IMG/VR virus record: IMGVR_UViG_3300010153_000040
Coordinates: 1-34,890 of that record
From: a virus
Direction: 5' to 3' (one strand)
DNA: 34,890 bases
The position numbers and the translations under genes were made by a program. Below are positions 1-34,890 of the stretch, piece after piece. The notes below the pieces were generated by a model. The model made no database searches, was not told the DNA's origin, and saw nothing but the letters and a program-made list of their open reading frames with translations. Positions within the stretch are counted from its first letter, which is position 1. Every line of letters begins with the position of its first letter.

Positions 1-2
1 AT

Positions 3-2927
3 GATATGTTAAAAGTATTTAAGGATATGCAAGATGAGGGAACTGATTTAGCTGATGTATTAACATTTATGGATGTTAGACAAGTAGCTGCTTTTGGTAC
101 TATGTTAGAAGGAGCTGATGACATACAAGCTTTAGTAGAGGAGTTAGAAAATGCTGATGGAGCTGGTCAAAGAATGGCTGATACTGTGGGAGATACCTTA
201 CAAGGAAGTATATTGAAAGTGAAGTCAGCTTTTCAAGGATTATCTATAGCTATAGTTAAACAGTTTGGAGACTCTTTGAAGAAAACTCTTGTTAGTTTAG
301 CTAAATGGTTAAATAAAATTGTTACCACAGATGGATATTTAGAAAAAATAGGTAAAAGGATATCATTTGTAACTAAACTTATATTAGCTTATGTAATAGG
401 AGCTAAAAGCGCTGTTCTTTGGACTAAGTTTATGGGCTCGTCATTTGTAACCGCTACAAAAAATGCAGGCTTTTTTGTTACAGCTCTTGGTTATGTTAAA
501 GGAGCTTTAGTTGCATTAAGAGGAGCTTTAGCATCAACAGGTATAGGTCTTTTGATTATTGGGTTAACTGATTTATACACATCTCTAACATCTACATCTG
601 CAGCGGCTGGAGGTCTTACAGATGATGTTGGTAATATGACAGAATCTATGAAGCCTTACTTAAAAGAAATTAAACAAGTAGAGCAGGCTGAGGAACAATT
701 AATAAAGAGTAGAAAAGATATGGCTAAACTTCTAGATAAAGAAGGGAAGCTGTTAGATAACACAGAGAGAAACCAAATTAAACTTTCTAGAGCTAGGGAA
801 AAGGAAGCTACTCATATTAAAACATTAAACAAATTTCTAAAGCAACATGGAAAAGAACAAATAAAAATTAAAGACAATAATGATGATATTACTGATAGTA
901 TATCTGGCTTAGTAGGAGCAATGAGAGACCAAATGCTTTTTGAAGTTTACACAAAACAACAGGGAACTATACTGGAGAGAGCTGTATCTGTTGAGATGCT
1001 TTTAGAAGATTTCCAATCTCAATATTGGAAATCAAAAGATTTTGATGAGGACACTCTACTTTCAACGATTAATAAATTAAAAGAATACAGAGGAAGTGTT
1101 GGAGATGTTAGTGGGGGTCTGATAGATTGGTTTACTGGCATGTTTGGGAACGCTAATTACGCTAGAGAAACTTTTGACATGTGGGATAATTGGATTGAAG
1201 ATAGAGGATTAACTTATGATGAAATTATAAAAATATTGGGGTCTGCTGATTATATAGGAGACCAAGAAAAATCGTTAGAGGACGCAGTAACTAGGATTGG
1301 GAAGAAGATGAGTACAGACTTTTCATTTTCAGATATATTCCCTGAAGCTGGCTCTGATGATGATGATGATGATAGCCCTGAAAGTAAAAACGCTATTAAT
1401 ACTCAGCAGGTTATAATGAGTAGGTATCTTAATAAGTTTTATGCGGAAGGTGTAACAAATGAGGAGGATTATAGGTTAGGATTGTTAAAGGCTCAAAAGA
1501 AGGGGCTTAACGCATATATAGAGCAAGAGACAGATGTGGGAGCAAAAAACAAAGCTAATGTTCAGTTAATGAAACTACAGAAGCAAATAGATGATGAAGT
1601 ATATAAACAACTATTAACTTCAATAGAAAGAGAGAGGGCGACCAAAAAAGAAGATGCTGAACTAGCTGTTCTTAATGGCACAGCTCAAAGCACAGGCTTA
1701 TACGATGTGTTAAATAAAATTGATGAAGAGCAGAATAAGAAAGTGTTAAAAGCTACTGAGAATGCTGGGAAGGATGAATCAGCTATACAATCTAAAATCA
1801 ATGAACAAAGTATAATAAAGAAACGAAATAATTTTAAGAAAGCTGAAAGAGTGGCTAGTGAAGCTTATGAGAAAGCTAAACTTGCTTTAGAGTTATCTTA
1901 CGCTAATGAAGAAATATCAAAAATGGAGCGTGATGCTAGAATACTAGCTTTAGAGGCGGAGTTTCTTGCAAATATGGCTGCTTTATACGCAAAATACGGT
2001 CAAGCTCATGTTGATATTGATAATGATATTACAGAGAACACTATCGCTACAAAAGAACAACAAAAAGCAGCTTTAAGAGAATATATAGGTGCTTTAGGGG
2101 ATTTAGGTGGATTTATGCAAGATGTAGCTGGAGAGGAGGAGAAAATGAATGGTATTAGAAAAGCTGGTATAATAATAACCGAAGCTGCAGCTGGAGCAGA
2201 AAAGATAATGGCTCTAATGACTACTCTTAGCACATTAGCTACTAAAGCTGATATAGCTCTTGCTCCCGCTAAAGTGGCTACTGATGGAGCTAAAACAGGC
2301 TCTACTCTAGCTTTAGCTGGAGCTACCTTTTTGAAATCTATAGCTGATGGTATAAAAGGATTGCCTTGGTGGGCTCAAATAATTGGATTAATAGCGATTG
2401 TAGCAATGATTAAGAAGGTTAAAAAGAATATATCAGCTTCATTTCAAACTCCTGACTCTGGTGGTGGGGGGGATATTAGCTCTGACTCTGGAGGTGGTAG
2501 TAGTGGAGGAGGAGGGGGAATGATGTCTTTAATGACTTTTGGTGGAAGGCATCAAACTGTTGGAGAGGTTGATAGTTATGCTGATGGAGGTATGGTACAT
2601 GGTAAGTCTCATGCTCAAGGTGGAGAGAAGTTTGCTGTAGGTGGTAGAGTAGTTGAATTAGAGGGAGGAGAGGCTGTTATAAACAAAAGAAGTACAGCAA
2701 TGTTTAGAAGTCAATTATCAGCTATGAACACTGCTGGAGGAGGAGCTAGGTTTGCTGATGGAGGTATAGCAAATATTCCTTCATTTTCTCAAACACAATT
2801 CCAAGTTGATGGACAGAGGGGATTACAGGGAGCTATAGGACAAAAATCTAAAGTGGTTGTGGTAGAGTCAGATATAACTCAATCTCAAAATACAGTTACT
2901 ACTATTGAATCTGAAGCAAGTTTTTAA
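3..2927 (+). CDS. Tail tape measure protein (5' truncated by window edge)
   Basis: This is the C-terminal part of the tape measure protein, which fixes tail length and helps deliver DNA. The reading frame is open to the left edge, so the ATG at 6 is not the real start. The first 85 or so residues (ADVLTFMDVRQ, then MLEGADDIQ and QRMADTVGDTLQG) look like the end of a TP901-type tape measure core. A long hydrophobic stretch at about residues 120-195 and another at 765-805 are typical. A charged, coiled-coil-like region follows the first, and a run of six Asp sits near residue 451. The C-terminus has Gly-rich linkers and ADGGMVHGKSHAQGGE, ending in a VELEGGEAVINKRS segment that I associate with Bacteroidetes phage tape measures. 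What is missing is probably several hundred N-terminal residues. Identification as a tape measure is strong; the domain boundaries are inferred. Confidence 0.88.
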   Translation, partial: DMLKVFKDMQDEGTDLADVLTFMDVRQVAAFGTMLEGADDIQALVEELENADGAGQRMADTVGDTLQGSILKVKSAFQGLSIAIVKQFGDSLKKTLVSLAKWLNKIVTTDGYLEKIGKRISFVTKLILAYVIGAKSAVLWTKFMGSSFVTATKNAGFFVTALGYVKGALVALRGALASTGIGLLIIGLTDLYTSLTSTSAAAGGLTDDVGNMTESMKPYLKEIKQVEQAEEQLIKSRKDMAKLLDKEGKLLDNTERNQIKLSRAREKEATHIKTLNKFLKQHGKEQIKIKDNNDDITDSISGLVGAMRDQMLFEVYTKQQGTILERAVSVEMLLEDFQSQYWKSKDFDEDTLLSTINKLKEYRGSVGDVSGGLIDWFTGMFGNANYARETFDMWDNWIEDRGLTYDEIIKILGSADYIGDQEKSLEDAVTRIGKKMSTDFSFSDIFPEAGSDDDDDDSPESKNAINTQQVIMSRYLNKFYAEGVTNEEDYRLGLLKAQKKGLNAYIEQETDVGAKNKANVQLMKLQKQIDDEVYKQLLTSIERERATKKEDAELAVLNGTAQSTGLYDVLNKIDEEQNKKVLKATENAGKDESAIQSKINEQSIIKKRNNFKKAERVASEAYEKAKLALELSYANEEISKMERDARILALEAEFLANMAALYAKYGQAHVDIDNDITENTIATKEQQKAALREYIGALGDLGGFMQDVAGEEEKMNGIRKAGIIITEAAAGAEKIMALMTTLSTLATKADIALAPAKVATDGAKTGSTLALAGATFLKSIADGIKGLPWWAQIIGLIAIVAMIKKVKKNISASFQTPDSGGGGDISSDSGGGSSGGGGGMMSLMTFGGRHQTVGEVDSYADGGMVHGKSHAQGGEKFAVGGRVVELEGGEAVINKRSTAMFRSQLSAMNTAGGGARFADGGIANIPSFSQTQFQVDGQRGLQGAIGQKSKVVVVESDITQSQNTVTTIESEASF

Positions 2928-2930
2928 GAT

Positions 2931-3131
2931 ATGTTTGTTAATAAAAAAGTTAAACAAGAAAGATTAGATACCTGTAAAAGCTGTAGTTTTTACAGAAATT
3001 TTTTAATGTTAAAAAAACCTAAGTGGGAATGGGGAGCAAGATGTGGTAAATGTAGTTGTTTCTTAGATGCAAAAACAACTCTTACTAAAGATTTTTACGG
3101 AGAATGCCCTTTAGGTAAATGGAAAGAGTAA
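2931..3131 (+). CDS. Small Cys-rich zinc-ribbon-like phage protein
   Basis: This 66-residue protein has a CKSC pair near the N-terminus, a CGKCSC cluster in the middle and a final ECPLGKW. Such four-to-six cysteine proteins ending in CPLGKW are common as uncharacterised genes in marine phages. Zinc binding is an inference from the cysteine spacing. It begins three bases after the tape measure stop and overlaps the next gene by 13 bases, so it belongs to the same transcript. No function is known to me. Confidence 0.75.
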   Translation: MFVNKKVKQERLDTCKSCSFYRNFLMLKKPKWEWGARCGKCSCFLDAKTTLTKDFYGECPLGKWKE

Positions 3132-3409
3132 TTAATAACTTAAATACAGTTGAAACTGTTGATAATATGAGTGTAGAATTAGTAGCTGAAAAAATTAAGG
3201 GAGATAAAAGAAAGGAAATAATGGAGAATATTATTAGAAACAAAGAACATATGGATTCTAAAGAAGTATATCATCCTACAAGTTTACCATTTTTATTCTC
3301 TGAATGGCATAGACATTTTCCAAACATTAAACAATCTATTGGGTGTATAGGGTGTAGGAAAGCTGTGGTTAAATTTTGGACTCAGGTATATAATTATTGG
3401 GAAGAATAA
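3119..3409 (+). CDS. Hypothetical protein with CxxC motif
   Basis: This 96-residue protein is not recognised. The N-terminal half is charged (KIKGDKRKEIMENIIRNKEH). The C-terminal half has aromatic residues and a CIGCRKAV motif, a possible metal- or disulfide-forming pair. It overlaps the preceding gene by 13 bases and is separated from the next by one base, so it is co-translated with them. Its place between tape measure and head protease suggests a virion-assembly or accessory role, but nothing in the sequence proves that. Confidence 0.65.
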   Translation: MERVINNLNTVETVDNMSVELVAEKIKGDKRKEIMENIIRNKEHMDSKEVYHPTSLPFLFSEWHRHFPNIKQSIGCIGCRKAVVKFWTQVYNYWEE

Positions 3410-3410
3410 T

Positions 3411-3731
3411 ATGGCTCAAAGAGAAAATAAGGTAGATATAATAACAGAGTATATTGATTTATTATATCATGAGTTACAAACAAGGTTTGGGGAAGAGCCT
3501 CAAATAAAAGATATGTTATCTCATTTAATTGAGAGAGGAATGATAGAGCCAAAGAGGCTAAGGAATTATATGGTAATTAAAGATTTTGACAGTTTACTTG
3601 TTACTAATGAAGGTAACAGAACTCATAGTTTTATAGACTTATCAATAAAATATGATATAACTGAGAGGACAGCTCAGAACATAGTTTATAAGGAGAGAAA
3701 TAAGTCAGTGTTAAAACGAAATGTTCGTTAA
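3411..3731 (+). CDS. Predicted helix-turn-helix protein upstream of the capsid operon
   Basis: This 106-residue basic protein ends in a segment (about residues 76-99: FIDLSIKYDITERTAQNIVY) that reads as a helix-turn-helix. IDLSIKYDI would be the first helix and ERTAQNIVYKE the recognition helix, similar in feel to Mor-type or sigma region 4 HTHs. The N-terminal half is helical (IITEYIDLLYHELQTRFG). It is the last gene before the promoter at 3750-3784 that drives the protease and capsid genes, so a role as regulator of late transcription is a reasonable guess. DNA binding is inferred only. Confidence 0.6.
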   Translation: MAQRENKVDIITEYIDLLYHELQTRFGEEPQIKDMLSHLIERGMIEPKRLRNYMVIKDFDSLLVTNEGNRTHSFIDLSIKYDITERTAQNIVYKERNKSVLKRNVR

Positions 3732-3749
3732 AAATCTTTTTTCCATTTT

Positions 3750-3784
3750 TTTCGTAAATGTAATGTTAATTAAAATTATTTTTG
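3750..3784 (+). promoter_or_regulatory. Late-type promoter TTTCGT-N21-TATTTTTG before the head protease
   Basis: TTTCGT at 3750-3755 is followed after exactly 21 bases by TATTTTTG at 3777-3784, a match to the Bacteroidetes -7 box TAnnTTTG. The start codon follows the -7 box by only four bases, so the transcript would be leaderless or nearly so. The same pair with the same 21-base gap occurs at 24397-24431 and 26338-26372. Confidence 0.6.
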
Positions 3785-3788
3785 TAAA

Positions 3789-4784
3789 ATGAATAATAAT
3801 AAACAAAGTTGGTATTCAATAAACGCAAAACAAACTGATGGGTTTGTGGATGTTTACTTATATGACGAAGTTGGAAGCTATGGAGTGTCAGCTAAAGATT
3901 TTGTTAATGATATAAAATTATTAAAAGGTAAAGATATTTATCTTCATATTAATTGTGTTGGAGGAGAGGTGTTTGATGGCATGGCTATATATAACACTCT
4001 TAAAAAATATAAAGGAAAGGTTATAGCTTATGTAGAAGGTATAGCTGCAAGTATGGGTAGCATTATTCCCTTAGCCGCTGATGAGATTATAATGTCAGAG
4101 AACTCTTTATATATGATACATAATGCTTGGGGTGGGGCAATGGGAGAAGCAAAGGATATGAGAAAGACAGCAACCCTGCTAGACAAGTTAAGTTCTGAAA
4201 TAGCTAATATATATTCAAAGAAAACAGGTTTGCCGTTATCTCAAATTGAGGAAATGATGGATGAGGAGACTTGGTTTAATTCAGAAGAAGCTTTGCAATA
4301 CGGATTTATTGATAGGATTTCTGATGCTGTGATGGTTGCAGCTAAGTACGACATTACTAAATTTAAAAATAAAACCCAAAAAGAAATCGTAAATCAATTA
4401 AATAATAACAAAAAAAGTAAGACAATGACAGAAGAATTAAAATCATGGTTTGGTACTAAAGTTGAAGAAATTGTTGCTGCAGTAAAGGGCGGAGTTGATA
4501 AAACAGAAGTATCAGAAGTAAATGTTATTTTGGCTGATAATGAAGAAATCTCTAACAAGCTTTCTGAATTAGAATCCGAAGTAGTAGAAGTTAATACTTT
4601 ATCAGAAGCTAAAGACAATGAAATTACAGAGTTGAAAGCTGAAGTAGAGAGATTGACAAGTAAAGCTAACGCTAAAGGAACTGAAATCACAACTGATTCA
4701 GACCCTGAAGTAGTAGAAGTTACAGAGGTAGAGAGTGGCGATGCTGCATTTTTCAATAAAATGTTAGCGAAAATTAATATATAA
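3789..4784 (+). CDS. Head maturation protease, ClpP type, with scaffold-like C-terminus
   Basis: This is a serine protease of the ClpP/S49-like prohead protease class, which processes capsid and scaffold proteins during head maturation. The N-terminal 190 residues carry the fold: NCVGGEVFDGMAIYNTL, then GIAASMGS with nucleophile Ser88, then MIHNAWG with His111, and Asp132 as the likely third catalytic residue. Residues 210-331 are acidic and coiled-coil-like, with repeated SELESEVVEV and ITELKAEVERL patterns. That looks like an internal scaffolding domain fused to the protease. The major capsid gene follows 23 bases later, the standard order. The start is the ATG directly after the late-type promoter. 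Confidence 0.9.
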   Translation: MNNNKQSWYSINAKQTDGFVDVYLYDEVGSYGVSAKDFVNDIKLLKGKDIYLHINCVGGEVFDGMAIYNTLKKYKGKVIAYVEGIAASMGSIIPLAADEIIMSENSLYMIHNAWGGAMGEAKDMRKTATLLDKLSSEIANIYSKKTGLPLSQIEEMMDEETWFNSEEALQYGFIDRISDAVMVAAKYDITKFKNKTQKEIVNQLNNNKKSKTMTEELKSWFGTKVEEIVAAVKGGVDKTEVSEVNVILADNEEISNKLSELESEVVEVNTLSEAKDNEITELKAEVERLTSKANAKGTEITTDSDPEVVEVTEVESGDAAFFNKMLAKINI

Positions 4785-4807
4785 TAATAATTTAAAATAA
4801 TAAAAAA

Positions 4808-5908
4808 ATGGCAAATGTAGCATTAGACGGAATGGGAGCAGGGTATCAAGGTACTTACGCTTCAAAAATTCTTTTAGAACCTATGTTTCACTCTGACAGT
4901 ATTAGTGGTAATTACACTATATACCCATCTGTGAAATATAAACAAAATATAACAATGGCTCCTGCGTTAAGAGGTATTACAGCAGTAAACGAAGGTTGTG
5001 GGGCAAACGCAGGTTGCGACCCTGCAGGATTTTCAGTTACAAAGAAAACAATTACAGTAGAAAATGTTTCTGTAAAACAAGAACAATGTTGGACAGAGTT
5101 TAAAGACCAAATTATTGTAGAGTCTTACAAGAATGGTATCAGTATGCCTGACTTATCAGGAACTCAATTAGCTGATGTTATCATCAACAGAGTAAGAAAT
5201 GGTATCATGAATGATATGAGTAGAAATATTTGGGCAGGAATGACAGCTACTGCAGTAGCAGACTGTACTTACGAATCAATGGGAGAAGGACTTTGGGATA
5301 AATTAGGAGCAGATGCTAATTTCGCTCACGCAGGTTCTTTACAAAGAGTAACAGGTAGTGGAGTAGCAGCAGACTATAATGTGGTATCAGCAAGAATACC
5401 TAGTGCAGACGCAGCTACAGTATTAGGACAAGCGTTTGAAGGAGCTCCTTCTGAACTACAACAATTAGAAGCGGGTAGAAAGAGAATGTTTATGACTCCA
5501 AATATTTACAATGCTTGGTATGCTTCTTTAACAGCGGTTGCGACAGCTGGTTCAGTTGATTATGGACACTCAGAAGCACAAACAGGAAAAGGTAGATTAT
5601 ACTTTAGAGGAATTGAGTGTGTGCCTTTATATACTTGGGATGAGGCTTTAACTGCAAGAACAGGAGCAGACAAGCCTGATATTTTTAGTGTACTTGACTC
5701 TGCAGCAGCAGGATTTGACGCTAAAAACGGAGTTATATATGCGTCAATAGACAATTTATTTATTGGAACAGATGTTAATGCTCCTGAAAATGAATTAAAA
5801 ATGTTCTATGATGAAGTTACTGATAAGATGTATATTCGCTCTTACTTCACTATGGGCTTCCAGTATGGTTGGAGTTCATTAGTATATGGAGCTTGTCTTA
5901 CTTCTTAA
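4808..5908 (+). CDS. Major capsid protein
   Basis: This 366-residue protein is called major capsid protein from its place immediately downstream of the head protease, its size, and its character: small, well-spread hydrophobic residues, few Lys-rich runs and compositionally even. It contains several Cys residues, including EGCGANAGCD at about 59-68 and CTYESMGEG. A gene of this type ending in YFTMGFQYGWSSLVYGA is what I recall from Bacteroidetes phages with a fused ClpP scaffold. Codons are richer in GCA and GCG than in many neighbours, in keeping with high expression. No N-terminal delta domain is evident, consistent with the scaffold being on the protease. Confidence 0.85.
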   Translation: MANVALDGMGAGYQGTYASKILLEPMFHSDSISGNYTIYPSVKYKQNITMAPALRGITAVNEGCGANAGCDPAGFSVTKKTITVENVSVKQEQCWTEFKDQIIVESYKNGISMPDLSGTQLADVIINRVRNGIMNDMSRNIWAGMTATAVADCTYESMGEGLWDKLGADANFAHAGSLQRVTGSGVAADYNVVSARIPSADAATVLGQAFEGAPSELQQLEAGRKRMFMTPNIYNAWYASLTAVATAGSVDYGHSEAQTGKGRLYFRGIECVPLYTWDEALTARTGADKPDIFSVLDSAAAGFDAKNGVIYASIDNLFIGTDVNAPENELKMFYDEVTDKMYIRSYFTMGFQYGWSSLVYGACLTS

Positions 5909-5938
5909 TTAATTATTAACTTTAAAAAATAAAATAAA

Positions 5939-6550
5939 ATGGGATTAACAACAGGATTATCAATAACATGCCCTGATTTACAAAGAACAGGTGGTATATC
6001 ACAAATATTTCTAAGAACTTGGGATTCTACTGATATAATAACTTTTGCAACAACAGCTGGCTCAAATCACGCTATATCAAGTATTAAAAAAGGAGCTTCT
6101 GATGCAGATTGGTTAATGTATGAATTTAAGGATGAAACTCCTACATTAAATGTAACAGCTTCAAAAGAGAATGGTTCAACATCTTTTGAGTGTGTTTTAT
6201 CTTTCTACATACCAAGAATGAGCAGCGCTAAATATGGTGTTCTACAAGAAATGCTAAGTACTTGTATGATGGGGTTAGTTGTAGATACAAATGACAAGGT
6301 TTATGTTATTGGAGCGAGTAATAAATACTCTGTAGGAGCACCAGCTTCAGGTACAGGAGCTTCTACTGCTCAGATAGCAAGAAGTCAGACTTACTTAAAC
6401 CTTACTTCAATGGAAGGTCAAACAGGAGGTGCTTATTCTGAGGAAAATGGAATTACAGTAGTTTTAACAGCTAGACAGTTTGAGTTACCGAGATTATACT
6501 CTGGTACTTTAACTCCAGACTTAGCTGCTTTAACAGCTACAACTGACTAA
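5939..6550 (+). CDS. Probable major tail tube protein
   Basis: This 203-residue protein is likely an abundant virion protein. It begins GLTTGLSITCPDLQRTGGISQIFLRTW and contains YEFKDETPTLNVTASKENGSTSFECVL. These match my memory of tail tube proteins in Bacteroidetes phages: mostly beta structure with a central Glu-Asn-Gly-Ser turn before a strand. It lies just after the capsid gene and before a strong terminator, so it shares the capsid transcript. A head decoration protein is the main alternative. Confidence 0.6.
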   Translation: MGLTTGLSITCPDLQRTGGISQIFLRTWDSTDIITFATTAGSNHAISSIKKGASDADWLMYEFKDETPTLNVTASKENGSTSFECVLSFYIPRMSSAKYGVLQEMLSTCMMGLVVDTNDKVYVIGASNKYSVGAPASGTGASTAQIARSQTYLNLTSMEGQTGGAYSEENGITVVLTARQFELPRLYSGTLTPDLAALTATTD

Positions 6551-6568
6551 TATTTATAAGAATGATAA

Positions 6569-6601
6569 AAGGGGGTGTAAAAACCCCCTTATATCTTTTT
6601 T
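6569..6601 (+). terminator. Rho-independent terminator after the capsid/tail tube operon
   Basis: AAGGGGGT (6569-6576) pairs with ACCCCCTT (6583-6590) around a six-base loop. ATATCTTTTTT follows and supplies a U-tract. It would separate the highly expressed capsid and tail tube genes from the portal cluster. Confidence 0.85.
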
Positions 6602-6664
6602 ATTTATATGTGTGATTGTGAAAATAATGTTGTAGATTTACAGCAAATAAAAATATATACTATT

Positions 6665-6916
6665 ATGGCAAAATACAAAGCTCTAGTTGAGTATCAACAA
6701 ATAAGATATGGAGGCGGCAATATAACTTCAATAAATGAAGGTAATACTCAGGAAGAATTAGCTTTTATATATGAAGTTTTAGGATTAACAAAACTTGTTG
6801 AGAAAACAGAAAAAACTAATAAAACTACTAAAACAGATGCTAAAAAAGTCAGCAAAGTCAAAGAAACAAACGAGTCCGAAAAAGAGTCAGGTAACGAAGA
6901 AAAAGACAAAGAGTAA
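6665..6916 (+). CDS. Small virion-cluster protein preceding portal
   Basis: This 83-residue protein starts MAKYKALVEYQQIRYGG and ends in a Lys/Glu-rich tail. The N-terminal 45 residues look like a compact domain and the rest a disordered charged tail. An upstream in-frame ATG at 6608 would add 19 residues, but the MAKYKAL start follows an A-rich leader and reads like a natural N-terminus, so it was chosen. The 3' end overlaps the portal gene by about 80 bases in a different frame, and both frames there encode Lys-rich sequence. The function is unknown; its position suggests a head or neck component. Confidence 0.55.
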   Translation: MAKYKALVEYQQIRYGGGNITSINEGNTQEELAFIYEVLGLTKLVEKTEKTNKTTKTDAKKVSKVKETNESEKESGNEEKDKE

Positions 6917-8174
6917 TACTTTTGAGTTTGGCGTATTTGATTTAGTGACTCCTCCTAATGTGGTGGAGCCTCTAGATTTAAACAGGATAAATACTAAGTT
7001 TATTCCTTTTGGAAAAGATAATTTATTTCCTCAATACCTAGCAGAACTTAAAAGAAAATCATCTACTCACAGGTCTGTGTTAGCTCAGAAAGTTGTGTTT
7101 ACAGCTGGAGCTAAATTCGTTTGTAAAGATGACGCTACAAGAGATTTTATTAAAGATGTAAACGCTGATGGAGAATCATTGAGAGATGTATTCAAAAAAT
7201 TAGCAGATGACTACTATACATTTGGTAACGCTTATATAGAGGGTGTTTTATATGATGGGGGTATAAATCTTTATCATGTAGACGCTACTACAGTTAGAAT
7301 GTCTAAAAACAAAAAAGATGTCTATGTGCATCCTGATTGGAAAAACTATAGAAGTCAAGATGAAAAAATACAAAAAATAGCTCTATACCCTAGAGTAACA
7401 TCAAGTAGATTTGTAATGCAGTTCAAAGATTACGAGCCTACTTTTAGTTTTTATGGACTACCTGATTATGTTGCTGGACTAGAACATATATCGGTAGATT
7501 ATGAAATAGGACTATGGAATAACACACAATTCCAAAATGGATTCCAGCCTTCAGCTATCGTTGAGATAAATGGAGATATGGGAGAGGAAGAAGCTAAAAA
7601 ATTAGTTACAGAAGCTCAAAAGAAATTTTGCGGACAGGGTAATAATGGTAAAATTATGTTTATCGTTAAGAATGGAGATACAGCAAATGCTAATGTTCAG
7701 ATATTAAAAGATGATAGAGATGGTAGTTGGATGGAGCTTCAACAAATTACAGACCAAAATATAATTACCGCTCATAGATGGCAACCATCTTTAAGTGGTA
7801 TCGTTAGTTCCGGTAAGATGAATAATACAGGAAGTGAAATTAGAATATCTTATGACTTAGTTATGACTACTGTTATTAAAGAAACTACAGATTTATTACT
7901 AACAGGTATTCACAAACTACTATATCATGAAATGGGATTTGACCCTAAGAACTTAAAGATACATTACGAGCCGCCAGTTTCTTACGCTAATGATGTAGAT
8001 ATTAAACAAGTGTTAACTATAAACGAACAGAGAGCTTTATTAGATGAAGATTTTGATATGTTAGATGATGGAGATATGTTTGTTTCGGATAGAGAGGTTA
8101 TAGTGGTAGAAAAAGATGATGATGGAGATGGGGAGGTTGACGAAAGAAAAGAAACAACTATAGAACAAAATTAA
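6837..8174 (+). CDS. Portal protein
   Basis: This protein of about 445 residues is assigned as the portal, the dodecameric ring at the head vertex through which DNA is packaged. Support is its size, its place next to a connector-like gene, and portal-like segments: INTKFIPFGKDNLFPQYLAEL near the N-terminus, YTFGNAYIEGVLYDGG, YHVDATTVRM, and a C-terminal acidic tail. The open frame extends to a TTG at 6795, but the first ATG is at 6837 with an A-rich leader. The N-terminal 30 residues are very Lys-rich and overlap the upstream gene. The portal is encoded downstream of the capsid gene here, the reverse of the common terminase-portal-protease-capsid order. Confidence 0.82.
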   Translation: MLKKSAKSKKQTSPKKSQVTKKKTKSNTFEFGVFDLVTPPNVVEPLDLNRINTKFIPFGKDNLFPQYLAELKRKSSTHRSVLAQKVVFTAGAKFVCKDDATRDFIKDVNADGESLRDVFKKLADDYYTFGNAYIEGVLYDGGINLYHVDATTVRMSKNKKDVYVHPDWKNYRSQDEKIQKIALYPRVTSSRFVMQFKDYEPTFSFYGLPDYVAGLEHISVDYEIGLWNNTQFQNGFQPSAIVEINGDMGEEEAKKLVTEAQKKFCGQGNNGKIMFIVKNGDTANANVQILKDDRDGSWMELQQITDQNIITAHRWQPSLSGIVSSGKMNNTGSEIRISYDLVMTTVIKETTDLLLTGIHKLLYHEMGFDPKNLKIHYEPPVSYANDVDIKQVLTINEQRALLDEDFDMLDDGDMFVSDREVIVVEKDDDGDGEVDERKETTIEQN

Positions 8175-8175
8175 T

Positions 8176-8775
8176 ATGGCGAATTTAAGACAATATAAAT
8201 CACTTATAACAGCAGCTGAAGTAATTAGCAAGTCTTTTACTAACGCTAATACCGACCCTTATTTAATTAGTGATAATAATTTAATTATCACTGAGCTAGC
8301 TCATGTAAAAGATAAATTAGGTGTTAAGTTTTATGGGGAATTAAAAGAACAAAATGACGGGGGAACATTAACAACTGCTAATCAAACATTTCTAACAGAC
8401 TATCTTTTAGATACTTTAGCTTGGTTTACTAGATTTGAAATTATAAATGAGATTCAAATGAATAGCACAAGCATGGGTGTTGTTACAAGTATGGATGAAT
8501 TTAGTCATGTTGTAAATCCTGATGAGCTAAATGTCTATAAACAAGACACTTACAGAAAGGGAGAAATATTTTTAGAGGACGCTATAGAGTATCTTAATGA
8601 CTCAGACCAAGATGGAGATTTCCCTACTTATGAATCTAATAAACCATGCAGAACAGGTGTTTGGAAAAATCATGGAATTATAATGTATGATAGTATTTAT
8701 GATAGACGCAGAAATTGTTGTGGAGATTATAATTGTAATTATGGTTGTGATTATTATGAAGGTTATTATTATTAA
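8176..8775 (+). CDS. Head-tail connector-like protein (DUF6712-like)
   Basis: This 199-residue protein starts two bases after the portal stop. Its body (residues 1-170) resembles the connector proteins found after portals in Bacteroidetes phages: helical, with FTDANTDP-like and LGVKFYGEL segments and a long helix around FLTDYLLDTLAWFTRFEIINEI. The last 25 residues are very unusual, RRRNCCGDYNCNYGCDYYEGYYY, rich in Cys and Tyr. That tail may form disulfides or bind metal or a partner. The family assignment is from memory and moderately sure. Confidence 0.65.
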   Translation: MANLRQYKSLITAAEVISKSFTNANTDPYLISDNNLIITELAHVKDKLGVKFYGELKEQNDGGTLTTANQTFLTDYLLDTLAWFTRFEIINEIQMNSTSMGVVTSMDEFSHVVNPDELNVYKQDTYRKGEIFLEDAIEYLNDSDQDGDFPTYESNKPCRTGVWKNHGIIMYDSIYDRRRNCCGDYNCNYGCDYYEGYYY

Positions 8776-8786
8776 AAATTAAAATT

Positions 8787-9125
8787 ATGCCTTGTTTAGA
8801 GTGTGAAAATAATTTATGGAAATTCGGAGAGACAGGTAAATGTCAATACGAAAGTAAATCTCAATGTGATGAAGCTAACGCTGATTATTATAATGATGTA
8901 GATTATGACCATAGTTTCCATTTTACTCATGAGATGATGGAGGATTTACATGAAGATGGAGAGTTAATAGTGTTAGTAGAAGAAGAAGGTAAGGAGATGA
9001 CTATAAGATTCACATACGATATTGAAGAAGAACACGAAGAAGAATATGAAATTGAAGAAGATGAAATAATGGATTTAGCAAAAGAATTAAAAGAGATTAA
9101 TAATAAATATAAAAACAATATTTAA
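8787..9125 (+). CDS. Acidic protein with N-terminal Cys motif
   Basis: This 112-residue protein opens MPCLECENNLWKFGETGKCQY, with further Cys at SKSQCDEAN. The pattern PCxxCxNxxWKxGxxGxC is one I have seen in small phage proteins of unknown role. The second half is very acidic (DIEEEHEEEYEIEEDE), possibly a flexible charged arm. Its stop overlaps the next start (TAATG), pointing to translational coupling. It may bind zinc through its four N-terminal cysteines; that is inference. Confidence 0.65.
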   Translation: MPCLECENNLWKFGETGKCQYESKSQCDEANADYYNDVDYDHSFHFTHEMMEDLHEDGELIVLVEEEGKEMTIRFTYDIEEEHEEEYEIEEDEIMDLAKELKEINNKYKNNI

Positions 9126-9772
9126 TGGCTTCTAACGAACATAAAAATTTAAGTAACGATAACCTTCATGTTCCTTTGGATTTTAGCACAGCTTCTAATA
9201 GTACAGTTCTTTCTAAAAATTCTACAGGTTCTGTTGAGTGGATTCCTCAAGTTTCATTACAATCAACAATTGTTACTATTAGAGGGTTTATGAATCCAGG
9301 CGGCTCTACTAACTATTGGTACCCATCAGCCATGACGGACACTAAAGCTTCTTTTGAGTTTGCAGAAGATTATGGAGCTTCTAGTATTACGGCAGCAACT
9401 GATATTACAGTAAGCAAGGTAATGAGGTCGTCTTGTTATGCAGCTCCAGTAAAATGCTCTATAAATCAAATTTCTGGATGGATGGCAGGAGATGTTTCAG
9501 AGACAGCTACATTAGCATTAATTAAGTGTACTCCAACAGCAAATCTTTCGGATTCTTTTGAGGTAGGAGCTGGGACTAATACCATAACTATTTTAGATGA
9601 AATAAGCGTTTCTACTTATGGTAATAATAATAAAATGGGAGTGATAGATGAGACATCTTTTACAGTAGGAAGCTTGTCTAAGGGAGATTTAATAATACCT
9701 TTAGTGAAGTCAGCTGGAGGAAGTAATGATTTATATTTCAATATATCAATAGAATTAATTTATTCAAATTAA
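9125..9772 (+). CDS. Virion surface protein, fibre or decoration type
   Basis: This 215-residue protein begins SNEHKNLSNDNLHVPLDFSTASNSTVLSKNSTGSVEW. That N-terminal motif resembles short phage head-fibre or tail-fibre proteins whose repeats read as HKNLxxxNLHxPxxFxxAxNxTVLxK. The rest is Ser/Thr/Gly-rich and probably beta-stranded. It sits after the connector-like gene and two genes before another small beta-rich protein. A decoration or fibre role fits; direct evidence is limited to these motifs. Confidence 0.55.
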   Translation: MASNEHKNLSNDNLHVPLDFSTASNSTVLSKNSTGSVEWIPQVSLQSTIVTIRGFMNPGGSTNYWYPSAMTDTKASFEFAEDYGASSITAATDITVSKVMRSSCYAAPVKCSINQISGWMAGDVSETATLALIKCTPTANLSDSFEVGAGTNTITILDEISVSTYGNNNKMGVIDETSFTVGSLSKGDLIIPLVKSAGGSNDLYFNISIELIYSN

Positions 9773-9784
9773 AAAACAAAAAAA

Positions 9785-9934
9785 ATGACAAAAGATACAG
9801 CTCAGGTAGTAATGGCAAATGGAGGGGCGAGCGCTTTAACCTTAACAGAATGCAATCAAATATTGACTTTAATTTCAATATCTTTAGCGATTGCATTTAC
9901 AATATATAAATTTTACAAATTAAAAAATAAATAA
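9785..9934 (+). CDS. Small one-TM protein, holin-like
   Basis: This 49-residue ORF fills the gap between two virion genes, with an A-rich leader before its ATG and one base between its stop and the next ATG. It begins MTKDTAQVVMANGGASALTL and continues to a single membrane segment at residues 26-43 (ILTLISISLAIAFTIYKF), then a basic tail KLKNK. The N-out, C-basic-in layout and its position ahead of the lysis-type genes suggest a small holin or other membrane disruptor. Proteins of this length and pattern recur in marine phages as I recall. Confidence 0.65.
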   Translation: MTKDTAQVVMANGGASALTLTECNQILTLISISLAIAFTIYKFYKLKNK

Positions 9935-9935
9935 T

Positions 9936-10391
9936 ATGGCAACTACAGTAACTCCCGCAATAGCAACAGTAACAATATCAGAAAACATAACTCTTAACGG
10001 GGTAAGCTATGGTAACGCTGTAGCTAAATCTTTTGGAAGTCAAGGAGAGGTTATACAAAGAATAATGAGTATAACAGCATCAGAAGAAGATTTTACAGAT
10101 ATTTTTTATATAGGTTCAGTAGATGGCAGAGGTCAGGTAGTAACTGATGATTGGTGTTATTTTAGAATAACAAATTTAGATGATGCTAATTTTATAACTT
10201 TAGAGCTTTACATAAGCGCTACTGCTGCGTATTTTCAGAAAATAGAGGCGGGAGAAAGTTTCTTTTTAATGTCGCCAGATATGGGGGTTGATGTTACAGG
10301 AGCGGTTCCTGAATTGACAGATGTAGTAAGAATAAAAGCAACTGCTGATACAGCAGCTTGTGATGTTGAGGTTTTAATGATAACAGAGTAG
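9936..10391 (+). CDS. Small beta-rich virion protein
   Basis: This 151-residue protein is built of alternating hydrophobic/polar strands (VTISENITLNGVSYGN, YFRITNLDDANFITLELYIS) and ends in a strand, VEVLMITE. It looks like a beta-sandwich head or tail decoration protein. No catalytic motif is visible. Its TAG stop overlaps by one base the GTG start of the next small gene, which supports that gene being real and coupled. Confidence 0.6.
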   Translation: MATTVTPAIATVTISENITLNGVSYGNAVAKSFGSQGEVIQRIMSITASEEDFTDIFYIGSVDGRGQVVTDDWCYFRITNLDDANFITLELYISATAAYFQKIEAGESFFLMSPDMGVDVTGAVPELTDVVRIKATADTAACDVEVLMITE

Positions 10392-10519
10392 TGGCTAGAA
10401 AAGGATTAGGATTTGTCTTTAGGGAAACTAATAGTAAGAAGCGTAAGGGAGTTCATAGTAAGAATGCTTCTAAGGGACAAAAAGGTTATAAAAAAAAGTA
10501 TAGAGGTCAAGGAAGATAG
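10391..10519 (+). CDS. Tiny basic protein, conserved phage type (GTG start)
   Basis: This 42-residue ORF starts at a GTG overlapping the previous stop and ends one base before the next ATG. Its product is ARKGLGFVFRETNSKKRKG, then VHSKNASKGQK, then YKKKYRGQGR. The pattern KKRxGVHSKxxSKxxxxxxYKKxYRGQGR is one I recognise from small uncharacterised proteins in several marine phages. It is strongly basic and likely binds nucleic acid or sits inside the capsid; both are inference. A track that extends the downstream gene to a TTG at 10413 would hide it. Confidence 0.7.
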   Translation: MARKGLGFVFRETNSKKRKGVHSKNASKGQKGYKKKYRGQGR

Positions 10520-10520
10520 T

Positions 10521-10991
10521 ATGAAATTAAGAGTAGTACGATTTAGTAGTGAAGAAGATTCTACAAATGGACTTTTGTTTGATGTAACGGATGGAGAGAA
10601 GTTCTTATGTTATACTTTAGAAGATGAGTACAGACCTATGGAAGAAAAGGTTATAACAGAAACTAGAATACCAGAAGGCACATATAGAATAACATTAAGA
10701 ACAGTTGGTGGAATACATAATAAATATAAAAAAAGGTTCTCTGATATACATAAGGGAACTTTATGGGTAAGAGATGTTCCGAACTTTGAGTATATACTTA
10801 TACATTGCGGTAATACTGATGAGCACACTTCTGGTTGTTTGCTTATTGGAGATACTCAAGTTAATAATCAGATTGAAAAAGATGGTTACATAGGAAAATC
10901 TACACAAGCTTACACTAGAATATATCCTGCTATAGCACAAGCTTTAGAGGATGGTAAAGAAGTAACAATAGAGTATATTAATTTAAAATAA
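10521..10991 (+). CDS. DUF5675-family protein, candidate cell-wall enzyme
   Basis: This 156-residue protein matches the DUF5675 pattern: FLCYTLEDEYRP near residues 28-39, ETRIPEGTYRITL at 47-59, and FEYILIHCGNTDEHTSGCLL at 89-108. The His95-Cys-Gly-Asn and Ser-Gly-Cys106 pairing recalls the SHGC-type active site of L,D-transpeptidases, so a peptidoglycan role is plausible but unproven. The ATG at 10521 was chosen because the upstream extension to a TTG overlaps the tiny gene at 10391. No other endolysin is evident in the window, which makes this the leading lysis-enzyme candidate. Confidence 0.7.
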   Translation: MKLRVVRFSSEEDSTNGLLFDVTDGEKFLCYTLEDEYRPMEEKVITETRIPEGTYRITLRTVGGIHNKYKKRFSDIHKGTLWVRDVPNFEYILIHCGNTDEHTSGCLLIGDTQVNNQIEKDGYIGKSTQAYTRIYPAIAQALEDGKEVTIEYINLK

Positions 10992-10999
10992 TAAATAAA

Positions 11000-11386
11000 A
11001 TGAAAAAGGTAATTTTAACATTAGCAGTAGTTTTTACAACATTAGCTTCGTCAGCTCAGTTTATAGCAGTGAGCGATGTTTCTCAGCCATCAGACGATGA
11101 GAGTTGGGGAGTAAGTAATTTCACTAATAGTATTGGTGTTGGTTATGAGGTAAATGACAAATTAACAATTGGATTAAGAAAAAATGGAGATGACTATGAT
11201 GTCTTTGGTAGATTTAATGTAAGTGGAGGTATTTTTGTATCAGCTAAATCTTCAACAGATGAGTTTGATTTAGATAATGTAGAATTAAGTTTAGGATATT
11301 CCCTACAAGTATGGGAAAAGTTATATGTAGAACCGTCTTACAGTAAAGATGGAGAATTTAAAGTAGGAGCGGCTATCCGTTTCTAA
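11000..11386 (+). CDS. Secreted outer-membrane beta-barrel-like protein
   Basis: This 128-residue protein has a clear signal peptide: MKK, a hydrophobic core ILTLAVVFTTL, then ASSAQF with cleavage after Ala. The mature part alternates polar and hydrophobic residues in short strands (SIGVGYEVNDKLTIGLR, YDVFGRFNVSGGIFVSAK, VELSLGYSLQVWEKLYVEPS) and ends VGAAIRF. A C-terminal Phe on a terminal strand is the outer-membrane barrel signature. At about 108 mature residues it is small for a full barrel, perhaps a 6-8 strand or partial barrel. It lies in the lysis-type cluster. It could help breach the outer membrane at lysis or block superinfection. Confidence 0.65.
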   Translation: MKKVILTLAVVFTTLASSAQFIAVSDVSQPSDDESWGVSNFTNSIGVGYEVNDKLTIGLRKNGDDYDVFGRFNVSGGIFVSAKSSTDEFDLDNVELSLGYSLQVWEKLYVEPSYSKDGEFKVGAAIRF

Positions 11387-11412
11387 ATATTAATAATTAA
11401 AAATTAAATAAA

Positions 11413-11589
11413 ATGGATATTTTAAAGAAAATGTTTGGTTCAAGAAAATTTTGGTACACAATGGGAGCTATATTCGTTCCTTTTATTGCGGCTAAATTAG
11501 GATTAACAGAAGTAGAAGTTGAAAAAGTTTATTACGCAATTCTCGCTCTTATCTTAGGTCAGGGGATAGCTGATATATCTAAGAAGTAA
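11413..11589 (+). CDS. Small membrane protein, holin-like
   Basis: This 58-residue ORF lies between the beta-barrel-like gene and the next membrane gene, with an A-rich leader and one base before the following ATG. It starts MDILKKMFGSRKFW and has two hydrophobic stretches, YTMGAIFVPFIAAKLGL (about 14-30) and VYYAILALILGQGIADI (39-55). The two-helix form with a charged N-terminus and the GQGIADISKK end resemble small phage holins of Bacteroidetes phages in my memory. Placement supports lysis. Confidence 0.65.
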   Translation: MDILKKMFGSRKFWYTMGAIFVPFIAAKLGLTEVEVEKVYYAILALILGQGIADISKK

Positions 11590-11590
11590 T

Positions 11591-11890
11591 ATGGGTATTA
11601 AATTTAAAAACCCGTTTACAAAATGGATAGGGTCTGCTGTTGCGGACAGCGCCATAAAACCAATTACAGAATTAGTAAAAGCTGTATTAGAGTTATTTAA
11701 GGATAACAAAGGTAAGTGGTCTAGTAAAAGAACTGTATCAGGTGTAATTGTATTAGCTGCTTCAGCTGATATAACAGCACATGGTATAACAACAAATAAT
11801 TTAATACTAACAGGGATAGGTGTATTACCTTTAATTTTTTCAGCGTTTGAAAAAAATCCTGTTTGTGGCAATGATTGTTGTAAAAAATAG
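11591..11890 (+). CDS. Small membrane protein with Cys-rich end, holin-family candidate
   Basis: This 99-residue protein has an amphipathic N-terminus (FKNPFTKWIGSAVADSAIKPITELVKAVLELF). Two hydrophobic segments follow at about 51-63 (VSGVIVLAASADI) and 70-85 (LILTGIGVLPLIFSAF), then a CGNDCCKK end. It is the third small membrane protein in the cluster. A role as holin, pinholin or spanin-like partner is inferred from topology and location. Stacked hairpins begin at its stop codon. Confidence 0.6.
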   Translation: MGIKFKNPFTKWIGSAVADSAIKPITELVKAVLELFKDNKGKWSSKRTVSGVIVLAASADITAHGITTNNLILTGIGVLPLIFSAFEKNPVCGNDCCKK

Positions 11891-11928
11891 TTATCTTTGC
11901 TGATAACTACACACTCCCATTCGGGAGT
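11888..11928 (+). other. Two tandem hairpins at the end of the lysis cluster
   Basis: TAGTTATC (11888-11895) pairs with GATAACTA (11902-11909) around a six-base loop, starting at the stop codon of the preceding gene. ACTCCC (11913-11918) pairs with GGGAGT (11923-11928) around ATTC. A TATCTTTG -7-like box at 11892-11899 lies inside the first stem but lacks a well-spaced -33 partner. The role is uncertain; they may protect or process the 3' end. Confidence 0.55.
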
Positions 11929-11960
11929 ATTTCTATGTTTTCAAGTAGTTTTTTTGGGTT

Positions 11961-11995
11961 GTGAAAGGGGGGTAGTTCCCCCTTTTACGTTTTTA
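11961..11995 (+). terminator. Rho-independent terminator closing the virion/lysis operon
   Basis: GTGAAAGGGGG (11961-11971) pairs with CCCCCTTTTAC (11978-11988), with one G-U pair and a six-base loop. A T-run follows. It separates the lysis cluster from the DNA-metabolism genes. Confidence 0.85.
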
Positions 11996-12018
11996 TAATT
12001 ATTTTTTTTGTATATTTG
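11985..12018 (+). promoter_or_regulatory. Promoter candidate for the phosphoesterase gene
   Basis: TATATTTG at 12011-12018 matches the TAnnTTTG -7 box ten bases before the ATG. TTACGT at 11985-11990 lies 20 bases upstream and resembles the TTTCGT element of the late-type promoters. It overlaps the terminator's descending stem and T-run. Confidence 0.5.
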
Positions 12019-12028
12019 AAAAAAAATT

Positions 12029-13120
12029 ATGAAAGAGTACGGAAAAAGATTAAGACTTACCACAGAAGAAGAAGAATTAATTTATCAAAATAGAGCTGAA
12101 ACTGTTGATAATATTAATGGTAATACAGCCTTAGAAATTCATTTAAAGGATAGGGGTATAAATAAAAAGGATGTAGTTAGTGTTAAGCATTGGCAGTCAT
12201 CATCAGGAGAGCTAAGGTTCTCTATAGTTACAAAAGAAGATGTTGTAGATAAAGAGGATATACTTCCTAAAATCAAAGATTTAATAGAAAATTACTCTCC
12301 AAACTACAAAAAATTAAAAAGAAATAAAAAAGATGCTAACGAGCATTTGTTAGTAATAAATCCAGCGGATATTCATATAGGTAAATATGCAAATAGCGTT
12401 GAAACTGTTGACGGTTATGATATAGATACTGCTGTCAATAGAGTTATAGAGGGTATAAATGGTATATTATGGAAGGTAGAAAACTTTAATGTAGATAGAA
12501 TATTGTTTTGTATTGGTAATGATATTCTACATATAGACAATGTTTATGGAACTACAACTAAGGGAACTCCACAAGATACAGATGGTAAATGGTGGGAGCA
12601 TTTTGAAATAGCATTAGCTTTATATGTTAAATGTGTTGAGATGTTGAGAGAGGTTGCTCCTGTAGATTGTGTTCATAGTATGTCTAATCACGATTACCAG
12701 AGTGGATTTCATTTAGCTCACGCATTAAAATCTTGGTTTAGAAAATGTGATGATGTTACTGTTGACGCTGAAGTTTCTCATAGAAAATATTATAGATATG
12801 GTAATAGTTTAATAGGATTAGAACATGGAGATGGAGCTAAAATGGATAAATTACCCTTATTAATGGCTAATGAAAAACCAAAAGAATGGTCTGAAACTAA
12901 ATTTAGGTATTGGTATTTACATCACTTACATCATAAAGTTAAACATAAGTATTTAGATGCTAAAGATTATATAGGAGTTACTATAGAATACTTAAGAAGT
13001 CCCTCAGGAACAGATAGTTGGCATAGTAGAAAAGGATTTTGCGGGGTGCCTAAAGCTGTTGAAGGTTTTTTACACGAGAAATTTAACGGACAGGTTGCAA
13101 GAATTACACATTATTTTTAA
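12029..13120 (+). CDS. Calcineurin-like metallophosphoesterase
   Basis: This 363-residue protein has the metallophosphoesterase blocks in order: NPADIHIG (Asp114, His116), CIGNDILHID (Asn164, Asp165), SMSNHDYQ (Asn220, His221, Asp222), GLEHGDG (His266, Asp268) and YLHHLHH (297-302). These bind two metals in phosphodiesterases and nucleases of the family. The N-terminal 100 residues are a separate charged domain that may bind DNA. Its neighbours are DNA-metabolism genes, so a nuclease or phosphatase acting on DNA or nucleotides is likely. It has its own terminator-promoter junction upstream and a 196-base repeat-bearing gap downstream. Confidence 0.82.
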   Translation: MKEYGKRLRLTTEEEELIYQNRAETVDNINGNTALEIHLKDRGINKKDVVSVKHWQSSSGELRFSIVTKEDVVDKEDILPKIKDLIENYSPNYKKLKRNKKDANEHLLVINPADIHIGKYANSVETVDGYDIDTAVNRVIEGINGILWKVENFNVDRILFCIGNDILHIDNVYGTTTKGTPQDTDGKWWEHFEIALALYVKCVEMLREVAPVDCVHSMSNHDYQSGFHLAHALKSWFRKCDDVTVDAEVSHRKYYRYGNSLIGLEHGDGAKMDKLPLLMANEKPKEWSETKFRYWYLHHLHHKVKHKYLDAKDYIGVTIEYLRSPSGTDSWHSRKGFCGVPKAVEGFLHEKFNGQVARITHYF

Positions 13121-13128
13121 CAGTTAAA

Positions 13129-13145
13129 CAACCCTTCCCTAACCC
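13129..13145 (+). repeat. 17-base repeat, inverted copy of 24270-24286
   Basis: CAACCCTTCCCTAACCC at 13129-13145 is the exact reverse complement of 24270-24286. The two lie at either side of the DNA-metabolism and accessory region. Confidence 0.8.
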
Positions 13146-13153
13146 TTTAGTAA

Positions 13154-13204
13154 ACCCTTATATATAAAGATAAGGATAAAGATAAGGATAAAGATAAGGA
13201 TAAA
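13154..13204 (+). repeat. Tandem 12-base repeat and long direct repeat of 24303-24327
   Basis: ATAAAGATAAGG occurs three times head to tail at 13164-13199, with a partial fourth copy to 13204. Bases 13154-13178 are identical to 24303-24327 (25 bases), and a shorter version of the CCCTTATATATAAA part recurs at 21025-21039. The purine-rich units read as AAGGATAAAGAT on the + strand. The function is unknown; a protein-binding array or recombination remnant is possible. Confidence 0.8.
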
Positions 13205-13237
13205 TAACAAAGAAATTTAAAAAAACTTTCTAAATAA

Positions 13238-13269
13238 TTTGGCAGTTCCATTTATTATTCGTATCTTTG
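13238..13269 (+). promoter_or_regulatory. Bacteroidetes-type promoter, copy 1 of a duplicated pair
   Basis: TTTG at 13238-13241 is followed after 20 bases by TATCTTTG at 13262-13269. Surrounding bases match the promoter at 15823-15854 (TTTGGCAG, TTCGTATCTTTGTA, AAGATTTGAA). An inverted repeat ATCTT-N5-AAGAT overlaps the -7 box and its downstream edge, a possible operator. It would drive the operon starting at 13317. Confidence 0.75.
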
Positions 13270-13316
13270 TACAAGATTTGAAAGAATAAATAGAATATAA
13301 ACCTAAAAAACTAACT

Positions 13317-13604
13317 ATGATTAAAACTATTATTACAGGAGGTCAGTATGATGACCCAAGAGAGTACCAAGATGATACCCCACAATGTAAGAACTGCGGA
13401 ATGAACGACAAGATGGATGACATGGATGTATGTTCAGGATGTAGCGATGAATTTGATGAATGGGACACAGTAAGTTCTTGTTGTGATGCAACTATTGATA
13501 CAGACATACTTGTTTGTTTTGATTGTAAAGAACATTCAGAAACAGCATTAGATTCATATTGTAGAGAATATAATTTTAATAAAAAAACATACAGATATGG
13601 GTAG
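13317..13604 (+). CDS. Small double zinc-ribbon-like protein
   Basis: This 95-residue acidic protein has CKNCGM and CSGCSDE in the first half and CCDAT and CFDCKEH in the second, giving four Cys pairs suited to one or two zinc ribbons. It is the first gene after a strong promoter and overlaps the next gene by 8 bases. First position in an early operon suits a regulator or host-takeover protein, but no specific function can be read from the sequence. Confidence 0.65.
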   Translation: MIKTIITGGQYDDPREYQDDTPQCKNCGMNDKMDDMDVCSGCSDEFDEWDTVSSCCDATIDTDILVCFDCKEHSETALDSYCREYNFNKKTYRYG

Positions 13605-14127
13605 AATGAAAGAAGAATTTATGGCAATGAGAGAGCAAGAATTAAATGAGAATATTAACCAAACTAATTATAAAATGAGTAATAACTTAACTAAAACTAA
13701 AATGAAAAAAGTTGAAAACAACACTGAGGTAAAAATTGAAACCAAGAAAGAAGCTTTAAGAAGGCTTTATATTGAAAACGGTTTAACTGAAGAAGATATT
13801 TACAAAGACAAAAGAGGATTTGTAATTATTACAAGAACAGGTATAGACAAGATTGTATCTAAACAAAAGATAACTGTAGCTTATGAAGTTATAAGTATGG
13901 ATATTGAGAAAGGATATTGTGTATTAAAAGCTGTTGCTTCTATGACTGTAAATGGAGAAGCTAGAAACATGATGTCTTTCGGAGAGTCTGCAGATAACAA
14001 CTTAATGGGAGGAGGTAAAAAATTCCCTGTAGCTATGGCAGAGAAAAGAGCTATGAGTAGAGTTGTATTAAAGATTGCTGGATTCTACGAGCAAGGAGTG
14101 TTTGGTCAAGATGAGATTGTTGACTAA
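13597..14127 (+). CDS. Conserved DNA-metabolism protein, possible single-strand annealing protein
   Basis: This protein of up to 176 residues has its conserved part from about residue 48: ETKKEALRRLYIENGLTEEDIY, KRGFVIITRTGIDKIVSKQKI, then FGESADNNLMGG, PVAMAEKRAMSRVVLKIAGFY and EQGVFGQDE. The AEKRAxSRVVLKxxG helix resembles the AxxRAxxRALxxxG helix of Rad52/ERF-like annealing proteins. With the neighbouring SSB-like and nuclease genes this makes a recombination or replication role plausible. That is an inference of modest strength. The N-terminus is uncertain: ATGs at 13606, 13672 and 13702 are alternatives. Its stop overlaps the next start. Confidence 0.6.
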   Translation: MGRMKEEFMAMREQELNENINQTNYKMSNNLTKTKMKKVENNTEVKIETKKEALRRLYIENGLTEEDIYKDKRGFVIITRTGIDKIVSKQKITVAYEVISMDIEKGYCVLKAVASMTVNGEARNMMSFGESADNNLMGGGKKFPVAMAEKRAMSRVVLKIAGFYEQGVFGQDEIVD

Positions 14128-14366
14128 TGAACGAGGAGTGGTTTGATGAACTAACTAATGGAGAACCTTTATTATGCTCATCTATACAGATGGGTGTAAT
14201 AGAGTCTCTGTTAAAGATTAGTCCTATATCAGAACCAGAAAAATCTGAAATACTTTCAGAGATAGATACATACAGTGAAGATGAAGCATCATCTGTTATA
14301 AGAATGTTAAAGGAAGATGTGGTTGAAACTGATGTAAGAAAACAATGGAAAAAAATGTTTAACTAA
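14127..14366 (+). CDS. Small hypothetical protein
   Basis: This 79-residue acidic protein starts at an ATG overlapping the previous stop (TAATG) and is probably translationally coupled. The sequence (SIQMGVIESLLKISPISEPEKSEIL, then SEDEASSVIRMLKEDV) looks helical. It is not recognised. Position between the putative annealing protein and an HTH protein suggests a partner in DNA metabolism. Confidence 0.6.
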   Translation: MNEEWFDELTNGEPLLCSSIQMGVIESLLKISPISEPEKSEILSEIDTYSEDEASSVIRMLKEDVVETDVRKQWKKMFN

Positions 14367-14377
14367 AAAAATAAAAG

Positions 14378-14689
14378 ATGGCAAAGAATAATTATGACAA
14401 GATAAGAAGTTCTAAGAATGAACTTGAAGCAATACTTCGTATTAGAGGTATATCCAAAGTAAGATTTGGTAAGATAATAAATGTAAAAGGAAGTACAATA
14501 GAAAAATATATTGATAACCCTTTTTATTTAAGATACTTTCATATGGCTAGATTAGCTACATTTCTAAATATAGATGTTAGAGATGTAATAGATATCATAG
14601 AAGTTGATATACCAAACAGACACTCTATAGTAGTTGAAGGAGAGGAGGACTATGATATGGTAAAAGCCCTACCAACTAACAGAAGGTAA
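14378..14689 (+). CDS. HTH DNA-binding protein, XRE/Cro-like
   Basis: This 103-residue protein has an N-terminal domain of about 65 residues with the Xre/Cro pattern: NELEAILRIRGISKVRFGKI, NVKGSTIEKYIDNPF, then MARLATFLNIDVRDVIDII. The turn lies around GISKVRFGKIINVKGSTIEKY. It could repress or activate the duplicated promoters nearby. It lies two bases ahead of the DnaA-like gene. HTH character is fairly sure; its targets are not known. Confidence 0.65.
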   Translation: MAKNNYDKIRSSKNELEAILRIRGISKVRFGKIINVKGSTIEKYIDNPFYLRYFHMARLATFLNIDVRDVIDIIEVDIPNRHSIVVEGEEDYDMVKALPTNRR

Positions 14690-14691
14690 TT

Positions 14692-15114
14692 ATGGAAAGA
14701 GACAGAAAAAAAATACAATTTGTATTTGATTATATACAGAAAGAAATGGATATAAACGAGCAACAGATTAGAAGTAAGGTAAGAAAAAGAGAGATTTTAG
14801 ATGCAAGAAGATTGTTTTTTTATGTTATGAGAAACTATTTTCGGTACAGTTTTGAAAAAATAGGTAAAATTACATTACATAACCACTCAACTGTATTACA
14901 TTCATGTAGAACTTTTGATGACTACACTGTTCCTTATCCTAAATTAACCATATTACCATACAAAGATATATGTTTTCAATTAGATTTAATGAAAGATTCT
15001 GTTGAAGAACAGGTTGAAGATATGAAAGAAAAAATAATTTTAATCAACAAAGAATTAGATAAATTACTAACAATTAAACAATTACAAAATGGCAGAAAAG
15101 AATTACATCGCTAG
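14692..15114 (+). CDS. DnaA domain IV-like DNA-binding protein
   Basis: This 140-residue protein matches the DnaA C-terminal DNA-binding domain without the ATPase. IRSKVRKREILDARRLFFYV includes the conserved Ala38-Arg39, FRYSFEKIGKI follows, and NHSTVLHS at 64-71 is the signature loop-helix. A coiled-coil-like tail (MKDSVEEQVEDMKEKIILINKELDKLL) follows in place of other DnaA domains. A stand-alone domain IV could bind an origin or sequester host DnaA sites. It ends overlapping the SSB-like gene by 26 bases. Confidence 0.75.
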   Translation: MERDRKKIQFVFDYIQKEMDINEQQIRSKVRKREILDARRLFFYVMRNYFRYSFEKIGKITLHNHSTVLHSCRTFDDYTVPYPKLTILPYKDICFQLDLMKDSVEEQVEDMKEKIILINKELDKLLTIKQLQNGRKELHR

Positions 15115-15349
15115 TAGTATTAAAGAATTTACTACTCAGTACGGAACACTAATTAACGCTAATCTTAAATTAGATGAATTACAAAAGATAGCAAAAAATG
15201 GATGGGTGCAGATTACAATAGCTGAAAGAAAAACCCCATCAGAAAAAGGAGCTACTCACTATGCTTTTGAGAACACTTATGAAGCTCCTAAAAAAGACAC
15301 TGGTAAATCAGAATTTGTAACCTCTGATGATACAGATGTACCATTCTAA
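15089..15349 (+). CDS. Small SSB-like protein with acidic tip
   Basis: This 86-residue protein begins MAEKNYIASSIKEFTTQYG and includes NANLKLDELQ and GWVQITIAERKTPSE, a strand pattern suited to an OB-like fold. It ends SDDTDVPF, like the acidic Asp-Pro-Phe tip through which bacterial SSB recruits partner proteins. It may bind single-stranded DNA during phage replication. Its start lies inside the DnaA-like gene in another frame. The role is inferred from the tip, the size and the context. Confidence 0.6.
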   Translation: MAEKNYIASSIKEFTTQYGTLINANLKLDELQKIAKNGWVQITIAERKTPSEKGATHYAFENTYEAPKKDTGKSEFVTSDDTDVPF

Positions 15350-15375
15350 TACATGGTTTAGTTAATTAATAGGTT

Positions 15376-15436
15376 GGGGGAAAGCAAACACTGCACAGAG
15401 TAAGACTCTCAGACGTAAACTTAACCCCCTTCCTTT
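15376..15436 (+). other. Structured intergenic RNA element or complex terminator
   Basis: An outer stem GGGGG (15376-15380) with CCCCC (15425-15429) encloses an inner hairpin. In it AGAGT (15397-15401) pairs with ACTCT (15405-15409), flanked by CTG (15391-15393) and CAG (15410-15412). TTCCTTTT follows the closing stem. The stretch is richer in G and C than its surroundings. It could be a terminator, an mRNA-stabilising element or a small RNA; I recognise no known riboswitch. Confidence 0.5.
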
Positions 15437-15448
15437 TATAAAATTAAT

Positions 15449-15805
15449 ATGGAATACTCAAACGATTTTAGATACGATTTAAAATTAGGACAAATCAAAG
15501 AGAAAGAGCTCGGAGATATACTTAATGATAAGTCAATAGAAGTTAAGACAGACCTGAAAGCTGCGGAGACTGGCAGCGTGTTTGTTGAATATGAAAGCCG
15601 TGGTAAGCCATCTGGAATTTCTAAGACTCAAGCTGATTACTATTGTTTTGTTGTATCTAAGGATTCTTTTATCCTTATCAAAACAGAGAAGCTTAAAGAA
15701 AAATGTAGAAAGTTTCTTAATACAAACTTAGACCTTAAAGGTGGAGACAACAACACTTCTAAGGGTATATTGCTACCGTTGTTACAATTATTAATAGATA
15801 TTTAG
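15449..15805 (+). CDS. PD-(D/E)XK-type nuclease-like protein
   Basis: This 118-residue protein starts MEYSNDFRYDLKLGQIKEKELGD, has IEVKTDLKAAETGS (with the Glu-x-Lys of a PD-(D/E)XK core at about 31-33) and FVEYESRGKPSGISKTQADYY. The Glu at the first helix, the acidic residues before the E-x-K strand and the following TQADYY helix fit small phage endonucleases of the restriction-like fold, including Holliday-junction-type enzymes. Its substrate is unknown. It is the last gene before the second copy of the duplicated promoter. Confidence 0.68.
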   Translation: MEYSNDFRYDLKLGQIKEKELGDILNDKSIEVKTDLKAAETGSVFVEYESRGKPSGISKTQADYYCFVVSKDSFILIKTEKLKEKCRKFLNTNLDLKGGDNNTSKGILLPLLQLLIDI

Positions 15806-15822
15806 AAATAACTACCAAATTA

Positions 15823-15854
15823 TTTGGCAGTCTCAGATTTATTTCGTATCTTTG
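15823..15854 (+). promoter_or_regulatory. Bacteroidetes-type promoter, copy 2 of a duplicated pair
   Basis: TTTG at 15823-15826 and TATCTTTG at 15847-15854 are 20 bases apart, as in the promoter at 13238-13269. TTTGGCAG, TTCGTATCTTTGTA and AAGATTTGAA are shared. The inverted repeat ATCTT-N5-AAGAT is again present. It would drive the peptidase and replication genes from 15912. Confidence 0.75.
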
Positions 15855-15864
15855 TATAAGATTT

Positions 15865-15884
15865 GAAGGGTTAGAGAACCCTTC
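15865..15884 (+). other. Leader hairpin next to the second duplicated promoter
   Basis: GAAGGGTT (15865-15872) pairs perfectly with AACCCTTC (15877-15884) around AGAG. The hairpin falls in the expected 5' leader of the peptidase transcript. Its GGGTTAG/AACCC sequence echoes the 17-base repeats at 13129 and 24270. It has no U-tract, so it is more likely an RNA stability or control element than a terminator. Confidence 0.6.
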
Positions 15885-15911
15885 GTTAACCCTTAAAAAC
15901 TATAAAAACAT

Positions 15912-16970
15912 ATGAATGAAACTAAGCAAAGACTGATTGATGTATTATCAGTTCAATCGTCATCAGGTAGAGAGGAAATGATGATAGAGTACATAAAAGA
16001 TTTTGTAACAAAAAATGTTCCTGAAGCATCAGTAGTAATAAAAAACAATAATGTTTATGTTACTAAGGGAATTTCAGAAAACTATCCTTGTGTGGTTTCT
16101 CACACAGATACAGTGCATGATATACATAAAGACTTTAAGGTGTTTGATAATGATGGTGTATTATTTGCATTTAGTAACGACAAACAAAAACAAGTAGGAG
16201 TAGGTGGAGATGATAATGTGGGAGTATGGATATGCTTAGAGATGTTATTAGACCTAGAGATAGTTAAATGTGCATTCTTTCATTCAGAAGAAGTTGGATG
16301 TGTAGGTAGCGGTCAGGCTGATATGGAATGGTTCAAAGATGTTGGATATGTGTTTCAGTCAGACAGGAGAGGTCATAATGACTTTGTAAACAACATAGGT
16401 GGCAAGGATTTGTTTGGTAAAGATTTTTCAGAAAAGATTGCTCCTGTTTTACAATACCATGAATATAAAGAAACAAAAGGAGCGATGACAGATGTAGAGC
16501 AATTAGTCTGTAATGGTTTAGATGTTTGTGTAGCTAATATGAGTAGCGGATATTACAATCCCCATACAGATAGTGAAACTGTAGATTTCTATGATGCAGA
16601 AAATTGCCTTAACTTAATATATAATCTTATAGTTCATTTAGGATGTGAGAAATATATTAATACTGAGTTCAATAAAACAACATACGATTTTTCTAATGTA
16701 GGTAAAAATTATTGGGGAGGTGGTTATGGAGGAAATTACTATGAGTTTGATAAGTGGGAAGATGAGTATGGCAACGAGGTAGTATATGAAGATGGAGAGG
16801 AGTTGTGCTACTATTGTGGAGATAAAGTTGTAGAGTCTATATCAAAGGTAAAAAATTATAGATACTGCAAGGGATGTAAAGCTGAGGTTTATTATGATGA
16901 ATCAATATATGATGTTGACGAAACCCCAACCTTAGACAAAGTAAATAATGTTATTAATACTCACTACTAA
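15912..16970 (+). CDS. M20/M28/M42-like zinc metallopeptidase with C-terminal zinc ribbon
   Basis: This 352-residue protein retains a complete co-catalytic zinc site. SHTDTVHD supplies His64 and Asp66, GGDDNVG supplies bridging Asp100, HSEEVGC supplies catalytic Glu126 and ligand Glu127, SDRRGHND supplies Asp151 and YYNPHTDSE supplies His218. The arrangement is that of aminopeptidases, tripeptidases and amidohydrolases. Residues 265-280 are Gly/Tyr-rich, and CYYC (299-302) with CKGC (319-322) form a zinc ribbon not usual for the family. It is the first gene behind its own promoter, ahead of the replication organiser. The substrate is unknown; it might degrade a peptide or an acylated small molecule. 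Confidence 0.75.
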   Translation: MNETKQRLIDVLSVQSSSGREEMMIEYIKDFVTKNVPEASVVIKNNNVYVTKGISENYPCVVSHTDTVHDIHKDFKVFDNDGVLFAFSNDKQKQVGVGGDDNVGVWICLEMLLDLEIVKCAFFHSEEVGCVGSGQADMEWFKDVGYVFQSDRRGHNDFVNNIGGKDLFGKDFSEKIAPVLQYHEYKETKGAMTDVEQLVCNGLDVCVANMSSGYYNPHTDSETVDFYDAENCLNLIYNLIVHLGCEKYINTEFNKTTYDFSNVGKNYWGGGYGGNYYEFDKWEDEYGNEVVYEDGEELCYYCGDKVVESISKVKNYRYCKGCKAEVYYDESIYDVDETPTLDKVNNVINTHY

Positions 16971-16981
16971 AATAAATAATT

Positions 16982-17632
16982 ATGCCTAAAAGATTTACAG
17001 ATACAGAAAAATGGAAAAAAGGATTCATAAGAAGTTTACCTACTAAATATAAGTTGCTATGGTTATATATATTAGATGACTGTAATCACGCTGGAGTGTG
17101 GGATGTTGATTTAGAGGTTGCTGAGATTAGAATAGGGTCTAAGATAAACAAGAAGGACGCTATAAAATATTACTCAGAGAACATTAGAATATTTGATAAT
17201 GGTAATAAATGGTTTATACCTAAATTTATAGACTTTCAGTATGGACAGTTAAACGAAAATGTTAACGCTCATAAGTCGGTTATAAAATTAATAGATAAGT
17301 ATGACCTATACAGCATAGGAGATGTTGATTTATCAGAGATTAGTGCCTTAGACACAGGAGAATTATCTAAACCACTAATAAAGAAATTCAAAAAACCTAC
17401 AATAGATGAGGTTAAAGAGTATTGTTTAGAGAGAGGTAACAATATAAACCCCGAAACATTCATAGATTTCTACGAAAGTAACGGATGGAAGGTTGGGAAG
17501 AACTCTATGAAAGATTGGAAGGCTTCTTTAAGGACTTGGGAGAAGAACTCAACAAACTCTAATAAATCAAGTAAAGTAGAAAATCAAATAGACTCTTGGC
17601 AGAAAGCTAGAGATATAGTAAATAATAGTTAA
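16982..17632 (+). CDS. Phage replication organiser / DnaD-like helicase-loader protein
   Basis: This 216-residue protein has an N-terminal winged-helix-like domain (LPTKYKLLWLYILDDCNHAG, VWDVDLEVAEIRIGSKI, KWFIPKFIDFQYGQL). It also has a C-terminal motif FIDFYESNGWKVGKNSMKDW, then KASLRTWEKN. I associate both with phage replication initiators and DnaD/DnaB-like loaders, in which the YYxxNGWxxxxxxxxxW segment binds helicase or DNA. A Ser/Asn-rich tail ends the protein. No helicase or primase gene is visible in the window, so it probably recruits the host replisome. Its stop overlaps the next start. Confidence 0.75.
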   Translation: MPKRFTDTEKWKKGFIRSLPTKYKLLWLYILDDCNHAGVWDVDLEVAEIRIGSKINKKDAIKYYSENIRIFDNGNKWFIPKFIDFQYGQLNENVNAHKSVIKLIDKYDLYSIGDVDLSEISALDTGELSKPLIKKFKKPTIDEVKEYCLERGNNINPETFIDFYESNGWKVGKNSMKDWKASLRTWEKNSTNSNKSSKVENQIDSWQKARDIVNNS

Positions 17633-17892
17633 TGAAACATAGAAGCAGAATGACTCAAATGGAATTAAATCAGCTTACAGATAAATCTTTAGACGCTTAT
17701 GTTATGTCTTTAGATGGAGATAAATATAGAGTTTATCCAGAAAACGGCAGATACTTTGAAAGATATGAGATTAGATTGGTGGTTGGAGATAATATCATTA
17801 TGAGTGTTGGAGATAAAAATATGTTAGTATTAGAAGATGAGGATAAAAAATTTACTGATAAATTAATAATAAGAAAAGACCAAATAAGATGA
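17632..17892 (+). CDS. Hypothetical protein in replication operon
   Basis: This 86-residue protein starts at an ATG overlapping the replication organiser stop and itself overlaps the next start by four bases (ATGA). It has a strand-rich middle (YRVYPENGRYFERYEIRLVVGDNIIMSVGDKNMLVLE) and no motif I recognise. Tight coupling on both sides indicates expression with the replication genes. Confidence 0.6.
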   Translation: MKHRSRMTQMELNQLTDKSLDAYVMSLDGDKYRVYPENGRYFERYEIRLVVGDNIIMSVGDKNMLVLEDEDKKFTDKLIIRKDQIR

Positions 17893-18266
17893 TAAAAGAC
17901 ATAGATATAAAAGAGTTAGAGCTAATGTGTGTTGATTTAATAAGTAAAACATTAGTTGAGTTAGGACAGTTAAAAGATGAGAAACATATTGTTATACTAG
18001 CTAAATCTTTAGCTTATGATGTTAAGGAAGATTTTAAGAATTTATATTTTGAGGATATAGTTCAAGCTTTTAGACAAGGAGTAAGAGGGACAGATAGTTT
18101 TGTGTTAAATGTTCAGAATTATTATAAATGGATAAAAGAACACAGACAATTAATATGGAACGAAGCTAGTAAAGAGCCTGAGCGTATAGATAAAAGATTA
18201 GTATATAGAAGTAGGAAGGGAACAGGACTTAATATTATGAATAAGGAAATTAAAAAATTAAAATAA
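17889..18266 (+). CDS. Conserved phage protein, replication-associated
   Basis: This 125-residue protein is helical, with FEDIVQAFRQGVRG, then FVLNVQNYYKWIKEHRQLIW near residues 56-94. Small genes with this FxxGVRG...NYYKWI pattern commonly sit next to replication proteins in Bacteroidetes phages as I recall, with unknown function. ATGA coupling upstream and TAATG coupling downstream place it in the operon. Confidence 0.6.
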   Translation: MIKDIDIKELELMCVDLISKTLVELGQLKDEKHIVILAKSLAYDVKEDFKNLYFEDIVQAFRQGVRGTDSFVLNVQNYYKWIKEHRQLIWNEASKEPERIDKRLVYRSRKGTGLNIMNKEIKKLK

Positions 18267-18457
18267 TGACCCCAATAAAAATAACACTTAAAGTAATACC
18301 AGACCATAAGAGATACACTATACTAAGTAGTGGAGATGATAAAGCTGCAATATATAAAAGGTATCTAACTATATTTTATATAAGAGTTTCTAGAGTTTAT
18401 GAGGGTCATGAGATATGGGGAGAGGTAATAAATGAATACGATAAATTAACTAAATAA
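18266..18457 (+). CDS. Small hypothetical protein
   Basis: This 63-residue basic protein (KITLKVIPDHKRYTIL, then IFYIRVSRVYEGHEIWGEV) is probably a small beta domain. It starts at an ATG overlapping the preceding stop. I do not recognise it. Confidence 0.55.
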   Translation: MTPIKITLKVIPDHKRYTILSSGDDKAAIYKRYLTIFYIRVSRVYEGHEIWGEVINEYDKLTK

Positions 18458-18461
18458 TATT

Positions 18462-18614
18462 ATGGAAATAACATTATCATTAATAACATTTGTTGTTGGA
18501 GTTGTAGTAGGAATGTATGTAGTAACACAAATAGAGCGCTCAATAAGCGCTTCTGTTAACCGAAATAAAATTATTAAAAACATAGATAAATTAAATAAAA
18601 AGAAAAATGATTAG
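18462..18614 (+). CDS. Small one-TM protein overlapping the methylase start
   Basis: This 50-residue ORF fills the 149-base gap before the methylase. It has a membrane segment at residues 4-23 (TLSLITFVVGVVVGMYVVTQ) and a basic, Lys/Asn-rich tail. Its stop lies eight bases into the next gene in another frame, in line with the close packing of this operon. The function is unknown. Confidence 0.55.
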   Translation: MEITLSLITFVVGVVVGMYVVTQIERSISASVNRNKIIKNIDKLNKKKND

Positions 18615-19425
18615 TTATATAGGAGGTAAGTCAAGAATGAGCAAATGGATATGTGAATACATACCAAATGATATAGAAACTTATGTAGAGGTTTTTGGAG
18701 GAGCTTTCTGGGTATATGTTAAAGGAGATATACATGAGAAACCAAATCTAAAAGAAGTTGTCTATAATGATAAGAATAAGTTTATGGCAAATCTATTTGA
18801 ATGTATGAGAAGTCCTGAAGAATTTTCAGAGATGTTATCTTTAGTTGAATCTCAAGACGAAGCAACATTTAACATAGCTCAGAACTCACTTAACATGGTT
18901 AAAGATTTTAATTATCCCTATGAATTAGGAGATAAAGAGATAGCTGGACAATATGCTTATTGTGCAACTCAGGTGTTCAGCGGTAGTAAGATACTAGAAA
19001 GTAAATTCATTGACTTAAAAGGTAAGTATGATAGTAAATACGACGCATTAAGAAGGAGGTTAAAGAAGGAAGATGTTATCAAAAAGTTAGAGGGTATAAC
19101 TCAGGTTGAGAATTTAGATTACACAGACTTAATATTAAAATACGATAGCCCTACAACCTTCTTTTATGTTGACCCTCCTTATTGGAAAACAGAAGATTAT
19201 TATTCTAATCATGATTTTGATAGTGATGACCACGACACATTAGTAACACATCTTAAAAGAATAAAAGGTAAATTTGCTTTGTCTTATTATGATTTTGATT
19301 TGTTAAGCGAGTGGTTGCCTAAAGATAAATACAGATGGGAAAGTAAAGAATTTAACAAAGCTGCTGGAGCTCAAAAAGGTAAGAAACAAAATAAAGGAAC
19401 AGAATTACTTATTATGAATTATTAA
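18607..19425 (+). CDS. DNA N6-adenine methyltransferase, D12 class
   Basis: This 272-residue enzyme has the D12/Dam-class features: ISYIGGKSRM at the N-terminus, YVEVFGGAFWV (the FxGG S-adenosylmethionine-binding loop, residues 26-36), YNDKNKFMANLFE and the catalytic DPPYW at 189-193, followed by SYYDFD. It transfers a methyl group to adenine in a target site. No restriction partner is encoded nearby, so it is an orphan, probably protecting phage DNA or altering host regulation. Its site cannot be read from the sequence. GATC, the usual site of Dam relatives, is not found in this window. Confidence 0.88.
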   Translation: MISYIGGKSRMSKWICEYIPNDIETYVEVFGGAFWVYVKGDIHEKPNLKEVVYNDKNKFMANLFECMRSPEEFSEMLSLVESQDEATFNIAQNSLNMVKDFNYPYELGDKEIAGQYAYCATQVFSGSKILESKFIDLKGKYDSKYDALRRRLKKEDVIKKLEGITQVENLDYTDLILKYDSPTTFFYVDPPYWKTEDYYSNHDFDSDDHDTLVTHLKRIKGKFALSYYDFDLLSEWLPKDKYRWESKEFNKAAGAQKGKKQNKGTELLIMNY

Positions 19426-19441
19426 TTTATATATTTGCATT

Positions 19442-19624
19442 ATGAAATTTAATAATATAAAAAGATTATTGAGACAACAGATTGAAAATGGGGTTAGGGT
19501 TCTTTGGACATTTAACGAATTAGAGCCAGAGTTTACAATGATATATAAAAGTTATAATAACAATTTAACTATATACACTCCTCAACAACTTATTGACTAT
19601 TTAGATGAAAAAGGAGAAGAGTAA
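19442..19624 (+). CDS. Small hypothetical protein
   Basis: This 60-residue protein (MKFNNIKRLLRQQIENGVRV, then PEFTMIYKSYNNNLTIYT) is not recognised. It starts 16 bases after the methylase stop. A TATATTTG box at 19430-19437 precedes it but lies only four bases from the ATG and lacks a matching -33 box. The stop overlaps the DUF3310 gene by 20 bases. Confidence 0.55.
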   Translation: MKFNNIKRLLRQQIENGVRVLWTFNELEPEFTMIYKSYNNNLTIYTPQQLIDYLDEKGEE

Positions 19625-19913
19625 ATACTATTACGAGTTTGATAGGAATATGAGCTCAACCTCAGACCAATATGATGGTAAAACATTATCAGGAGGATTG
19701 TCTAACGACAACAGAGTTCCTGAATACTACAAGGGTAAGGAGGGTTATCAAGCAAGAAAAGTTTGTGATAACTTTGATTTAACCTACCATCTAGCAACGG
19801 CAACAACATATATATTAAGAGCTTACAGAAAACATGACACTCCAACAGACTGTATCAAGAAAGCTATAGCTCATTTAGAATTTGAATTAGAAAAAATTAA
19901 CCAAGAAAAATAA
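19605..19913 (+). CDS. DUF3310 protein (T7 gp1.7-related fold)
   Basis: This 102-residue protein carries the DUF3310 pattern: PEYYKGKEGYQARKVCDNFDLTYHL, ATATTYILRAYRKHDTPTDCIKKAIAHLEFEL. Here YILRAYRK corresponds to the YIxRxxxK helix and the acidic/KKAxxxL helix follows. Known relatives include T7 gp1.7, a nucleotide kinase acting on dTMP and dGMP, so a nucleotide-metabolism role is possible but not certain. The first 35 residues form a variable, Ser/Gly-rich lead. It shares a 20-base overlap with the gene before it. Confidence 0.75.
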   Translation: MKKEKSKYYYEFDRNMSSTSDQYDGKTLSGGLSNDNRVPEYYKGKEGYQARKVCDNFDLTYHLATATTYILRAYRKHDTPTDCIKKAIAHLEFELEKINQEK

Positions 19914-19916
19914 ACT

Positions 19917-20168
19917 ATGACAACAATTTACATTACATTAGCAGTAATTATCTTATGGCTCATTGGAGTTGATATAAGATATTATCAGATTAACAAGAAA
20001 ATAAGTATTATGCATAATACAGATAAAAATCTTTTAGAACTTGTTAAGTCTGCTCAACAATTAACAGATGAAAAAGAAAAAGAAGATAAGCCAAAAGCTA
20101 AACGAGACAACAAAAAACGGGTTATCAAAAAGTCAAAGCGAGTACGAGCTCCAAAAGTCAGTAGTTAA
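19917..20168 (+). CDS. One-TM protein with basic tail
   Basis: This 83-residue protein has a membrane anchor at about residues 4-20 (IYITLAVIILWLIGVDI) and a cytoplasmic, extremely Lys/Arg-rich end (KAKRDNKKRVIKKSKRVRAP). The final 101 bases also encode the start of the VRR-NUC gene in another frame, so the basic tail is constrained by overlap. It could tether DNA or the nuclease to the membrane; that is speculative. Confidence 0.6.
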   Translation: MTTIYITLAVIILWLIGVDIRYYQINKKISIMHNTDKNLLELVKSAQQLTDEKEKEDKPKAKRDNKKRVIKKSKRVRAPKVSS

Positions 20169-20496
20169 ATACCTACAACTACAATATCCCTTAGCTAAAT
20201 TCTGTGCGAGTTTAGGTGGGATAAGAACATCTTATACTCAAGCCGTAAAAGCGAAAGCTAGCGGCTATATAAAAGGTTTCCCCGACCTCCAAATCTGCTA
20301 CCCTACCAGAGAATCATGTGGTCTTTTTTTAGAAATAAAGAAAGATAGAAAGTCCTACGCTTCAAAACATCAACACGAATGGATTGAATACCTAAATGAA
20401 GTTGGATATACAGCTAAAGTATGTAAAGGGTTTGATGAATGTAAAGAAGCTATTGATAATTATATGCATAAACAGTATGATGGGGGCAGGCTATAG
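20068..20496 (+). CDS. VRR-NUC domain nuclease
   Basis: This 142-residue protein matches the VRR-NUC family: YELQKSVVKYLQLQYP, KFCASLGGIRTSY, KGFPDLQICYP (with the catalytic Asp), LFLEIKKDRKSYAS (with Glu-x-Lys) and KHQHEWIEYLNEVGYTAKVCKGFDE. These small stand-alone phage enzymes cleave branched or junction DNA. The first 20 residues are Lys-rich and overlap the upstream gene. A following G-rich tract overlaps its last codons. Confidence 0.88.
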   Translation: MKKKKKISQKLNETTKNGLSKSQSEYELQKSVVKYLQLQYPLAKFCASLGGIRTSYTQAVKAKASGYIKGFPDLQICYPTRESCGLFLEIKKDRKSYASKHQHEWIEYLNEVGYTAKVCKGFDECKEAIDNYMHKQYDGGRL

Positions 20497-20578
20497 AGGA
20501 GGGGGATATAGGGGGTACAGGGGGCAGGGGGTAGAACCCTGTTTTCAAAATCATAAACTTAATACCAAAAAGTTATGA
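20477..20578 (+). CDS. Possible tiny Gly/Arg/Tyr-repeat ORF over the G-tract
   Basis: A 33-codon ORF reads MMGAGYRGGGYRGYRGQG, then VEPCFQNHKLNTKKL. Its TGA overlaps the next gene's ATG (ATGA), a pattern used by real gene pairs here. Against it, the Gly-rich repeat simply follows from the G-tract. It is listed at low confidence. Confidence 0.3.
   Translation: MMGAGYRGGGYRGYRGQGVEPCFQNHKLNTKKL
20482..20531 (+). other. Five-run G-quadruplex-forming tract
   Basis: GGGGG occurs at 20482-20486, 20501-20505, 20511-20515, 20520-20524 and 20527-20531, the last four with loops of five, four and two bases. This is an outstanding G-quadruplex candidate on the + strand of a very AT-rich genome. It lies just after the VRR-NUC stop and could affect replication, transcription or mRNA stability downstream. 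Confidence 0.75.
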
Positions 20579-20778
20579 TGGAGATTATTTGTGATGTATG
20601 TATGAAAGAGTTTGAGCTATTAGAGAATAAAAGTTATTTAGGAGCTCGTCTTGACTCTAAAAATCCTGAAGAATGCGACCCGTTAACAACAGAGATAATA
20701 GGATTGTGTAGTGTTTGTTATAAGGTTGAGAGAAAAAAGATTAAAGATAATAAAAAAAAGAATAATGGGGAAGATTAA
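20575..20778 (+). CDS. Small zinc-ribbon-like protein
   Basis: This 67-residue protein has CDVCMKEF at the start and CSVCYKVE later, two CxxC pairs typical of a zinc ribbon, then a Lys-rich end. Start ATGs lie at 20575 and 20578. It overlaps the following HTH gene by 14 bases. The function is unknown; nucleic acid binding is plausible. Confidence 0.6.
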   Translation: MMEIICDVCMKEFELLENKSYLGARLDSKNPEECDPLTTEIIGLCSVCYKVERKKIKDNKKKNNGED

Positions 20779-20968
20779 AAGAGAAGATAGAAAAGATAGG
20801 AGAGGTGGAGGATATGCAAAAAGAAAGTTTACATACGAGCAAGCTGAATTGATTAGAGAAATATATGCGGCTGGAGTATATACACAATCAGATTTAGCTG
20901 AGGTATGTGAAGTTAGTCAACCAATTATAAATCAGATACTTACATACAAAACCTACACTAAAGATTAA
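20765..20968 (+). CDS. Small HTH DNA-binding protein
   Basis: This 67-residue protein starts MGKIKREDRKDRRGGG (a basic arm), followed by FTYEQAELIREIYAAGVYTQ and SDLAEVCEVSQPIINQILTY, a helix-turn-helix with the SQPIINQIL recognition helix. The first ATG was chosen over an upstream GTG at 20711 because the extension overlaps the zinc-ribbon gene entirely. It is the last gene before the iteron block at 20972, so it is a good candidate to bind there. Confidence 0.65.
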   Translation: MGKIKREDRKDRRGGGYAKRKFTYEQAELIREIYAAGVYTQSDLAEVCEVSQPIINQILTYKTYTKD

Positions 20969-20971
20969 GTT

Positions 20972-21187
20972 CTGTTGAAATTGTTGGAGGCTTCTATATA
21001 GTAAAATAGCCTTGAAACTGTCTTACCCTTATATATAAAAAAAACAAAACACTGTTGAAACTGTCTCCCGCTTATATAAAAAAATAAAAAAAATTTTTTT
21101 CTTCCCAAACAAGTTCCTGAAGCTGATTTACTGTTGAAACTGTCCTCGGCTTATATATAGTCCTGAAACTGTTAGGGGCTTATATTA
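20972..21187 (+). repeat. Five iteron-like repeats, candidate origin or control region
   Basis: Five copies of a consensus TGAAACTGTC-N4-GCTTATATA occur at about 20972, 21010, 21052, 21131 and 21161. All are in the same orientation and with variation in the middle; a partial copy (CCTGAAGCTG) lies at 21116. Spacing between copies is irregular (about 30 to 80 bases). The region is non-coding and AT-rich, follows the replication genes and precedes a strong promoter. A replication origin or an operator cluster is the likely role. Confidence 0.65.
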
Positions 21188-21209
21188 GGAGATTTTTTGA
21201 AATTTTTTT

Positions 21210-21227
21210 TACTATGCATGCATAGTA
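21210..21227 (+). repeat. 18-base perfect palindrome
   Basis: TACTATGCATGCATAGTA is identical to its reverse complement. It lies between the iterons and the TTTTAGCC repeats and suits a dimeric DNA-binding protein. Confidence 0.75.
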
Positions 21228-21228
21228 C

Positions 21229-21307
21229 TTTTAGCCTCGCCTAAATATATTTTTAGCCTTGCCTAAAATTTATTTTTAGACTTGCCTAAATTTATTTTTA
21301 GCCTAAA
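21229..21307 (+). repeat. Four tandem TTTTAGCCTTGCCTAAA repeats
   Basis: Copies begin at 21229, 21251, 21274 and 21296, about 22 bases apart (two helical turns). The core TTTTAGCC(T/C)TGCCTAAA is itself a near-inverted repeat (TTTAG...CTAAA); the fourth copy is shortened. They lie upstream of the promoter at 21363, suggesting regularly phased protein binding. Confidence 0.7.
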
Positions 21308-21362
21308 AGCTTATTTAGAATCATTATAAATTAGAAATAAATTGTAAATACTTTGTAAATTA

Positions 21363-21395
21363 TTTGTATAGTCCAATAATTAGCCGTTATATTTG
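21363..21395 (+). promoter_or_regulatory. Bacteroidetes-type promoter for the accessory block
   Basis: TTTG at 21363-21366 is followed after 21 bases by TATATTTG at 21388-21395. The stretch AAATTATTTG...AGTC resembles the duplicated promoters at 13238 and 15823. It would drive the five genes from 21423. Confidence 0.65.
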
Positions 21396-21422
21396 CCTAT
21401 TATTAATTAAAACCTTAAAAAA

Positions 21423-21656
21423 ATGTTAAATGTAAACAACGAAACACAGGAGCAACAAACAGAGAGAAGCTACCTAATAAATAGGCTATCTCAAGAACTA
21501 GATAACGCATCTAAGGAAGTACAAAAAGACAACCTCTATAAAATGTATATCGGAGAAGCTAGAACGATAATGACTTTTGATTATTTCGTAAGTTGGACGC
21601 CTCTAGAGGACTTAAAAATAATCCTAGAGCAAGTAATAACAGAAAATAGAAAATAA
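21423..21656 (+). CDS. Hypothetical protein, first gene of the divergent-composition block
   Basis: This 77-residue acidic helical protein (QTERSYLINRLSQELDNASKE, then WTPLEDLKIILEQVITE) is not recognised. From here to 23754 the codons change: ACG, GCG, GCC and CGC become common and C-rich leaders appear, unlike the flanking genes. That suggests recent acquisition. Confidence 0.55.
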   Translation: MLNVNNETQEQQTERSYLINRLSQELDNASKEVQKDNLYKMYIGEARTIMTFDYFVSWTPLEDLKIILEQVITENRK

Positions 21657-21669
21657 AACTAATTTTAAC

Positions 21670-21699
21670 GGGGGGATAAAACCCCCCACAAAACCCCCC
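21670..21699 (+). promoter_or_regulatory. G6 tract with two alternative C6 partners
   Basis: GGGGGG (21670-21675) can pair with CCCCCC at 21682-21687 or at 21694-21699, just six bases before the next ATG. The first pairing gives a tight hairpin with loop ATAAAA; the second gives a longer loop. The arrangement could attenuate or switch expression of the following gene. Confidence 0.5.
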
Positions 21700-21705
21700 A
21701 AAAAA

Positions 21706-21918
21706 ATGGAAAATTTAATATGGATAATATTTATTAACGACACGCATAAAAACGAAATAGGGCAAAGCCGTATTTTTGATTTTGAAGATTACCCAACAAT
21801 AGAAAAACTTATACTAGAGCTAGAATATGAAGATTTCAACGACACGCAAAAACTAACTGATAGAATTTTATTAAATTTAAATTCTATTGTATTAACTAAT
21901 GATGTAATTAAATTATAA
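21706..21918 (+). CDS. Hypothetical protein
   Basis: This 70-residue acidic protein (LIWIIFINDTHKNEIGQSRI, then EKLILELEYEDF) is not recognised. It has a strand-like start and helical middle. It follows the G6/C6/C6 element by six bases and is separated from the next gene by four bases. Confidence 0.55.
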   Translation: MENLIWIIFINDTHKNEIGQSRIFDFEDYPTIEKLILELEYEDFNDTQKLTDRILLNLNSIVLTNDVIKL

Positions 21919-21922
21919 AAAA

Positions 21923-22186
21923 ATGAAAAATTTATTAAACAACACAATTTTGAAAAGTTTACAAGATTATAAACTAACAAACCGAGCAACAAACGCCGTT
22001 TTATTTTTGCCCTCCAATCAAGTCCAGGAGTTTATGCGAAGAAACGGAGGCAAACTCCATAATTACAAATTTGAAACACCAGCACAAAGAAAAGCGCAAA
22101 GAATAGCCAACATATCGGAAACAATAGCAGTTTCAACCGTTTTAATCGGTTTTTGCGTCTTTGTTTACTCTTTTATCACATATTAA
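21923..22186 (+). CDS. Hypothetical protein with C-terminal membrane segment
   Basis: This 87-residue basic protein contains a soluble N-terminal part (TILKSLQDYKLTNRATNAVL) and a C-terminal hydrophobic anchor at about 68-86 (ETIAVSTVLIGFCVFVYSFI). It is not recognised. The anchor suggests inner-membrane attachment with the bulk in the cytoplasm. Confidence 0.55.
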   Translation: MKNLLNNTILKSLQDYKLTNRATNAVLFLPSNQVQEFMRRNGGKLHNYKFETPAQRKAQRIANISETIAVSTVLIGFCVFVYSFITY

Positions 22187-22211
22187 AAATAACCCCTTAA
22201 AAACTAAAAAA

Positions 22212-22409
22212 ATGGATAATTATTTAATTTCAAAATTTACAGACAAAAACGGACACAAACACTATAGAATAACGAGAACAAACGGAACAAAAGAAACAAT
22301 AATAAAAGAAAGCGAAAGTATTTTTACTCTGATGGAGTGGACTACAAGCTTAAAAATATTAAAAATACCCTACGAAATAGAGGAAATAAAAAGAACAAAA
22401 CACGAATAA
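22212..22409 (+). CDS. Small hypothetical protein
   Basis: This 65-residue protein (MDNYLISKFTDKNGHKHYRIT, then KESESIFTLMEWTTSLKI) starts at the ATG after CCTTAAAAACTAAAAAA, a leader repeated before the next gene. An open extension upstream uses a non-ATG start and overlaps the preceding gene, so it was not used. It is probably a small beta-hairpin-helix domain; it is not recognised. Confidence 0.55.
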   Translation: MDNYLISKFTDKNGHKHYRITRTNGTKETIIKESESIFTLMEWTTSLKILKIPYEIEEIKRTKHE

Positions 22410-22431
22410 AAAACCCTTAAAAACTAAAAAA

Positions 22432-23754
22432 ATGTATAAAGAAAATTCAGAATTCAAAATGATTTGCAAAAGCATGATTCTGCAAATAGAAGAATCTAAA
22501 ATATTAAAAAATGATAAATTTAATGTTTGTATTGATACGATAGCCAACGCCGTTTGTAACCCTTTAAAAATATCATATATTAAAAAGGATAAAATTATTA
22601 AATTAATAGAACATGCAGGAATAGTAATATCAGAGCCAACAACCGAGCAAAGAAATAAATATTACAACGCCTGCACTTTACGAAAGTTTGCAAATAACTA
22701 CTTTTTAACTGATGGAATTAGCGCCGAGCAATTGCAAGAATTTAACAACATTGTAACAGAAGCAACCGCCGCCGCTAATTTGTTATTGCCTAAGACATTT
22801 CATGTATTAGATGCCGAGCACATACCGCAAATTTACAACCTTAATCAAGATAAAGAAAAAACACATTTAGCATATGAAGCTAAAATAAAAGGAAGTGTAA
22901 AAAGTTTTTACATAGGAGAAAAAAGCGACATAAACGCATCTTGTATGCAAGGAAAGCCCTTATCTTATTTTGAAATTTACAACGATATAAATACAGATGC
23001 AAGCACTCTAAAGATTGCAATACTTACACAGGGAAACGAAATAGTAGCGCGGTCGCTTGTATGGATAGATAAACCAGAAGCAGACATAGACAGACGCAAG
23101 AAGATGCAACCGAATGAAATTTTTATAGACCGCATATATACCAAAACGCAAGACCACCGAGCAGAAACGCAAACGCAGTTATTTAATGAAGTTCATAAAT
23201 ATTTTAATGTAAATACAATACAACCAAAAACAAACGACAGCGGGCAAATAATAACAGACGCGCCAACAAATATTAGATTTGCAAATTGTTTTAATTGGTA
23301 CGATATAAAAAGCAAAGTAACAGAAGAACAGAAAACGAGAGAGCCTGTAAAGTTTTTAGAAAGAACTGTACTAATGGATAATAAAGAGATATTTTGTAGC
23401 AGCTCGCCTTTATTTGATGTAGAAGTAAATTCAGATTCTTATTCTTATTATCCATACGCCGACACTTTTCACCACTTCAACACATACAATCAAACCTTAA
23501 GCAATGATGAATGCAGCGACAGCGATATATTGAGGCTTAATAATGTAAGCGGGGAAGCTTCAGAAAATACGAGATGTTGCGACGAGTGCGGAAGTGAAAC
23601 GCATGAAGATGACGCAACATATATTGATGATGATTTCGTTTGTGGTGATTGTGCGGTCTTTTGTGATGATAGAGATGAAAGCATAAGAGAAAGCGACGCA
23701 ATATACAATAATTGTACTGGAATCTACCACCACCGCGACGACTTAGACATATAA
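22432..23754 (+). CDS. Conserved phage protein of unknown function with C-terminal zinc-binding region
   Basis: This 440-residue protein contains a set of motifs I recognise from an uncharacterised phage family: ASCMQGKPLSYFEIY near 165-179, EIVARSLVWID at about 203-213, EIFIDRIYT at about 225-233 and YYPYADTFHHFNTYNQTLSN at about 340-359. The end is Cys-rich (CCDECGSETHEDD, CGDCAVFCDDRDES, NNCTGIYHHRDD) and resembles paired zinc ribbons or a LIM-like module. It is the largest gene of the divergent block. No enzyme motif is visible; nucleic acid binding or host-protein binding is possible. Confidence 0.65.
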   Translation: MYKENSEFKMICKSMILQIEESKILKNDKFNVCIDTIANAVCNPLKISYIKKDKIIKLIEHAGIVISEPTTEQRNKYYNACTLRKFANNYFLTDGISAEQLQEFNNIVTEATAAANLLLPKTFHVLDAEHIPQIYNLNQDKEKTHLAYEAKIKGSVKSFYIGEKSDINASCMQGKPLSYFEIYNDINTDASTLKIAILTQGNEIVARSLVWIDKPEADIDRRKKMQPNEIFIDRIYTKTQDHRAETQTQLFNEVHKYFNVNTIQPKTNDSGQIITDAPTNIRFANCFNWYDIKSKVTEEQKTREPVKFLERTVLMDNKEIFCSSSPLFDVEVNSDSYSYYPYADTFHHFNTYNQTLSNDECSDSDILRLNNVSGEASENTRCCDECGSETHEDDATYIDDDFVCGDCAVFCDDRDESIRESDAIYNNCTGIYHHRDDLDI

Positions 23755-24194
23755 AAAATAAAATAAATACTAACTAAAATAATTACTTATGAAAAGAAAC
23801 TTTTAACTTTAGAAACGAAAGCGCAAGCATTAAATTTATTGTGATAATTTGCTTTTTGTTTCTTGCGATGTGTAGTTAACAAATAATTTTGAAAGAAAGT
23901 TAAAGAATTTATAAGAAAACTATTAAAATACTAGCGATTTTTCTTTGGATATTCCAAACAAAACGACAAAAAAAACTAAAAAAGTTTATATTTTCTTTAA
24001 TTTTCTCTCAAATTGTTAAAAAATGGGAGTATTTTTTGCTAATTTTGGGAGTTTTTACAAATTTCCGTCAAATTTTGAAGCCGCCTTTCTTAAGGGTCTA
24101 CACATACAGAATAAATTTTGAACTTCAATTTTATATCCATATTAAACAGATACTGAGTAAGTTAAGTAAGATTATTAGGATGTTTTCTGGGAAA

Positions 24195-24216
24195 TACAAA
24201 TGTAATACAAATGTAA
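24195..24216 (+). repeat. 11-base tandem repeat, two copies
   Basis: TACAAATGTAA occurs twice with no spacer at 24195-24205 and 24206-24216. It could be a binding site; no function is known. Confidence 0.65.
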
Positions 24217-24269
24217 GCACAAGTTAGGGGATTGGAATTTAATAACTACGAAAAAAGGGGAAATATCAA

Positions 24270-24286
24270 GGGTTAGGGAAGGGTTG
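24270..24286 (+). repeat. 17-base repeat, inverted copy of 13129-13145
   Basis: GGGTTAGGGAAGGGTTG is the exact reverse complement of 13129-13145. Confidence 0.8.
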
Positions 24287-24302
24287 GGTAATAGTTTATA
24301 GT

Positions 24303-24342
24303 ACCCTTATATATAAAGATAAGGATATGGATAAAGATAAGG
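24303..24342 (+). repeat. Direct repeat of 13154-13178 with AT-rich AAGG units
   Basis: Bases 24303-24327 equal 13154-13178. ATAAAGATAAGG occurs at 24313-24324 and 24331-24342, split by ATATGG. Confidence 0.8.
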
Positions 24343-24396
24343 TTGTATATAATATAAATAAAAATTTAAAGTTGAATTTTATATTATTTCTATAAA

Positions 24397-24431
24397 TTTC
24401 GTTATTGGTATAATTATATTTTGTTTATTTG
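24397..24431 (+). promoter_or_regulatory. Late-type promoter TTTCGT-N21-TTTATTTG before the terminase genes
   Basis: TTTCGT (24397-24402) is 21 bases from TTTATTTG (24424-24431), with TAATATT after it. Spacing and elements match the promoters at 3750 and 26338. The first base of the -7 pair departs from the TA consensus. Confidence 0.55.
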
Positions 24432-24450
24432 TAATATTAAATATAATATT

Positions 24451-24891
24451 ATGAAAGATAAAGAAAAAGAGGAGTTAAGAAGAAGGTTAAGATTAGATAG
24501 CAATATGGATGATATGGAGAACAATATAAAAGAGAATGCAGATGGGGAAAAAATGCTTAAACCAAAATCAAGAACTTTACCTCCACTAACTAAAGAGATA
24601 GAGGAAATTAAACCAACAAGGGGAAAAGCTAAAACAACTGCGATGAGTAGAAATGCTTTAGCTTGGGCTTTGGAGGGACACTCAACAAAGATTAAATTAG
24701 CTTTAGAGAAACTATTTGATAAAGACCCTGAAGCATATATAAATGCTGTTGCGAAATTAATGAACTATACAGTACCTAAACTCTCATCATCTGAGATTAC
24801 AGACAATACATCTAAAAGAATCAAGGTTGATTTTAATGAAGATGTATCTATTGAAGAATTGAGAAAAAGACTAGATGAGTACAGCGAATAG
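24451..24891 (+). CDS. Terminase small subunit (probable)
   Basis: This 146-residue protein, counted from the ATG at 24451, has a charged N-terminus and a helical C-terminal domain: NALAWALEGHSTKIKLALEK, LFDKDPEAYINAVAKLMNYT, VPKLSSSEI. This pattern of a DPEAYINAVAKLMxYTxPKLSSxE helix pair is what I associate with small terminases that bind the packaging site in Bacteroidetes phages. Its stop overlaps the large subunit start by 17 bases. The ATG was preferred over an upstream TTG at 24421. Confidence 0.75.
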   Translation: MKDKEKEELRRRLRLDSNMDDMENNIKENADGEKMLKPKSRTLPPLTKEIEEIKPTRGKAKTTAMSRNALAWALEGHSTKIKLALEKLFDKDPEAYINAVAKLMNYTVPKLSSSEITDNTSKRIKVDFNEDVSIEELRKRLDEYSE

Positions 24892-26326
24892 CGACCCTAT
24901 AAAACTTGCTATTGAGCAAAAGTTATGTGAGATGTCATTTTATGAGTTTTTTAAGATGTCTTGGCATATTGTAGAGCCATCTGTACCACTATCAACAAAT
25001 TGGCATCATAAATATCTATGTAATTTATTACAAGAGGAAGCAGAAAGAATTATTGAAGGAAAACCAAAAAAGAAAGATATTATTATCAATGTACCTTTCC
25101 GTTCAACTAAATCTTTAATTACTACAGTACTGTTTCCTGTTTGGTGTTGGATTAGAGACCCTAAGCTTAGATTTATTACCGCTTCTTATTCTGCAGACCT
25201 ATCTATAGAACACGCAACTAAATCAAGAGATGTTATTCAAAGTGATTGGTATAAAGAAAGATGGGGAGAAATATTCCATATAAAGAAAGACCAGAACTTA
25301 AAAGCTAGATACGAGAATAATTATATGGGAATGAGAAGAGCTACATCTGTTGGAGGTACCATTACAGGTCAGGGAGCAGATTTCCTAATTATAGATGACC
25401 CCGTTTCTCCGAAAAACGCTGCTTCTGAAGTAGAAAGGGAAAATGCGAACGAGTGGTACCGAACAACATTTTACTCTAGGTTAAATAATCCACTAACGGG
25501 GGTCAGAATAATAATAATGCAAAGAATCCACGAAAATGACTTAAGCGGTTATTTAGTTAATGGTATAAACACAAGATTGAAGTATAAACACATTTGCATA
25601 CCCGCAGAATTGTCAGATGACGTAAAACCATCTTCTTTAACTCAATATTATGATGAAGATGATTTATTTTGGACAGATAGGTTTAGTAGAGATATATTAC
25701 AAGATTATAAAGAAGCCTTAGGTACTTATGGGTATTCTGGTCAGCTAATGCAAACTCCAACTCCTCTAAACTCAGGATTGATTAAGGGTAATTGGTTTAA
25801 GATAGATGAGTATTCTAAAAAAAATAATGGAGTAAATGTGAATTTTATAATAGACCCCGCATATACTGAAAATCAAAAGAACGACCCATCAGCATTATTA
25901 GCTTATATTTATTTAGATAATAAATGGCAGATTATTAATTGTATAAATGTTCATAAAACATTCCCTGATTTAATTAGATTTATTCCTGAGTGGGTACAGA
26001 TGAATGGATATACAAATAGCAGTAGAATATATGTAGAGCCAAAAGCTTCGGGTAAGTCAATAGTTCAAACATTAAAAAGAGAAACAGGGTTAAATATTAG
26101 AGAAGATAAACCTCCAACTAAAGATAAGGTAGCTAGAGTACAAGATATAAGCGCAAGTTTAGAGTCTGAGCGAGTAACTTTGTTGAAAGGGGATTGGAAC
26201 GAAGCATTTATACAACAATGTGTTAAGTTTCCATCAGGTAAGCATGATGATATGGTAGATTGTCTTGTAATGGCTGTAAACAGAGAAATTTGGTCAAATT
26301 CTGGTAAAATTGTATATTTTTCGTAG
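24875..26326 (+). CDS. Terminase large subunit
   Basis: This 483-residue packaging motor has an N-terminal ATPase with a variant Walker A VPFRSTKS (about 73-80), TASYSADLS (102-110), Walker B DFLIIDDP (169-176) and the QRIHENDLSG coupling motif (216-225). The C-terminal RNase-H-like nuclease has IIDPAYTE (Asp327), YVEPKASG (Glu388) and the metal-binding KHDDMVDC (456-463). The Walker A departs from the usual PPRHGKS-type in having PFRSTKS. Location after the small subunit and behind a late-type promoter supports the role. Confidence 0.95.
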   Translation: MSTANSDPIKLAIEQKLCEMSFYEFFKMSWHIVEPSVPLSTNWHHKYLCNLLQEEAERIIEGKPKKKDIIINVPFRSTKSLITTVLFPVWCWIRDPKLRFITASYSADLSIEHATKSRDVIQSDWYKERWGEIFHIKKDQNLKARYENNYMGMRRATSVGGTITGQGADFLIIDDPVSPKNAASEVERENANEWYRTTFYSRLNNPLTGVRIIIMQRIHENDLSGYLVNGINTRLKYKHICIPAELSDDVKPSSLTQYYDEDDLFWTDRFSRDILQDYKEALGTYGYSGQLMQTPTPLNSGLIKGNWFKIDEYSKKNNGVNVNFIIDPAYTENQKNDPSALLAYIYLDNKWQIINCINVHKTFPDLIRFIPEWVQMNGYTNSSRIYVEPKASGKSIVQTLKRETGLNIREDKPPTKDKVARVQDISASLESERVTLLKGDWNEAFIQQCVKFPSGKHDDMVDCLVMAVNREIWSNSGKIVYFS

Positions 26327-26337
26327 ATTTCCTTTTT

Positions 26338-26372
26338 TTTCGTGGTTTGTATTATTTAATATCTTATTTTTG
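26338..26372 (+). promoter_or_regulatory. Late-type promoter TTTCGT-N21-TATTTTTG before the tail operon
   Basis: TTTCGT (26338-26343) and TATTTTTG (26365-26372) are 21 bases apart, as at 3750 and 24397. TTTGTACAAA (26369-26378) forms a 10-base palindrome over the -7 box end. The leader to the next ATG is about 19 bases. Confidence 0.6.
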
Positions 26373-26391
26373 TACAAATTTATCTAAAATT

Positions 26392-26796
26392 ATGGAAATA
26401 GTATGCGATAACATAAAACACAAGCAAATATTAGAAAAATACTTGCAATATGTTAAAGCTTCTATTTATTACATCACTGAAGAGCATGAAGCGGGGAAAT
26501 TTGGAGATTTTATAGACACGCTAGAATCAATAATAACATATTCTAATGAATTTAGAGAAGATAATGAAAAACAGACATCTTTAATGAATGAATGGAGATA
26601 TATGATTCCAAACTTAGTAGTATTTTCATCTGTTGGATTTTTATCGGGAATAAAAAGAAAATCTATAAGTAAAGATGTTGAAATATTGAAAAAGAAATTA
26701 TTTAGAAAAACCTCAGAAATAATTGGGGAGACATACGATATATACGCTGAAGATAGAGTAAGTGATGAATTTAAAGTTAAATTAAAAGAAATATAA
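26392..26796 (+). CDS. Hypothetical protein, first gene of the tail operon
   Basis: This 134-residue protein (MEIVCDNIKHKQILEKYLQY, then YMIPNLVVFSSVGFLSGIKRKS) has a short hydrophobic region around 77-92 in a charged protein. It is not recognised. An upstream TTG at 26347 overlaps the promoter, so the ATG at 26392 is taken. It probably encodes a minor tail or neck component because tail genes follow. Confidence 0.55.
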   Translation: MEIVCDNIKHKQILEKYLQYVKASIYYITEEHEAGKFGDFIDTLESIITYSNEFREDNEKQTSLMNEWRYMIPNLVVFSSVGFLSGIKRKSISKDVEILKKKLFRKTSEIIGETYDIYAEDRVSDEFKVKLKEI

Positions 26797-26803
26797 TAGA
26801 CTT

Positions 26804-27466
26804 ATGGTAACATTAGATATTGATGGTAAAAAATATGAAGTTCCTACAGAATGGAAGGACATTACATTAGAGTATTGGTGTGGTTGGTATGATATTATTA
26901 AAAGTAATGAACAAAAACATAGGGCTAAATTAAAAGAAGGGGAGTTTGATGAAGAAAAACCATTCTCTAAAATTAGTACAGTTGAAATGTTAAAGATGAA
27001 TACTGAGATTTTTCAATATATAACAAAAATTGATGATAATACCCTACAAAGATGTGATGTAGATAGTATTAGTAGAGCTATGGAGTTTATAGGTAAGGTA
27101 ACAGAGGAATATAAACCTATGGGAGTAGATGGATTTATGTTTGAAGAAGAAAAATACTTTTTCCCTAAAGAAGCTATGTTTGATAACACTTTTGGGGATT
27201 ATATTGAAGCTACACAGTTAGATATGACTATTGAGAGTATGAAACATGGAGTATTTGATGTATTACCAGAGCAGATGGCAATTTTATGTAGGAGAGCAGG
27301 AGAAGAATATGATGAAGATGCGATAGATAAGAAAACAGAGAGATTTAAGTTACTTACAATGGATATTATTTGGGAGTTCAGTTTTTTTTTAAGCATACAA
27401 AATCTCAAATTGACCAATCATTTTCAAATATCTTCGGTTCAAGACCAACTCCAACAGGTGGAGTAA
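26804..27466 (+). CDS. Tail assembly chaperone-like protein, zero-frame product
   Basis: This 220-residue protein (VTLDIDGKKYEVPTEWKDIT, then LPEQMAILCRRAGEEYDED) is of the size and acid character of tail assembly chaperones, which hold tape measure protein during tail assembly. A TTTTTTA slippery heptamer lies at 27385-27391, codon-aligned as T_TTT_TTA, near its 3' end. An overlapping frame carries on for about 100 codons. The non-shifted product ends 25 codons past the slip site, in a lower-complexity tail. The zero-frame and shifted forms would resemble the lambda G and GT proteins. Confidence 0.65.
   Translation: MVTLDIDGKKYEVPTEWKDITLEYWCGWYDIIKSNEQKHRAKLKEGEFDEEKPFSKISTVEMLKMNTEIFQYITKIDDNTLQRCDVDSISRAMEFIGKVTEEYKPMGVDGFMFEEEKYFFPKEAMFDNTFGDYIEATQLDMTIESMKHGVFDVLPEQMAILCRRAGEEYDEDAIDKKTERFKLLTMDIIWEFSFFLSIQNLKLTNHFQISSVQDQLQQVE
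27385..27391 (+). promoter_or_regulatory. Programmed -1 frameshift slippery site T_TTT_TTA
   Basis: The nine-T run at 27382-27390 followed by A places codons TTT and TTA in the P and A sites of the zero frame. Slipping back one base keeps good pairing and moves translation into the 27391 frame. The heptamer is the same class as the HIV gag-pol site. Confidence 0.6.
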
Positions 27467-27693
27467 GAACAGCGGGAGAGTATAAAAAATTTATACAACC
27501 TTATGGTTGGTTAAATAGTTTATATAGTATAGCAGAAAAGGGAGTATTTACAGAAGGTGGTAAAAATAGTATAGAGTCAGTAAAAGATGCAAATTTATAT
27601 AAAGTATTAACATATATGAGTTGGCAAACAGCAACAAAAGATTTTGAAGCTGCTGTTAATGATAAAATTAGGAATCCAAATAAAATAGCATGA
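27391..27693 (+). CDS. Frameshift extension of the tail assembly chaperone (T-like domain)
   Basis: This -1 frame continues from the slip site and encodes about 100 residues (HTKSQIDQSFSNIF, GGVRTAGEYKKFIQPYGWL, NLYKVLTYMSWQTATKDFEA). The only in-frame start before the slip site is a TTG at 27370, so it is unlikely to be translated alone. With the zero-frame part the fusion would be about 296 residues. The next gene starts at an ATG overlapping its TGA, evidence that ribosomes reach this stop. If the nine-T run were a base-call error the two would simply be one gene. Confidence 0.6.
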   Translation, partial: KHTKSQIDQSFSNIFGSRPTPTGGVRTAGEYKKFIQPYGWLNSLYSIAEKGVFTEGGKNSIESVKDANLYKVLTYMSWQTATKDFEAAVNDKIRNPNKIA

Positions 27694-27854
27694 TAATATC
27701 AGAAGAAGATAAGAAAAAGTTAAAAGAGTATGTTAAATGGTTAGAAATCCAAGAGGACAAAAAGAATGGAGGTATGATTGGAAATAAAATACATTTGAAT
27801 AAAAAAAAATATAACAGAAAAAACAATAAAAAGATATGGCTATCACAAGACTAA
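27690..27854 (+). CDS. Small Lys-rich protein between tail genes
   Basis: This 54-residue ORF (MIISEEDKKKLKEYVKWLEI, then a Lys/Asn-rich end) starts at an ATG overlapping the previous TGA and ends 19 bases into the next gene. It is helical and basic. Coupled translation supports it as real. The function is unknown. Confidence 0.55.
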   Translation: MIISEEDKKKLKEYVKWLEIQEDKKNGGMIGNKIHLNKKKYNRKNNKKIWLSQD

Positions 27855-29065
27855 CAGATTTCATAACTGTTGCTAAAAGCAAATGGACTTATGGAGATAG
27901 TGCTTTCAAATACGAGGGAGAGGTAAATCAAGACCACGATACTATATACCCACTAATGCTTATGGAGCCGCCTACTTCTAGGATGCCTGATATTTATGAA
28001 GGGTGGGAACATTATAATGTAGAGATTGAATTTTATGATAATTATCAAACAGCAGTTAGAAATGTGGTTACATTACAAAAGAGATGGGATAATCTTCAAG
28101 ATTTAGCTTTAGAGTGGCTAGATAATGTTTTGATAGAGTATTCAGGTGGTGTAATACAGAATGTTTCAACATCTTCTCCTACTCCAACACAGGTTTATAT
28201 AGATAAAGAATCATTACAAATAGAAAGAACAAAGAATAATAAGAATGATAAGTTGTGCAGGATAACAATGAGGTTTGATATGAGAATGTTTACAAGATGC
28301 TTCACTCCAAAATCTGTTTATCCTAATACTATAGATGATTTAGTAATATGGCTAAGCGCTGATAGTAATGTTGGTTTTTCTATACCAACTAAAAAAGTTG
28401 AAACTTGGGGAGATAAATCAGGGCTCAACAATAATGTTTCTCAGACTGATAAAACCTTACAACCTAAAAGGTATAGTTACGCAGAGGAAACCCTAAATAG
28501 CCCAACCAATGAAGGTCAATTTAATGGTAAAACAAGAATCGCCTTCCCTAACGGTTCAACACACTACTTAGAATGTGATAGTGTTGTAGGTTCTCCTTTA
28601 TCATCAGGAGATTTTACTATCTTTGTTGTAGCTGCTTATAATACTGATGTATCATCCACACAGGAAAGTGTTTTTACATCTGAACCTATTATTCCAGCTG
28701 CGGGACAGATAGAGTTGGGTCAAAGATATCTTACTTCTTATCAAGCAATAGTTTCAGATGGGACTAATTCAATAACAGCTAATGTTGCAAGTGCACCTAC
28801 TGAGGCTATAATATGCTATAAGTTATCAGGGGACACATTAAGACTATACGCTAATGGGGTAGCAGGAACTCCACAAACTACTGCAGGATTTGATGGTACA
28901 GGTAAGTTTTTGGCTAATAAGTGGTATATAGGAGCTATACCTACTATTGCTACAAGTCATTTTGATGGTGGGGTAGCAGAAATATTGGTGTATGATGCTG
29001 TATTAAGCGATTCTGATAGAGAGCAGGTAGATGAATACTTAAATAACAAATATAAAATTTATTAA
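27836..29065 (+). CDS. Tail terminator/connector-like domain fused to a LamG-like lectin domain
   Basis: This 409-residue protein has two parts. Residues 1-165 (TDFITVAKSKWTYGD, HYNVEIEFYDNYQTAVRNVV, RITMRFDMRMFTRCF) look like a small tail-terminator or connector domain. Residues 167-409 match concanavalin A/LamG-type jelly rolls: DLVIWLSADSNVG, VETWGDKSGLNNNVSQ, GDFTIFVVAAYN, KWYIGAIPT and GGVAEILVYDAVLSDSDREQ, ending EYLNNKYKIY. Such lectin modules bind glycans. A neck-type protein carrying an exposed sugar-binding domain would decorate the virion. The lectin part is sure; the N-terminal role is inferred from length and context. Confidence 0.7.
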   Translation: MAITRLTDFITVAKSKWTYGDSAFKYEGEVNQDHDTIYPLMLMEPPTSRMPDIYEGWEHYNVEIEFYDNYQTAVRNVVTLQKRWDNLQDLALEWLDNVLIEYSGGVIQNVSTSSPTPTQVYIDKESLQIERTKNNKNDKLCRITMRFDMRMFTRCFTPKSVYPNTIDDLVIWLSADSNVGFSIPTKKVETWGDKSGLNNNVSQTDKTLQPKRYSYAEETLNSPTNEGQFNGKTRIAFPNGSTHYLECDSVVGSPLSSGDFTIFVVAAYNTDVSSTQESVFTSEPIIPAAGQIELGQRYLTSYQAIVSDGTNSITANVASAPTEAIICYKLSGDTLRLYANGVAGTPQTTAGFDGTGKFLANKWYIGAIPTIATSHFDGGVAEILVYDAVLSDSDREQVDEYLNNKYKIY

Positions 29066-29067
29066 AT

Positions 29068-30822
29068 ATGCCGAATGTAACTAACGGAGTATCAAACATA
29101 CATTTCATTAAATATCCATTAGACACCATGGCTTCTAGTGGATATAGTAAGAGTGACGCAATAAAAATCATGTCTGTTAATAATCCTATTATCTATCAGG
29201 TTCAATGGGGTCAAACAAATAATCGTATAACAAACTTTATGACCAAAGATGAGTATAAATCGGGAGATTTAGTTAATGTTATATTTGATATATATATGGG
29301 TAATAAATGGAGTGAGCATGATAACATCATATCTAATATGGCGTTTATTGGCTCTTTAAGAAAATCTAGAGACATGCCTTTAATAATGGGAGAAGGTATG
29401 AACCCTCAATACACAACAGGAGTTACCCTAAAAGATTGGCATTCATTTACCGTTGATATAGCTCCTGTTGTTAAAAGTTATTTATCATACACACTCACTC
29501 CATTTATGAAAGGCTCTCCTTCTGAACTTTTTAATATGGGAGGAAATTACAATACAAATAATTCTTATGATTTTACAAGTATAGGAGGTAGCGATAGAAT
29601 TATACAAGTACAGGCTAGGTTTGAAGTTTATGAGCAAGACGCAACTATATCTGAAAAATTAGTTATAGCTACATCTAGTGGTAGTGAAGTTTTTAAAAAC
29701 ACAGGTGGTATTGTGGTGGTAAACGCAGCTCTTCAGCATGATGAAAAACCAATTCTTCATAGATATAATGTAAATTGTAATTCGGGTACTACATATAAGG
29801 AATTTTTTAGTAACTTCCCAAACAACGATTCAACAAGTGGAGAGAAAAGGGTTCAAATATTTAAGAAAGTTAGATTAGATGATGAAGGAGAGTTTTTATC
29901 TTGGTTTCAGGAAAAATTCGCTAATACTGGAAGTCCTAATTATACTTACGATATGATAGATTTTTATTTACAGATATATACAACTGAAAGTGATGGAACT
30001 CATCATACAGCAACTTTAAGAGATGTTCAATATACATTAGGTAATGCCTCCTCTCCAACTTCTGGTTGGTGGGGTAACTCAGGATGGGGAGCTAATTCAG
30101 ACCCTTGGGACACAGAAGTAATGAAAGTATTATCTCAAAATGTATCTCCCGCTTATATAAATAGTGTTACAGCTGGTACAATAACATCTAATACTATTTC
30201 ATACAGAGCTAAATTAATTTGCTCAGGGACAACACTAGGTACAGGTAAATCAGTATCTGAATCTAGATATTATGTATTAGACCACGAAACCCCTAATACA
30301 GCTTATGACTATGTAAGATTCCATTGGTTAAATAGATTAGGAGGTATAGATAGTTATACAGCAAAGAGAGATATATCAGAATCAGTAAATGTTAGTAAAG
30401 TATTTTTTGAAAGACAATCTCCTAATCGTCAGTTTATTCAACAGTATAATGGTAATGGTAATACTTTTAGTAACCCACAAGACGCTTTAGGAGGAGATAC
30501 ATATAAAGCTTCTGTTAATACACTAGCTGTTGAAGCAACAAGAAGTAAAACTGTATATACAGAACCTCTTAATATGGAAGAATCAAAATGGCTAGAAGAA
30601 ATATTAACCTCTCCAAATGTTTGGGTAGAATTAGATAATGAAGCTGGATTTTGGACTGAATGGGTTACAGACAACTCGGCTGAAATCCATCCATCAACAA
30701 GAGATTATTTCCCTGTAACAATTACTAATAGTTCATTAACAACAGTTGACCAAGCTTTAGGGTTGGTTAAATTTAATTTAGAATACACTATGGCTAACTC
30801 AATAGTTACTCAGTCTAATTAA
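29068..30822 (+). CDS. Tail or baseplate protein
   Basis: This 584-residue protein is strand-rich, with repeated FEVYEQDATIS, LVIATSSG and DMIDFYLQIYT patterns. It contains a WWGNSGWGANSDPW aromatic/Gly segment near 344-357, and later RFHWLNRLGGIDSYTAK (about 413-429). The LNRLGGIDSYT motif is one I link with distal tail/baseplate proteins of Bacteroidetes phages. It is co-transcribed with the lectin-fused gene before it and the larger tail protein after it. A distal tail protein or hub is likely. Confidence 0.65.
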   Translation: MPNVTNGVSNIHFIKYPLDTMASSGYSKSDAIKIMSVNNPIIYQVQWGQTNNRITNFMTKDEYKSGDLVNVIFDIYMGNKWSEHDNIISNMAFIGSLRKSRDMPLIMGEGMNPQYTTGVTLKDWHSFTVDIAPVVKSYLSYTLTPFMKGSPSELFNMGGNYNTNNSYDFTSIGGSDRIIQVQARFEVYEQDATISEKLVIATSSGSEVFKNTGGIVVVNAALQHDEKPILHRYNVNCNSGTTYKEFFSNFPNNDSTSGEKRVQIFKKVRLDDEGEFLSWFQEKFANTGSPNYTYDMIDFYLQIYTTESDGTHHTATLRDVQYTLGNASSPTSGWWGNSGWGANSDPWDTEVMKVLSQNVSPAYINSVTAGTITSNTISYRAKLICSGTTLGTGKSVSESRYYVLDHETPNTAYDYVRFHWLNRLGGIDSYTAKRDISESVNVSKVFFERQSPNRQFIQQYNGNGNTFSNPQDALGGDTYKASVNTLAVEATRSKTVYTEPLNMEESKWLEEILTSPNVWVELDNEAGFWTEWVTDNSAEIHPSTRDYFPVTITNSSLTTVDQALGLVKFNLEYTMANSIVTQSN

Positions 30823-30830
30823 AAAAATAT

Positions 30831-33800
30831 ATGGATAAAAAAGTTAGATTACAAATAACAGATGTTATAGATTCTGTAAATGCAAATCCACAATTAATTG
30901 ATGTTACTTTAGGTAACTACACTGGGTCAGCCGCTGGAAGTTGGTTTCCTCCTTTCTATTGGAAGGGTTATAATGTTCCAAATAGTGCTTTTACCTTATT
31001 GTATGGCGCTAATTTGTTTAATATTAGTTCTCGTTCTACTCCTAGTAATTTCTGTATGCCTGGACTATCTGACGCTGCCCATTATTTAGAAGATATATTA
31101 ACAACTCCCTTAACAATAGGGAAAAGTTATGTACTTTCATTTACAACACTTAGAATGAGAGTTTCAGAGGGTTATACAGGTTACTTAGGTTTTGCAACAA
31201 CTGGAGGGATTTCTGCTAACGCTAAATTATATAATGACGGATATTATAGTGAAACTTTTGTAGCTACAGCAACTCAAATTAGAATAAAGTCATCTAAATC
31301 TACAGGGTCTCCTCAATCGGGATGTACACACTCGAGCGCTGTAATATGCAATATAGAGTGTAGAGAAGTATCTTTTAATAAAAATAATAATATTATAGGA
31401 GATATAGAGTTAACAGATAGTGAAAATTTCCCACTATCTTTATCTTACGCTGTTTCTGATGGAGAAAATTTAGAAAATAGATTTGGAGATTACTCTAAAA
31501 CATTTGAAATCCCCGCTACAAAAAACAATAATCAATTATTATCTCATGTCTTTAATGTTAAATCAGTTAACACTAAGGATATAACAGGTCTTAAAAATTG
31601 TAGGGTTTTAGTTGGAGATACAGAGTTTTTTAGAGGTAGAATTAAGATAAATGGAACTTCACAAACATCTACTCCAAATAGTTATTCTGCTACAATCTTT
31701 GGAGGTAATTATGGATGGATTTCTAAACTGAAAGGACTTAATCTTAATGATGAGGGAATATATGACGACACTGAAACTTTTACCTACGACTACCTGAGTA
31801 TTATGCAGTCATTTAACGATACCCAAGCTAATTCAGAGCTTGTTTACCCACTAATGAGTTATGGGGACTGTTGGCCAAATCCAGGAGCTGGGTTTAATTT
31901 TGCTGCAGGAAGGGTAAATCTATCTGATGAAACAGACGTCTCTCAAGATTGGAGACCTTCATTTTGGATTTACAATATAATACAAAGAATATTTGATAAT
32001 ATAGGTTATACTGTAAATAGTAATTTTATAGAAGATTCGGAATTTAAGAAATTAATATGTCATTTCTCTCCTGATAATAGCTCAACTTCTATAGGTGGAG
32101 TAACATCTACTGAAGGAGCTACTTTTGCAACAAGAAAATATTGGAACTTAGAATCGCCTACAGGTGGAAGTAAGGGTATATGGGATAGTAGTTTAGTTGG
32201 ACTTGTAGATTATCAAATAGTAGAGGCTGCTGATTGGGTTACTGGAACTTTGAGTGGTAATACACAAGGAAATATTGATGGTAATGGAGACCCGGAATGG
32301 AAAGATGTAATAATGGATGAGGAAATTATGTCAGCCGCTGGAGATACTAACTCATCTTATGACGAAACTACAGGAGTGTGGACTTGTCCTAAATCAGGAT
32401 TGTATAATTTTTCTACAGCAGTTGATATTTTAATAGGAAATTTTGATAATAGTCAGTCTTCGGGGGGTACAATTGCAGATGATTATGTTGGTACCGTTCA
32501 CCCTCATGAAGTTGGCATAAGAATAGTAATGAAAGATTCTTCGGGAGGTAGTACAGGATTATCTGCTTTTGATAATTTTGGTACATCACAGACACAGCTA
32601 CCAATTCGTACACAGATTGGTAAGGTTCAACTTCCTAGTAATGGCGATGGTGGAAATTATGAAGGGTCTTATGTTCCTATATTTATACCAGTACACAAAG
32701 AAATGCAGACCCCATACGCTTGGTATGTGCCTGCAGGATATACAGTAAGAGTTCAGGTGGCGGTACAGTTTAATTTTTATGATGTAGCTCAAAATTTGAA
32801 CTCTAACCCTACCAACTGCGAGATGGGATATATTGTGTTGAGTGATGAGCATAGAAAAGCTTGTTCAGGTGGAGCTCCAGGAATATTCCCATACGATAGT
32901 AGTGCTAACAACTATGGGGATAGTTATTATACTTCTGGTAGTAAGGGTTTTTTGAGTACTAATTCCTCATATGCTGGAGATAGTTCTTTAGATATTACTA
33001 ACGCTGACAACATATGGGCAAGACACACTAAGCCATTTTTTAAGGTTGAGCCTGTCCCTAATCAGGGGTTTATGGTTCCAGAAGTTTATAAAATAAAAGA
33101 GTGTTTACCCCCTAATGTAAGTCAAATAGATTTTATTAAATCGTTAGCTCATTTATTTAATTTACAATTCAGTACAAACGCTGATTCTAAGACAGTTAAC
33201 ATAGAGCCTTTTAATGATTTCTATTTAGACAAATCTCAAGCTTATGATTGGAGTAATAAAGTAGATTATTCTAAAGAAATTAAAGATGTTTTCAATATCG
33301 CTATATATCAAGAAATGTCTTGGGAATATAAAAATGACAGTTCGGATGGTTTGATGAGTTTCGTAAATGAAGCGTTTAGACCAGCAGATTCTTCTGAACA
33401 TTTCTTTAATGTAAAACATAATATGGGAGTTAATTTCAATAAAGGTATTAAAAGATTTGTAAATCCTGTGTTTTCAAGTACATGGACAGATTGGAACGCT
33501 GACGCTGGGCCAGCTGCTAGTCCAAAACTAATGCCTGTTATAAATAAATCTGAGTCTGTATATGGATATGCGGTAGCTCCACATCCTACTAGACCAGATA
33601 AAACAACTAAATACGCTCCAAGAATAATGAAGTATAACGGTATGGTTAAAGGGCCAAATGACCCTGATAACGCTCCTACTGGTCAAACAGGATTTCAAAC
33701 TGTGTGGAGTTATTATGGAGTAGCTATATCTGGACAGAGTGATGCTTATCATGGTTCATCTTATTCTCCTAGAGCTATGTTTGTAGATTGGGAAGATACA

Positions 33801-34130
33801 ACTGAAGATTTGTTTAGTAATTTATCTTTTGCAGACGAAATAATAAATCCTCCTTATTCTACTGAGACAATTATCAACAAAGGATTGTATAGTTTATTTT
33901 GGGAAGGTATGATTGAAAAATATAAAGCTAACCCTAGAACGAGGACTTATTATATTAACTTACAATTATCAGATATTATAAATATAGATTTAAGAAGGTT
34001 AGTTTATGTAGATGGTTCTTATTGGAAAATAAATAAAATTGTAGATTACTCCCCAGCTAAAAACGATTTAACAAAAGTAGAGCTTATTCAATGGACAGAG
34101 CAGGTTTCTTCTGGTTTAATTTCATCTTAG
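30831..34130 (+). CDS. Large tail/baseplate protein with N-terminal inserted domain
   Basis: This 1099-residue protein begins MDKKVRLQITDVIDSV and from about 185 has IGDIELTDSENFPLSLSYAVSD, FGDYSKTFEIPATKNNNQLL and SHVFNVKSV. This is a motif series I associate with large tail proteins of Bacteroidetes phages, perhaps tail-associated hydrolase or hub proteins. Between residues about 20 and 185 lies an inserted, Ser/Thr/Gly/aromatic-rich stretch (GSWFPPFYWKGYNVPNS, SYVLSFTTLRMRV) that looks like a carbohydrate-binding beta-sandwich. The middle (480-760) holds a second beta-rich region. Receptor recognition is a reasonable function. Confidence 0.65.
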   Translation: MDKKVRLQITDVIDSVNANPQLIDVTLGNYTGSAAGSWFPPFYWKGYNVPNSAFTLLYGANLFNISSRSTPSNFCMPGLSDAAHYLEDILTTPLTIGKSYVLSFTTLRMRVSEGYTGYLGFATTGGISANAKLYNDGYYSETFVATATQIRIKSSKSTGSPQSGCTHSSAVICNIECREVSFNKNNNIIGDIELTDSENFPLSLSYAVSDGENLENRFGDYSKTFEIPATKNNNQLLSHVFNVKSVNTKDITGLKNCRVLVGDTEFFRGRIKINGTSQTSTPNSYSATIFGGNYGWISKLKGLNLNDEGIYDDTETFTYDYLSIMQSFNDTQANSELVYPLMSYGDCWPNPGAGFNFAAGRVNLSDETDVSQDWRPSFWIYNIIQRIFDNIGYTVNSNFIEDSEFKKLICHFSPDNSSTSIGGVTSTEGATFATRKYWNLESPTGGSKGIWDSSLVGLVDYQIVEAADWVTGTLSGNTQGNIDGNGDPEWKDVIMDEEIMSAAGDTNSSYDETTGVWTCPKSGLYNFSTAVDILIGNFDNSQSSGGTIADDYVGTVHPHEVGIRIVMKDSSGGSTGLSAFDNFGTSQTQLPIRTQIGKVQLPSNGDGGNYEGSYVPIFIPVHKEMQTPYAWYVPAGYTVRVQVAVQFNFYDVAQNLNSNPTNCEMGYIVLSDEHRKACSGGAPGIFPYDSSANNYGDSYYTSGSKGFLSTNSSYAGDSSLDITNADNIWARHTKPFFKVEPVPNQGFMVPEVYKIKECLPPNVSQIDFIKSLAHLFNLQFSTNADSKTVNIEPFNDFYLDKSQAYDWSNKVDYSKEIKDVFNIAIYQEMSWEYKNDSSDGLMSFVNEAFRPADSSEHFFNVKHNMGVNFNKGIKRFVNPVFSSTWTDWNADAGPAASPKLMPVINKSESVYGYAVAPHPTRPDKTTKYAPRIMKYNGMVKGPNDPDNAPTGQTGFQTVWSYYGVAISGQSDAYHGSSYSPRAMFVDWEDTTEDLFSNLSFADEIINPPYSTETIINKGLYSLFWEGMIEKYKANPRTRTYYINLQLSDIINIDLRRLVYVDGSYWKINKIVDYSPAKNDLTKVELIQWTEQVSSGLISS

Positions 34131-34167
34131 TAATCTATGAAAAATATTAATATTAAAATATATATAA

Positions 34168-34608
34168 ATGAGCACTAGCAAACCCTCTCTAAATTTTCTT
34201 GACCCTAACTTAAATGTTAAGGACAATAAAAATATAATAAATATAAGTACACAGGGTATTGTAGAGCAAAAAGGAGGTAAGATATATATGACTCATAGTT
34301 TTATGGCCTCTACTTCTACTACATTAACTCAGGGGGATATGGTATCTTCTACCTCTGTTAGCACAACAACTAACGAGGAGTGTTGTGAGGCAGCAACTTT
34401 AGTAACTGGAGTAACTGTTACTGATACTACAACTAGAGCTCTTACAAATGTTGCGGTTGCAGATGTTAAAGAAGATATATTTTTACCTATTATGTACACT
34501 GATAGTTCTAATAATCTTCAAGAAGTTATAAGAAGTGTAACACAAGACGATAATAATCGTCCTGCTCAATTTAGAAATCCTATGATTGATGAAGAAATAA
34601 TGTACTAA
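34168..34608 (+). CDS. Small virion-cluster protein
   Basis: This 146-residue Thr/Ser-rich protein (NIINISTQGIVEQKGG, then SFMASTSTTLTQGDMVSSTS) is probably beta-structured, with a CCEAAT pair near residues 71-76. Its stop overlaps the next start. It sits between the large tail protein and a gp10-like gene, so a virion part is likely; no family is recognised. Confidence 0.55.
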   Translation: MSTSKPSLNFLDPNLNVKDNKNIINISTQGIVEQKGGKIYMTHSFMASTSTTLTQGDMVSSTSVSTTTNEECCEAATLVTGVTVTDTTTRALTNVAVADVKEDIFLPIMYTDSSNNLQEVIRSVTQDDNNRPAQFRNPMIDEEIMY

Positions 34609-34890
34609 TGGCAGAATTTAAAAACTTAGAAAAAGAATTAAGAAGAATAGCTGAACAGCTTGTTGATATAATGAGGGATATACTAGAGAAACAAGACCAT
34701 GTAGCTTCAGGTACGTTAAACTCAAGCTTTAATTATAGGGTTAATTCTTCTAGCGATTTAGTAGAGGTAAATATTGGTAATAGCGCACATTATTGGGAAA
34801 GAATAAATAATTATGGTAAGGGTAGTTCTGGATTGTCTGTTGAATATGAAGCTATATTATCATGGATGAATAGTAGTGGTAAAAACAGAA
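34608..34890 (+). CDS. HK97 gp10-like tail/neck protein (3' truncated by window edge)
   Basis: This gene begins at the ATG overlapping the previous stop (TAATG) and runs off the right edge after 94 codons. AEFKNLEKELRRIAEQLVDI and VASGTLNSSFNYRV, then SAHYWERINNYGKGSSGLSV and YEAILSWMNSSGK fit the HK97 gp10-type completion protein: an N-terminal helix, an ASGxLxxS turn, and a HYxxxxxxGxG loop with an AIxxW helix. The ending is missing. It was not extended further. Confidence 0.65.
   Translation, partial: MAEFKNLEKELRRIAEQLVDIMRDILEKQDHVASGTLNSSFNYRVNSSSDLVEVNIGNSAHYWERINNYGKGSSGLSVEYEAILSWMNSSGKNR

Follow-up and report, generated by a model that had tools for sequence, protein, structure and literature searches.

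The window, by which we mean the whole stretch of DNA analyzed here, is a contig of 34,890 bp from an uncultured virus in IMG/VR. A sequence-only reading had placed an open reading frame (ORF) at 11000 to 11386, between a DUF5675 gene and two small membrane proteins, and we found the ORF at exactly those coordinates and with those neighbors. The ORF starts 8 bp past the DUF5675 stop codon, and the gene for a 58-amino-acid (58-aa) membrane protein begins 26 bp beyond its 3' end. The features of the locus are as follows.

9785 to 9934, plus strand: 49-aa single-helix membrane protein, upstream in the same cassette
10521 to 10991, plus strand: DUF5675 gene, 156 aa (PF18925, E value of 2.8e-25; phrog_1501), an endolysin candidate
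11000 to 11386, plus strand: predicted outer-membrane barrel gene, 128 aa, with a signal peptide at residues 1 to 20, eight predicted strands (residues 21-28, 44-50, 55-62, 65-73, 78-85, 95-105, 108-115, and 120-127), and the beta-signal KVGAAIRF
11000 to 11412, plus strand: all-or-none segment, missing from loci L174 to L180
11413 to 11589, plus strand: 58-aa membrane protein with two hydrophobic segments, holin-like
11591 to 11890, plus strand: 99-aa protein with a hydrophobic C-terminal half, holin-like, the last gene of the run
11960 to 11989, plus strand: strong intrinsic-terminator-like hairpin (13-bp stem, T tail) that closes the gene run

The ORF is a real gene, as judged from its relatives, which span 98 down to 29% identity, and from its dN/dS of ~0.21 in the window clade, with a minimum of 0.12 in the strands and a maximum of 0.32 in the predicted outer loops. 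The protein begins with MKKVILTLAVVFTTLASSAQ, continues after the cleavage site with FIAVSD, and ends in EFKVGAAIRF. We called the signal peptide by eye and from conservation; it is of the Bacteroidota type, with cleavage between ASSAQ and F, and an SAQ cleavage site is typical of Bacteroidota. Outside IMG/VR, most of the terminases closest to that of the window belong to phages of flavobacteria, among them Croceibacter phage P2559Y and Cellulophaga phages, and from these relatives we infer a flavobacterial host.

The DUF5675 protein has an invariant HCGNTDEHxxGCLL motif and is common in marine phages, with 278 relatives found in one scan. The only notable PDB match to its model was DpaA (8ikr), an enzyme with the L,D-transpeptidase fold (E value of 0.043 and probability of 0.84, from Foldseek alone). 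A peptidoglycan enzyme with an L,D-transpeptidase-like fold is a plausible, rather than a firmly shown, identity for this protein. A promoter scan of the window gave nothing above shuffled sequences, and the position of the barrel gene in the operon suggests late expression. A short tandem repeat of the GATAAG type lies at 13165 to 13205, between an exonuclease-like gene and the next gene.

Sequence and predicted fold of the barrel protein

The signal peptide, alternating strands, and C-terminal Phe that had suggested an outer-membrane barrel were borne out at levels above chance. Hydrophobic alternation over the eight modeled strands scored 3.80 against a shuffle mean of 1.78, and none of 20,000 shuffles reached the observed value. 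A beta-signal (polar-x-G-x-x-hydrophobic-x-hydrophobic) was present in 61 of 66 family members versus 3 of 1,203 other ORFs from the same loci; when Ser was permitted for Gly, these counts became 66/66 and 7/1,203. The beta-signal of the window protein fits K-x-G-x-x-I-x-F. The mature protein is strongly acidic (net charge of -9; family mean of -11.8), and its loops are short (2 to 15 residues) and remain fairly conserved even between phages that differ greatly. The window protein had no significant match in Pfam, PHROGs, NCBIfam, or PDB sequences, and it did not match the Pfam family OMP_b-brl (PF13505), which 34 of 54 family members matched individually (best E value of 4.7e-5).

The structure prediction that the sequence-only reading had called for was run with AlphaFold on a 54-sequence alignment, and it returned one N-terminal helix, corresponding to the signal peptide, and eight strands (mean pLDDT of 78, pTM of 0.65). 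VIA-align matched this model to OmpA (Z score of 11.9), OprF (11.8), designed transmembrane barrels (11.5), and NspA (10.8). Soluble barrels, both designed and avidin-like, also matched it at Z scores of 10 to 12, so the fold alone is no proof of membrane insertion; strand alternation and the beta-signal would settle this point better than the fold does. Based on the sequence and the predicted fold together, the gene very probably encodes an eight-stranded barrel, with a predicted location in the outer membrane.

The earlier statement that phage genes of this kind are rare was wrong. Phage-borne outer-membrane barrels are a known kind of gene, usually accessory, and lambda Lom, the cyanophage family PF24653, and many predicted phage barrels are examples. 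Lambda carries its own outer-membrane barrel, whose position we take to be that of lom. Lambda Lom and the bacterial OmpX/OprF-like proteins of the OMP_b-brl type share the fold, the signal peptide, and the beta-signal with the window barrel. However, the window barrel has much shorter loops and no match to the profile, and a pattern scan of bacterial genomes found no close relative of it.

The cyanophage barrel Phage_OMP (PF24653; DUF680/PhCOG173) was found in five of six cyanophages taken from a published list of spanin-less phages: P-SSM2 (twice), P-SSM4, Syn1, Syn9, and Syn33. It was absent when searched for in S-PM2, T4, T7, lambda, P2559Y, and phi17:1, and its profile did not match the window record. 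In P-SSM2 (NC_006883), two tandem copies occupy 188757 to 189737, directly upstream of pstS. The gene sits in cyanophages among the host-takeover genes talC, psbA, pstS, and 2OG-oxygenase. It has been linked to the phosphate response (PMC6224464, PMC9146016), 13 different mutations that inactivate it arose as phages evolved on a single Synechococcus host (PMC6224464), and the DUF680 protein was detected by mass spectrometry in a virion preparation (PMC9146016). Like the window barrel, PF24653 is a small, accessory barrel of marine phages with a signal-peptide-like N terminus and a terminal aromatic residue. It differs in having no detectable sequence relation to the window barrel, other hosts, other gene neighbors, and no two-helix partner (described below) found in a search of phage records. 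Homology between the two is unsupported (hhalign probability of 3.4%), and 4 of the 54 barrel family members match PF24653, weakly.

Presence and absence of the barrel gene in close relatives

We compared the cassette across phages by way of the relatives of DUF5675. At nine loci, including the window, the order is DUF5675, barrel, 58-aa gene, and 99-aa gene. At seven others (L174 to L180), the 58-aa gene follows DUF5675 after ~12 bp with no barrel between them. The DUF5675 proteins of these seven loci are 94 to 97% identical to that of the window, and the rest of the cassette is the same, save in L178, where the stretch ends before the 99-aa gene could show. In trees of DUF5675 and of the genes downstream, which have moderate branch support, carriers and noncarriers are mixed together, so the barrel has been gained or lost at least twice. 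Most other genes of the window recur in two near-complete noncarrier genomes (35.9 and 38.6 kb), which have no barrel anywhere and no evident replacement outer-membrane protein or lipoprotein gene. Because the cassette is intact without the barrel in close relatives and near-complete genomes lack it, the barrel is dispensable in the lineage of the window, and we can state with good confidence that it is accessory (moron-like) cargo there.

The flanks of the barrel gene share an ~28-bp direct repeat. We rejected this repeat as an insertion scar, since the shared sequence is what this phage generally carries at translation starts (the pair ranks 7th among 990 start pairs), and we claim no mechanism of gain or loss from it.

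Distribution of the family and its two-helix partner

Two IMG/VR scans for relatives of the barrel returned 13 and at least 87 loci, on contigs of up to 210 kb. The window protein and several family members had no significant match in 50,697 deposited phage records. Bacterial genome contigs scanned with alignments of the barrel and of its partner gave pattern matches and no confirmed relative, by a method that detects fairly close relatives only. Every member of the barrel family that we saw is on an uncultured viral contig, and many of these phages are from the ocean.

A gene for a two-helix membrane protein directly adjoins the barrel gene at 63 of 84 loci (62 of 82 distinct contigs), many of which are related, so that these counts are of nonindependent events. 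This partner protein has ~74 aa (62 to 85 aa) and two hydrophobic helices, and its gene lies within ~140 bp of the barrel gene on the same strand, mostly downstream and in nine loci upstream. The neighbor lists that we inspected placed the pair in about ten different contexts. A reverse search from the partner found at least 428 IMG/VR loci, and the barrel adjoins the partner in 78 of the best 80; one of the two barrel-less loci among these 80 is a contig end. Adjacency kept through a reversal of order and a change of context is strong evidence that the barrel and the partner function jointly. The partner follows the pattern MENVIKYVTGFFGGL...GNGGFVGL...FFVKK, at loci including L032, L034, L043, L071, and L144, and we found no family match for it and no match in the deposited phage records. 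It is unlikely to be a sole holin, given that four pair-carrying records (L034, L009, L144, and L166) encode another holin.

The partner was not found in the window or in 11 related records. In the window clade, the 58-aa gene holds the partner's slot, and we claim no homology between the two. Elsewhere, a DUF5675 gene is directly followed by the two-helix partner at positions 1501 to 2700 of L251, a 9.6-kb record in which no barrel was found, and the partner occurs at positions 3001 to 3222 of L133, a 41-kb record without a detectable barrel gene.

Possible functions of the barrel

The sequence-only reading had proposed that the protein could help rupture the outer membrane at lysis in place of spanins or could change the cell surface to exclude other phages. 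For the first of these roles, the barrel would act with the neighboring holin-like proteins, or elsewhere with the two-helix partner, to weaken or open the outer membrane at the end of infection, either as an accessory factor or as a spanin substitute. The setting noted by that reading stands: the gene lies between a peptidoglycan-enzyme-like gene and holin-like genes ahead of a strong terminator. We sought lipobox ORFs in the window and found none, so no classical o- or u-spanin was found there, consistent with the remark that no spanins are obvious; the SAQ/F cleavage site of the barrel itself has no cysteine. In five other records (L034, L069, L010, L013, and L059), the barrel has an amidase, lysozyme, or peptidase domain within ~4 kb on the same strand. 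A spanin survey counted 91 of 677 phages without spanins, including Croceibacter phages P2559Y/S and marine T4-like cyanophages, and raised the possibility of an outer-membrane protein in the role of an o-spanin (PMC6139136). Most relatives of the window barrel also resemble Rz/Rz1 spanins in encoding an outer-membrane protein and a predicted inner-membrane protein side by side. Unlike spanins, the barrel and its partner include no lipoprotein or periplasm-spanning coiled coil, and the sequence of neither suggests a periplasmic portion that could reach across the periplasm. Moreover, relatives with the same cassette do without the barrel and have no obvious replacement, the barrel of a 210-kb record lies tens of kilobases away from lysozyme and amidase, the holin of two other large records is distant from the barrel-partner pair, and the four pair-carrying records named above encode a separate holin. 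The sites empty of the barrel in close relatives argue against a required spanin substitute, which is unlikely in the lineage of the window, and a lysis helper of any kind is a role that we consider rather unlikely.

A benefit to the phage through altered permeability, charge, or vesiculation of the outer membrane, in the manner of an auxiliary metabolic gene, is a possibility that we also doubt. The strong acidity of the mature barrel is consistent with it, as are the genes that accompany PF24653 in cyanophages and its link to the phosphate response. However, eight-stranded barrels are usually too narrow to form pores, PF24653 has no detectable sequence relation to the window barrel, and the window gene sits amid structural and lysis-like genes rather than metabolic ones. 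The protein might instead be a virion component or a soluble periplasmic barrel, and not an integral outer-membrane protein. The matches of soluble barrels to the model and the DUF680 protein in a virion preparation point in this direction, but the signal peptide and beta-signal in almost all family members and the outer-membrane Pfam matches in 34 of 54 argue against it, and we regard this explanation as improbable.

We favor surface modification over lysis as the predicted function, whether for superinfection exclusion or for protection of progeny from debris, with receptor masking or exclusion as the leading mechanism, which we hold tentatively. The minimal eight-stranded barrel, whose gene is accessory cargo with the endolysin-like DUF5675 gene on one side and holin-like genes on the other in what is presumably a marine flavobacterial phage, would probably leave the cytoplasm through Sec late in infection and be placed in the outer membrane by the BAM machinery of the host. 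There, it would most likely remodel the surface of the infected cell; its acidic outer loops may mask or perturb a phage receptor, such that the cell, and later its debris, would stop capturing related phages or the phage's own progeny. The barrels of most other family phages would act with the adjacently encoded two-helix protein, predicted to lie in the inner membrane.

We prefer receptor masking to lysis because accessory presence, a surface location, and faster-changing loops fit it better. By analogy, a surface role is supported by the placement of PF24653 among host-takeover genes, by its inactivation under selection on one host, and by T5 Llp and Cor, small phage lipoproteins that block receptors at the outer membrane (PMC9586334). 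As is proposed for the window barrel, Llp and Cor are small exported phage proteins that act at the outer membrane. Several points count against a surface role: Llp and Cor are lipoproteins rather than barrels, exclusion proteins are typically expressed early (PMC9586334), short and fairly conserved loops are not obviously needed by a receptor-specific blocker, and the gene is placed in a lysis-like cassette.

A bolder reading, which we consider speculative and unlikely, would have the barrel work with the two-helix protein as a single phage machine that involves both membranes. It might be an outer-membrane-barrel counterpart of spanins, serving marine phages that lack them, or an exclusion system that works at both membranes, and the clade of the window would have kept the barrel with a substitute partner. 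With more than 400 loci carrying the partner, such a machine would be widespread in the ocean.

Bacteroidota phages are abundant in the sea, and few are cultured. The barrel bears on how spanin-less phages deal with the outer membrane, and natural pairs of near-identical phages with and without the gene offer a way to test its role. We see it as more probably an optional tool that alters the host surface than an essential part of lysis. The conserved pair of barrel and two-helix genes, which our searches of deposited phage records did not turn up, would represent an unstudied way in which phages handle or exploit the host envelope.
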